From NCBI GenBank assembly GCA_022497155.1, contig MU385750.1, positions 248,001-312,000 of the forward strand: a DNA stretch of 64,000 nt. The letters are read 5' to 3'. The translations under genes and the position numbers were made by a program. Positions 1 to 64,000 of this stretch are shown here, piece after piece. The first letter of the stretch is position 1; the number at the start of each line of letters is the position of its first letter. The DNA is from Whalleya microplaca. Taxonomy: Eukaryota; Ascomycota; Sordariomycetes; Xylariales; Xylariaceae. The notes beneath the pieces are model-generated. The model saw only the letters and a list, made by a program, of their open reading frames with translations, was not told the origin of the DNA and did no database searches.

Positions 1-3000
1 TATAAATAGCCGATAATAACGGCGGCGTTTTTATACCAATCGCTTTTTTCCGCACTAACTATAGCTTCCGCTAGTTTAAAATTAAGTAAAATATTATTAA
101 TATTCTTTAAATATTTATAAATAAATCGTTTTATTTCTGGTGCGATTTCTTAATTATCGTATCTCGTTTTTGGCCCTTTAATATTAATATTATCGAAAAA
201 TAGCTCGCATTTATCGGGTATAAAGTCGAATAAGATCTAGGTAATAATACGTAAAAATTATGCTACCGAATTAGTCTCTTTTTATAACAAAATTGTTATC
301 CGGAAAAGCCCGATCGGTATCGAAAATATAGTATAATTTTTACTAAATATAGATAATAATATTTAATTGTATTTTAAAAAGAAATCCACTATAAAAATTA
401 TTACTTGTATAATAAATTCCTCCGCAAATTTGTTATAATTGCTCGGGAGGAAGGCATTTCGTATTTATATAATATTTAGTTTTATTACCGAATTAATTAA
501 CCGAAAGTTTTTATTCTTTTTCTTAACTATAAATTAGGCGTTATAGTATAAGGTATAAGATTTTTTTAATATTCCATTCTTAAGCTAACTTTATAAAATA
601 TTTAAAACCTGTATTTTTAGTAGCGCTAAAATAGAAATTAATTTAGCTTGCTATATATTATATAATATTATTTTAATTTTATACGGAAAAAATATTTTTT
701 CCCTAATTCGGCCGATTTTTATAAAATCTTAAGCTAATGTTATTTTTTATCAATAAAAAATCTCGATTAGTATTACTTTTTTTTAATTTATAAGTTTTAT
801 ATCTAATAGCTTTATTTTAATAACGTTTAAACGTTTTTTCGTTAATTTAATATCTTGCGGCGCGGGAGCGAAACGTAAAATAATACCCTTATATTTTTTA
901 TTTATTTTAAATATATTTAAAGGTTCGAAATTTAGCTTTATACTTTATAGTATTATTTGCTTTTAATTAATCGACCCTAAAAAGACTATATTATTTAATT
1001 CGGCATTATCGACTGGGTAAATTTTTCGTGCCTTTAGTTTATATATTATATATAGTTTAATTTCGTTTTTCTATAATATTTTTTTACGATATAATATTAT
1101 ATACTATATTACCTATTTAGATTTTTTTTTAATAGTTTTCTATAATAAGCCTAATAAATAATTATTAGATAGCGAGGCTTATATTTAATTACTATTTTAA
1201 AACATTTTATTAATAGCAATTTTTATCCGTTTATTAGCTTATTTTAAATTTAAGTTATTTTAGATTATACTTTTAAACTTCGCCAGATTTATTATTGCCG
1301 TAATATTTTAAGGCTTTTATTTACTATCGACCTGGCCCTTAATGTCGGCGGTTATTAGTTTTCCGAAAGATTAACGACATCAGTTAAGGTTCGTTTAGCT
1401 AGCTTATTATATATAAAAGGTATTACGATTTTAATATTTCCGAAAAATATCGAAGCTATTAATAAGCTTTTTTTAGGGTAAATTATTATACGTAATTAAA
1501 AAATAAAATTAAGGCCGAAAAGTAACGGGAATGCGGCTTTAGAATTTTTAACTATATAAATCGGTAGCGGTAAGCTATAGCTTACTAATTATACAGGTTT
1601 TTCGATTAAATTAAAGCTCCCAGTTTTATTATCTATTAATATATTAAAGCCGGATTACGTAATCTTAGTTTTTTATATAAATATCTAGTGCTTAAAAACG
1701 TATAATTATATAATAATACTTAACTAAACACCCGTATTAATAACTGCAGTAATTAAATCCTTATATTTTTTAAAGCTAATCCTTATAATTAATCGGGGTA
1801 ATAGTCGGATATATATTTTAATATCCCGGATAAATACCGGCAAAAATACTATAATAATTTAGGTAGCGTTACCGGATATTATAAATATATTATTAATTGA
1901 TATATTTATAAGGCTGTCCTAAAATTTATTAGGCATAAAGATTAGCTATAATACGTTTAATGTAAGATTAAACTAGGATTATTATTTTTGTTACTACTAA
2001 TTAATTATTTCGGCTAAAAAGACATAAATCGTTTTATAAAGCTTTCGATTTATTTTACCCGTTTTATTAAATAAGTATTAAAATAATGCCTTATTAAATC
2101 TCGTATAATATTTAATTAAATTATTTTATAAGACTTTAAATTTTTTCGCCGCATTTTTAGAGATCTTTTTTTTTTAGTATTCCGAAATTAGAGCTAAGGC
2201 TAATTAATTAGATATAATATTTTCTGGCTTATTAGCTTAGGTTTATTTCGGCGTTTTTAAAATTATTAAAGGTAAAAGGTTTAGTTTTAGTAGCACTTTA
2301 TCGATCGTCCTCTTTATAGATATATTACTGTCTATATTTTTATGTCTTTTTAATATTAAGACATTAATTTTATCTTTATTTTTATACTAAAATAACTTAA
2401 TTACTACTTTATATATAAAATTCCCGCTTTTATTAATAGTTAGTTCTTTTTAAAAATATTTTAAAAGTTTATAAGTTTGTAAGTTTGTAAAAAATATTAT
2501 TTTCTGGGCCCTTTATTTCAATACTATTAACTTTTAAATTTATAGCTAGTGTTATTTCCGGGTTACGATTTTATAAATTAGCTATTAATTAAGTAAAATT
2601 ATAGTTTTATTTAAACTTTATATCTTTTTCGATCTTGCTATATTTATAAAGGTAGTAATAAGCTAATTTCCGAATTTAAATACCGCATATTTTTATTTTA
2701 TATAAAAATTATAGGCAGGCTTAAATAATACTTTCTTTATTTGTTTTACTTTCGGTAATTATATATCTAAGGAATAAGATATTTCTAATTTCGGGAGTAA
2801 TTTAAAAACTTCCGACAAAATATCCCTTAAATTAATTATTATATCGCATTATGTTATTACGGCTTAACGACGCTATTAAGAAATAAGTAGTAAAAAAATG
2901 GCTTAATTTTTCGCAAAAAAAACAGGTATTTCGATTATACCCCTAAAATAATATCGGTTATAATATATATCGACTATTTTAATCTTATCGGCTATTATAC

Positions 3001-4995
3001 TTTTTATATCCTTTTTTTTTATTTAAAAGCCCGGTGCGATAAATATTAAAAAATATATTTTTTGCTTTACGTTTTTAAGCATTTTACCAGACAGAGGTTT
3101 CTTTTTATAAGGCGTAATATTTTAATTTCGGTAATATTAATCGAAATTTTTTTATAAATATAATAAAATTCTCGTTAATTTTAAATTATGCGATAAATAT
3201 TTATTTTATAAACTTAATTAAGTCTTTTATTTTATCTAGTTAAAAAAATAAAGTCTCTTTTTTTAAAATAACTTTAGGCTACTTTAGGCTTACTAATAAT
3301 AAACAGAACCGAACCGAACGTTAACGATTAACTGATTTATTTTTATGCTATCGATTAGGCGAAACCTATTAAATATTACGGCTGTTATAATTTATTAGGC
3401 CGACTATAATATTTGCCTATATATATATAACGTTCTAGGCTTTTTTATAATCCAGTTCGAAAAGCTCGTTATATAATTTCGAATAAAATTATATAATTTG
3501 TTTAATAATTTTTTAATCGATTTTTTGCTATAAACTATTAACGAAAATAGCGTTTTATTTTTTAATTTTCCCTTGTTTCCGGACGTCTTTTATCCGAACC
3601 GAATAATCTAAAATATAATAATAAATTTCTGTCGGTTCAAATAGTCTATTATTTTTTTTTAAGTTTTTTAACCGTTTTATAAAAGTTTTTATCTGCTTTA
3701 GGTTACTAATTTTAAAATATCGCTTTAAAATTACTTTTATTTTTTTCAAATAATAATACCTTTTAGTAAAGTTTCGATCTGTCGTTTATTAGTTTAATTA
3801 TCTGTTTAATATAGTATTTCCTTAATTTTAATATTATTTTTTAAGCTATATTTATTAAATATATATATTATATTTTCGATTTAATTTATAACATTATTTT
3901 TATTAAATAAAAGCTATAAGTAGTTTCGAAAGTTTAATAACGTAGCCGTTATTATAAATCTAGTTTTTCCGGTTATAATAAGTCGTTTTTAATCGGAAGC
4001 TATATTTTAATCCGTAAGTTTTTTATCGATTTATATGTCTTTTATTATATTAAGAAATAAAGTTTTTTAGCTAGTTATTTCTAATTAAATATTCTAATTA
4101 TATAATGCCAAGTTTTTTTTATTTTACTAATGCCTTTAATTAGTAGTAAAGTTAATAATCCCTTAATTATCGGTTAGTTAGAAAAATCTCTTTTTAGCTA
4201 TATCTAATATAATTTAAAATGTTTTATTATTTAGCTGTTTTAATTCTTTAGTTATACTTAATTTTGGGGGAATATAATTTATTTTTTTTAATCGTACTAA
4301 GTTATAATTTTATAATACTTTAAATATAAGATTATAACTATTTCTTAAGACGCTAATAATAGCTTTAAAGGTTAAAAGACTTTTAAAAAAAATCTCGATA
4401 ACAAATTACTAACCTGGCTATTGTATTATATTAATTAATTAATTGCGTAATAAAACTACCTATAAGCTAGTTAGAAATTCGGATATTATTTTCGTTACCT
4501 AAATTTTACCTTAGTTTATTTTATAGGTTTAAACTATAGTACGTTTTTATATACTATTTGCTATATATTTTATAATTTTCTAATTTTTCCCAATCTTTCG
4601 TGCTGCTAATTTTTTCGTATTTAATTTGCTTTATTAAAACTTATGCTTTTCTGTATTTTTATATTACTATATTTTTATACTTCTTATACTTTATATTTTC
4701 TATATTTCTATATTTTTATATTACTAGCTTATTAATATATATTATAAATTTCTTATAAGTCTCTTTATTAATTTATTCATTTTTAACATTATTTCTTTAT
4801 TTTAAATAATTATTTACCGTTAGTTCTTTCTTTTTAGTTAGTGCTTTTTTTTATAGGTTCGGTTAGTTTAATAGTTTTAGGGGTTTTATTAAAGTCCTTC
4901 TCTTTTAGTCCTATTTTACTGCTGCCTCCATTTGGACTGTTTTTCTCGATTAATTAGAAAGGCGAAAAAGTTAAAGCCTGTCCGGGGGAGCCAAA
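1..4995. mobile_element. RIP-degraded interior of an LTR retrotransposon (5' end outside window)
   Basis: This five-kilobase block is strikingly AT-rich, dominated by TTAATTA, ATATTA and TTTATA words with isolated CG-containing words, and has stop codons in all six frames; the longest ORF is a meaningless 64 codons. It ends at a sequence (4996-5223) that matches a solo LTR at 47288-47513, so the block is read as the internal region of the same element. The base bias is what RIP produces in Pezizomycotina (C to T on both strands). No reverse transcriptase or integrase motif can be read, so superfamily and orientation are unresolved. A short GC-richer stretch (about 4975-4995, containing CCGGGGGAGCC) abuts the LTR and could be a polypurine tract or, on the other strand, a primer binding site. 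Confidence 0.75.
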
Positions 4996-5223
4996 TGTTT
5001 TGGAATAAGGTATTAGGGTAAAGGAGGTGCCACTTTATAACTTAACTAATCGGAAATAATTAAGGCAATAAAACAAAAAGAATCACTTATAACAGCGATT
5101 AATCGAAAGAAGAGATATATCTATTCTCGGCGACAAGGCCGTTTGAGCTATATATATTCTATTTGAGAGTAAAAGAAAAAGACAAGCGATATATATATAT
5201 TACGGCACACTAGCCCTATAACA
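4996..5223. repeat. LTR copy A, RIP-mutated, at the right end of the retrotransposon
   Basis: The repeat starts TGTTTTGG and ends TATAACA (TG...CA ends). It aligns along its whole length of about 228 bp with 47288-47513. Nearly every difference is a C in the other copy that is T here, or a G that is A here, as expected if this copy was hit by RIP and the other largely escaped. Being at the right edge of the AT-rich block, it is the terminal LTR of that element. Confidence 0.85.
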
Positions 5224-5693
5224 ATATACATGTTACCTCCGAAATATCTTTATAATAGTTTCATAAATTTTCTTCATATTGGCAGCAATAATTGTACATA
5301 TTCAAGTTTTAAAGGTAAAGGTGGTGTTTTATTATCGCAACCACCAGCCTAACCAGGAATAGCTTGCGATAGCATTCGTATTGGACTAGTCATAAAAATG
5401 GCCTTTAGCCGCGAGGTGATATCGAAAGATGCCTAGTGCTAGCGACTTCAATCATTTTTACCGGCAATACTACCATATACTAAGAAAACAAGTTTCCCCG
5501 CATGATAATTCGTATGTCGACTTGTTAGCAACCTTGGTTTGAGACTATTTCAACGTCCATGGCAATTGGGTATATACTTAAAGCTGGGAGGGGTGGCAAC
5601 CAAAGTCAACATGTTCATCACGACATATTTCTCACCACCTACGAGATTAAAAGTGCACTAAACTGCCCAAGAAAACTGGACTAGCCTGAAGCA
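5224..5693 (+). other. Spacer and presumed promoter of the GH18-like gene
   Basis: Normal base composition resumes directly after the LTR. A TATA-like TATATACTTA lies near 5571-5580, about 115 nt before the start codon at 5694. No ORF or RNA gene is visible. Confidence 0.4.
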
Positions 5694-6590
5694 ATGAAGT
5701 TTTACGGGTTAGTAAGAGCTTTGCTATTTCAGCTCCTCTTACAACATGTCACCGCGGCTCTCAGGGCGGCATCGAGTATAAGAGGCATATATCTCTTCAA
5801 AGATGTAATGAAATCGAATACCACAGCTATAAAAACGTCTGGATTCAACAGTCTCATCATCTTCGGGGTCGGTATCCTCGAAGATGGCGGTATCATGTAC
5901 TACTCAAACACACCGGGAAGCACGGACGTTCTCATCGCAACCAACGGAACCTACGTCGGCGGCGCAGCGCTCGCCGACAAGGTCAGCTCCTTCAAGATAG
6001 GGGGTGCCACAGGCATTGACCGGGTCGAGATCTCGATGAACGCCCAGCATGTCCGCGAGCTGATGCAGAGCCCCGGGCCGGGCCCCGACACAGCGCTATA
6101 TCGCAATTTCGCGGCGCTCAAGGCGGCGTGGGGTTTGGACGCAGTCAACAACGACGACGAGTCCATTTACGACGTCAACAGCACTGTCGCTTTTGCACAG
6201 ATGCTCGGGGAAGTGGGGCTCAAGTACACCACCGCGCCGTATACCAACACTGGTTTCTGGAGTACCATCACGACACAGATTAATAAGGGCCTTAAGGAGC
6301 CGGACTTGTTGCTGGATAGAGTATACCTGCAGTGCTACGATGGCGGCGCGGGCAATGACCCCGGAAGTTGGCAGAACACACTTGGCATGAAGGTCGTGCC
6401 ATTGGTGTGGGTTACCAACGACTCGAAGCCGTCGCAGGGCACGACAGTAGCACAGGCGCAGTCTAAGTTCTCTGGGTGGAAGTCGCAGAGTGCTGTTGCA
6501 GGAGGAGGGTATTGGAACGATTACGATATTGAGAAAATGGGGTTGTCGTACACGGACTACGGCAATGTTTTGACGAGCCTCTTTCCGTGA
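5694..6590 (+). CDS. Secreted GH18-like (chitinase-fold) protein
   Basis: A single-exon gene of 298 codons. Residues 1-21 form a signal peptide (hydrophobic LLFQLLLQ core), so the product should be secreted. Residues 148-156 (GLDAVNNDDE region) resemble the GH18 active-site strand DxxDxDxE: D149, N152, D154 and the catalytic-position E156 are visible, with N replacing the second Asp. Later segments LQCYDGG (about 223), PLVWV (about 244) and GGGYWNDYD (about 273) look like the closing strands of a GH18 TIM barrel, and the length of about 300 fits short fungal GH18-like proteins. The start is the first ATG and gives an intact leader. Chitin or N-glycan activity is only inferred; related fungal proteins are often labelled as hypothetical secreted proteins. 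Confidence 0.7.
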   Translation: MKFYGLVRALLFQLLLQHVTAALRAASSIRGIYLFKDVMKSNTTAIKTSGFNSLIIFGVGILEDGGIMYYSNTPGSTDVLIATNGTYVGGAALADKVSSFKIGGATGIDRVEISMNAQHVRELMQSPGPGPDTALYRNFAALKAAWGLDAVNNDDESIYDVNSTVAFAQMLGEVGLKYTTAPYTNTGFWSTITTQINKGLKEPDLLLDRVYLQCYDGGAGNDPGSWQNTLGMKVVPLVWVTNDSKPSQGTTVAQAQSKFSGWKSQSAVAGGGYWNDYDIEKMGLSYTDYGNVLTSLFP

Positions 6591-7168
6591 GAGTCTGGGT
6601 TGAGGCCAAATAATAAAAGGAGATGCAACTAACGCACTACAGTTAAAGGAGGTTTGAAGGATATGAAAGCGAAACGTTCAAATTAAATAAGATCAATTAT
6701 TATGAACGGCTTTTTATAAATGACATTAAAAATTTAAGTATTATACATATTGGTTGCTTTAATAAGTTATGCACTGCAAACAAATAATCCTCTAAGACTG
6801 CCAAAGCATTGCCCTCGGTGAACTAAAAATAACTAATCAAGGCTCTGATAGACGTAAACGTATGATGTATAAGACAATTTCGCCATTGAATATATCAGGG
6901 TTTTGCTCGCGTCAGGTTACATTGCGATGGCGTGCGGCTGCCAAGCATCCACCAAACTCAGTTCCTGGCTATTATTTATACGTAAGGGGAAGCCCAGCCA
7001 AACGGCGTAAGCGATGCCACCATCAAACTCTGAAGGCGTCCCAAGGAACTTTGGAACATGTGCATTAAGGTCGATATGCGTTGATAAAAGGGCCAGTCTC
7101 CTAGCTAAGAGATCGGGTTTCACGTTCCTAAAACTCACACCGTTTCTTTTCGATCCCTTCACGACAAG
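6591..7168. other. Spacer between the GH18-like and permease genes
   Basis: Contains the 3' end of the GH18-like gene and the promoter of the permease. ORFs on both strands here are short, lack good starts and overlap each other. No repeat or RNA gene is seen. Confidence 0.4.
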
Positions 7169-8859
7169 ATGGCGACCAAAAATCCGGATCAAGATAGTTT
7201 AGATCACGATGCACGTGCAATAGTTGCTGCTTCGGACGAGGAATATTCTCCGCGTTCAGAAGCCGTTGAGCAATATGGGTATTCCGAGTCACGAAAGATT
7301 GGCGTTACAGGCGCAGTGTTTCTCATCTTGAACAAGATGATTGGCACTGGGAGTGAGTTGTGACTAACTATAGGATCCTTCCAAGCTCCGCTGACTAGAC
7401 TCCAGTATTTTCGACTCCATCCGGCATTTTCGCGGCGACAGGCTCAGTTGGTATCTCAATCATACTCTGGATAGTTGGGGGCATCATCACCTTCTGCGGC
7501 CTAAGCGTGTTCCTCGAATTCGGCCTGGCTATTCCATTATCCGGTGGAGAAAAGAACTACCTGGAGCGAGTCTACCGTCACCCGCGCTACTTGGCGTCGT
7601 GCGTTTTGGCGTCGCAGATGGTCCTCCTGGGTTTCTCGTCCGGAAACTCTCTCGCGTTCGGCCGGTATGTCCTAGCCGCGGCGGGCAGCACCGAGGGAGA
7701 CGGTTGGACAGCCCGCGGCATCGCAATCGGGTGCATCACGTTCGCCGTGCTGCTGCACTCGACGCTCCCCAAGTGGGGCCTGCGCCTCGTGAACCTGCTG
7801 GGGATCTTCAAAGTCGTGATTCTCCTGCTGATCGTCTTCTCGGGCTTCGCCGCGATCGCCGGCCGCCTGCGAGTCCCGCCGCCGGGCAACTTCCACAACG
7901 CGTTCGATATCGAGGTGACGGAGGACTACGGGGGGCAGGGCGCTTATGGCTACGCGACTGCGCTTCTGCGCATCATCTACAGCTACAAGGGCTGGGAGAA
8001 CGCTAACTATGTCGTCGGAGAGCTGCGGAACCCCCGAAAGACGCTCGCGACCGCGGCTCCACTTGCCATCGGCGGTGTCACGATTCTGTATGTCCTGGCC
8101 AATGTGGCCTACTTCGCTGCGATATCCAAGAAGGACCTTGCTACGTCGGAGGTTCTCGTCGCTGGCTTGTTCTTCCGTAATGTATTTGGCGATAGCGCCG
8201 CTGCGCGAGCTCTTCCTGCGTTCGTCGCACTGAGCAACCTGGGCAACGTCCTCGCTGTGAGCTTCGCTCATGCCCGACTGAACCAGGAGTTTGGGAAAGA
8301 AGCCCTCTTGCCATTTGGTCGGTTCTGGGCTTCCATCAAGCCGTTTAATGCACCAGCCGCCGCGGTAGGTTACTCTCTCCTATCTCTTTTCCATGACTGA
8401 CCGTAACAGCTCTTTCTGCACTGGCTTGTGACGGTGATCGTTCTCGTCGCGCCTCCTCCGGGACCTGCGTACAACTTCCTCGTCGATCTGTACACGTACC
8501 CCGGGGCCTGGATCAATGGATTCGTCGCTGCCGGACTGATCTATCTTCACTACAAGAAATCCGAGAATTGGACATCACCGTGGCATACCTTTTTGCCCGT
8601 TAGCGTGCTTTACCTGCTGGCTAACATCTATCTTGCCGTGGTCCCATTCGTCCCACCAACTGGAGATTGGAATGCGGAAGGATACCCCTACTTTGTGTTC
8701 CCGGTCGTTGGCGTCGGCGTGTTGATTCTTGGTGGTATCTACTGGACGTGCTGGTCTAAGATCTGGCCGGCCATCGGCGGGTATAAGATCGAAGCACACA
8801 GGATTGTCGATGATCATGGTGATGAAGTGATTCGGTACCGGAAGATTGAGACGAGGTAG
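7169..8859 (+). CDS. Amino-acid permease of the LAT/high-affinity methionine permease type
   Basis: Three exons: 7169-7352, 7406-8364 and 8410-8859, with introns GTGAGT...CAG (53 nt) and GTAGGT...CAG (45 nt). Phases agree and give 530 aa. The product is a polytopic plasma-membrane transporter of the APC superfamily. After a hydrophilic N-terminus of about 45 residues comes the first membrane helix, with the family signature MIGTGIFSTPSGIF split by intron 1 (phase 1, in the Ile codon). About a dozen hydrophobic segments follow, including the YKGWENANYVVGELRNP loop typical of LAT/YAT permeases related to yeast MUP1. The C-terminus is short and charged. Substrate is most likely methionine or another neutral amino acid; this is inference from family resemblance. 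No neighbouring pathway gene supports a more precise role. Confidence 0.88.
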
Positions 8860-9950
8860 AGGTTGAGAGGACTAAATGACAGGATTTTCACAATGCAGAG
8901 ATACCACAGCGCTTTTTGCTAGAGACTGAGAAACATTGACCGAGTTATTTTACTTGAATGGCACTAACGCCTCAATGTACTTTATAAAGTACTTCAATAT
9001 CCTCTTTACTTACTTGGCAGTAGCTAACTGCAGAACCCTGCCACAAAAGATTCGGTATTATACTTAGCTGCACCTACGATCGCAAAATATTATCAAGAAT
9101 CGCTGAGGCATCTGCTCACGTAGAGAATATAAAGCGCAAACGCCTGAATGTAATCTATATGAGTAATACGTCTTTCTAACCAGCATTGCGGCGACTGTGC
9201 TGGAGGCAATACGACTAGAGCAAACCTAGGCCTTCTGACGACAGGACGTCGGCAGGACGCCTTCGGAGTTCAACACGTATGTTCGCAAGCAAGGCCATGG
9301 TGTCATTTTTCTTGGTCTCGAATTCTATCCCATAACCATTTCGGGGACTTGTGGATCGGATATGTCCAATCCTGCACATCTGTATGTGAAATGAAGAAAT
9401 AGTTGGAGAAGGGGCGCAAGCCTGTCAAGAACGTTGGAGGTTGCAACATTTCTCTGGATGACACAATCGCGCAGATGACACCGGACGGGATGTAACATTG
9501 AGTCTGGGGATGTGAGTGACCTACCCACTTGCCTGCCTCTTTTCAGCATACCTCGGTTGCTGAAGCTCGCAGGGCGGTGTCCTAATAATACTTGGTATTT
9601 TGAAGATGAGTCTTTGGATGAGTGAGGAAAAAGACATCTTGTTATCGACCAACTTAGCTTCCCACGAAGCTCCCTGGAAATCAGTCTCCAACACCGCGTT
9701 ACGATACAGAATTGCCGTAATTGGTCAGTTGTACTGTGACTCCAATCTGCGAAGGCAACTGAAACCCAAAACCAACAATAATGTGATAGCTATATCTAGG
9801 AAGGCGATCGACAGATGAGGGGTTTGGAGGGCGACGCTGATGACCAATGAAGGCCGGTAGTCCGTGTATAAATGCTTTTATTCCCCTGTGATACGCGATG
9901 ACGATTAGATTCTCGAAGTGCTCGTAGTCTGCTCGAAACAGATCTCCAAG
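8860..9950. other. Spacer with CCAAT and TATA boxes for the lipase gene
   Basis: No convincing gene. Immediately upstream of the lipase are CCAAT (9844-9848) and TATAAA (9867-9872), the latter 79 nt before the ATG at 9951, a plausible core promoter. The small ORFs at 9325-9549 (minus) and 9600-9818 (plus) have no recognisable content. Confidence 0.5.
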
Positions 9951-11432
9951 ATGTATTCCTTACAAAGCGCTCTACAAGCTGCCGTTGCGGCAACCTTGAT
10001 GTACACGCGAGTATCACCAGTGATTGAGCAGTCCACAGGCTTCAATTCCACTTTTGCTCTGTCACCCTCCCAGATCAAGTCGGCAAATCTTACTTCACCA
10101 CTTGTGGACAACATCAACACCGTCGTAAATTTCGACCGCTCACAACTGGCCAATGGCGGGCCGGCAGAGGACAACTTTTATGACCTCCCACCACTGCCCG
10201 ACACGAGTGAAGGGCTAAAACCAGGTACGCTGTTGAAGGTACAGCCGTTCACCAGAACGGCGCCATTCGCTCTTCCCCCTAACACGGCCCTCTCGCGAAT
10301 TCTATACACGACGACGAACATCAACGGGACGGTCCTCCCGACGTCAGGCTTCATCCTCTGGCCCTTCACGCCAAAGCAGTTTCAACATGCGTCCAGCACC
10401 GATCAAGAAGGCACAAAGGCCCCCGTCGTGGTCTGGACGCACGGCACCGAGGGCTGGTTTGCCTCCCACGCTCCGTCGACGCATCGCGCCCTCTGGTACG
10501 GCGACGCAGGGCCCTTCGCGCTGGCACTCGCCGGCTACGCGGTCGTGGGGCCGGACTACGCGGGCCTAGGCGTCTCAAAGACCTGGGACGGCCGCGACAT
10601 CCCGCACCAGTACCTGGTGTCGCCGACGGCGGCGCACGACGCGCTGCACGCGATGCGGGCGGCGCTCGCGGCGTTCCCGGACAAGCTCGACCCGCGGTTC
10701 GTCGTCATGGGCCACAGCCAGGGCGGCGGGGCGGCGTGGGCCGCAGCAGAGGTGCTCGCGTCCGAGGCGGACGCGTACGCGGACCTCGTCCCGGGGTTCC
10801 TGGGCGCCGTCGCCGTCAGCCCGACGACGAGCGTCTTCAGCGTGCGCCCGGAGTTCATACTGCCGTGGGGCGGGCTGATGCTGGACAGCGTCTTCCCCGC
10901 CTTCGACCTGGGTGACTGGCTGACGCCGCTCGGGGTCGCCCGGGCGCGGCTCCTGAGGGAGGTGGGTGGAGGCATCGGCGTCTCGACGCAGCTTTTCCTG
11001 TCGGGAGAGCCGATGTACAAGGAGGATTATGCCGACACCTGGTACGCCGACGCGTACGCGCGGATAGCGAACGCGGGGCGGAAGCCGTTTCGGGGCCCCT
11101 TGTTAGTGCTCCTGGGGTCCGACGACATCTACATACCGGAGGACGACACGGCGGCTACGGTGCGGGCCACGTGTGATGTCAACCCCGGGGGCGACTTGGA
11201 ATTCTTCGTCGTCAATGGAACGACGCATGTGCCCACTTTGACTGCGAGTAGGCAGATCTTTCTCAAGTGGATTGAGGACCGGTTTGAGCGCAGAGCACTA
11301 ACGAAGACGGGGTGCGTGCGGACGGATCTCGCGAGCTTCCTCCCCCATGAGCGATACCAGCATACCGGTAATTCCTTCCCGCAATGGGCTGGTGCATCTG
11401 AATATAGCTACCAAGTTCCACTGGGCCCTTGA
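9951..11432 (+). CDS. Secretory lipase-type alpha/beta-hydrolase
   Basis: A single-exon gene of 493 aa starting at the ATG 9951; the reading frame is open further upstream but only with a GTG. A hydrophobic leader (about residues 4-19) suggests secretion. The alpha/beta-hydrolase core is clear: the oxyanion-region VVVWTHGTEG (about residues 160-169), the nucleophile elbow GHSQGG with Ser256, an acid candidate in GSDDIYIPED and a catalytic His in NGTTHVPTL, followed by a KWIEDRF helix as in the fungal secretory lipase (LIP) family. Expected role is hydrolysis of extracellular acylglycerols or other esters. The middle of the gene is markedly GC-rich, which creates long meaningless antisense ORFs. 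No intron is needed. Esterase or peptidase-like use of the fold cannot be excluded. Confidence 0.82.
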   Translation: MYSLQSALQAAVAATLMYTRVSPVIEQSTGFNSTFALSPSQIKSANLTSPLVDNINTVVNFDRSQLANGGPAEDNFYDLPPLPDTSEGLKPGTLLKVQPFTRTAPFALPPNTALSRILYTTTNINGTVLPTSGFILWPFTPKQFQHASSTDQEGTKAPVVVWTHGTEGWFASHAPSTHRALWYGDAGPFALALAGYAVVGPDYAGLGVSKTWDGRDIPHQYLVSPTAAHDALHAMRAALAAFPDKLDPRFVVMGHSQGGGAAWAAAEVLASEADAYADLVPGFLGAVAVSPTTSVFSVRPEFILPWGGLMLDSVFPAFDLGDWLTPLGVARARLLREVGGGIGVSTQLFLSGEPMYKEDYADTWYADAYARIANAGRKPFRGPLLVLLGSDDIYIPEDDTAATVRATCDVNPGGDLEFFVVNGTTHVPTLTASRQIFLKWIEDRFERRALTKTGCVRTDLASFLPHERYQHTGNSFPQWAGASEYSYQVPLGP

Positions 11433-12717
11433 GTTGAGAGTTGGGGGATTTCAGAGTTGATGACATGGTTAGAGATATGAGAAAGTTTCGCGGTTGGTGC
11501 ATGACTTCTCCTTGATTAAGTAGGTATGTGATTAAAGAGCTAGCTGGGAACCATCTCTTATGTAAGTAAGCATTCAACTTAGTTTTAAAGCCAAATAGGG
11601 TTATAAGTAGTCTTTCATTTGCTTTTAAACTGACCTCTTTATGGGAACAAACATATAGTTATAGGTCAGTCGACAGTCATTAATAATCCTATGTGTATAA
11701 AGGTGGAAAAGGATGGCCGAATTATATGTTAGCTTGGAATGGGAGGGAGGGAGATGGTAAGGTTGTGAAGGCAAAAAGAGTAGGTTGCATTAAAGGGGGA
11801 GGTTTTAAGCTACCACCTTACCTCGATACGACGGATTTTACGCTACAGGCATTTGCAGCTGCAACTGCCTGGCGACTATATACGTCCCCGGGATAATCAC
11901 TCTAGGTATTAGTATAACCATACGGCACCAGGTATTAAATGGTGACAACTTTACAGATACTTTTGCAGGCAATACGTCGACTATATGGTATTAATAAATG
12001 TTCATGTTTCTCGCTACACTGAAAAGGATGTAGGCGTGCTCCTCACTAGAAGATTAAGTGAGCAATACCTTTTTGCTATAGCTACTTAGTTAGTGTTAAT
12101 GCTTGGCGCCGAACTAATAATAATTATCCCGGGGACGTATATAGTCGCCAGGCAGTTGCAGTTGCAAATGCTTGTAGCGCAAGATCTCCAGGTTAGGCCA
12201 TCATAGCCATGGCCTGCGTGTCTTATGTCGTGTGACATAGCCACAACCATATATAGTAGCTATAGCTCAGACACTCTAGATAGCTTCTAGATCATCAATA
12301 ATAGATATATGAAGTATCTAGTCTAATGCCAGGGGCACAAACCACACTAACACGTGCTCAATAAGAGAAACCAACTTAATCTACAGTTGTAAGTACCCGG
12401 ATTAATACCTGTACTAGCCACATACGCCACAGACACCTAGTTGGGTACCTACCTACATGTAGGTATCCCCGGCTACCTAGGTACATAAGTACCCAGCTTA
12501 TCGATAACGTTATCTTATCTATGATCTTATCATATCGATTAGGCACCTAGTAGTGGGCTGAATTGCTAGCCCGGCAGCCCGGACCTTGCCGACTCCAACC
12601 TCGCAACCGAAGAAGCATGAGCTCTTTCTTACGCCCCGCCAGTCCGCCAGAGACAAGTAGCTCATAACAGACAGCTCATAAGGCACAAAGGCGCAAAGGG
12701 TCCTTTTGCCAGCTGCA
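11433..12717. other. Spacer carrying a MITE-like element and palindromic TACCTAGGTA words
   Basis: Holds the inverted-repeat element at 11841-12179 and, at about 12436-12493, a dense cluster of CTAGGTA/TACCTA words. No coding exon is seen until the first small SAM50 exon. Confidence 0.5.
11841..12179. repeat. MITE-like element with 57-bp terminal inverted repeats
   Basis: The left arm 11841-11897 (starting CGCTACAGGCATTTGCAGCT) is repeated inverted at 12123-12179, with only a few G/A differences; both arms contain GACGTATATAGTCGCC or its complement. Total length is about 339 bp with a unique AT-rich middle of about 225 bp and no ORF, which is the build of a non-autonomous DNA transposon. TA flanks the left end, but the right flank is CA, so the target duplication is unclear and the superfamily is not assigned. 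Confidence 0.7.
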
Positions 12718-14466
12718 ATGACTTCTCCAGGAGGTGATGATGTATGTTTCCCGCTTCTTCAATTGCTGGTAATGAGCTAATGTTGGCCTTTGTCGGGGCA
12801 GGTCTTCGAGGGCTTGCTCAAGTCCGAGACGGCGTCGGTAGAGCAGAAGGCGGCAGCAGAGCGAGCCCGCGCACAGGAGGCGGCATCTGACCAGCGAATG
12901 TTGGACTTGGTGAGATCTCATATATGCTATATTCTATTACATATTGCTAACTAGCAGCTTTTGTATGTAGTTATACCAGAACCAAACGCTCCCCATCACT
13001 CTCTCCTCCGTTCAGATCCATGGCGCCAGAAACACGCGCAAGTCCTTCCTTGATCCGCTATTCCAGCCACTGGTGGCCGACAGCCGTAATGAGAATTACA
13101 CTATGGCCGATATGCTTGGACAGATGAGTGCGGCAGTAGAGAAGCTACAAAAGTTTGGTACGAGGGCATCTCCAACCTCCAATATTCGGCCGGGACGTTA
13201 GTTGACATGACACGTGAAGACATATTCCAACCAAATATCCTCTTTCATCTATCTCGCCCATCTCATCTTGACCCTTCCTCCTCGCCAACTGACCTTGACG
13301 TCTCTCTCCGCGTGCGCGAGAAGTCCCGGTTCATGCTGAAGACCGGAACCGACCTGGGCAACACCGAAGGCTCCGCATACGGGTCTATGCTTTGGCGTAA
13401 CATTCTCGGCGGTGCAGAGTCCCTTTCCTTCAACGCAGCCACCGGCACAAGAACGCGCTCGGCATACAGCGCCGAGTTCAGCACCCCTATACAGAGCAAT
13501 CCCAACCTACGACTCAGCATTGACGGCCTGGCAAGCAGCACGCAGAAGCCGTGGGCGAGCCACGAGGAGGTTCTCAAGGGCGGGGGCCTGAAACTGAACT
13601 GGCTAAGCGACAACGGAAGCCGTCATCAGTTCGGGTACTCAGGTACGTGGAGGCAACTGACCGGCCTCGCCGAATCCGCCAGTCCAACAGTCCGAGGGGA
13701 TGCCGGGGACTCCACCAAAAGCGCCATCTCGTATCTATTCCAGCGAGACCAGCGAGACAACCCCATGCTCCCGCAAAGCGGGTACTTCCTGAAAGCCGCC
13801 ACCGAGCTCGCAGGCTGGGGGCCTCTGCGCGGCGACGTCGGCTTCTCCAAGAGTGAGATGGAGATCGCGGGCGCGGTCCCCGTGCCCATCCCAGGGATCC
13901 GCGGCCGCTCGGGCGTCTCCATAGGCGGCGGCTTCCGCGCAGGCCTCCTGTACCCGCTCCCACTCTCGTACGGGCTGCGCGGCGCCCAGCCCAGCCGGCT
14001 GAACGACCGGTTCACCCTCGGCGGCCCCACGGACGTGCGAGGCTTCTCGCTGGGCGGCCTGGGGCCCCGTGATGGCGCTGACGCCCTCGGCGGCGACGTG
14101 TTCGCCGCTGGCAGCGTCAACATGCTCCTCCCCCTGCCAAGAGCCGGGGCTGACTCCCCCTTCCGCCTGCAGCTGTTCGCCAACGGCGGCCGGCTCGTCG
14201 CCGTGCGCAACAACAACCACAACAACAACAAGGCCCGCGGCAAGGACGACGGCCGGCGTGCGACTGCCAGTACTGTCTGGGATGGCGTGGTCTCTGCTGC
14301 TACAGACGTTGCCACGGGACTCCCAAGCATCGCCGCAGGCGTGGGCCTCGTGTACGCGCACCCTGTTGCGCGGTTCGAACTTAATTTCAGCCTGCCTCTT
14401 GTGATGAGGAGGGGCGAGGAAGCGCGAAAGGGCCTGCAGATCGGGGTAGGGATTAATTTCCTATGA
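12718..14466 (+). CDS. SAM50: SAM50, core subunit of the mitochondrial sorting and assembly machinery
   Basis: Four exons: 12718-12741, 12802-12909, 12971-13157 and 13220-14466. Phases agree and give 521 aa, close to other filamentous-fungal SAM50 proteins. It is an Omp85-family protein of the mitochondrial outer membrane that inserts beta-barrel precursors. The first exon encodes only eight residues and joins to DVFEGLLKSE. Exon 3 gives the POTRA-like HGARNTRKSFLDPLFQP segment, and the long exon 4 gives the barrel, including GNTEGSAYG, TDVRGFSLGGLGPRDG (the conserved Omp85 loop 6 region with its RGF motif) and the C-terminal strand GLQIGVGINFL that acts as a beta-signal. Unusual is an Asn/His-rich insert (NNNHNNNK) in a late loop. 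The small first exon means a single-ORF search would start too late, at 13207. Confidence 0.93.
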
Positions 14467-15292
14467 GGTCCGTTCACCTCTCACCGAAATGGCCCCGCAT
14501 CGGCTGAGCAGAAGAGATATGCAAGAGGCAAGGGGTAGGAAGGGAGAGCGAAGATAGGGCAATACCTACCTATAGACGGCGTTTGGTGTACATAGTTGTT
14601 GGTTTTCCGACCATGTAGATAGCAATCTTTGGGTTATCATGAGGCTGAAAGGTTTGTTTGTTCGCTTCACTACAATAATCAATGTGTTCGCGGCGTTTAA
14701 CATTAGCCTTTTCACCGTAGCTGTGCTTATTCCGAGATGGCTCCAACTACTGCTTTTAATACATCAGAAGCCAAAATCTGCACTCATTGACCTTTATGGC
14801 GTGAGTAGCTCTGGAGGTGTTCATTGACATTCACTTGCCGAAATACTATAAAAGTGGCTTTAAAGTGACTCGATTGTAAATATAGGCCACTTTACTAAAC
14901 TAATAGCCACGCCTGTCTATTAAATCTTTGAGAGATTATAGATACAGAAATAAGTTAAACGCCGACGAGGTTCACTCGAGTTCTTTTAAAATATCGCCGT
15001 GGTCGTCGATTTAAAGGTTACTTAAACGCGACATTCCTATACAAAGCTGACATTAATCAACATTACCATTTACGGACTATAGTGCCGCTAATATACAAGC
15101 ATTGCACGGGCTATAAGCGAGATTCGTCGTATTTTTACTTACCCCTTAATATCGATATATAAATAAAAAACAGCCCCCACGATTACCTTAGTTAGTAACC
15201 CCCGAATGCCTATTAAATAACTCATCGGTTAGAGATTTAACAAACGCTTCTAGGCCTCACGGACTAGGGGGAGGGATGAGTCATAAAATATA

Positions 15293-15391
15293 GCCCCAGG
15301 CAGGAACGTGTCAGAAAACACCCACACAGCAAGCCACCGTTTTAGGGCTACTTGATGTGCGGGTGTCTTCTGACGCGTTTCTGCCTGGGGC
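15293..15391. repeat. 99-bp inverted repeat (tiny MITE or stable hairpin)
   Basis: Left arm 15293-15323 begins GCCCCAGGCAGG; right arm 15361-15391 ends CCTGCCTGGGGC-like in reverse complement. The two 31-nt arms match at 28 positions, with a 37-nt loop. There is no ORF and no clear target duplication. Confidence 0.6.
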
Positions 15392-15871
15392 GCGATCAAG
15401 GACAATTGACCCAGGCGAAGCGACCTAAACTAGGCGGGAGAATGAGGAGGCAACCGTAAAGCCTCCGCAGAGCCGCCGTTCTATGCCAAGACCATGAGCC
15501 TAGTCCCACCCGATGTTGTTATATATGGCAAATTACTTATTCCCATGTCCAGACCTGAAGCACCAGCCGACAAACCATTCGCTTTGAGGCCACTGCATGT
15601 GACGCGATATGCATGTTTGTTTGAAGTCTACACCGGCTTCGACCCGCGGACTGGCCTGGAGGGTAGGAAACGTATCTGTTCTTGTTTTCCCCTTTCCCCA
15701 AAGCATCAGAACTAGTCGATCTGACAGCATGACTCCTACGTTATACTGCATTGAGTACCCGAACCCACACGGTGTGATAGAGGCTGCATTCGGACATCGG
15801 AATGGAACCCGTGATTCAAGGTTATGCTTCCTGATGAATAGTACTGTACTGTACACGATACCTCGGATTAT

Positions 15872-16211
15872 CAAGTACTCGCTACGGCTATTTCGCCTCC
15901 CCACGCCTAGAGGGCGCTGCACTTCAACTAGTAAGATACTCTCGTCATATTAAAATTCCGATATACATCCGCTGCCGCCTTTAATGCTGCTAGATCGATG
16001 TAGATTCGTTAAGCCTATATTTTATTGTTTTACATATGTGACAATGCGTGGCAACAGTACTTCAACTAATATAATATGTTATACTGAAAGCTAAGTCACT
16101 GTTATGCTTTACTGATATACATTAGAGCTTATGTATTACGAGGGTTCTTTACTAGTTAGAGCGCAACGCCTTCTAGGCGTAAGGAGGCGAAATAGGCGTA
16201 GCAAGTGCTTG
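15872..16211. repeat. Fold-back/MITE-like element with about 79-bp diverged inverted arms
   Basis: The left arm 15872-15950 contains CTATTTCGCCTCC and AACTAGTAA; the right arm 16133-16211 carries the reverse complements in the same order. Identity is roughly 80 percent, and many mismatches are C/T or G/A transitions. A shorter related piece (about 16045-16075) lies in the loop. The 340-bp length is close to that of the element at 11841-12179, but the sequences differ. Confidence 0.6.
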
Positions 16212-16488
16212 CCAATTTCTAGTGAAGCACTACTCTACTTAAAGATTGCTCTAGCTTACTATCATCTACATTGCAATATGGGCTGTACGTACGTGCTAAT
16301 GCCTTGTTGGGGTTGTTTTCTCCGAGACCTGATGTAGCCCGGCTTTTCGCTCTGAAATATTGACATAAATTGAGGGCCAGCATGTAAGACATTGACATCT
16401 ATGCATTCCTCTATACAGAACCTCTCGCATAGTTAACAAACCTCCTCATTCTCTAACCATACATTCTGAAATCAACTCTCCATTCATC

Positions 16489-17957
16489 ATGTCTGATACA
16501 GGTATCGAATTCGCCGAATTGCTACTTTCTTTTTCGCTTGACTTTTTCGACAAACTTGAACGCAGACACCGGCACACTGTAGAATCTGCTTCTCGCAAAT
16601 ATTTAGAGACTAGAGAGGTTGCTTTGAGAAGCATTCAGGAATGCCTTGCTGCCTTGAAGAATTGCCAAAAGGAGCAAAACGAAGTGTGTAACGCAATATA
16701 CACCCAGGAAAAAACTATGACGACTTCACTAGATCAATACCAAACTTCATTTCAACTCTCTCAATCTAGTCGCGATGAGTATCTACGCCGCTTCTATACC
16801 TTCGTACCAGACTGGGCCTGCACTTCGCAAGACGAAAACAGCCTGAAAGTGGAGTGGTTAGAATTGGCACGGCAAATGGAAGATGTCGAAAAGAAGACAC
16901 CTTTATTGGCTCGATCTCATCGTGTAGCAAGCTTAGAGCTATCAAAGGAGCCCAGTTCTGAACCTTCCCACGGATCGGTGGTTATACCCCGAGTCTCCCA
17001 TACATTAGACCTCGGTCGGGACTCCTATTTGCAACAAGACAACATCACAGATGACCCTCCTTTGGGAACTTCATACTACTTTCGGCCAAAGCGAAAGGCC
17101 CAGGATGACACTAGTGAGGCTGCCGAAGACTTCTCATCACAACAGGGGACATCTGGCGATGTGGATGGGGCCGAAGTCGAATTTCAACCAAAGAGAAGGG
17201 CCCGAAACAGGATTGAGGTAGGAGCTTCTAGTATATGCTTTCATGTACTCCAGCTGATCACGAACCATAGCGCGCTAAGTTATCACCTCCGTATAACCCC
17301 ACACTCACTCTCGAAGACGTAGCCGACGAATTTATTTATCCTCGAAACAATCGTTGGTAGTAAGCACATACTTCCTCTCAAATACCGAAACGCCTCTCAG
17401 AACTCCTAGCTTCTTGTCAGAAAAGCAAACACTTACTTTTGTCATTACAGTGTCATTCGATGCGACAGCGACAGTTGTACCAATCAAGGCCCTCGTACAT
17501 TCAGCAAAAATCCATGGCGCATCGGGAACCCAGTCGCCGGCCACTTCAATAGCAAGTCAGACCACGCCGCGGCAGACGACACGATGCTCCTTCACCAGTA
17601 TTACTCTTTTGAAGGTATGCCACCAGACCTCTTCGAGACAATTATAGCTAGCTTGCTAACTACTGCTGCCTCAAACAAGTAATAGGGGTAAACGCTAAGA
17701 TAGTGAAAACCCACAATTTAAAAGCTTCCTATACTAGTTAGTACAGCTTGCTTCCGCTTGTACACTTACCTAAATACATTCATATAGCCCCTGAGCCTCG
17801 AAGGTGGAAAAAGGTGTCTCGGCAGCAAGATGGGTTTTCAGGCACTTCTACTAGCGACGAGATGCCCTTAGAATGCAATACCATGTTGGGAAGTATCAAT
17901 GCGCAGGTAGAGCTTGGAAGATGCTCTACTAGTATGAGTATTTCCAGCGAGGATTAA
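16489..17957 (+). CDS. Uncharacterised nuclear-type protein with C-terminal C2H2-like motif
   Basis: Five exons: 16489-17217, 17280-17356, 17451-17614, 17686-17736 and 17788-17957. All junctions are GT-AG and phase-consistent, giving 396 aa. The N-terminal 150 residues are charged and helical, probably coiled coil (about 20-90). Two similar basic motifs, FRPKRKA (198-204) and FQPKRRA (232-238), look like nuclear localisation signals and form a short internal repeat. The C-terminal part has C273-x4-C278-x21-H300-x6-H307 after WCVIRCD, followed by KNPWRIGNPVAGHF; this resembles a fungal family of small proteins with a WY(I/V)LRC...H...H zinc-binding-like core. Function is unknown; a nuclear or chromatin role is only suggested by the motifs. 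The ATG has a good purine context (ATCATGTCT). The last two introns are short (71 and 51 nt), and the model ends at a single clear stop. Confidence 0.7.
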
Positions 17958-19321
17958 ATTCATACATAGTGATGCTTGATAGAGATAGAGTAATAGGGTA
18001 GCTTCGTATGATAGGGTGTCGGCTTCTCGTACAACTACTGCAGTGCGGTTCAGGGCTCCAGGAGCGAGCCACAGAGTTAGCTACAGGGCTAGGGCTAATT
18101 GGAAGTGTTGTGCCACTGTATTTAGCTGAAAAAACGTTACCTGGCTTCTACTTGAACATTCATGGTATGTGTTGTTTACATTCAGTTGGTTGACCTAGCC
18201 TGCTAGTCATTACCAAGGGATATGAAATATAGATACAGCAATCAGTGAGTTAGTTTTTTTTCTTGATTTCTCCTTCCAACCCAACTCCTCAAATGGTACG
18301 ATTTAATCTTACGTAAATTACTACCTATGACATATGAAATTCTGTTCATAATGAATAGTCTGTTAGTTAAAGAGTCTATATATGAGCGATATTGTCTGAT
18401 GCTAGTGGATCCATAGGGCCATACGCCAAATAATGGGTAATCGTGTCACAGTATATTACGGTGCTCAAAGACGACATTTGTTAAAAGAAGGTTCGATTAG
18501 ATGTTCAGCTCTGTAAGTTCTCTGAGGCCATATGAGTTGATAGAGCCTTGTTTTGTCCAGTCCGGGATAGGAGCAACCAAAGGCCTAGATCTGCGTCAAA
18601 GTTTTTAAGAAGAGGCAAGCATTTGTCACGAGGTACATATGCCATATCTCACCTGCAGGTCTTTTCAAGGGTTTGCAGTATGCCTAGTACTGTATGTATC
18701 TGCTTGTACTTGCAGTACTCTGAGGTATCGTACTCGCTATGCCTTAGATATAGCTCAGTGGACTATCTCTGGATATTTCCCATGTAACTTAACGGGCAGC
18801 CCCCTAAATATGACCACAACTAGCATGGGTTGCGTCGGAACTATTGGTCCGAAACGCTGGAAGTTCCGCCATTCGTGGTTATGCGCTTGCCTCAGACATA
18901 TGTTACATATCTTGATGTGATGGCCACGAAAAGGATATCCACTGGAGACCAATTGTAGTAAGTACATGGAGTTCAAAAATGATAAATCACAGCAGCATCC
19001 GGTCCATTCACCGAGCCTAATTATCAACCCCCGATATCTTGAACGGCCGGAGTAACTGGACATCGTCTGGAATAAGCCAAAGCAAGTTTTTTTCATCACA
19101 CTGCAGAGTCCTAGTGGAGCCTCGGCGGGATGTGTTGCAATGGTATACTTCATACTCGTGAACTTGGAAATAAATGAACTCGTACAGTCTTAGTTATCCT
19201 GTCAGAGTTGTGTATATGTATCGAGGCTACCCTTCAACTCTAGACAGCTTAGCCTCATATGCCCTACATTCTAGCGAGTCTCATAGGATACCATTTGCAA
19301 CATCCTACATACTTCTATAAC
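17958..19321. other. Spacer, nothing recognised
   Basis: No gene, tRNA or long repeat seen. A TAGCTCAGTGG word near 18752-18762 recalls a tRNA A box but has no matching T arm or acceptor stem. Confidence 0.4.
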
Positions 19322-20513
19322 ATGTCTACTTCCAAGATAACTCCTTTTGACACCACTCGGCTTAACGAAGAGGTCAATAAGTATATTCAATCAGTCGGAC
19401 TAGGGGAGTTTCGCAAGTTCGTAGATGAACGAGTTGATAATGCTCTTGAGGCATTCGTGAGGGAATTAACGGCAATCGAAACCGATGGCAGATCCAAGAT
19501 GGGAGAGTTCTATGCTCGGAGGTTAAGTCCTACCCTTGGAGAATCTACGACTGATTCCGCGTGGAGAATAATGTATGAAGTTTTGGATGGTAGAGAAGTA
19601 TTATCTTCGTCTGGACGTCGACTTGTGTTACAGTGCAAGAACTCTTCGTCTCTGGAAAAGAGCAACACAACTACTCAACAGACCCAAAACTGTGCGACCG
19701 CTGCATTTACATTTAGCACACCTACTAGTGCCCAAGTAAGTTCCGGCTTGGATTTTTCTTAGGTCCTTAATATCCTATAACATTAACACCTTTATAGCCT
19801 CCTCCCAAGCCTTCGACATCTGCCTCATCACCACAGGTTAAGCTTCCTCAGAAGCGAGAGGGACACGCTACTAATGAATCGCATAATAAACGTACAAAAC
19901 CCGTCCACACAATACCTCATAAACAAACGCCATATCGAGAAACTGATGTCGGAAATTCTTGGAATAAGGCTGCAGCAATGCAGACAGCAAGAGCAACTGA
20001 ATCGGATCATCTTCGTATAGTCCCCTATTCCGGATCTGAAAGCAATGCTACAGTCCGGTTCTACAAATCTCCGACCGATAGAAAGCTTCATAAGGGGAAA
20101 CAAGTGGATAGAACCAATGCAGCCCGTAAGTCGACCCTTGGAATAGCGCAATAGTAACAAGCTACCTGCTAATCCTGAAGGTTGTTGGGGATAGGCTAGC
20201 ACTGGTGATTGTAGTAAAGAGGTTATTTCTAGTTTAGTTTCTACTATAGGTACTATCGTTTCAGATACACCTAGATGCCTTTCGCAAATAGTGGCAGCCG
20301 ATAATTTTATCAACTCGACTCCAGATGCCGAGCCCTATATCTTTATTTCCCAGGCCTCGTTCAATATCGTCGAATCAGTAAGCCCGGAGTGTGCGTACGA
20401 TAAGCGTATGTTCGAACTTCGAAGTTAAGGCTTCTTTGCGCTAGAACACTTACTATGGCTGGCTTACTTGACACGTCGCTCACTCTCAGGACCTGGCCGA
20501 AGGTTCAGTCTAA
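19322..20513 (+). CDS. Uncharacterised multi-exon protein (3' end uncertain)
   Basis: Exon 1 (19322-19735) and exon 2 (19798-20125) join cleanly across a GTAAGT...TTATAG intron in phase 0. A further GTAAGT at 20126 can be spliced to 20250, giving exon 3 (20250-20377), and a last GTAAGC...CTCAG intron leads to a short exon ending in TAA at 20513, about 297 aa in all. Reading through the last donor instead would end near 20437. The N-terminal half is acidic-helical (residues 1-110). The middle is Ser/Thr/Lys-rich, with basic patches PQKREG and NKRTKP that could be nuclear signals. It has the same general build as the gene at 16489-17957 and may be a distant relative, but no domain is recognised. 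The ATG chosen is the first with a clean context (AACATGTCT); upstream ATG 19259 is in frame but gives no leader-like sequence. Confidence 0.5.
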
Positions 20514-23500
20514 AGCTTGGCCATTCGGGGGGCTTGGCAGCTTGGATACATAACCTATACACAACCTATCGGTGTTGTCAAAAGATTCACCTTTCAAAGC
20601 TGTATTTGTTACCTAAGAGAGGGTTGAGACTCGCTACCATGCGCCTTCATACTGCACATAGGTATATAAGAAACTTACCCCTTCTAGCTTCACCTTTCGC
20701 TCAGAAAATACAATGTGTTCATCATTACTTAGTGCCGTACTGATTTTCGGGCTCTTATCTTTTATTTTCATCTATGAAGTGTTACAACCACTCATTCCTG
20801 AATACCCCCGCAGCCAGCGGCGTCACGTGACCACTGGTATCGCCAAGCCATTTATTTCTTTTGGCGATACTCCGTATTTTGGTCCAAGCATCCTCAGTGG
20901 CTTGGCGATATACGCTAGTAAATAAAGCTATTCAGAAACATATATCCGTAAGACCTAAGGGTCTTACTTGTAGATAGTCTCTCTTTTAGCTAGCTAGCGA
21001 TCAGTCTAAGTATTTACCCTTCTACGCGTTCTGTTAGGTATATCAAATCAAGACCTGTGGTAACGGCATCGTTACATGAAGTTGGCTTACCTTCTACCTA
21101 ATTAAGATGGCTATCTTTAGGATGATTATAACTTACCTGGAGTAGTTACTTAGCCCTGCAGTTCTTTATTGATAAAAGGATATACGTTTCTTTGAAGAGC
21201 CTTTTACCTTAATGACAATAATAACTACTTAAAATTATAACCGTAGTCACTCAAGTACGATTGAAAGAGTCTGAATAACGTAACGAATAGTGAATGACTT
21301 TATGCCACCACCAACAGCGCCAACAAGAAGTAGTTCGAGGAGGCCGGGGGAGGCCAGGGGTGAGGGGCTAGATTTAGTTGCTGAAAAGTTCAATGGTTGC
21401 TGAGAGATCAGATGAAATAAGATAAGAAAACACGCGCGGTTGAATTTTATTGCCGGTTTGAAGAAATTGGAGCGTCTTAGGGCTTTTGCTGTCAATGTTG
21501 TCGAGGTCAACAGCATCAGGCTGTGTGAGCGTTCAATACGCAAGAGATGATACATCAATTCACTAGTAAACGGTACTGCGGGTTTGGTAAGCAAATATAT
21601 ACGGTAACCTGTCTATCCTACTATATCTACCTAGCTAGGTACCTGTTGAAATACAGGGTTAATGAGACTTAGATTGACTTGAGGTTCAGCTATTCTAGAG
21701 TGGCAGATGGCCTGTTATATATACACAATGCTACTACGTGCCTTGTACTGTACCAGTCCTTGACTCTCAATTCAACAGTACCTAGGTAGGTCACGGAACT
21801 TATTCGATCACCGTCAAAACAACCGTCCTGCTTTCTAATTATCACCACCCTGTCAGCACTGTCTACCTGGAAATTACCTAGCTAAGTATTCTATTGAACT
21901 CTCCTATCCCAGATGTTTGTGTTTACATTTACTTAGTTCAAGATGTTCTACCTCTAAACATGAGGAGGCGCAACATACCTTACGGAGGTACCAAAACGTC
22001 ATATCAGTTTTAAACAACATAACTAGTTGACTTCATAGACAAACTTCTTCGTCAATCAAGGCTCCATACCCAGCCAGAAAAGCGGCCAACCTTATAGGTT
22101 GCCAGGCAGCTGAAAAACTGCATTGTCACACGGCTATTGGAGCCTAGACCTGTTGGAAGCTATACGAGATGCAGGAATGCTGCACGAGTACATATATTGG
22201 GTACTGTCACGAGATGAACGTATGAGGTAGCAAAACAACACAGTTGTTGCACGAAGAACTAACTAAAATGCTGTTCTTCGAACAGCCTCTATATACATGA
22301 AGCTTAACAAAGAACCCTGACAGGTACTGTTGGATATTATTCGATACTGTTGGAATGTATGACTGCCTAACAAAAGATATGATCACCAGACGGCGGCTAT
22401 GTCGGCAACAGACTAGATATATACCAGGAATACGTACCGCGGCAGCAGGTCTATAAAGACCTGTCGCCGAATCTCAGATTCAGATTAAAACTTAGAACAA
22501 CAAGCACCCTCAGAGGGCCTAGAGAATTATTGCTGAATTGATATATTTCTAAGCCCTGAATTACAGCCCTTGTCACATGCATCTACTGTATAACAACCCG
22601 GTACATTGTGGAAAAAGACTGCAAACAACACGACAAACTAATCTACTCTAGAAACTTGCCCCTGTCGAAAGTGGTGAACAGTCTCAACACTGTAAAGCAG
22701 CATCAAGTACAGAAAGACAAAGTTGACACTAAGAAGAATCAATGAGACCCATTTCGCGAGTATGCGCTAGGGCTACTCTGAATACAATTTCCATTATTGT
22801 AAACCTGAAATGGAACAGCTAGGATGTAATGCATGCAGATAGCATACCAGGAGGTTATTGGATAGGACTGGCTGCTATTTCCCAACGAACATCTCGGCGA
22901 TGGCACCCAGAACAACCAAGACACCGTTTTATGTACTTGATATCATTAGCTTGATTATTCTGCTGTCTACAGGCTAGTGCTGGACAGAGCTGACGCGGAG
23001 CTGGATGGTTCAGTTGTTTGTGATGCGTAGGTGGCGTTTTCCTACTATCTTTCGTCTCGGAGGTAATATTCTGTCAGAGGATGCAAATCTTTACCTTGTT
23101 GCAGCAGAACACATAACAAGGTGGACAAGAGCATCCGAGTCCATCTTACTATGAACACTGCATATAGGGCTAGCGCAATCGACACGCAAGTCATCGTAAT
23201 GCAAGTACCACACCTCCACATATTCCGCCGGCCCACCTTGTCTTTTATCGAAAATTCAACGGCTTCGTATATGATAAAGCATTTTCTCTCACATATGACA
23301 ATTTTCCGATGCCCCTTATGCCAAGTGGGACTCTCTTGGGGGGAGCTTGTACCTACTATATAACCTCGTAGGCAGCTTTAGTCCCGAGACGTATCTACGC
23401 GAGGCTATCTCTTTAGATTGAACTCCTTAGGTTGCTAAATACCCATGCGAATAGAGATGATATAGTATTATACGATGTTGCCCTTACATTTCAAGCGTAG

Positions 23501-23752
23501 TCCAATGAAGACGACATACACGGAGTCGCTTCGACGTGCTCTTGCAGGAAACAGCGATTAATGGCAAGATATAAAAGGGGACTAGAACTTGAAGTGATTG
23601 CAAATTCTGAGACTTACTAACCAAGCTACTGGACAGATCAAGGCTTTTCGTAGGTGCCCTATGTGTAGTTCACGATAACTGCAAGCGCCACCCGAGAGGA
23701 TGACGTAGCAAAAGTATCATGTACCACTACAAGAACCATGTTTTCATCAGAT
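20514..23752. other. Gene-poor spacer
   Basis: Three kilobases without a convincing gene. A 70-codon ORF at 20713-20925 begins with a hydrophobic segment but overlaps the inverted repeat at 20838-20910. An ORF at 21247-21594 (minus) lacks an ATG start. TACCTAGGTA-type palindromes occur at about 21628-21644 and 21777-21792. Confidence 0.45.
20838..20910. repeat. Short inverted repeat (13-bp arms)
   Basis: TATCGCCAAGCCA at 20838-20850 is exactly inverted at 20898-20910, with a third partial copy (TTGGCGATA) between them. The arms are too short for a confident transposon call. Confidence 0.5.
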
Positions 23753-23841
23753 GCCCTTGTAGCTCAGTGGTAGAGCGCGGCACTCGTATTTCCCCTTCCC
23801 GAGGTATGCCGAGGTCCATCGTTCAATCCGGTGCGGGGGCA
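23753..23841 (+). tRNA. tRNA-Thr(CGU) with a 17-nt anticodon-loop intron
   Basis: A complete cloverleaf. The acceptor GCCCTTG (23753-23759) pairs with CGGGGGC (23834-23840), followed by discriminator A. The D stem is GCTC/GAGC, the anticodon stem CGGCA/TGCCG and the T stem CATCG/CGGTG around TTCAATC. The anticodon is CGT at 23785-23787, with A at position 37. A 17-nt intron (23789-23805) sits at the canonical place between positions 37 and 38, so it is of the ordinary endonuclease-spliced type. A T5 run shortly downstream can serve as the Pol III terminator. Confidence 0.93.
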
Positions 23842-24974
23842 TGTCAACTTTATTTTTATGCTTTTTCTCCAAGATCCACCCATATCGGGTTAATAAACCA
23901 AGCATAATTGTCCTTACATCCATCCAGTCCTTCTTTTATTTGAATTTCAATTTTATTAATTCTCTCTGTTGAAACATCTAAGGCACCCGCATTAAATCAT
24001 ATAGTTCTCTCGGGCTGGCTAGAATGATTTCGATGAGAAGATCATCTACTAGGTCTGGTAGGTAGATAAGTGTCGTTTAGAAAATATCCCGTGAATCTCT
24101 CCAGTGCCACATATCCATCAGTCAAATGATGTTGAGAACAGCAGATCTTCCAACTCTACCGCGTTGACTGACTTGACTGGCTGGCATTTGACTACATTTA
24201 GTGCGTCGTCCGCCGCCCCCGGCCTGCTCCGATATCATTTCCCGGCTGTGATCGTAGTTGAATATTGAATAGGAGCCTGATTACCGCCCCTCGGTATAAG
24301 CGCTCGGTTGGGTTGGTTGACGGACTGCCTGGCACGTATTCAAGATTTTGTGACATCCTAAGCTTGATTTACGGTCGAGACTAGAAGACTGGATGTCTGC
24401 TAGTTTTCTTTGAGGGTCGCTTGAACAATGAGTCGGATCTCATTCGTAGCAAAGGTGGTGTACGACTACGGCATCATTCAAGGGCCGGCCCTACATATCA
24501 ACGATGCTCACACCAGCATCGCACTTGGCATTACGGATCAGATAAGATTCGGAGACGGATCAGATAAAATTTTCGTAGTAGTGCTCGGGCTTACTCTCCC
24601 AGACCGGGATCGCGATGGGCCAAGGGATCAGCCGCAGGGTCTAATAAGACCACTGGCATATGCCAAGATTATCGAACAGCGGGCCTTGGAGCAGCTTTTC
24701 GTCGGTCACTCCTTTTTCGGGTATCTAACCCCTCCCCCCTTAGCACACTGGCCAATCTGTTCGGGGGCGCAGAAGAAAACGGGGTGGTATCCCGAATTGT
24801 AACGTTGAACACGCGCAGAAATGCGCGGCCTACATACAAAAGGCCTTCCTAAGTTGGATCGCTGCAATACAAATATCTATTTTACTTCGCGCCGTCAGAT
24901 GCGTTACATCCGCAGCTCTTTCGCCTCTTGTCTTTGACAATAATCAGCCCAGTGTGCCGTCGATATTGATCACG
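23842..24974. other. Spacer and upstream region of the siderophore transporter
   Basis: Contains the two ATCAGATAA sites. A 124-codon ORF (24428-24802, ATG start) spans them, has no recognisable domain and is more likely a chance ORF or an upstream leader than a gene. Confidence 0.45.
24537..24567 (+). promoter_or_regulatory. Two perfect ATCAGATAA iron-regulatory GATA sites
   Basis: ATCAGATAA occurs at 24537-24545 and again at 24559-24567, same strand, 22 nt apart. This is the extended consensus ATCWGATAA bound by SreA/SRE/URBS1-type GATA repressors that shut off siderophore genes in iron-replete cells. They lie about 410-440 nt before the start codon of the siderophore transporter, as expected for regulation of that gene. 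That they are functional is inference. Confidence 0.7.
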
Positions 24975-27028
24975 ATGACCGCAATCCCTCCCCAGTCTGT
25001 GCCTAATGGCCAGGATGAGATTACCGAGAAGCAGTTCTCGGGAGACCACGATGTTCACGACATGCACGCGATGGAGGATGGTGCCAAGGCCGACTCCGAC
25101 TCCAGTTCGGAGCACAAGCAAGAAGGTGTCAAGCAGGTCGAGGCCATCACCACTGTATGGTCCAAAGAACTACTCATCGTCATGTTCATCCTGTGAGTCT
25201 CGCCTCTGGGGCTGCAATCTTGCATCGCGGTACTAATGAAGCGGTGACATCGCAGGCTTTATCTCGTGACTTTCGTCGACATGCTATTGCAATCCGTCCA
25301 GTCTAACCTTGTAGCCTACATCACTTCAGCCTTCAGCCAGCACGGTCTGCTAGCCACGACTAGCATTGTTGCGACGATTATTGGTGGCGTATGCAGACCT
25401 ACCATTGCTAAGATCATCGACATATGGGGTCGTTGCGAGGGTTTCGTGATCATGCTGATACTTCTTGTCCTCGGTATGATTATGAAGGCAACTTGCATCA
25501 ATGTGTCGATGTACGCAGCAGCACATACACTCTACTGGGTTGGCCATCTGGGCTTGACATATATTATCGACGTTATGCTTGCAGACATGACCTCGCTTCA
25601 GAACCGAATAGTTATGTTCGGCATCAACTCAACTCCTACTATTGCCACCACTTTCGCTGGACCCAGGATTTCCGATCTATTCTATACCTATGTCAACTTT
25701 CGGTGGGCGCTCGGTGCTTTCACGATTATCCTGGTTGCTTTCTGCATTCCTGTCGCTATTATTTTTATCCTCAGCAAGCGCAAAGCCGTAAGGGCCGGCG
25801 TTTTCCCCACGAAAGTGAAAACCCGTTCGGCTTGGGCGTCTACAAAGTATTACTTTGTTCAATTCGATGGTAAGAAAGCAAAAATCATCTTGGATACATT
25901 ATATAGGACGCTAACAGATTCCCAACAACTCTAGTGGTTGGAATGTTTCTAATTACTTTTGGGTTCGCCTTGCTGCTCCTGCCTTTCAGCCTGGCAAAAT
26001 ATGCGCCTAGTGGCTGGAAGACTGGATATATAATTGCTATGATAGTGCTCGGTGTGGTTCTATTGACCGCCTTCGGAATCTGGGAGAGATTCTTCGCCCC
26101 GGTTGCATTTTTCCCTTATAAGTTCTTGCAGAATCGCACTATTCTTGGTGCCTGCGTCCTCTATGGCGCTATGTTCGCTTCTATCTAGTAAGTTAGGTTC
26201 TTTTTTTTTTTTTTTTTTTTTTCTTGTTTTGTTTTGGTAATCTAATACCAATCATTTTACTGATATCTGGGTTACAGTTGCTGGGATAGTTATTACCAAT
26301 CCTACCTCCAGGTGGTGCACGATCAGAGTATCACCATCTCTGGTTACGTTCTAAATGCGTTCTCGCTCACGTCGGCCTTCATTGCTCCTTTCTGTGGCCT
26401 GTAAGTTCCTACTATGCATGCATTCTTACAATAATCCAACTGATCACTTGATTCTAGTCTCATCCGATACACTGGAAATTACAAATGGACCGCCATCGCC
26501 GGAATTCCATTCTGCGTCCTCGGCACAGTCCTATTAATCCACTTCCGTGTACCGGACACGTATGTTGGCTACCTAGTCATGTGCCAAATCTTCAACGGTG
26601 TTTCTAGCGAGTTCTGGACGCTTGCAGGGCAGCTTGCGATAATGGCAAACATAAGTCATCAGGAGATCGCCGTGGGATTGGCCTTATTTGGCCTCTTTGG
26701 TTCCGTTGGTTCCGCGGTCGGTCTTGCTATCGCTGGCGGGATTTGGACCAACCTTCTCCCCACAAAGCTGTACGAAAATCTACCAGAGGGTAGCAAGAAT
26801 CTGACGACGAAGATTTACGGCTCTATCACTATTCAGAGGTCGTATCCCATGGGAAGCCCTATTCGGAACGCTATTATCGCGGCATATGCGGATGTACAGA
26901 GAAAGATGGTCATCGCTGGCGCCTGTTTCATCCCTCTCTGTGTGGTCTGCATCTTGATATGGAAGAACATCAACGTCAAAAAGTTGGAAGAGACAAAGGG
27001 GAAGCAGACGAAGGGCAATGTGTGGTAA
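24975..27028 (+). CDS. Siderophore-iron transporter (MFS, SIT/MirB type)
   Basis: Five exons: 24975-25192, 25256-25869, 25935-26187, 26278-26400 and 26458-27028. All introns are GT-AG and in phase, giving 592 aa. The product is a plasma-membrane major-facilitator protein with about 14 hydrophobic segments that imports ferric siderophores by proton symport. Visible hallmarks are the acidic His-rich N-terminal tail (about 60 aa), VTFVDMLLQSVQSNL at the end of the first helix, GGVCRPTIAKIIDIWGR as the MFS loop motif, the YIIDVMLADMTSLQNR segment typical of fungal SIT proteins, and CWDSYYQSYLQ in the late extracellular loop. The start is the ATG at 24975; the frame above it has only a GTG. Intron 3 contains a run of about 22 T (near 26200-26222). 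The tandem ATCAGATAA sites upstream point to iron repression. Exact siderophore substrate is unknown. Confidence 0.9.
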
Positions 27029-28473
27029 TGGACGGTAGTCAGCAATTTTCAAGGATTCCAAGATACGGCCGTGGGGCATGTAGGTGGAGATCCATTATTT
27101 GCCTTTGCTTATGATCTTTTGCTAGTACTGCGTATAGAATAACGTTACATTTATATCTACATAGCGTACTAGTAGGCTTCCCTGTGACCTATTTCTCCAC
27201 AAATCAGCCCGACTTAGGAAACTTCACCTACCTTCTTTTCAAGGATATAATAACAGCCTCCCATCAGTTCGAAACCTGATCTCATTCCTAGGCGTTGTAC
27301 TTAATACCCCATTACCCATTCTAAATTTCGCAGCCCGGTGTTTGAAAATCAAACGCGACCACATGAGTTGCTGAATGGGTGGGGTACTATACATGGTAAG
27401 TGAACTAACTGTATTGAATTTGCGCAGTACTCTGTATCTTGTGTCGCTTATACCGTCCCGTGATGCTCGCAATGTTAATTCTACGATCATTGATAGTTAC
27501 ACTGATCTGTGGACGATATGTAAGGGAGGAGAAATAGAAACCCGCGTAATTGTAAACTTATGTGACTACCGAAGGGAATGACGATAATAGAATTACCGTC
27601 CTTGATGAAATTTCGTAGCTGTTAGGTCACCCTCTGCAGCTGGCACGTACAAGGTCCATTGCTCACCAGCCTCTACTTCTGGCGTTGAACGTTCGTATCA
27701 CATAGTAGGTACTAAAAACCTGAAGTAGTCCGAATTAGGTACTCCCAAGAGGAACCCGAAGCCCTGGTAACCCGAGAGGAAGAGTCCATCTAACATTCAA
27801 ATGCATCGTACACGAGCTTGCTCGAAGAAGCCAATAGGGACATGTAGAAATCATTGTGTGTGCTCATAGTTTAACGTGCGGGATATAAATACGGCTGAAT
27901 TTGTGGGTATATATGTAGCTGTAACAGCAGCTCTCCACGCCCTATCCCCCTAAAGAGAATTACAGGGCCAATCCTCCCCCCTGCACCAGCGTTACATAAA
28001 TACACGCATACACACATGCAAACCAAGCCCCTATCTGGAACTAGTCATCAACCTGAGGCTTTATAATGCTGTGGTACATTTCAGCTTAGCCGTGAGCTAA
28101 GCAAAGATACTAAGGAGATTGCTATAACGTACGGCCTACATTTCGACAGAAGACGACGACCTGCCCTTTAGCTGTGAAATCATGAAAGGTGTTCATATTA
28201 TAAAGAGTAGTATACTGTATATAGTATTATGCATGAAAAATCTCAACGGGTATTTTTCTAGGTGGAGGGTTATAAGGAGAGGTACATGGCTACCCCAAAG
28301 CAGATTTTAGACTTCGTTCTGCCAGTAAGCATTTAGTCTCACAATAAGGACTCAGTGCAGTTAAATCTCATTGACTGTGTATATATGATTTCATCCCTCC
28401 TATTCGGTTCAGATCATCCTACGTACTCACATTTCCGATCTAAATCAATTCATATTTGTCTTAGACGGTCTAC

Positions 28474-29107
28474 ATGGATAATCATTTCACTTCTATGACA
28501 AAGGAGAATTACATATTGGTGTTAAATTCAAACCCTGGAATCTTTTTCCTCCGGTGCGATCCGTCGCCTGGATTTGCACAGGTCAGGGTGGCATTAGCGG
28601 CTCAACAAAGGAAGGAGACCGAAACTAGACAGCTGCACAAGGTCGCCTGTAAGCCGGGTTTCCTGTTTAATGGCACCCTCCATTCGGCGCGGACCTTTCA
28701 AGGCCTATAGTCTTCAAGCATCCGAGGTCCTATTCCGTCCGGGAAACAAACCTACCGGCGCTGAGAATGATCTGCCGTGTCATCAATTTAATGGCGGCTA
28801 TTATACCACCATTTCGGAAGTTGAGTTTAGTCGGAGCACGTATTGCTGTATCCCAATTAGTATGAATGCTTGTGTGAGTGTGGATGCTAAAGGTGCAGTT
28901 CCTATCCTGATCAAACTAGGAGAAGAACGAAAACAGGAAATCGAGCAAGAGATCAGGCCTAAAAAGATTGTCAGCTCAAACTTTATAACGTCAACTCAAC
29001 GAGAATCCTGCCCATTGCGAGGGAATCAATGTCCGCATGAGATTCGAGCGCGAATTCCTGGCTCACGCGGATTAATTCATGGATCTGGAGGATCGCCAAT
29101 TGGCTAG
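28474..29107 (+). pseudogene. Possible remnant of a small uncharacterised gene
   Basis: Two overlapping ORFs, 28474-28710 and 28670-29107, begin with ATG and read as plausible protein (NPGIFFLRCDPSP in the first, recalling the WCVIRCD segment of the gene at 16489-17957). No consensus intron joins the two frames convincingly. This may be a decayed member of that zinc-motif family or chance. Confidence 0.25.
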
Positions 29108-30478
29108 CCATCCGCCATAAGAGGCAACACCTTTGTATGAGTAACTACAGAACTTGTCAGTTGACTGGAAGTTATGGAGAAATTGACTAATATCCTTCCA
29201 CGGCAGGCAGGTGACAGAGCTGTTGTTAGACATGGTTGACATCATTATGCGAGACTCTTCACATTTCAAATGACAGTAACCAATTATGCTTTGAACGATG
29301 CCCTATCCTATTCAACGTCTCGGGAGTTTTTGGCCATAGGTTAGAGTAGAAGATTGACAACGACTAGTCCATTTGATTTGTTGGCCCTTTACTCTATCAT
29401 ACCTAAAGTAACAGGTACAGAGATTTAGCCAATGTTTGAAGCAATGAACCTAAAGCTAGAATTATATCTGATGAATCATAACTCATTGCACTAACATTAG
29501 TACCGTGACACCGGAAAACTACTCCAAACATAGAAAGTATAGCTTCAAGGAACTTGAGGGCGACATAGGCCCTGCATCAAAGACAACCTTAACCTCAGCA
29601 TTCTTCTTATACCTAACACTACCATGCAAATAACTTTGCGACTTATTTGAAGGTGGCAGCAGATATATGGAGGCTTATCAAATATGGTTGGCGTTAGACC
29701 CCTAGGTCCAACTTGGCTTCCATCCAAGGTCTACTCACAAAGACACCCCTTCAGCTTGTGCCAAAACTCTATAATGTGGGCTCCAAAGAGAGAAAGGGAC
29801 GCCTATTTCGGGATCTAGGTCCTCTGCCAGCTCTGAAGTCGGTTCCAAAGCAGCTTCAATGGTATCGTTATATAGTCATGGAAGATGGCTGGGTTAGGGC
29901 CGAGAAACGGGTAGCGACAGGAAAAGTATTGCTCCGTTATAAAGAATGAACGATGAACCCTGTCTGAATCCGTGATGATACTTATCTTCAACACCTAAAA
30001 TTGCAAAAATATTAAAATATTCCAATAACACATACTTTGGGTCGTGTTGACAAGCAATGGCTGGTGGAACATCTGATAAAAGGGAGGAGTGGATTATAGT
30101 AGAGATATATTGAAAATGATATTCACCTAGTAGTTAAGAGATTATAGTCTAGCATCTTGAACACAGCCATACTTGAACTTTCACCAGACACACCTTTGAC
30201 AGCAACTACGTCCAAAGAGGGGCTTCACAAGCTTGGGGCCACGAAGAGGTAATGAATTCGTAAGCTTCCGCTAAATGTATATTAATGGATGGTTTCCCTG
30301 TGGCTTCTGATTCACTTCCTATGTGTTTTGGTAATTAGTAAATGAGCCTTAGAGCTTATTTATGTACTATAGCTATAATCATATAATTGACACGTCATTT
30401 AGGTAGGATTTAAGGCTACGTGTGATAGAGAAGCGGCTGACAGGCCTATATTCCTCTAAGCCGAAGGTACCTGCTGTG

Positions 30479-30502
30479 TAATATATATATATATATATAT
30501 AT

Positions 30503-30556
<54 letters not shown>
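30479..30556. repeat. Compound microsatellite (TA)n(TG)n(GA)n
   Basis: About 13 TA units, then about 7 TG units, then about 17 GA units in direct succession, a pattern likely to be length-variable between strains. Confidence 0.95.
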
Positions 30557-30562
<6 letters not shown>

Positions 30563-33500
30563 CTTAGAGCTGCTGCCGTTACTGTCATTATTAGGTATAA
30601 GGTGAAGTGTGAGGTGTGAGATTATACTGCTCTCAGATATCTGGTATGTGGGGGTACATAGCTAGCTACCTCCCATGGCAAGCACTTGAAGGTAGTCCCT
30701 ATTATAAATATTAATAGGCAACGATTCTTCTCACATTACCGGATAAATAATATGGAGGGCACGTTAAGTCTTGTATTCATTTTGCAGTGCTTCCAATGCT
30801 TGCATGGAGGTTTTAAGTTGGGGCGGAGGGCTTAATCCTCTGCAATTTTCGCACGCAATCAATGTGAATCTTCTGAGTTGTAGGTTCATTTTGTATTGCC
30901 GTGATAGCTTCATGCTCGTTATTCAATTCCAAGTGAAAAGCGTCGTGCCTGGGTATTCTCCACGTTATAGGTATTGAGAAGTGTCCTTGACCTTTATAAA
31001 CCTACGTTATAGGGTGCTTACTATTGTATCTTTTGAGAAATCCAAGAGGAACTCAAGTCACGAAGATAGACTTGCCAACTAGGTAGTTCCTACCAAACAT
31101 CGAGATTGTTAATGTTATGTTAGAAAGTACTACATGCTCATGCATTATCTCTTCGGCAGCTTCGATACTCTTCTCGGTCATATATAGTACTTCTAACCGA
31201 ATTGAACTCAAGGGACGATTCCTTTCATTCAGGGTTAATTTAACAAGACCGACTTACTTCATTCCACCCAAAGTTATTTAGGCATTTGCCGTACCACTTC
31301 CTCCAAGCTGAATAATCAGGTCGTATAGTTCTTATGTGCTGACCCTAATCAATTCTTCTCCCTCTGCCTACAGGATCACGCGACATAGCTAAGTAGGATG
31401 CCTTTGACTTCCTAGAATACACTGCGTTAAGGTAAATGGACAATTTCCATTTACGTTCATACAGCAGATACCATCAATACTAACCTTTCGAAGTAAGTGA
31501 AACCACTATGCCTATGAATAGCTAGATATATTTCATCTACATACGATTGCTTTATCCATTATCCAGTGTTGCACTAACGGTAAACCGGTTTCCAACAGTA
31601 GATGTCGAAAGTTTGGCTAGACATTCCTGGCCTGATACGAGTGCTATACCTAGCCAGAAGTAAACCTATGATTTAATCTAAAATCACCCAGAATTTGGCG
31701 GTTTCCAAGCAGAACAAACATATAAACCATCAAACGCCATAAATAGGTATAACCAATGGAGCTTATTTACTTCATAGGTAGTTGAACAGGGGCAATATGT
31801 TGTGGGCCGACGTCCCCGGGAGTAGTTTCTCATTCGAAAATTCAAGAATACCAGAGCCTCCAGTAAAGTCAGCTGGTAACACTGATCGGGCTGAATAATG
31901 TCCCGTTAGTGAACTTGACAACTTCTACCTCTGGACAACACACCCCTATTGGAATCAAGGATTAGTCGAAACACTGTTCGGTTTTAGTCCAATACAAAAA
32001 TAAGCACCACAGGGTAATGGCCAAGAGATACTAGGCAAAACTCATCAGATTGTTGCTAATTTGAAAGATAGACAACGGTAAAAGTCGTCTGCATTGCCGC
32101 CGTAGGTCCTTGTCACTACACCTAAAGAAGCTAGAGAGAGATCAACCGCACACATACCTGTGGATTCCTCTGTACAGCACAGATGAATTTCAATTGCGAA
32201 GAGCACCTATGGAAAATATGCTACGGAAGAATGAATATAACAATACTACACTAAAATGAGTACACAATATACAATTTTCTTTCCCCAATTCCCAGGTCAA
32301 TTTCAATAGATCTAGGATCAAATGTAACGAGGTAGTGAATGAGCTGATAACCTAGGCCATCATTAGTGCTCCTAATGGAAAATGGTAAGCACTAAAGTCT
32401 GTTAGGCCTTAGTATAATAGGGGAAAACCATCTCCCTGGCCACATATACAGTGGCCTGGGAAGTGCCATCCCAACTATTCCACTACCTCCTGACCTTACA
32501 TATTGATAATATCTAATCAGTAGATAGTAAGGGTTACAGCTCTTCTTGATAGCGATGGGAGCAATGGGTCTTAAAGCATAAGTCCTCACTGCTCCAAGTT
32601 TGTCAGGTAACTAGAGTCGTCCGGTCCTCCACTAACAATATCCACAGCCTCTCAGTAACACTCTACCCTCTGGTATCCTTATCCTCTACGATAAACGTCA
32701 TGGCCGCATATAGCCAGGTCAGGTGGTACTGTCATACTGTAGTACTATGCGCTGTATTGTTTTGTAATCCGTCACCCCCCACGGTCAAAGCATGCTCATC
32801 AAATTTCACCTTTATTAATATTTAGACTAAAATCTCTAGCTGGATTTTGACCCATGGCATCTTCAAGGACCATTCAACGTATAGTCTTTAGCACAAAATA
32901 CACACATAAGAGGTATATGGAATGTCCGCCAAAACACCAAGTAGGAAGATTCCGGGATGTAAGAAAACTTTACCCAGGAGGCAACATGTCATAACACAGT
33001 CCATGACTAGTAGCCGACATTTCTCAAGCAGGGTATGCAGTCATCCCTTGGCCCTGGCGGCACGGCAGGTAATCCCTAGCCGTTGGTTGGTCCCTTGGTT
33101 TTGACTAGGTAAGTATTAGCTACGCACTTAGCGAGCTCGGTCTCCTAACCGACTTTGAGAGATAAACGCCACTTATTTCTACTAGGTATAGATAGGTCAC
33201 TAGCCCCAAGACTCCCCACGCATGTGAGCATCGTTATCTCTGACTGCTTAGGCTGCTCAGGCACCAGGAAACTTTTGAGAACCGAGTTAGCCAGGCTGAA
33301 AGTCCGAGCGCGAGGGACGGAGAGATCAGCTCGACTTAGATGATGGCGTAGTCACGAGTATGACTTCCTCCCTCAGCGCACTCAGGGGCGTCCCTGTCGG
33401 TGAGAGAGACAACCACATCATAGTCGTAAGAGAAACCCCCACGCCCTAGGCCGAACCACCCTAAGTGGGGTCTACTGACCTTGGATTCGGGAATTCTGTG

Positions 33501-33989
33501 GAATATCTGACGGCGTACGGAATCCTGAGTGGAGTCCGTCGAAACCCCCTCGAGACCACTGAATATCCACCTGCGCAAGTGTTACCCCATATGTTGTGCA
33601 GCGCTGTGGGGAAGTGGAGTCGAGAACTAAGGCTGTGATTTCTAGAACGGGCTACTAGGCGGGGGTCTAGGTTACAAACGAACCTCCCTAGCGGAAACTT
33701 GCGTGGGGGACAGTTCCACGCAGGCAGACAGGAAGACAAGAAGGTTGGACCTGTACGAGATGTCGATATGGACTAGACTGCAAGAGCATCTCCCGTTGCC
33801 GGCTGCTTATTCAAGAAGGACGTCAGGGGACAAAGAATCAACTCTCCATTTCTTGTCGTCTAAGCGACCCATTCCCGAGTCAAATCCATCATCATCATCA
33901 TCGATTACTACGCCAATTCTACGTTTGATAGACAGCTGTTCATAGTTGTTCTCACTTGATTCCGCCAAGTTCAAACATAACCAATTACA

Positions 33990-34970
33990 ATGGCCACATT
34001 AGAAAGCAGCAGCAGCACCAGGCCCGATGGCAAGCCATCGCCGCCTCGGCTGCTCGAACCCGGCGTCTACGTCCCCACGGTAGCCTTCTTCACCGACGAG
34101 GACACCATCGACCTCGAGGCCACGAAGACCCACGCCCAACGACTGGCCCAAGCCGGGGTCGCCGGCGTCGTAACCCACGGATCCAACGGCGAGGCCGTGC
34201 ACCTCGACCACGCGGAGCGCCAGCTCATCACGCGCGCGACGCGAGACGCCCTGGACGCCCTAAACAAGGCCTCGCTCCCCGTGATCGTAGGCTGCGGCGC
34301 GCAGTCGACGCGGGAGACGATCCAGCTGTGCCGCGAGGCGGCGGCGTCGGGCGGCTCGCACGCGATCGTGCTCCCGCCGTCGTACTACGGCGGGCTGCTG
34401 GCCCCCGCGCAGATCCTGGCGCACTTCCGCGCCGTCGCCGACGCCAGCCCCCTCCCGCTGCTCATCTACAACTACCCCGGCGCGTGCGCGGGCCTGGACC
34501 TGAGCTCCGACGCCATCCTGGCGCTGGCGGGCCACCCCAACATCGTCGGCTCCAAGCTGACGTGCGGGAACACGGGCAAGCTCGCGCGCGTCGTCGCGGG
34601 CGCCGAGGGGCTGGGGTTCCGCACATTCGGCGGCAGCGCGGATTTCACGGTGCAGACGCTGGTCGTGGGCGGACACGGCGTCATCGCGGGGCTCGCGAAC
34701 GTGGCGCCGCGGGCGTGCGTGGAGGTGTTGCGGCTGTGGCAGGGAGGTAAGTATGAGCAGGCGCGGGTCCTGCAGGCCACGGTCGCCCACGGGGACTGGG
34801 CGGCGATCCGGGGCGGGTTCGTGTCGGTCAAGGCGGCGCTGCAGAAATGGCAGGGGTACGGCGGGGCGCCGAGGAAGCCCTGTGCGCTGCCGGAGGGGGA
34901 CGAGGCGTTGCAGGCGATGTTGGAGGGGTTTGAGGAGCTGGTTCGTTTGGAAGAGCAGTTGAAGCAATAG
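33990..34970 (+). CDS. DapA/NAL-family class I aldolase, similar to fungal 2-keto-3-deoxy-sugar-acid aldolases
   Basis: A single-exon gene of 326 aa in very GC-rich sequence. The family fold is clear: GSNGEAVHLDHAER (residues 64-77) is the dihydrodipicolinate-synthase signature region, Y160 in LLIYNYPG is the catalytic tyrosine, and K189 in VGSKLTCGN is the Schiff-base lysine. Members retro-aldol cleave 2-keto-3-deoxy acids to pyruvate and an aldehyde. In filamentous fungi, relatives act in D-galacturonate catabolism (L-threo-3-deoxy-hexulosonate aldolase), rhamnose catabolism, or on 4-hydroxy-2-oxo acids such as HOG. Which applies cannot be told from this window, as no pathway partner is adjacent. 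The start codon has a strong context (ACAATGGCC). The long ORFs in other frames are GC shadows. Confidence 0.88.
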   Translation: MATLESSSSTRPDGKPSPPRLLEPGVYVPTVAFFTDEDTIDLEATKTHAQRLAQAGVAGVVTHGSNGEAVHLDHAERQLITRATRDALDALNKASLPVIVGCGAQSTRETIQLCREAAASGGSHAIVLPPSYYGGLLAPAQILAHFRAVADASPLPLLIYNYPGACAGLDLSSDAILALAGHPNIVGSKLTCGNTGKLARVVAGAEGLGFRTFGGSADFTVQTLVVGGHGVIAGLANVAPRACVEVLRLWQGGKYEQARVLQATVAHGDWAAIRGGFVSVKAALQKWQGYGGAPRKPCALPEGDEALQAMLEGFEELVRLEEQLKQ

Positions 34971-36528
34971 ATGAAGGTGATATGTAAGGGGGTATTGCAT
35001 TAACTAGGGGTATATTGCATTAGAGTTACAACGTCTTTAACTAGCCTCCATATACTAGCCTTACTGCTGCACGTTCGCTTATTGCGGAGGCCTAATTGGT
35101 AGCTCTCGCGAGCCATAGATAGAAATAAATGGCTTATAATTATCGCTGTGGAAAGCGTCTGCAGGCAAGAGGAGCCTATCGTCAGAAAAGCAATATGTTG
35201 GAATGTGATGCCCACCTGGACGATATATAGTTCCTGCTAACGATTCAATGCATGTGGCACCGGCTACCTATATCCCGCAACAAATATTGCTATAAATAGT
35301 CGTCATCCAAGTCCCATCAGATAGGCAAATTGAGGCTCTACATGAAAGTAATCAATCGCGTGCAGGTGGCTTGGAGGATTGCGTGCACATGGCAGACGAT
35401 GCAACGGCTACAGTACATGTATATGTACCTAAAGTGTCAATCCGTGTCAATCCGAGTACCCCCTTATGTCTGGAGGTATTGCATGTACATACATGCCTAT
35501 AACACCTACAATATACCTAAGGTCTTACCTCGTAGGCGTGTGCACAGTGCAGTCAGATACGTATCCCCCGCATCCTAAAGAGGAAACCACAAGGATTCGA
35601 CAGCCAATGAGAATGCTGCTAAGACAATGGTTCTTCGCTTGATAAGTCTCTTGTATACACACCCATTTGCTTTTTTCTTATATGCATAACTATACTGCCT
35701 GCATATTGCTACTCTCATGCTAGAATCTGTAAGCAAAAAATGTAGTTATTTGAATTGAGAGCGATGTGCATGTTCAGTATGGTGGGGGAACCCTTGATCC
35801 CGTCCCCCGTTGTTATTCTGTCTCCTTTTGGCCTCGAGTACAGGTTTGTCCTATTTCTATCAAAGAATCTCGACCCAAGAATATATAGAGGTACGTTGAC
35901 AGATAGCTGGAGTCAGAAGTGGGAGACTATGAAGCAAATGCACCCCGCCTACGTCTACATACCTACATATGTAATGTATGTTTAGATGAACAAGTATGTT
36001 ACAAACCCACACAACACAAGAGTCCATACGGAAGGTTTCACAGAATAGAAGAGCCTATTTTTTTTTTCTTCTTTGATTTCTTTCTTTCTTTCGGGAGATA
36101 TATCAAGTGGTATACTCTTCTATTTGCCCGCCTAGCATTAAAGCCGCGGACTATCTATCTAGATGATCTTTGGAGTGTGTCAAACAAGTCTAGGAGATGA
36201 GACCCGAGTAGCCTCCAAGGGTCTTCCCATCAGCGTAACTCTCGACCCCTTCATTCTCGCATCCAGTTTCAAATAGATTGAACGGATCGAAGAAGTAGAT
36301 GCCTCGTGCTCATCGCAGGTCTATAGCATTGCTGAAGTACTAGACACCTAAAATTTCGAGGTCGTAGATTCGGTAGGGATGGGAAGGGGGTATCCGTCAC
36401 GTAGTTTTTAGATTCCATCCAAGCTCCATGCGCCCGAAACGACATTCATCACGTAATTCATGACCGACTAGGCGTGCAACGACCGCTACGTGTCGACAAT
36501 CACTGGCTGGAAAAGTGATATTTATCTC
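34971..36528. other. Spacer between convergent aldolase and ArgRS genes
   Basis: No gene seen. Contains 3' ends of both flanking genes and a T/CT-rich run near 36056-36095. Short ORFs here have no recognisable content. Confidence 0.45.
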
Positions 36529-38884
36529 TCACATTCTAGAAGAGTTCATTAGTGTTTCATTCGCACAGGTCTGAAGAATTTCAACCTTACCTCTGCAGTG
36601 GACTCAAACCTAGCAGCCGCATGCCGTTAGCTACGACGATTCGCGAGGCGTCATAGAGCGCCATACGAGCCGCCATCAGCGCAGGCTCGCTGCCGACAAC
36701 CTGGAGATGGTCGTAGCTGGTGCTGATGACGTGCGTCAGTCTAAATAGGTACGTTAGCACCGTCGTAGGCTCGAGCGTGCGCAATGTGTTCTGGACGACG
36801 TCGGGCCACTGGGCAAGCATCCGCACGATATTGACGGCGTAGGGCTCGGCAAGGAGCGATAGGTCTGCCTTGGCGAGCTCCTCGTCGGAAAGGTTGGCTC
36901 GGCGCTTGATGGAAGACAGTCGCGTGTGCGCGTACTGCAGGTAGGGGCCGGTGTCCCCTTCAAACGAAGTCATGGTCGCCAGGTCGAAGGTGTAATTGTT
37001 GCCCCTGAGCAACTATCTTAGCACAATCTTCAATTCACCTCGAGGGTGTCAACACAAACCTCTTGCCGCTCATGTCCTGAGTCATCACACTGCTAATGCC
37101 GAGCGTGTCCGCCGTGTGTATCGGGTTCTCCACCTGGGAGTACTTGGCATCGTTCTTTTTCATGACCTCGTGCATATGATCGGCACAGTCTTTCAAAATA
37201 TCGTCCAAGCTATTTAGTTGTCTCCTGTTAGCTCGCTCAATACACGCAGAGAATTGGGCAGACGCACAATTTGACGGTACCCTTTCTGGTACTCATGCCA
37301 AGCACCATGCCGAAGTTGATGTGTTGGACACGTTTCGCAATGTCCTTGTAACCAAGAAGCTCAATGATCTTGAAGAGCTGCTGCAGATGGAGATCTTGTT
37401 GACTGGCAACGACGTAGATCATGTGGTCAAAATTGTATTTCTCATATCGGTCGAGAAGTTCCGCAATATCTCTGGTGAGGTACAGAGCCGTGCCGTCCCT
37501 CTTTCGCAAAACAGCCTTCCCGAGACGCTTACCTTCTTTGCCCGGTAGGAGTTCAGTGAAGTCAATAATCACGGCGCCGTTATCTTCTCGAGTGATGCCC
37601 TTTTCGGCCATCTCCTTGGCGACCTTGGCCATAGCCTCCTCGGAAACTTGGCTTTCGCCACTATAGCTGTCGAAGTGGATGTTCAGTCGGGCATACGTAT
37701 CCTTATACCGGACAATGCTGAGATCCCTGAAGCGTTTCCATAGCGCGAGAGCCGACTCGTCACGGTCTGTCATCTTCTTGAAGTAACGGCGAGCTTGCTC
37801 ATCCAAGCAGTTGGCCTCGAGCTCGGTAACGTCCTCGCCCTCCTTCTTCTTGGCCTCGATAGCCTCTTTCTCGGCCTCCTTCTCAGCGCTGATGCGGACG
37901 TAGAGATGGAACAGGTGGTTTATGGGGTCCTTCTGCAGTTCCTCCTCGTTTCCGTACCTCTCGTAGGAGAGTGCTAAGAGACCATACTGCTTTCCCCAGT
38001 CACCGAGATAATTGATTCTGACAACGTCCCAGCCGGCGCCCTCGTACAAGTTGGCTAGGAAACTTCCGATAATGGTCGAGCGCAGATGTCCGGCGTGAAA
38101 GGGCTTGGCGATGTTGGGGGAGCTGAATTCGACGATGATGCGCTTCTGGCCCTTGCTCGGGTCCTGGGGGTCCTTCAGTCCAAGAAAGGGATTACTACCG
38201 TACTCGAGCCCCCGCTGGCGCACCATGGGTATGATCAACTCGTTCAAGGCAGTCCCCTTGACGAAGAAAGAGATCCACGGGCCGGAAGCGGTGGGCTTCT
38301 CGAGAAGAGGGTCATCCTCAGGGAACTGCGGCAAGATACAGTCAGTCAACTTGACGGTTGCTACAAACTGGGTATTGTTCTTTTCTTGCCTTAGCAGCCC
38401 ACTCGGCTCCTAGAACGTCGGGCTTCGCGCCCTTGATCCTCAGAGCAGGGACAGGCAGGACGAAGTCGCCCTTGTCGAGCGAATTTGTCCATGCGATGAC
38501 GGGGTGTATCTTGTCGGCTGCGACGCCGGTGATGGGGGCGAGGACCCTGGCGATATGCACGCGGTACAGATCGAAGGGGTTGATGTCCGGGTGGGTGGTG
38601 GGGAAGGTGTCGGCGATAGATTCCAGAGTCAGGCCATCTAGTTTGGACAGGAGCTGGGCTAGGCTGCTGGTAGACGCCATGGTCCTGGCAGCGACAGCGC
38701 GTCGTCGCGGGGAAAAGGGCAGACGAGGACTAGCCCGACGTAGGCTACGGAGGCTGGGATGGTGGTCGCGATGGTAATTGCGAAGAGGGTGGCAAACAGA
38801 ACGTATGGTCGGCTGGCGGTGGTGTTGAGGAGCCCAGAGTGTGCGCAGGGGAACTGGGGATCGCGATATGCGGCCGGGTGGCAT
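36529..38884 (-). CDS. Arginyl-tRNA synthetase, probably cytosolic and mitochondrial from two starts
   Basis: Five exons on the minus strand: 38884-38390, 38325-37268, 37209-37060, 37004-36591 and 36535-36529. Phases agree and give 707 aa from the first ATG. It charges tRNA-Arg and is a class I synthetase: the N-terminal Add-1-like domain is followed by the HIGH box as PFHAGHLRS (about 240-248), the KMSK equivalent MSTRKG, and the DALR helical domain (NNYTFD...GDTGPYLQYAH). Intron 1 is GC-AG (donor AAG|GCAAG), 64 nt, and restores EWAAKFPEDD. The last exon is 7 nt and supplies only the terminal Met and stop of the conserved RM C-terminus. Residues 1-68, before a second in-frame ATG at 38680 (MASTSSLAQ), hold many Arg, Ser, Pro and His and almost no acid, as in a mitochondrial presequence. 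A 639-aa cytosolic form from ATG 38680 is therefore likely as well. Confidence 0.92.
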
Positions 38885-39569
38885 GGAGATGGAAGGGTTG
38901 GCGGGGTTGGGTGCGAATCTGAAATTTTCGAAGTCGTTGACTCACTGTTGGTGGGAGAATTTTTGGTTAGGTAATCCTGCCCCGCGTCGCATCTTTTCTG
39001 ACTGACAGGTACCTTAGATACGTACCTGATGTACATGCGCCAATCCCTGCAACCGCCTTACCCGCCGGCGGCTATCCTAAGGTACCTGGGTACTTACTAC
39101 ATGTAAGCCATCCAGTTCCTACATAATATATATGTACCAAAGTACCCAGTGCCTGTAGCGGCGGTCCGTGCTCCTCACTTAAAGTTCACCTACCAGATGA
39201 AGCAGGGGTCCAATTCAACTTCATAGATTCCATACCTCCATGTAATAACCACGACAACAGTAAGGTAATAGCTGTGGTATAACTGATTGACTAATTGCTG
39301 AGCCAATGGGCATTACTATAATGTATATCGTCGATGTTCAGTGGCAGATCACAATATAAATTTCATGGCAGCTCAACAGTCATCATCGTCAGAAAGTGCA
39401 TCAATCTTCAGGAGATGGGAGTGAATTATCAATGTCAAAAGCAATGCAGTATATATACCTGTACTATTGTACTATCAGTATCAGGGGTATACGATCAAGC
39501 CGAGCTTGAACAATCAGATACCGGCTATATACGCCGAGAAGACGGGATGAACACTACCGGCGAGCCCAG
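38885..39569. other. ArgRS promoter region and 3' flank of the coiled-coil gene
   Basis: No gene seen. TACCT/AGGTA palindromic words cluster at about 39007-39095. Expression of two ArgRS forms would need alternative transcription starts here or leaky scanning. Confidence 0.4.
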
Positions 39570-40514
39570 TTAGTCTTCCTCCCTGATGTACGCCTCCAAA
39601 CCCGCCATGAGATTCGGCTCGTCGGTTTCTTCGTCCTTGATGTAACGATCCTCCGCCTCTCCATCATCATCAAATTCCTCCGGTTCATCAACATCGACTT
39701 GAAATCGAGAGACAATCGCTTCCTCGGCGGCGACCATGTCCATCTGGTGAGAGCCAATAATCGCGCCCTGAGCGGCGAGGATGCTCTCCTGGTGAGATGT
39801 AGTGATGTCTTGCTGTGCGCCGAGGATGTGGTATTCCATGTGACTGCTCAGTTCCATCTTCGCTTTGCCGAAATGCTTGCGGAGCTTCTTCATCCCTTCT
39901 TCGTGATCTTCCTGGAGTTGCTTCATCCCCTCTTCGTGATTTTTCTGGAGTTGCTTCATCGTACTCAGCAACTCGCGCATTTCTTCCTTTCCGGAATCTC
40001 CTGCAGTCTGATTGAGTTCCTCAGTCCGACGTCTTTTCACCGATTCCTCAAGCGAGTCCTTGTCGCCACCGCCATGACGTTTGGTGGTAGTAAAGTTGAA
40101 AATGTTGAATGGGTTGCCGTTGTGAAACATTGCGTCTCTCTGTGATAGCTCATCGACAAGCTTCGCAAGAGGTGTGATTGACTTGTCCGTTCGGCAATCA
40201 GGGTTGAATTTGGCGTAGCGGCGACGGCCAGTTACCAGGATGGTGAGTAGGTGTTTAACAACACCGGCTGATTCAATGCCAAGATCTTTACCAATCGCCA
40301 TCAAGAAAGTGTCCACCTTGTTCATATTACTCCATTCATCTTTGTAGGCAACGGCAGTAGTAAGCAGCTTCTCTAGGTTTTCCTTGATGGTCACGTCGAG
40401 GTGAACGTCGGCCTTACGTCCATTCGTGAGCGCAAGCATGGCAGGCCCAGTGAGGTCTTTCTGGTGAATCAGAAATCCTTCCTGAGGAGGAATCTTTATA
40501 GAATCTTGCGCCAT
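39570..40514 (-). CDS. Uncharacterised coiled-coil protein
   Basis: A single-exon gene of 314 codons with ATG 40514 in good context (GCGCCATGG on the plus strand). The first 130 residues look globular. A basic KRRR cluster (about 161-165) may be a nuclear signal. Residues about 175-225 form a strongly charged coiled coil with an 11-residue repeat (MKQLQKNHEEG, MKQLQEDHEEG, MKKLRKHFGKA). A second degenerate repeat follows (HILGAQQDI, SILAAQGAI, DMVAAEEAI), and the tail is very acidic. No domain is recognised. The promoter lies in the pyrimidine-rich tract covering 40559-40697 (minus-strand sense). Confidence 0.65.
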   Translation of the reverse strand: MAQDSIKIPPQEGFLIHQKDLTGPAMLALTNGRKADVHLDVTIKENLEKLLTTAVAYKDEWSNMNKVDTFLMAIGKDLGIESAGVVKHLLTILVTGRRRYAKFNPDCRTDKSITPLAKLVDELSQRDAMFHNGNPFNIFNFTTTKRHGGGDKDSLEESVKRRRTEELNQTAGDSGKEEMRELLSTMKQLQKNHEEGMKQLQEDHEEGMKKLRKHFGKAKMELSSHMEYHILGAQQDITTSHQESILAAQGAIIGSHQMDMVAAEEAIVSRFQVDVDEPEEFDDDGEAEDRYIKDEETDEPNLMAGLEAYIREED

Positions 40515-40558
40515 GGTTGTGGGTCGTGATGTTGTAGAATGGTGGTGGAAAGATTGAA

Positions 40559-40697
40559 TAAGGGAAGAGGGAAGATGGGAGATGGGAGATGGGAGATGGA
40601 AGAGGGAAGATGGAAGATGGAAGGTGGAAGGTGGAAGGTGGAAGAGGGAAGAGGGAAGAGGGAAGAGGGAAGAGTGGAAGAATGGAAGAGTGGAAGT
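40559..40697. repeat. Polypurine minisatellite (GGGAGAT/GGAAGRG units)
   Basis: About 140 bp of nearly pure purine on the plus strand, built of 7-bp units GGGAGAT, GGAAGAT, GGAAGGT and GGGAAGA. It starts about 45 bp upstream of the coiled-coil gene's ATG. Read from that gene, it is a CT-rich stretch, common in fungal promoters and able to form triplex DNA. Confidence 0.85.
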
Positions 40698-40815
40698 GTA
40701 CTGTGGTACATTTGGGGACTGGGCAAACCAAATTCCCCAGAAGGCAGCTCAGTGCTCACAATGGTTACCAGAGGGAACGTTGGGTTATAAGGCACATTGA
40801 GCCGACAGATTAGCA

Positions 40816-40987
40816 CCCAGCAATGGTCTATTGGGAAAGAGGTCCGCCTCTCACCTTTAGGCACAGAGTTCGACCCTCTACTGGGGCATTCGCCTCTCGG
40901 GGCATTCGCCTTCGGGCATTCGTCTTCGGACATTCGCCTTCGGGCATTCGCCTCTTCTGGCATTCGTCATCTAGACATTTTTTTTTT
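40816..40987 (+). mobile_element. tRNA-derived Pol III unit, SINE-like (tRNA-Glu-related head)
   Basis: CCCAGCA (40816-40822) can pair with TACTGGG (40879-40885). TGGTCTATTGG (40824-40834) matches the A-box consensus and AGTTCGACCC (40867-40876) is one base from a B box. CCTCTCAC in between resembles the tRNA-Glu(CTC) anticodon loop. The D and anticodon stems do not fold properly, so this is not a working tRNA. It is followed by a tandem array of GGCATTCGCCTTC units (about 40884-40969) and a T10 run (40978-40987) as terminator, the layout of a tRNA-headed SINE or a decayed tRNA. Confidence 0.5.
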
Positions 40988-42137
40988 ATCTTTTGTAATA
41001 ACATTTTGCTAAGGAAATTATCTGTCTATCTTATATTGTCTTGTCGCAATAAGGACACCAGAAATACCTCCAATGCATAGAAGCAAGTCAACTTTAGTGT
41101 TCTCAATATACCGCTCACGAGAGTACCCATTGTCTCTAGTGTGAAATTGGGACGTATTGCGTCGGTTAGCCATAACATCGTCGGGCTGTCATCTAGTAGA
41201 CAAAGACGAACCATCTGCGTATATAGATGGTACAGTCTGATACATATTGTAGCAAGAAGAAACACGGGTTGTAAATAAGCCTAACATGTAATCTTGCCCA
41301 CAAGAATATATATTTTATCCACATATTTAAGTTGAACTGAGGTGCCAGAAGTTCACCATGTCTTGGTAACTCTTCTGTATCCGCTGAATTGTGATATAAT
41401 GGTTGAACTATATAAATCATGTTTCGTTTTACTCTGGTAGTTGTCTTGCAGGCATTAAATGGAGAAGCAAGGCGTGCTAAAATATAAGAAATTCGCAGTA
41501 CATGCTTTGCCTTCTCCTTAGTAAGTATTTTGTACATTTCAACGGCCACTTTATAATAGAGTGGTATTGCGAGAGCGAATCTAACAAGAAATTATGATAG
41601 TTTCTAACAATGCGTTTTGTACTTATTTCAAGGCTAAGTTCGAGTGTAAGTCACAAGTCTAAAAGCCGACCAATGGGACTCATAAATACAAGAACCCGAG
41701 TCTAAATAATGTTCAAACACTATGTAGCATTTATTAATACCATGTATTAGTAAGGGTTTCATCTCAGCTTACCAGGCTTATGGCATAAGTCCCGACATTG
41801 ATGATTTCCATTGGTATGGATAGGAATGCCTCTTCAAACAAGCCATGACATACCCAAAATCAGAATAAAGATTATCACCGAAAACACTAGCAGATATACT
41901 GGTGCCCTTCCATTTGTTGCTGACAGCCTTAGCCAAAAGCTGTAAACCAGGATCATTCGCTAAGGCTGCATGGCAGCGCGGGTGGCAACATGTGTATTAA
42001 TAAGGCGGGGAAGAAAGTCTATTTTTCAAACGGATTGCCAAATGAGGCGCTTGACCAATCAACTGCGATCCATCTAACCTCCGAATCACTCCAAAACTTC
42101 CTCTCACGATCAACAACCGAACTGCTCAGATCCTAAC
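40988..42137. other. Spacer, nothing recognised
   Basis: AT-leaning sequence with no supported gene. An ORF at 41193-41549 (minus) has no recognisable content. Confidence 0.4.
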
Positions 42138-42677
42138 ATGAATCGTAACTCGCCTCTATTTGATCTCTCTGCAGAGAAATCGAGCACCTATTCAACACTG
42201 GCTAACGACTTGACCCCTACCCACTCAATGACGTCTAGAGACAGTTTAAACAGCCCTCAGTTCGCTACATCGCCTCCTCACGCTGAGACGGTGCCATGGC
42301 CCGGACAGAAATTCGCAATCCGGAGCCAGACCTCGGGACGAGTCATCACCCTGGTAGAAGGAGAGCTGCGGATGGAGGACAATCTGGGTGAGCAGGGCGG
42401 CTGGCACTGGGTCTGCGTCGAGAAGAACGGATGGCTGGGATTCCGCAGCCCGGTATCAGGAACGTATATGGGGCATAATGGACGAGGCGGCTTCGTCGCC
42501 GCAGTCAAGCACCATAAGTCCTATGAATACTTCTGCACGAGGCGACACCCAGATGGGGGCTATTTGCTACTCATGAAACATGGGGATGACTTGTGGAAGA
42601 TGGATGTTGGGGAGGAAGGCCATGACTTGATTGAGACGAAGGGTGACGGGACTGTTTGGGATTTTGTTAAGGTTTAG
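42138..42677 (+). CDS. Small conserved fungal protein with a beta-trefoil (fascin/ricin-B-like) fold
   Basis: A single-exon gene of 179 aa. The first 50 residues are Ser/Thr/Pro-rich and disordered. From WPGQKFAIRSQTSGRVITLVEGEL (about 53-76) to the end, the pattern of short beta strands (GGWHWVCVEKNGWLGFRSP, GTYMGHNGRGGF, GGYLLLMKH, VWDFVKV) matches a widespread Pezizomycotina family of unknown function with fascin-like or ricin-B-like trefoil repeats. No signal peptide is seen, so it is likely cytosolic. Binding of sugar or actin is only a fold-based guess. The ATG context is good (AACATGAAT). Confidence 0.75.
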   Translation: MNRNSPLFDLSAEKSSTYSTLANDLTPTHSMTSRDSLNSPQFATSPPHAETVPWPGQKFAIRSQTSGRVITLVEGELRMEDNLGEQGGWHWVCVEKNGWLGFRSPVSGTYMGHNGRGGFVAAVKHHKSYEYFCTRRHPDGGYLLLMKHGDDLWKMDVGEEGHDLIETKGDGTVWDFVKV

Positions 42678-44030
42678 TTATGGATAAGCTCTGTGGCAGA
42701 CTGGTTGGATCTTGTGGTGACGATAGCTTTTCATGATAATATCTTAGTGATTTGCTCTAGAGCAAGTTTATTCATATGTAACGAAGCCGTTACCACAAGT
42801 CTTGGTTTTGGTGTAACAGAAGGCGTAGGAGAGTGAATTATTTGGATTGATCGCTGGCTAGCTAAAAGAGAGTCTATCTTAGGGTCGGCGACTTGGAGTT
42901 TTATTCACCTATTCCTACATACTGCGAGATGTAGCCTCCTTATTGCAGGGGTATATGAGGCTTGGCAATCCAGATTTTGGCAATATTTACGTGATTACCT
43001 AGAAACAAGAGAGGCATACATAGACACAGTAGTGTTTGGTCTAAGTAAACCTTGGGCAACTAGAATTTTCACTCTCTATTCTGTGTAACTAGACTCCATG
43101 CTGATCTATGTAGAGAAGAATTTGAGATATACGATACCGAAAGTGTCATCTGAAACAAGAATACTTCGACGGTGAAGAGGATGAAAAGTAAGCGTCTTTC
43201 CTGGAAGTGTGTTGTTTGCGGGACCGTGTTATATGTAGAACTGCTAGGATTAGAAATGAAATGGTTAGATGCTGGTTTACCCGAAGTCCTGATCTCATTT
43301 GAAATTAACAAAGGACTATACATGCATCTTGGCCAACCCGTAGAAAGCTACGCAAACGAGAGGAACAGAGTACTTTAACCTTCCATGTTGGGCAAATGGA
43401 ACTCACTACATACCTAGGTAGGTAGCATAAGAACATAAAGCTCAGGCTATTCAATCAGCATTAGGTAATCTGTATTCCGTATCATACTGTAGTATCATAC
43501 TGTAGTATCTCCATAGTACATGATGATACCTGCACGCTTTCCCCACCATGCAATCGATAAGGTACGTACCCGACCCGGATCATCAAAGAAGCGAAAAGTG
43601 CAAGGACCCCCGGGCACGGATCACTTATCAGGCAGGTACCTTAGGTACGATAGTAGGTATTGCAGCAAGCGTCGCCAAGAGCCACATTTGCCGGCTTCTC
43701 GCTTGGCACATGCTACAACGGCCTGGACTGTGTTTGAAGATACATCTTACTGACAGGCAACACCGGGCTCATAACAAGTATATCTAAACAGGCCCCGACA
43801 TATTTTTGCCGGGGGCCAGGCATCTCATTGATTGCATTGATTGCTTGCTGGTCAACGCCGTCATTCGTACCAAATTCGCGAATTCCCTGCTCTATCGCGA
43901 CCTCGAACTGCTGAGGTTGTGTCGATGAGCGAGGCCTCCGCTTTATGACTGTTACCGTATACATGTGATCATCTACATGTATAAGTAATCATCATTTATC
44001 CATTTCTATCGTTTGCCTGGCGTGTTAATC
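42678..44030. other. Spacer with short tandem and palindromic repeats
   Basis: No gene supported. A tandem GTATCATACTGTA lies at about 43479-43509, and TACCTAGGTA words at about 43410-43425 and 43635-43650. Confidence 0.45.
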
Positions 44031-45297
44031 ATGTCTAGTCTCCTCAGCCATATCGCCGGCTTCGCGGCCGCGAGGTCTCCAGGGCCCAAAGCTGTCAACG
44101 GCGATCAAGAATCGTCGCGAGGTGTCAAGAGAAAAGCAAAGGTTGATCCCTATGACGATCTGGACGAAGGTAAGAATGATAACGAGGACGGTGCTTCTTA
44201 AAAGCTCTGTCCTAATAACCTCTGCCCTAACCCGAGTATACCGTCGACTAACTCCAGCAAACAGACGACTCGGTTCAGAAGACGCCCACGTCGCAACACC
44301 CCCGATCGCGTCCATCTCCCGGAGGCGCGCCGGGCTCTAGTGCGAGCAGCCGAACATCCGCCGGAAGGATTAGTATGACGCGAGATACCATGCGTTCTGG
44401 GTTGAGTCCTGCTGACAGGGGAAACAGAGCGTCGAGGCCGACCTTCGGGCGGTGCCCAGATAAGCGAGAGCAGTAGAGCTGATGAGTCTTCCCGTGTCGA
44501 CGCCCCCGCGAACCTCGCCCGGGCGAAGGAACCGCAAGCGGCACGATTGGACAGCGAGCCGGAGCCAGAGAATGCGAGAAATTCACTTGCACCCGTGGCA
44601 GATATGGGCGAGTCTGGTAAGCACATATCTACCGCGTCCGTCATGCCTCCCCAGGTAGATGATTAACGTCATATTACTTCGCACAGGAATCGTTAGCAAT
44701 GGCAAAGCCAATAACGACAACGCAGCTACGAATAATACCGTGAAGGCCGAGCCCGAGGACGCCGATAACACACCGGCGAAGGCCAGTACAAAAGGAAAAG
44801 GGAAGCAAATGGAAAATGCGGCGGAAGATCCCGACGGCCGTGAGGAGCACGAGATACTGTCCCTTCTCACACATCGTATGATCGAAGATGGCAACGGCCA
44901 AGTCGAGCTCCTCGTCCACTGGGTTGGGGAGTCGGAGGACGACGCGACCTGGGAGAACGAGGAGGAGATACAGAAGGGTGCAGATGAGACTCTGTACGCC
45001 TACTGGAAGGCGCAAGGGGGCCGCCTCAACGCTCTCTTCATCAAGCCGAAGAACCCGCCGCCCGAGACCTACCACCTGTTCAAAATCCTGGGCCACGAGA
45101 AGAAGCCGAGAGGTGGCTTCCAGTTCGAGGTGCAGTGGGTCGGCCATGCGGCCATCCGCGGCGAGACGTCTATGGAGACGGAGTCGAAGCTCAGGAACAT
45201 TGCCCCGGATGCACTAAACAAATACTGGGAGAGTGTCGGCGGCCGCCACAAGTTCCTCGCCAAGCGCGGGCGTGGCAAGAAGGCGAGGACGGAGTAG
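44031..45297 (+). CDS. Double-chromodomain (HP1-like) nuclear protein
   Basis: Four exons: 44031-44169, 44265-44372, 44428-44616 and 44687-45297. All are GT-AG and in phase, giving 348 aa. A disordered N-terminal half carries basic clusters (GVKRKAKVDPYDDL) and an AT-hook-like KRRGRPSGG created exactly across the exon 2/3 junction. Two chromo-type domains follow: residues about 198-253 (EEHEILSLLTHRM...HWVGESEDDATWEN...YAYW) and about 274-327 (YHLFKILGHEKKP...FEVQWVGH...LNKYW), then a basic KRGRGKKAR tail. The first domain keeps W224 and W234, but the other cage aromatics are replaced, so histone-methyl-lysine binding may be weak or lost. The second may work as a chromoshadow-like dimer domain. 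A heterochromatin role is inferred from the domain pair. Confidence 0.82.
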
Positions 45298-46456
45298 TTT
45301 AGTTTGTCCGGATTGTACACACGCAACCTTTTTGTACATATCTCTATTATCACGGGGGAAGTCATGGACCTGGAGGTTGCATCACATCAGGCGTTTTGCT
45401 TTCGATCTGGGGACGGGGGCTAGTTTGTGGGGTGAATTCTTGTATGGTCTCTGGGTGAGCCATGCCTAGGTCTTTGACTAGGTCTATTACCAGGATGCTG
45501 ATCTGACTCCCCCAAGCTGGAGATCAGGGATTGCTTCTCGCGCAGATTACATTATCATACGGCTTGGACATATACACTTCGTCCGGCTACATTAATTGAG
45601 GCATAGGATTATCGGCTTCAACACGCGAAGCATCAGTACAATAGTACACAGAACATAGCCAGTTTATCCTGTACATTCTTACACTAGCGTCTTCAGTGAC
45701 TAGGCATTCATCGGCGTGCTCACGGGATTTTCTTAAAAATAGGAAATGAACTTCCCCTATCTACGTACAGAATACCCCCTGAAATGATGTAAAATTCCGC
45801 CGTAGAGAGGTACAGCGAGAAGAGCCAACTACAAGGAAATATTTTACTACTAACAAGGCCAGGTGAAATATTCTGAAGTCATATTTGCAAGAAATACATA
45901 TCTATAAGATTGCCTCAAGGGATTTCAACAAACGCATGTATTTACTACAAGAGCCAGTCCACTTACATTATTACAGCAACGACCTATATATGCCGGTTTC
46001 ATTCAAGTGTCGCCTTCCTCAAGAATATGGGCTCAGACTACGTGTCCGAAATACTAAAGCAGAGACAATGTATATACAACATCGAACACCGTGAAGTCTC
46101 CAACCGGATGTTTGGAAAAGACAGCAAGTTCGGATATCCAAACGCCATAATCCATCATCAGCTTTCACAAAATTTAAGAACTAGATCCTTCTACTTGAAT
46201 GGCCTGATCTGTGACATAGGAATAGGCAAAATGTAATATTCAATATGTAGTCTCAACTACCAGGTACTTCTAACTAATCCAATATTTACATATATTCTCA
46301 TGATACGACCGAACATCTGAAGCCAACCCACTGGGGTATCTAACTGCAATATATAACGTACCAGGCACCATGAATTGCTTCCCGTATTTCCCTGAACGCC
46401 AGAATTCATCCATCTAACTTAGCCATTAATCACACTCGAACCTGGGTAGTATCCGT
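45298..46456. other. Spacer, nothing recognised
   Basis: Shared 3' flank of the chromodomain gene and the interrupted gene at 46457-48395. Only short, overlapping ORFs without domains. Confidence 0.4.
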
Positions 46457-47287
46457 TTAGAGACCGACATTTTCCGTCTGGCTTCCTCGTGTTATCGTAT
46501 AATTCGGAGGGGACCTAGTGTGACAGCTACTCAGCTCATTTATCACATAACTATAAAGGACAAGGGGAAACAAAGAAAGGGGACATTGACTCACGACGGC
46601 GGGATGCTGAGGGGGCTCTCCGGAAACGAGCACGGCAAGTCCTCCACCGGCCTCCTGCACTGGCTAGGGCTTCCCGTGTGGGGGTGACGGACAGATGGCG
46701 GGTACGACAGCACGGTCTGCACCCCCGAAGTGACCATTCCGCCGGCGTTGGGCTCAGCGGTATTCCTGCTCAGCGGCGTCCTCGGGCTCGGGTTGGGGGA
46801 CCGCACGAACGGACCCAGCTGGCTCTCCCCCGATGAGGGTGGGGCCCGGCTGGACTGTGAGCCTGTCACGCTGCGGTCCTGGTACATCCATTCATCTTCT
46901 GGCCGGCCGCCTAGATTGTCGGGTTTTCTGTTCCGGACGTTGGTTGCGGCTTGAGTGTAATTCTGTATGCGATTTGACCGACGCCGTGGCGTTTTGACGG
47001 GATTACGGCGGGACCCGGACGCGTCTCTTCTACGCATCGAAGGTCCGGGACCTGGGGAAATTTCGACGGATGTGAGTATATCGGCACTAGAGGGCTGTGA
47101 CCCTGTATTCTGGCTTCCCTTCGGACGTGCCGCTAGTCTTGAGGAGCCAGGGACGCCCTAGAATAATTGACCGATCAATTAATACCCCATGGGACCACTT
47201 GGATTTACGAATTGAAGGACGTGCAGTTACCTTGTTATTAGGCCGTGTTTACCAAAATCTTAGGACTGCCACCACTGAGCTCCATAT

Positions 47288-47513
47288 TGTCTTGGGACAG
47301 GGTGTCGGGGTAAAGGAGGTGCCGCTTCATGCTTAACTGATCAGAGGTAATCAAGGCAACAAAACAAAAGAATCACTTATAACGGCGATTGATCGAAAGG
47401 AGAGATGTGTCTATTATCGACGACAGAGCCGTCTGAGCTGTGTATGTTCTATCTGAGAGAAAAAGAAAAAGACAAACGATATATATGTGCCACGGCACAC
47501 TAGCCCCATAACA
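47288..47513. repeat. Solo LTR (copy B) nested inside the PIF-type element
   Basis: Starts TGTCTTGGGA and ends CATAACA; aligns throughout with 4996-5223. It is flanked by ATAT on both sides (47284-47287 and 47514-47517), a possible 4-bp duplication in low-complexity sequence. There is no internal retrotransposon sequence, so it is a solo LTR left by recombination. It retains C and G at most positions where copy A has T or A. Confidence 0.85.
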
Positions 47514-47880
47514 ATATATACTTATCGGCCCATATAAATTGCATTAGAGATCAGGTAACTTACCAGATGTATTATGGGTCCTTGTCGCCCTAACCATCAG
47601 CTTTAAGACCTCCTTTTGCACCTCCTTCTTTAATACCTATAAAGCCTCTCATTTAACGCCTATAATACCTTTTCTTCAGGGTTACGCCGATCGGAGCGTT
47701 AAAGTTTTTGTTCTATTAGTTAAGTCTAAATAGCTGGTATTTTTTCTCTTTTTTTCTTTTTTTTCTTTAAGAAGCTTATGCCGTAATTGCTGTAAATATA
47801 CCCTATTAGGTCAATTATTTACGATAGCTTCAGGTCGGCTTTTCAAGTAAAAACCTAACCCTATTTAGTAACGATATGTC

Positions 47881-47952
47881 CAGTCGCCGCAGTCTCGTTC
47901 ACGGCTGTTACAAATTCCAACAGCCGCTACAATAACTGCGGCGGCTGGACTG
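47881..47952. repeat. Nested hairpin (cruciform-prone) within the PIF-type element
   Basis: An outer pair CGCCGCAGT/ACTGCGGCG encloses an inner perfect pair CGGCTGTT/AACAGCCG with a 9-nt loop, so the 72 nt can fold into a long two-part hairpin. It probably belongs to the mobile element's structure. Confidence 0.6.
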
Positions 47953-48401
47953 CCTACCTTAAAAAGTAAAGTTGCCTAAAAAACAGGGGGTATACGACCC
48001 CGTTTTTCATAAAGCTGGCTGCCGCCGCTGCGGGAGTTATGCACGACTTGTAGTTGTTATACAGCTGTATATCACAGCTAAAGGGGGTAAGGTTCGGTGG
48101 AGAGACCCCCCTGTGGTGGCAAAAAGATACATTTTTGATCGAAGCCAGCGGCGGCAGTCCAGTTGGTAAACACGGCCTTAGACGAACTGTGTTTTACGGG
48201 CGAGAAATATTTTAGGATCGAATTTGACCCCGTTTCCTCGGGGCCGGCCGCTTCGTCTTTGCCTTTTCCCTTTCGACCTGACTTCTGCACGCGAGAGTTG
48301 GAGGAAATTTGGCTAAGGGGCCCACGAGCCGATTGCGTGGGGTTCACAGCCGGGGTGGTCCTAGAGGGGCCAGGTTGAGTCCGATTTCCAGCCATTGTCA
48401 A

Positions 48402-50174
48402 TTAATTGGTGTCCTGGAGTTGAAGGTCAGAAACAGGCAAAACGAGATTCAACAGGTAAGGTTCGAAAGGTGAGACTCGAAAAGCCCAAATAGACTGTCG
48501 GGCTTCCACGACCTCGAAAGCGAGCGAGGGGGCCTGAGACCTTTATACAGCTTCTGCCTTCATTATTTGTGTGATTATGCAGTATACTTATGTACAATAG
48601 CTCCCTTGTCTACGGTTTATAGAGACTTCGATTAGATGGGGTTTTCCTTGATAAATCTATTCACGAACTATTTCATTTGACGCGAGCCTCTATATTCCGT
48701 ACGGAGTACATTGAAAGATAAAATTACCAAAACTACCTTACAAGCTCTTTATTTCATTCGCTGAGGGTACATAAGGTTGATGGAGAGCGGGAACGCCCAT
48801 GGCGCCACCATAATGGTGGAGTGCAGATCCAGCTACCATTGCGATGGGTCTTCAACTAATCCCCATTCCGCCTACGGAGTACGCACATATGTACATACAG
48901 AGTACAAAGTTAGGTAGGGCCGGTGACATCTGATCGTCAAATATCATCTTTCCGATCGATTGGGCCAATCACCCACTTCAGTATCTGTGGTCGCATATGC
49001 AAGATGTGAGATCTTGGGTTACACGACCATTCAAAAGGTGGCCTTATGTAATATAACCAACTGCGGAATTGGTTGTAGGTAGCCTGCCTAGGTAAATTCG
49101 ACTGGAACTACAACTGTATACTTAGGTGTATCAGTGGTTTTACTAGAAAACATCAGTTGCTATAGGATTCAGCAGAGTAGTAACCCGCATATTCACAGTT
49201 AGTATTATACCAATTGCTACTGCGAATTGATTAGGTAGCAGAGAAATGTGAATGCCTATTTCAAATGGCAGAAAAATATTGTCGGCAGGCTATTGGAGCG
49301 CCGATGGGGTATACATAGTCATTACGCTCGGTCCGATCATGCGGGGATGATAAGTCAACACCCCTACCTAGAACCAATCCTATATAAATACGACATAAGT
49401 AATTCGTTAATCCAGTCACATTTTACTAACAATAAGCTGTTCAAATAGAATCATAATCAGACAGACGACTGCTGTCGCACATTAAAACAGAGCCTAGACC
49501 ATAATTTCTAAGGAGCAAAAGAACTATATGTTATTATTGGCACATCTAGACGCACTCATTAGGTGTGGCCCATTAATATTCAGGCAGGCTATATACTTAG
49601 GTACATGTGTAGATCGCTGGTTAAAATCTTGAAGTCTTTCAACAACATATACCTATAGCACTTAAAGTCATACTACATAAACGAGAGGTTAAATGGACAT
49701 GATAAGAAGAAGCGATTTATAAAACTTACAAAACATCTATAACTAACTTATTCCTACATATACTGTCGTTGTGTATTAGTCTGAAGCAAGATCTAACAAA
49801 TTTCACATACCAATTGGCAATTGATGAGAATTCGACTGCTTAGAAATGTCGATAATTTTATTGGCTTACGATGCCCATAAGCTCTCAGTTCGCGGTCCAA
49901 CGCTGACTCCGTACTGAAGCGAATGCGACCCAATGTGCAAGGTATACCTGCACCGGGACGGCCTTATTAGAGAGGGTTCGACCTGGAGGATCCGGAGGCC
50001 GACGGGGCCGAATTACGCCATCAGCCACAGGACTCAACCCATAGATGTTTCCCTATATTGATGATATATATCGGATGTTTTCCATCTTTATCGTTAATGA
50101 CGACCCAATGCCTCGATTGTAGACAAATCAATACTTCTGGTAGAACCTACCTTGGCTTATTACACAATTCCACG
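48402..50174. other. Spacer, nothing recognised
   Basis: Contains the promoter of the interrupted gene and several ACGGAGTAC words (about 48700 and 48873). No gene or RNA gene is supported. Confidence 0.4.
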
Positions 50175-51987
50175 ATGGCTGTGACATCCGCAACTATGAA
50201 CGAGAAGGAACTATCTGCCAAAAAAAGAAAAAAAACCAAAGGTTATCAGGCCTCTTGGTCCCTTGTAAGCTTGCCAATCGTCAATTGTTGGTTTGAGCAC
50301 TAACAGCGTCTGGAGAGAGTTCTACGAGGCCACGCTTATGTCGCTGGATTTGTACCGTAGCTCATTGGTTATGTGCCGGTACACTATCCCTGAGCCACTC
50401 GTAAGCCCGGACCGTCATGAAGCACTAGTCCAAGTCTTCGAGAATTCAGTTGGGCAGATCATCCTTGAGCATCCGTTTCTTAGCGTGGGCCTAGTTGGCC
50501 AGCATTCGAAGAAACCACTCTGGGTTGAGCTAGAAAGCGTTGATTTCCGAAACCATGTAAAGTGGCAAGCGATGGCACCATCCGTAGACTACGAAGTCGA
50601 GTTGCTGAAAGTTATTGAACGACAAGTCGACATCACTTTCGACCACGTGGAGACCCAGCCCTTGTGGAGACTACTCGTGTTACAGGTACAAGGAGGGAAA
50701 TTTCTCGATGCCATATTCGAATGGAATCACGCCATTGCAGACGGGTGTACGTGATCTTTTTTTGTTTCTTCTTCTTTCCTTCTTTTCCTTTGCCCTTGGT
50801 CCCCGTGGTGGCCCTTGATATGTCTCAGGGGTCATGACTTTGTTGTGGACCCTTCGCAATATATACGCTCTTAAGACGAACTTATCATGAGATCAACTTC
50901 TAAACTTCTCCAAAGAGACAAAGTATTGACGTATCTGTTGTTACAGTTAGCATCAAGATTTTCCACGAAACACTCTTGCGAAGCCTTAACACGGAGAGTA
51001 TGGATGCACAACGGTCATGTTTAAAGGACCGCGTTCTGGCTATCCCATCTTCAGCGAGAAATTTACCACCAGCGGTGGATAAGCTCTCCAAGTTTACTAT
51101 CACTAAGAAATTCGCGGCCGCGACAATCTGGAAGCTGCTGAAGCCGCCAGTTTTTGCAACCAAGTCCGATCTTCAGGCGAATTGGGCACCGATCCAGGCA
51201 TTCAAGCCTTACAAGACACGGTGCCGCATGTTCAGCATCGACAACAGCATTCTACAGAATGTCCTACGTGCCTGCCGCAAACATTATACGACCCTGACTG
51301 GTCTTCTTTTGTCGATCTCTATGGTTTCTCTTGCTACCCAGTTACCGAAAACTGATGCGGTCGGGTTTAGGGGATGTACGGCAATAAATTTGCGGCCGAT
51401 CATGTCGGCAGCACCTTTAAGAGTTCCTGGCTTCGATCCAAATAAAACCATGGCCAATTTCATGACAATTATGGATCATGAATGGGATGCTGAGCTGGTA
51501 GCTGAGATCAGAGCGTGCGTTGCCAAAGTTTCAGACAACCCCGGTGATTGCGGCCCTTGAAGACTTGGTCTGGTCAACTGCGGCTCAAGTGCGGAGTGAG
51601 TTACAAGCAAAGTTAGATCAGGGGCTGAAGAACGACGTAACGGGACTGATCAAATTTATCCCGAGCCTGCGAGAAGGGGTCAAAGACATGACTCGGAAAT
51701 CAAGGCCTTATGCTCTTGCCATGACGAACTTGGGTGTAATTGACGGCGCACCCGATGTCGAAGTCACGGAAAGCAGCTCAGCCGCCACCTGGAGCATCGA
51801 TCGGGCTATTTTTGCACTAAGCCCCGAGGTCACAGGGGCCGCATTTACGCTCTCACCGATGGCTGTGAAGGGTAAAGAATTATACGTAAGTTGCAATTGG
51901 CAAGACATCGCTGTTGACGCGGCGCTATGTGAGAGGCTTATGACGGATTTGGAATCGTGCCTGCGATATCTTGGCATGCAGCCATAG
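50175..51987 (+). pseudogene. Alcohol O-acetyltransferase (AATase)-like gene with two +1 frameshifts
   Basis: The family is clear from RPLGP..REFYEA near the start, the HxxxD acyltransferase motif NHAIADG before intron 2, FSIKIFHETLL after it, and the conserved RGCTAINLRP region; members transfer acyl groups from acyl-CoA to alcohols. Structure: exon 1 from about 50175 to 50262 (GTAAGC donor), exon 2 50307-50746, a 200-nt intron (GTACGT...ACAG), exon 3 50947-51987. The only ATGs of exon 1 are in a frame one base off from RPLGP; the shift falls in the A7 or A8 run near 50219-50236. A second one-base shift occurs at the C4 run 51539-51542, where one C too many leads to a stop, although the next frame continues the protein to 51987. 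Both are single extra bases in homopolymers: recent decay, or assembly error in an intact gene. Confidence 0.72.
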
Positions 51988-54196
51988 CATCTGGTGTAGA
52001 ATCGCCGAATTCCTAGGGCCTAGGCCATTCTCTTAATACTCTGCCCCCCTGCACTTGATGTAAAGTCTCTCATGATTTTAATATATAGAGCAGCATCCCT
52101 GAGGGATGATGGGAGAAGTAACCGGAATATCAAACATCGATAAATGGTAAAGAGTTCTCATAGTTTTTGCTCTTTGTACTCGTAATGTTTAGGCTGTTTT
52201 AGGTAGTGAGGCACCTCTATACTTAATTACAATTCCTTTTCATATGATATGGAACTCGCCTCCCTCCCCAGGAACGTGTTGCATACGTCTGAAGGTCATT
52301 GCTTGAACTCACTTTTTGAGTCCCGAGTTTACGTGGATCACAATCCTCTTGTCCACATAACTAGCTTGCAGTTGACTGAGCGGTGTGCTATATTACTCAG
52401 CGGTAGCATTTGACCGAGTATGAAGAAATACAATAAACACGATAATGATGTTATATCAATATGTGTTAGTCAGATGTAATTCGGGTTAGTCCTTTGATCT
52501 TTGTATGAAAATTTAGGCCATTATAAATCCGTATTGACATAATAGAGATAGTGTAGATTCAGACGGTTTCGCACGATAGTGAAGGCCAGAACACCTAGCA
52601 CTGCCGATATAGCAAATACCAGCATATAAAAATAACAACGTCTTCCATGTTGAGAATATATAATGCATATCCTTGGTTTAAGAGACTACTCTCAGGATGT
52701 CCTTGCTTTTACCTCTGCTTAGGAGGTTATTAATGTATGTAAGAGCGGAATCATTCCCCTTAAACACATGAGCGTATGAGGCCAGATCTTGTAGAATATT
52801 ATTTCTTCTACCAAGCCTTGTCTATAGAGATCTTGTTCTGTATACCATGCTGTGTCCTGCTTACAGCAGGACAAAGGCACTACCTAATATCTTGTTCGGC
52901 CGAATTCTGAAGTGCGCCGGACGTTACACCAGAGCTTTTGGTACTGCGGTCCATTGAAGGCCTTACATAATGTACTCACAATACTTTTTCATTTGGTCTC
53001 TATCACGTTCACTTCTATGTTTATTTGGTCTTGATTGGCTAAGGTCAATATGACAGGATTATTCTTGTAGTCGTCTTATCGGGACAGAACCAAAGCCATC
53101 CGAGTATTTGTCTCTAACATGTCCATCAAGTCAAGTCAAAATCAAGAAATGTTGTGACTTTGCCTTGACGATGTATTTACGACTTGATTGGATCCTTTAC
53201 TTACTAACATGGTCCTAGAGTTTTCTGTTGTTGCTGCCCGCTGTCATGAGCTCTGCCGGGTTTCACTGTCCCTAGGACTGGTAACACTGCTGCGAACTTG
53301 CAGATTTTCCTATTTAGTCCCACTATTCGTAATGATTTATGAAATTTCTTCAGTTACTGTAACACGACATTAGTCTACGGCACGCGCTTTAACACTTTGG
53401 GGTGTAAATCTTCGTTGAGCGACGGGGACGAGAGTGAAACCATGTAGACTATTAGGAACACTTAAAAGTCAAATCCCGTCATTCTTGCACAGTCGCAGCC
53501 GATTATCCCATTACGTACCTCGAAAGCTGGCCAGTCAGCAGCCTTATAAGCAAATCTCTCGGGACACCGACTAACTTGACCGCTGTTGCTGACTGAGAGC
53601 ACCGGTTAACAGGGGGTGTCTTATTCTCGTTATCGTTGTACTATGTGAGGATGACGGATTCATAACATACTGCCTAAACTCTCTGTTAACTCCAGCCTCT
53701 CACGGGGGCGTATTTACCTAGCTGTAAGGTTCGGTGTAAGCGGATTTCATCAAAAGTCTTATCATCGGCCCTTTGAGGCTGAGAACTATCACCTATTACG
53801 GGATAAACAATATCATTCACTACTAAAGATGAAACTTGAAGAGGACTTTCTGACTTAGGTCGCCGAACTATGTACTACCTGTTCCATAAACCCCCAGTTT
53901 ACTATGTGGCAAAACTTTGATATGTACCTTACAACTTTTGTTGGTTGTGAAGCCGATTGCTGTGGGTAGCCTAGAAGCAGCAGCATATGGCGATATTAGA
54001 TTTAGACCTATGTAAGACTAAGCAAGGTAGGCATCAAATCCCGCAGTCATGTAGTATATAAAGAGGTAGCAAGCTCGGTTTAAATCAGGTCAAGCATCAC
54101 AGAGGCATTTCGTATATGACAATATCAGAGAAGGCCTTAGGTTTTCACGTCCTCAAGAAATCACACTTCCAAGTATACTTAGCATTCATCCTCAAA
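51988..54196. other. Spacer with TATA box of the knottin gene
   Basis: No gene supported over 2.1 kb. A small perfect hairpin GTCCTGC/GCAGGAC is near 52855-52873. TATATAAA at 54055-54062 is the likely core promoter for the cysteine-rich gene. Confidence 0.45.
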
Positions 54197-54651
54197 ATGA
54201 AGCTCTTCACCATCTACGCCCTCGCCCTTGCCTCTATCTCGACGGCCGCTCCAAATATTCAGCATTTTAGTAATGAGGTGAGTTCTTTATCAAAACTACC
54301 TAGGGGATTGATTTTAGTTCCGGCTTGATGCTGATTGTGTGTTCTCGGCTAAGACTGCCGACTGCCTCGTAGGCGGTGGAACCGGCTGCGGCGACAGTGG
54401 TGTCAAATGTTGTCAGGGTCTGCAGTGCCTCGCCGGCATGTGCTACACGAACGGGACTCTTCATGAGCGGGTAAGTAATATCAATTTTGGTTTCTGGAAG
54501 ACTGCAACTCGGACGGAGGCTGATTAAGGGGATAAATATACAGGCTACTACAGGTTGTCTCGTTTACCCAGAGTCTGGATGCAGTGATGAGAACAATGAG
54601 AAGTGCTGCAGTGGATACAATTGTGTAGCAGATGAGTGCATGCCAGCCTAG
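54197..54651 (+). CDS. Small secreted protein with two tandem knottin-like cysteine domains
   Basis: Three exons: 54197-54277, 54354-54470 and 54544-54651, all phase 0 with GT-AG introns, giving 101 aa. Residues 1-18 form a signal peptide (LFTIYALALASISTAA). The mature part has two six-cysteine units, each C-x7-C-x(6-7)-CC-x4-C-x4-C; the second is encoded by its own exon, so exon duplication is the likely origin. This spacing is that of inhibitor-cystine-knot or knottin-like folds found in fungal secreted effectors, antimicrobial and inhibitor peptides; activity is unknown. An in-frame upstream ATG (54116) would add 27 residues and bury the signal peptide, so 54197 is preferred. A TATA box is at 54055. 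Confidence 0.8.
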
Positions 54652-55186
54652 GATGGATTATATGGACATGGCAAGAATGATTGGATGGAATAAATCATCA
54701 GTCGAACCAGGGGTAGGCATTATTGAAGGGCTGTAGACATGTTAGACTTGTATAACCCACTCGTTTCAGAAACATAGCACGGCATAACGACCTATAACCA
54801 AAATTACACTCGTTACCAGATGTTGGTTTGGGCTTTTACTTTTAGATTCCAAATATGTCAGCATACCAGTTCATGCTGGCCCAGATGAAAAGTGAAGTTC
54901 GTGATAGTACATGCCTGAGGCGCCTACCAGTGAAGACGACAATTAAGGGAATATATTGATGGCAAAGGTTGCCTTCGAGCCTGCTTATACTATCAACTCG
55001 ATCCCTTTCCTTATATAACATCACAAGGGAAACTTGGTCTAGCTTACTACATATATCGGTGTAGATCGATCACGTAAGCTTGATTCTGTGACCGGGGAAC
55101 TGCCCATATAGACTAAATCAAAGGTAAATTGAAGATATATACTAGGGGAAGCGAATACCCCTCGCTTATTCAAGATTAAGAACAGG
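54652..55186. other. Spacer between convergent genes
   Basis: 3' flanks of the knottin gene and of the amidohydrolase. Nothing else recognised. Confidence 0.4.
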
Positions 55187-56806
55187 CTATGATTCAGTGT
55201 CAAACACTTTCTTCCCCTTGAACCATGTTTGTACGACCCTCGCTTCTAGCAACTTCTCAGCGTCCCATTCCATATCAACCACAACAAAATCTGCCATCCT
55301 CCCAGCCTCGAGCCTACCCGCCCACTGATCTGCAAAGCAACTGTATGCAGAACCCTCCGTACCAGCCGCAATAGCAGCGGCCAGCTCAAGGGCGAAATTT
55401 GGATTCATACGATCTGTCAGCTCCGGTTCCCTGGCGGACCGTCGCGTCGTCGCCGTGTAAGCGTTTCTTAATGGCGCATGTGGTGCAGTCGGAGCATCAG
55501 AACCCATAGCGAGCACGGCACCGCCATCGGCAAATTCCTTATAGGCGAAGGCTCGCTCGCAGCGCGATGGTCCAAGCAGCGATGGCCAGGCGCGAAGGAT
55601 GGCAGGATCGGCGTGGACCGGCTGAATCGACGCTGTGATCCCTAGCTTTCCTAGTCTAGCGGCGTCTTCGGGTGACGCGAGCTCGAGATGCTCGATGCGG
55701 TGACGGCGGCCAGGCGTAGCATTCTGCTCGAGCGCGTCGATTGCGGTTCTGATGGTCTGGTCGCCAATGGCGTGTAAAGCACATTGTAGTCCTGCGGCGT
55801 CAGCCTTCTTGACGACTGGGCCGAGCTCTTCGAGAGACCAGATAGGGGCACAGGATAGTCCGTTGGAAGTATAGGGCTCAGTAAGGGCGGCAGTACAACC
55901 ATCGATAATACCATCGCCAATTACCTTGATGCCCACTACACGGCAATCGGGACTCTTCTCCGAGTTGAATTGCTGGTTAAGCTCAATGGCGCGATCGATC
56001 TGGGCGAGGTTTTCCGCCTCTGTCTTGCGAGGGGTAATAAGCCAGTGGATCGCAAATCTGATAGGCAAGGCTTCCTTTTCGCGTAGTATCTGCAAAGCTT
56101 CCCAAGCGTTCTCATCCATGGCCATTTCTACTAGTCCTGTGTAGCCAGAGGCATTATATGCCTCTACCGCCCCCTTAATCGCTGCCAGTTTCTCTTCCAT
56201 CGGTGCAACCTTTGCAACATACGGCCAGACAATTGTAACGGCAGCGGATTCAGACAAGAGACCCGATGCTTTGCCGTTCTCATCACGATGGATCTTCCCT
56301 CCTTCCGGATCGGGCATGTCCTGTACTCCCATCTCGTCCAGAGCGGCGGTGTTACACCATGTTGAATGCAAGTCCTTGGAGTCGATGAAGATGGGCCTCG
56401 GGTCTAGGTCATCTATCATACTAGCCAGTGCCTCCCCGTTCGTCATGGAATGCATCCATCCCTTACACATTATCCGGGAGACTGAAGGGTGCGCGACTGC
56501 ATACTCTTTAATCGTCCTCCGAATATCTTCTAGGTCTTTACATGCTTCTAGTCCGGCTTTTTGGAGTGACTGTCCAAGCATCAAGAGGTGCATATGTCCA
56601 TCAATGAATCCTGGCAATACTATGCGTTCCTTCATGTCATGTCTAGTGACTCCGGCAGCTTCGGCCTCCTTGACCTGGTTGTCGCTAGAGCTACCAACGT
56701 AGGTGATTTTTCCGCCGCCATCTACCAGCATGCAATCCGCAAAGGATTGATGCTCGCCTCTAGACCCGGACTGGAAGAATCGTCCATTATGGAATAGGGT
56801 CGCCAT
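55187..56806 (-). CDS. Amidohydrolase of the YtcJ/Amidohydro_3 type
   Basis: A single-exon gene of 539 aa. Metal-dependent hydrolase signatures are in order: H71 and H73 in GFIDGHMHL, K294 in VGIKVIGDG (the position that can carry the bridging carboxylate), H345 in HAIGD, H373 in RIEHLEL and D437 in GSDAP. The N-terminal NGRFFQSG...FADCMLVDGGGKI and C-terminal GRMADFVVVDMEWD form the small beta sandwich of urease-superfamily enzymes. It has no signal peptide, so it is probably cytosolic. Members hydrolyse N-acyl or formamide-type bonds; substrate is unknown. Length is normal for the family. The start is the first ATG, giving MATLFHNGRFF directly before the first strand. Confidence 0.87.
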   Translation of the reverse strand: MATLFHNGRFFQSGSRGEHQSFADCMLVDGGGKITYVGSSSDNQVKEAEAAGVTRHDMKERIVLPGFIDGHMHLLMLGQSLQKAGLEACKDLEDIRRTIKEYAVAHPSVSRIMCKGWMHSMTNGEALASMIDDLDPRPIFIDSKDLHSTWCNTAALDEMGVQDMPDPEGGKIHRDENGKASGLLSESAAVTIVWPYVAKVAPMEEKLAAIKGAVEAYNASGYTGLVEMAMDENAWEALQILREKEALPIRFAIHWLITPRKTEAENLAQIDRAIELNQQFNSEKSPDCRVVGIKVIGDGIIDGCTAALTEPYTSNGLSCAPIWSLEELGPVVKKADAAGLQCALHAIGDQTIRTAIDALEQNATPGRRHRIEHLELASPEDAARLGKLGITASIQPVHADPAILRAWPSLLGPSRCERAFAYKEFADGGAVLAMGSDAPTAPHAPLRNAYTATTRRSAREPELTDRMNPNFALELAAAIAAGTEGSAYSCFADQWAGRLEAGRMADFVVVDMEWDAEKLLEARVVQTWFKGKKVFDTES

Positions 56807-57469
56807 GTTATAGTGTAAATCATTTAGCAGCCTTTTATGAGAGTTTATGGGACGATTAGTAGAAGCACGTCTAAGGTTTACGATGCTAGTCTAACATAGT
56901 AAGTCCTCCCGGACCCCACTCACGCCGTGATCGGCCGGCTGTCTAGAAGCCAAGAACCATCTCTCAAGTAGTCTCGGACTACTATTGATACACACCATCT
57001 TCCATTATAATGAATCCGTCCTTGTTATAAACCAGATTATGCTTATTTTTGGCATATAATATGCCTGTGTTGAAGTTACGCAAATATTCTCACGCCAGTC
57101 AGCACACCCCCTAAATATCCAAGCATATAAATGAGCAAATCCCGACTAGATCAACCAGCCCTGCCAGCGTAGAGTACACTCTTCCCATGCATTATACATG
57201 ACTTTTTCAGTTATTTTTCATCTCTAGTTCCCGTGGTTTCTTGAGGTTAAGACTTCAAACTTTCAAATTTTGCTTATCTATCATCGACATTATATGAACA
57301 TTAGATATAGAGACCGACAAATCCAAGAAGTGCCCGAGATGACCTTTGTCTTGACCACATCGCCAACCACTTTTGTACCATTGAGGAGGTTCTTATACTA
57401 AACACGCATTGTATACACCTGACTTGCCTCTCGTATCGTCAAGCTAGGTCAAGTCAATAAGGTCACTGA
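56807..57469. other. Spacer, amidohydrolase promoter
   Basis: No gene or RNA recognised. Upstream region of the minus-strand amidohydrolase and 3' flank of the CBM18 gene. Confidence 0.4.
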
Positions 57470-57962
57470 TCAATCAGTGCATTCTCCGTAAGTAGCTTGA
57501 CAGCCATTCGCAGTAGCGCAATGAGCTTCCGTGTTCCCGCAATAGCCACTATGTCGCGTCAGTTCCCGAACTTTGAAACTACTTCATTGAACGACCAGTG
57601 TCGGTAACTTACGCAATCGAGCAGCAAGTCCCCTCGCCCTCAGCGGGACACTTGTAGCCATATACCCCAGCTCCCTCCGATCCGCAAGTGCCGTCGGGCG
57701 AGATGGTCGTGCCATCCACCGGTTCAGTGCAAGCTGCGGTCGCGTTGGAGAAGTCGCCCTGACAACCCATGGAGGTGAGGCAGAATTCGTCGGTCGAACC
57801 GCAGTAGCCGTTCTGGGAGCAACAGGCTATCTCTTCAGGGCATGTGTAGCCATTGTCGGCACCTCCTCCCTCTATACCACAGCTCCCGTCCGGGGAGACT
57901 GCCGACCAGGCTGTGGCAGCCAGGAGGCCGACGGTAACGATGTTCAGTACGCGGCTTAACAT
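57470..57962 (-). CDS. Secreted protein with two chitin-binding (CBM18/hevein) domains
   Basis: Two exons on the minus strand, 57962-57613 and 57548-57470, joined by a 64-nt GTAAGT...ATAG intron in phase 2; 142 aa. Residues 1-21 are a signal peptide (hydrophobic IVTVGLLAATAW core). Two hevein-like units follow, each with SPDG(S/T)CG, a CPxE..xxCCS core and GYCG(S/N)T; the second unit is completed only by exon 2 (GYCGNTEAHCATANGCQATYGEC). Such proteins bind chitin in the fungal wall or shield chitin fragments, some acting as effectors during host contact; this is family knowledge, not shown here. Without splicing, the ORF would stop in the middle of the second domain. Confidence 0.87.
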
Positions 57963-58942
57963 GATGACAGGAATGCTAGTCTTAGCGATATAGTAGTTTA
58001 TGACCTTCGACTCACTAAGTTCTTCAGATGTCTCGAGAGGAAGAGACTAGCTACAGGATTTCCTACGCGAATGGCCATTCCCTTATACACCGATATAACT
58101 TCTTACAATGACACCTTGCCGCGTGTTCCCGCTAATTAGGCTCCGGATCTACGCAGGACCCTAGATCCAGATGAAATGGAAATAAACCTCTTCATATTAC
58201 TCTCCATATTGTCTACTCAGGGGCACGTTGCAGATCTCCAAATCTTTTTCCTGTCGGAGAAGTGTAGACGTTTCCTCGCTAATTTAGCCGATCGAGGTTT
58301 GGATCTTGGCTTCTGTAGGGTAAGTCTGGTTGGGCAGGGAGAATAAGACTGCCGGAAATACACTTAATGGTTGCATACCGTTCCTGTATTTACTCGACTC
58401 GCATTCGAAAATCCCAAGCTCTCTCAAATGTGATAATGGGCTTTCTAAGGATAACCAGTTCTCGAGCGTTCTTCCCCACACTGTACCAGCTTAAACAAAA
58501 TGAAGCCCGGCTGATACTCTATTATCAGAACATTGAGTCTCTGTCTCATTATGTTTTGCTTCATGCTAAAAGTAGTAAATCTTATAGGTTAATAACTACT
58601 CGATTTGCTTGTGTGGGCATATAAAAGTAACATAACACAGTGGACTAGCTAGAGGCCCTGATTGATGTTCAAAGATCTATACACTAATCCAGCCTATAGT
58701 CTATGAAAATTTTAGTTTCACTAATAAGCACTTTTAGCCCTCTTAGTTTCCGTCGTCCGGTACCCGATTAGGTGGACAGACCCGCAGCTCTACAGGTCCC
58801 AACCCTACATCAACATCAGCCCGGGGTCTTGAATCAGTTGTCATTACGCACATCGATGAAAATTCTGCTACTTATGTTGCAATACGAGCCCTGCTTCTCA
58901 ACATTCATTCACCCGGCTTGCCCGGTTATTGCCATGAAATAT
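57963..58942. other. Spacer between the CBM18 gene and tRNA-Lys
   Basis: Promoter region of the CBM18 gene. The short ORFs at 58284-58624 on both strands have no recognisable content. Confidence 0.4.
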
Positions 58943-59077
58943 GCCTGGCTAGCTCAATCGGTAGAGCGTGAGACTCTTAATCTCAAGGTTGCGGGTAAGT
59001 TAAGACTGCGTCTAACATGCAATGCATATTCCGTATATACTAACACCTCTGCGAAGGTTCGACCCCCGCGTTGGGCT
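58943..59077 (+). tRNA. tRNA-Lys(CUU) interrupted in the T stem by an mRNA-type intron
   Basis: The cloverleaf is complete once 58995-59056 is removed. The acceptor GCCTGGC (58943-58949) pairs with GTTGGGC (59070-59076), discriminator T. The D stem is GCTC/GAGC, the anticodon stem TGAGA/TCTCA with loop CTCTTAA and anticodon CTT (58976-58978). The T stem GCGGG/CCCGC encloses TTCGACC. The 62-nt insert begins GTAAGT, contains TACTAAC ending 12 nt before its last base and ends in AG: a textbook fungal spliceosomal intron. There is no intron at the normal 37/38 site. The last intron G plus exon gives GGTTCGACCCC, so the B box is intact in DNA. A T9-10 run near 59126 can terminate Pol III. Confidence 0.85.
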
Positions 59078-60373
59078 CAATTCCTAACGCTTCCCAGTTC
59101 ACTGGGATATGCAATCATAACATTCTATTTTTTTTTATCGCCTTTTCTTCTTACCTTTTTAATCCTTTCAACTGCTTGTGAACCTTTGTATGGAGTGTAG
59201 CCTTCAACCGAAAAACTTCTCTGTATATAGTAGAACAGGGTGACCCCTTTTCTTGTTCCCAGAATACTGCGGCGCCTAAGCATACGTTCGTGCGCAGAGC
59301 ATCATTGCTTGATATCACACAAAATCCCCGAGACCACCCATTACTTAACTTTCAGTTTTGTCGATGCAGGCTTCATTGTTTGGTGAGTATCAAACACATA
59401 ATATCTACATGACCACACTTCACCCGCCCCCCAGCGGACAACTCTAAGAACCCAAGCCATAACTTAAGTAAAAGGTCTCCAACTATAACAGAACGCTTTG
59501 ATAAGCCCCAAGAGGCAAGTATATCGCGGTGGCCGATATGCCAGTCGGCCAATGTGTTCTGACAGGTACTCTTGTCAATGCATCCTATCTCAGGGACCTG
59601 TCCCTCATCACGTGAAAGTCTACGTCTTGTTCAACCAGGGACAGCTGCAGTTCGGATTCCTAGCAACAAGCAACCAACCAACCGTGTCTGATCCCAGCCG
59701 AAGAAGGGCATATGGTGAGGGTAACCTATACTATCAGACTTGGTGGTATTGTGAGTCCATGGACAGACAGTCATGCTAACAGACATCCTCGTCAAAAACT
59801 TACCTAGCTGTAAACTACAACAACAAAGTAGACATGATCTTGATTCTCAAGGACCCTAGTATCAATAAGACTTCAGCGTAGAAATTTGGAAGTTGGGCTT
59901 CTATGGGACATTCACTGGCATAAATTCTGGCAATTGGGGTCTCCAAGACAGAAACCACGGTCCGTTTTGTGCGCACATAGTTCATTACTATCAACTGAGA
60001 GGGGAGAAAAGCAACGTCCCTGGGGAAGTCAGACATGCTGCATGACAGCATGACATTGATGAGAGGCTCAATCTAGACATCTCCATATGCCTGTACTCTC
60101 TCGTGTGCTCGTACTCAGTGCTCATGTTCCGCACTGCTGTTACTGAAATTGCACCCGCTATGTACGCAGTGTTGGGGTGTTCATTCATGCTCCTTTCCTT
60201 GGTTATCTTTGCGGCTTTGGATATCACTCGAGCTCGGCGCTCCTCCTGCAGCTCTCTTGATATCATTCCTGTACTCATGCCCTATCACTTCACTTGTTGC
60301 CATGCAAATTGTCATGCATACGCCAAAGAATCGTATGCAACAATTCACACAAGCAGGTCTTAGCGTCCATCAT
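59078..60373. other. Spacer with a decayed ORF
   Basis: Contains the Pol III T-run of tRNA-Lys near 59126 and the possible pseudogene at 59498-60060; otherwise nothing recognised. Confidence 0.4.
59498..60060 (+). pseudogene. Possible decayed gene with in-frame stops
   Basis: One frame reads as protein-like (GFLATSNQPTVSDPSRR, KTYLAVNYNNKVDMILILKD, KFGSWASMGH) but is broken by TAA, TAG, TAA, TAG and TGA codons. Several could be Gln codons changed by C to T. The text between stops loosely recalls the blades of a secreted fungal lectin-type propeller. No start or end can be fixed, and chance is a real alternative. Confidence 0.3.
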
Positions 60374-62002
60374 CTAAGCCTCCCTAGCATCCTCAGCATC
60401 CTCAGCATCCTCAGCGTCCTCAGCGTCCTCAGCATTTTCAGCGTCCTCAGCATTTTCAGCTTCCTCAGCATTCTCAGCATTCTCAGCGCTCTTCTCCTCC
60501 TTCAGGGGACTTGCCTCCTTCAAAGTTGCGTTACTCCCACCATGCTCCGACCCTGCAGCGGACTCCTGAGCATCCGACAACTGGTCCTCCCCAAGGCTTC
60601 TGCTCTCATCTCCAACTTCTTCATTCTCATCCTTGGTGCTCTCCGCATTGGCACTCTCGGCCTCGACACTCTCAGTCCCGACACTCTCTGTCCAGGCACT
60701 AGCATTAGCGCTTTCCGAGTTGATAGAAGCAGTCGGTGATGGTGAAGCTTTCTTCGACGTCAGTCGTCGGTATTCCTCCAGCTCTTGTCCAATGGCCACA
60801 CCCGAGATCTCAGCCTGCTCTGACAGATGCTTCATGTAATCATTTCTCAGAGGAACTGGCATCTCTTTGAGGCACTCATCCACTAACTGTGGAAATCGTA
60901 GATTACAGTTGGTGTGTGATTGATGAGGCAGGTGATTGGGGCCGCGGTAAGGAATTGTTTTGATCCCCTCAAGCTTAACCTTCAACTCTGAAATGCTGCC
61001 GTGGTACTTGGCAGCCGTGGGAACAGGAAACAGACCCGCAGCCACCATGGCAGGAATGGCAGAACCCAGCATCATGGCCTCACATTGCCGGGTATCTCGG
61101 CCCAGCCGACAGAAATGAGTGTTGGAGTCCCTGTCAGGAGACGCCAGGAGCATCAAAGGAGTACGGACTGACTCGAGCATCTTGGAAATCGTCGAAGTGC
61201 GTGCAGTGGCAATCATAGCGAAGGAAGAAGTCAGCAGTGAATTCATATGAGTCGAATGTGGTTACCTACCAAATAGACCAGGAGGAAGAACCATTTCCTT
61301 CACCAGTTTGCCAGAGACGTTGACAAGCTCGCCTCGGGCATCAGTCTTGCTGCTCAGGATAAGAGCGTCGGCCATCTTGCGGAACAGACGGACATCGCCA
61401 AGGACCCATGCACACCAGATTAACTTGTGGCATTCGGCCGGACAATAGTCATGGCCAATATAAATAGACAGATACTTCGCCCAATCGTTTGCCCAAGGGT
61501 AGATGAGATGGGTGCATCTGTACTTGGAGGTGATGAGGGCAATCTCGAATAGCTCATCAAGGTCAGGCTGAACAGGGACCTTTTTGAACTCGTAGTGCAC
61601 AATACGTAGAATGGTCTCCAGGGCATCTGCATTGCCCTCGACGTTGAGGACCCATTCACCGTGGGCAGGGCGATTTTTGGCATCCTTGCCGTACAGTTGG
61701 GTGCGCCAAACAGGAGACGCGACAGCAAGGGAGCATGATGAAACCTGAAGCTTAATGGGGCCGTCGGGTGTCTTCACAGGGATGATAATGTCGCTGTCAA
61801 TATGAAAAATGACATAGTGTGTCTTGACAGAAGCCTTGGAGGCGATGGACTCGGAATCCGTATCTTGCTCATTGATTGGAGTAAGTCCGCGAGTAGGCGA
61901 GGCTGGCAAACTAGGCACCTTAGGCGCTTCGGGCGCGTCGAGCACCTCATTAGAGGGGAGGGCACCGGTCTCGGGAATGTCGACAGTGGCAGAAGAAGCC
62001 AT
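60374..62002 (-). CDS. BTB/POZ-domain protein with an acidic repeat tail
   Basis: Two exons on the minus strand, 62002-61270 and 61167-60374, joined by a 102-nt intron (GTAGGT...GTCAG) in phase 1; 508 aa. After a disordered Pro/Ser-rich N-terminus, residues about 61-170 form a BTB-type fold (HYVIFHIDSDIIIPV...LQVSSCSLAVASPVWRTQLYG...ETILRIVHYEF), as in the many Pezizomycotina BTB proteins of unknown role. The helical region that follows (ALITSKYRCTHLIYPW) is usual for the family. The second exon continues with a His/Cys-containing domain, and the C-terminal 130 residues are low complexity, ending in an (A-E-D/N)n repeat. BTB proteins often dimerise or act as cullin adaptors; neither is shown here. 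The ATG 62002 is preferred, since the frame further upstream offers only TTG. Confidence 0.75.
60386..60488. repeat. 9-bp coding minisatellite (TCCTCAGCA-type)
   Basis: About eleven copies of a 9-bp unit (TCCTCAGCA, TCCTCAGCG, TTTTCAGCG, TTCTCAGCA) encode the Ala-Glu-Asp/Asn repeat at the end of the BTB protein. Multiples of 9 bp keep the frame, so length variation between strains is likely. Confidence 0.9.
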
Positions 62003-63566
62003 CTCTGATCTTGAGATCAAGAGTGCTAGAGTGTTATTGGTAGAATGTTACTGGTAGATAGACACGAAACAGGGTGATTATCAAAGGGTGGAATGCCCAA
62101 GTCAGAAGACCGAAGTGACAGATGGTAAGTGTCAGGTATGGATGCCACGGTGAAATTCAGATGAGGCAGAAACCCTAAGAAGGTCTCGAGGGAGGAAGGT
62201 CGAGACCGGAGTGTTGGAACGAAATGACCAGCGGAAGAGAACGGATGTGACAGGCTCCAGAATGATGTGCAAATCCTCGTAGATATCTATCTGTGCTGTG
62301 GCAAGTGAGAAGAAACAACCTTGGGTGGTGAGAGAGGATGCAGGAGACCTTGAAGCGGTTTCAACCTAGAATACGGAAGGAAACCGATATAGTGTCGTAC
62401 CCGAGATCTTGAGTGAGAGTTGCCCAGATTGTTGTAAGTTGAAGGGAGGGAGGGTGAAAGATTTGAGGTTCGGATTATTTGCAAATCAGAGGAAAGTTGT
62501 AGAGGGAGTGGTGGGTGAGTAGGGCAGGGACAATCAGTTTGAGGATGTTAGGGTGAACGCCGTTGCTGCTGTCGAGGGCAACAATGACGATATCCTACCA
62601 TATCAACACGTAGGTACTTGGGAACTACATGTAATCTAACAGCGAGATTTGCTACTTGGGACAGCAGAGAGTCCATGATAAGGAATGCTTACTAGATCAA
62701 TAGGCAGTAGCGACGGCAAGTTCAGCGGGTTATCACCCTATTAGGTACCTAGGTAGGCTCCTAGGTAACCTAAGTCGGTACCTGTAAGTACATAACCAAC
62801 CAAGGTTGTTGCCTTCAGTGATAGCACCCGCAGTTGACTTGATTCCCCTGAAAGCCCCTGGTCGATCTATGTAGTTCCGTAAGGTGAAATCCCTCTCAAG
62901 TGTTGCCAATGACTAGAGCAGCATTGAGTGTGTCTCGGTTCTTCCTCCTTAGCGGTCTCAGTATCCTGTTCATCTGCTTTCACTTACAAGTCTCATGACA
63001 CCCCTAATAAATATGACCAAGAGAATGAAAGAGGTGGTAAGCTGAGATGTTATATATCAAGTTTATTGCTAACCTAGTTGTCTGTCAGTTCCTGGAGTGC
63101 CAAAGGGGCTAGCAATCACAGACAACACCCACCGGCAGGAGACATGGTGAAAGGAGACTGCTACACCAAATGCAAAAGAACTCATTCCCATTCCCAGTTG
63201 TACATCATGGACAGTTCCCGTTATTGTCGCTACCTAATACAATCGCTGAAATTCATTATGGGCAGTACAGAGCAGCTAATATATCGTACAGGGAAACATC
63301 TAAAAGTCATAAAGCAGCCTTTTGCTTTGCCCCTGATATCTGCCATCAGTTGTGTCTGCTGCAAGAGAAATTATACCCCGGAAAACCTCTACCATACATC
63401 AGTCTATACCACATTAGAGGATGATCCCGCAGTTTCCCATCGAAGTGGAAAACCAAGGGCATGGCAATGCGCAGCTTGAAAGGGGGCTGTTCAAGGTGGG
63501 GTGGGGATCAGGCCTCAGACCCCTAGTTGAGGGGGAGGGAGGGAATAAGAACTACACCTTGGTAAT
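62003..63566. other. Spacer upstream of the BTB gene
   Basis: No gene supported. Purine-rich leader-like sequence lies directly upstream of the BTB gene, and TACCTAGGTA words cluster at about 62743-62783. The ORFs at 63078-63479 have no domain. Confidence 0.4.
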
Positions 63567-63998
63567 CTAGGAAGTGCCCTCTCCCTCCCCTAGGAGACGG
63601 GCAATCAACACATAGACGAATATGAGGCCCCCAAACAGCAGCAGCTTGTTTTGGCCTAGCCATCCCCTGCCGGCATCCCTACGCTGGACGAGGGCATCCA
63701 CCACAGCCTGGGTCTGTCCACCACTACCGCCGGCAATGCCTAGCTGCGACCCGCACGATGCCCCGATCCTAACGCCCGTGCTCAGGTCGATGTTGTCCTC
63801 CGTCATCCACCGCCAATTCTCCTTGTCTACCTCGGGCCATTCCGACCGGAACTTAGCGCCTCCGTCACCGGCCTTAACGTTGCCTTTCTGTGCTGGGTTC
63901 CTGGAGTGCGATCCACCGCCCGTCGAGTTCCACCACCTCGATCTCGCAGCAAACGCCTTGCGTTCCTGTGCTGTGGCCGACACCGAGCCCGTGGTCAT
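63567..63998 (-). CDS. Uncharacterised tail-anchored membrane protein (may continue past window end)
   Basis: A 143-codon ORF whose ATG lies two bases from the window edge, so the true N-terminus may be outside. The body is hydrophilic with a Trp-rich stretch (SEWPEVDKENWRWMTEDN). The C-terminus has one membrane helix (KLLLFGGLIFVYVLIARLL, about 118-136) followed by only seven residues, the build of a tail-anchored protein of ER, mitochondrial or peroxisomal membranes. Family not recognised. Confidence 0.55.
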   Translation of the reverse strand: MTTGSVSATAQERKAFAARSRWWNSTGGGSHSRNPAQKGNVKAGDGGAKFRSEWPEVDKENWRWMTEDNIDLSTGVRIGASCGSQLGIAGGSGGQTQAVVDALVQRRDAGRGWLGQNKLLLFGGLIFVYVLIARLLGEGEGTS

Positions 63999-64000
63999 CT

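Follow-up and report, generated by a model that had tools for sequence, protein, structure and literature searches.

Can a nuclear tRNA gene carry an intron that is removed by the spliceosome? The introns of tRNAs and of mRNAs are taught as belonging to separate pathways with separate machines, and a nuclear tRNA spliced by the spliceosome, if true, would join the two. The question is raised by a tRNA-Lys(CUU) gene of the fungus Whalleya microplaca, whose T stem is interrupted by 62 nt that look like a pre-mRNA intron. The gene occupies positions 58943-59077 of the window, by which we mean the whole stretch of 64,000 nt that was analysed (C41:248001-312000, in a genome of 48.1 Mb and 114 contigs).

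Several known systems resemble this locus in part. Canonical nuclear tRNA introns, which are removed by the Sen endonuclease and a ligase, likewise lie in nuclear tRNA genes, but their place is the anticodon loop. Rogers et al. reportedly described in 1993 an mRNA-type intron in the nuclear 18S rRNA genes of fungi; this is also a spliceosome-type intron in the gene of a structured non-coding RNA, the host there being an rRNA, which is a Pol I transcript, and here a tRNA. The mRNA-type introns in fungal U6 snRNA genes, which are said to have been surveyed by Canzler et al. in 2016, are a further parallel. The U6 introns of fungi, including fission yeast, share with the present case a Pol III-type gene, a short GT-AG intron with a branch site, and removal by the pre-mRNA machinery; unlike them, the insert described here has a tRNA as its host, the fold of which depends on the interrupted T stem. 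That introns occur in fungal U6 genes was already known, and the passages of PMC5832005 cited here state that, among small structured RNAs, only U3 and U6 are so far known to be often interrupted by introns. In the U3 snoRNA introns of fungi, as treated in the same passages (PMC5832005), the pre-mRNA machinery also excises an intron from a small structured RNA, with a snoRNA as the host instead of a tRNA. The earlier note on this DNA knew of no established case in a nuclear tRNA, and a search of the open-licence literature, judged by title and opening of the abstract, likewise found no paper reporting that the gene of a nuclear tRNA carries a spliceosomal intron.

Anatomy of the interrupted tRNA-Lys(CUU) gene

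The gene was read directly and cut by script, and its features are collected in Table 1. The earlier note had described a tRNA-Lys(CUU) split in the T stem by 62 nt with GTAAGT, TACTAAC and AG, which is correct to the base. The insert starts with GTAAGT, holds TACTAAC with 12 nt between this motif and the end of the insert, and ends in TATACTAACACCTCTGCGAAG. Its excision leaves joined exons of 73 nt (52 nt + 21 nt). The further statement that GT-AG removal restores the T stem GCGGG/CCCGC is borne out by the joined sequence and its predicted fold, a full cloverleaf in which all seven acceptor pairs are present. Since the border bases repeat, four alternative cuts give an identical tRNA by direct reading, one of which is the GT-AG cut with GTAAGT; the repeat at the insert borders is a 3-base direct repeat, GGT (58994-58996 and 59056-59058).

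ARAGORN did not call the interrupted gene, either by default or with introns of up to 200 nt, and calls tRNA-Lys(CUU) after removal of the insert. The Rfam tRNA model covers the interrupted gene over model positions 1-71 of 71 with 45.2 bits (gathering score 29), showing the insert as a gap in the T-loop region. If the splicing proposed below is true, genes of this kind escape tRNA finders that are built for anticodon-loop introns, as this one escaped ARAGORN.

We take the two promoter segments listed in Table 1 to be the A box and the B box from the consensus sequences of these elements. As the earlier note had also seen, the last G of the insert (59056) doubles as the first G of the B box, and the box is whole in the unspliced gene. 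The string TTTT is absent from this insert and from the Ala and U6 inserts described below; 60 of the 77 introns listed below likewise lack it, and this absence is therefore permissive and no proof. In the predicted fold of the unspliced precursor, the D and anticodon arms are kept and the T arm is lost to other pairings.

Table 1. Features of the interrupted tRNA-Lys(CUU) gene, in window positions, and the insert of the U6 gene
Feature	Position	Strand	Basis
tRNA-Lys(CUU) exon 1: acceptor 5' strand, D arm, anticodon arm, variable loop, T-stem bases 49-52	58943..58994	+	sequence, Rfam RF00005
A box TAGCTCAATCGG, internal Pol III promoter (presumed)	58950..58961	+	read from sequence
62-nt spliceosomal-type intron GTAAGT...AAG	58995..59056	+	scripted cut
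5' splice site GTAAGT, GG directly before	58995..59000	+	sequence
Additional CTAAC, upstream of the branch site	59012-59016	+	sequence
Branch site TACTAAC, branch A 59043	59038..59044	+	sequence
3' splice site AG, first AG past the branch site, A before (AAG)	59055..59056	+	sequence
B box GGTTCGACCCC (presumed)	59056..59066	+	read from sequence
tRNA-Lys(CUU) exon 2: T-stem base 53, T loop, T-stem 3' strand, acceptor 3' strand, discriminator	59057..59077	+	sequence, fold
3' trailer hairpin, predicted	59089..59112	+	fold
T9 run, likely Pol III terminator	59128..59136	+	sequence
U6 53-nt spliceosomal-type intron beside the ACAGA box	L060:1484-1536 = C4:1360499-1360551

Comparison with uninterrupted Lys(CUU) genes

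A look for other Lys(CUU) copies, which the earlier note had proposed, found three uninterrupted genes in the genome (C18:539578, C32:267768, and C32:485053). The underlying tRNA list was made by scoring 63 of 1595 first-look candidates and holds at least 61 loci; Phe, Trp, Cys, and Gly(GCC) are missing from the ARAGORN labels of this incomplete list. The tRNA body is identical in the two C32 copies. When spliced in silico, the window gene differs from C32:485053 only at the paired positions 4/69 (T-G in the window gene, G-C in the sister). The C18 copy, which shares T4 and G69 with the window gene, differs from it at three sites, all of which keep pairing (pair 7-66, C7 and G66 in the window gene, and position 68, T68 in the window gene, with U or C opposite G5).

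Since none of the differences from the sister genes breaks a base pair, these alignments show no decay in the tRNA body of the interrupted copy; such pairing-preserving differences may predate the insertion. The features of a tRNA pseudogene were likewise not found, as the stems pair after joining and the boxes and the T9 run are present. Each of the four Lys(CUU) genes has a 3' trailer with a predicted hairpin, the sequence of which differs per copy, and a T run 39-50 nt downstream. Judged by eye, the upstream flank of the window gene is unlike the flanks of its sisters, and the gene is therefore no fresh duplicate.

Fit to the introns of the species and chance expectation

For the signal pattern GTAAGT N25-55 TACTAAC N5-20 AG, 167 places were counted over the two strands of the 48.1 Mb, some of them twice where two AGs fit, and 57 for the reversed-pattern control (an excess of 110). 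The density of the pattern is about one per 0.6 Mb of strand, and in the Lys gene it lies exactly on a cut that restores a tRNA. A reference set of 77 introns was taken from part of this list, with one intron per start and the nearest AG, omitting incomplete rows, an overlapping pair, and the row of U6; selection was by the splice signals themselves, and chance matches are included. It replaced an intron model built from reading-frame continuity, which had given 6 and then 21 candidates, several of them plainly wrong.

The reference introns have a median length of 58 nt (10-90% range, 50-70) and a median of 11 nt after TACTAAC (10-90% range, 8-16). The Lys, Ala, and U6 inserts, with lengths of 62, 56, and 53 nt and with 12, 12, and 10 nt following CTAAC, all lie within these ranges and have the 5' splice site GTAAGT in common. 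The base before the AG is C in 38 of the reference introns, T in 23, A in 15, and G in one, which makes the AAG of the Lys insert a minority choice (A at -3 in 15/77). With GTAAGT, TACTAAC, the first AG after the branch, and its length, the Lys insert agrees with a U2-type intron on each of these points.

When intron-like GT..AG segments were removed in silico from 98 sequences (293,077 bases), a tRNA formed across the junction in 2 of 400 cases, the Lys and the Ala gene, and in none of the 485 controls, which were segments with reversed motifs. As the Lys gene was given and the Ala gene was sought by pattern, the 2/400 shows specificity and not a genome rate. A looser removal scan, which demanded neither a branch nor a 5' site, called 44 of 7103 segments, with 18/7599, 28/7747, and 17/6538 in the controls, and was discarded as too noisy because the edges of intact tRNAs were also cut.

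A second interrupted gene, tRNA-Ala(CGC)

The second gene was found via the pattern CTAAC..GGTTCRANNCC (19 places, control 14), followed by an Rfam scan of 15 of the 19 loci and one other; the loci omitted were the window's own, two known tRNA-Glu genes, and one that had been scanned earlier. It is a tRNA-Ala(CGC) gene at C38:93566-93712 (L108:1397-1543), which scored 37.1 bits in the Rfam scan and carries two introns. One is a 19-nt intron in the anticodon loop. The other is an insert of 56 nt (L108:1462-1517) between the variable loop and the T stem, which reads GTAAGT..GCTAAC..TTAG and is flanked by GGGT of the variable loop before it and CCTGGG of the T arm after it. The borders of this insert cannot slide, so that the GT-AG cut is the sole one that restores the tRNA.

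The CGC anticodon is our own reading; after the cut, the ARAGORN call is tRNA-Ala, with the register shifted. An intact Ala(CGC) neighbour starts 528 bases upstream, and the gene without both introns differs from it at two sites, which are the partners of one pair (A-T, as A6 and T67, versus T-A in the neighbour). Energy folding gave a lowest-energy structure other than the cloverleaf for the spliced Ala tRNA and for the intact neighbour alike, and the Rfam model fits a cloverleaf. Outside the splice signals, no likeness between the Lys and Ala inserts was seen by eye.

Further patterns were searched in the genome. The pattern GTAAGT..AG..GGTTCRANNC occurs at 11 places (control 16), the Ala gene among them; three other loci of this set (C40, C11, and C77) were scanned and gave no tRNA, bringing the places covered to 4 of 11 including Ala. 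For CTAAC..AGGTTCGA, 18 places were found (control 46), and Rfam gave no tRNA at E 0.1 on the 17 others. For CTAAC..HGTTCRANNCC, the pattern count alone was 41 places versus 67 in the control. Since the search is partial, two interrupted tRNAs are a lower bound. Viral contigs, scanned for an exact pattern, and bacterial and archaeal genome contigs, scanned for a gapped one, each gave 0 matches, as expected for a fungal gene.

Two of the loci reached in this way, L117 (C11:874400-874750) and L118 (C77:78700-79080), hold a dispersed element with a B-box-like GCGAGTTAGGTTCGATT in or near an inverted repeat, and ARAGORN found no tRNA in either; at C27:176187 the match consists of the string GCGAGTTAGGTTCGATT only. 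The element may be tRNA-derived or a foldback repeat.

Searches with the inserts themselves, which skip very common words and simple repeats, bear on a mobile element, which the earlier note had named as the alternative should identical 62-nt sequences stand elsewhere. That alternative is unsupported, as no other copy of the Lys insert was found in the genome at E up to 10, the one match being the insert itself. The Ala gene with its insert matched itself and, in two exon matches, its neighbour. An introner-type mobile intron, which is recognized by many near-identical copies, thus found no support at either gene in these searches.

An insert of the same type in the U6 gene

U6 is an essential RNA and a product of Pol III. 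The sole U6 gene above the cut-off (C4:1360516, 63.6 bits; 47 of 2566 first-look candidates were scored) is interrupted by 53 nt of the form GTAAGT..TACTAAC..CAG between GAAACGATAC and AGAGAAGATTAGC. The order along the gene is GCC..GAAACGATAC, then the 53 nt from GTAAGT to TACTAACTGCATCACAG, and then AGAGAAGATTAGCATGG; the joined parts give the ACAGAGA region of U6. The whole-gene Rfam match crosses the intron and places the 5' part wrongly. In a search of 55 bases, the 5' part matches U6 positions 1-40 with 17.4 bits, which is under the family cut-off of 44 (E 0.0095).

Because U6 is essential, made by Pol III, and interrupted, the spliceosome of this nucleus very probably acts on a Pol III transcript. 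A B-box-like GGGTTCAACTC (GGTTCAACTC) was read inside the U6 insert. No U3 snoRNA scored above the cut-off in the genome (best 24.4 bits).

Alternative explanations of the inserts

The earlier note had held the tRNA to be either spliced by the spliceosome or dead. The comparison favours the spliceosome, in view of the second tRNA, the U6 gene, the pairing-preserving differences, the intact boxes, the T run, and the absence of TTTT, and the Lys and Ala inserts are most likely both spliceosomal introns of Pol III pre-tRNAs. The insert could also be a true spliceosomal-type intron by origin in a copy that is silent or poorly spliced, a tolerated and dying gene. The three intact Lys(CUU) genes and the intact Ala(CGC) neighbour meet the need for these tRNAs, and neither interrupted copy therefore needs to work. 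A dying copy nevertheless accords poorly with exons, promoter boxes, branch site, splice sites, and a T run that show no decay, and with two genes affected in the same manner, and we consider it unlikely.

The canonical intron of the Sen type is placed at 37/38, and the Lys insert lies between T-stem bases 52 and 53. ARAGORN reports an ordinary tRNA intron in 31 of 60 loci scanned, with lengths of 8-39 nt and a register that is sometimes off; none of these 31 has the ends GTRNG..AG, three start with GT, two end with AG, and two contain CTRAY. An intron at an ectopic position, cut by the tRNA endonuclease at a bulge-helix-bulge, has a precedent in Cyanidioschyzon merolae, whose nuclear tRNAs have T-arm introns with such motifs according to the passages of PMC9602550 cited here; those introns also interrupt the T arm of a nuclear tRNA, but theirs is the bulge-helix-bulge and here the signals are spliceosomal. 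The motif was coded as a 4-bp central helix, two 3-nt bulges, and flanking helices. At the GT-AG register of the Lys gene, the central helix is complete (4/4) and the flanking helices reach 1/3 and 2/3, with three other registers weaker centrally, whereas the Ala cut gives 3/4 in the centre and 0/3 and 0/3 in the flanks, so that the full motif is found at neither gene. The central helix is not a sharp test, as 5 of the 31 ordinary introns reach 4/4 and 14 reach 3 in the best of three registers. This explanation would also leave the GTAAGT and CTAAC signals unexplained and is very improbable.

Equally doubtful is a Pol II transcript, such as a long non-coding RNA, that crosses the region and uses the intron, with the tRNA being incidental. 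Spliceosomal splicing is ordinarily coupled to Pol II, which speaks in its favour, and the site, together with the insert, lies inside a stop-to-stop frame of 142 aa (58772-59200). However, this frame gives no sign of an exon ending there, the cut restores a tRNA exactly at two loci, and both promoter boxes and the T run are intact. It is scarcely credible that the insert is a chance insertion, or the gene a pseudogene, with coincidental splice motifs. The GGT border repeat would fit an insertion with a short target duplication, but the ordered GTAAGT and TACTAAC on a tRNA-restoring cut are far below chance (pattern density; controls 0/485), and inserts of like type are also present in the Ala and U6 genes.

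Proposed maturation of the interrupted tRNAs

For the preferred reading, that of spliceosomal introns in Pol III pre-tRNAs, we infer the transcription, splicing, order of steps, and function of the product as follows. The Lys gene would have acquired its insert as a U2-type spliceosomal intron, which separates T-stem bases 52 and 53 and immediately precedes the B box. Because the last G of the insert is the first G of that box, TFIIIC should bind the unspliced gene, and Pol III would transcribe it from the internal A and B boxes up to the T9 run. Pairing of U1 with GUAAGU and of U2 with UACUAAC would then allow the spliceosome to take out the 62 nt. The T arm would form only after the removal of the intron. 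Since the T arm is replaced in the predicted fold of the precursor, the latter should be a poor substrate for end processing, and splicing should come first; RNase P, RNase Z, and CCA addition would complete the tRNA only after splicing. The Ala precursor would require both the tRNA endonuclease pathway and the spliceosome.

Judging from the sequence, we regard it as probable that the spliceosome removes the Lys intron from a Pol III pre-tRNA and that a working tRNA results. With somewhat less assurance, we lean toward the broader view that tRNA maturation in this fungus includes the spliceosome as a functioning component, which would splice two or more nuclear tRNAs, Lys(CUU) and Ala(CGC) among them, with both pathways being necessary for the Ala precursor. 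Since the Lys and Ala introns both stand just upstream of the B box, no more than a few bases away, their placement suggests that Pol III genes may gain spliceosomal introns where the promoter elements tolerate them. If true, Pol III transcripts beyond U6 would be recognizable to the spliceosome without a cap or a Pol II tail, and intron gain in short structured RNAs would be directly testable because intact sisters of the same tRNAs are present in the genome.

Other features of the window

A tRNA-Thr(CGU) gene at 23753-23841 of the window (49.7 bits) exceeds an uninterrupted tRNA in length. On the minus strand at 60374-61261, a stop-to-stop frame ends in long repeats of the Ala-Glu-Asp type (NAEDAEDAEDA), and the opposite strand holds other low-complexity frames. 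For an amidohydrolase gene at 55187-56890, the best named matches come from Hypoxylon species and their kin, with a top identity of 88% among the best 120 of 5407 matches, which marks the organism as a Hypoxylon-like ascomycete (order Xylariales). On the minus strand at 55187-58046, this gene adjoins a small cysteine-rich frame, which we take to resemble a chitin-binding domain. Among the matches listed, several protein records from Hypoxylon and its kin (P0002, P0006, and P0007) have the amidohydrolase and PF00187 in one protein, which is perhaps a gene-model fusion of two neighbours.
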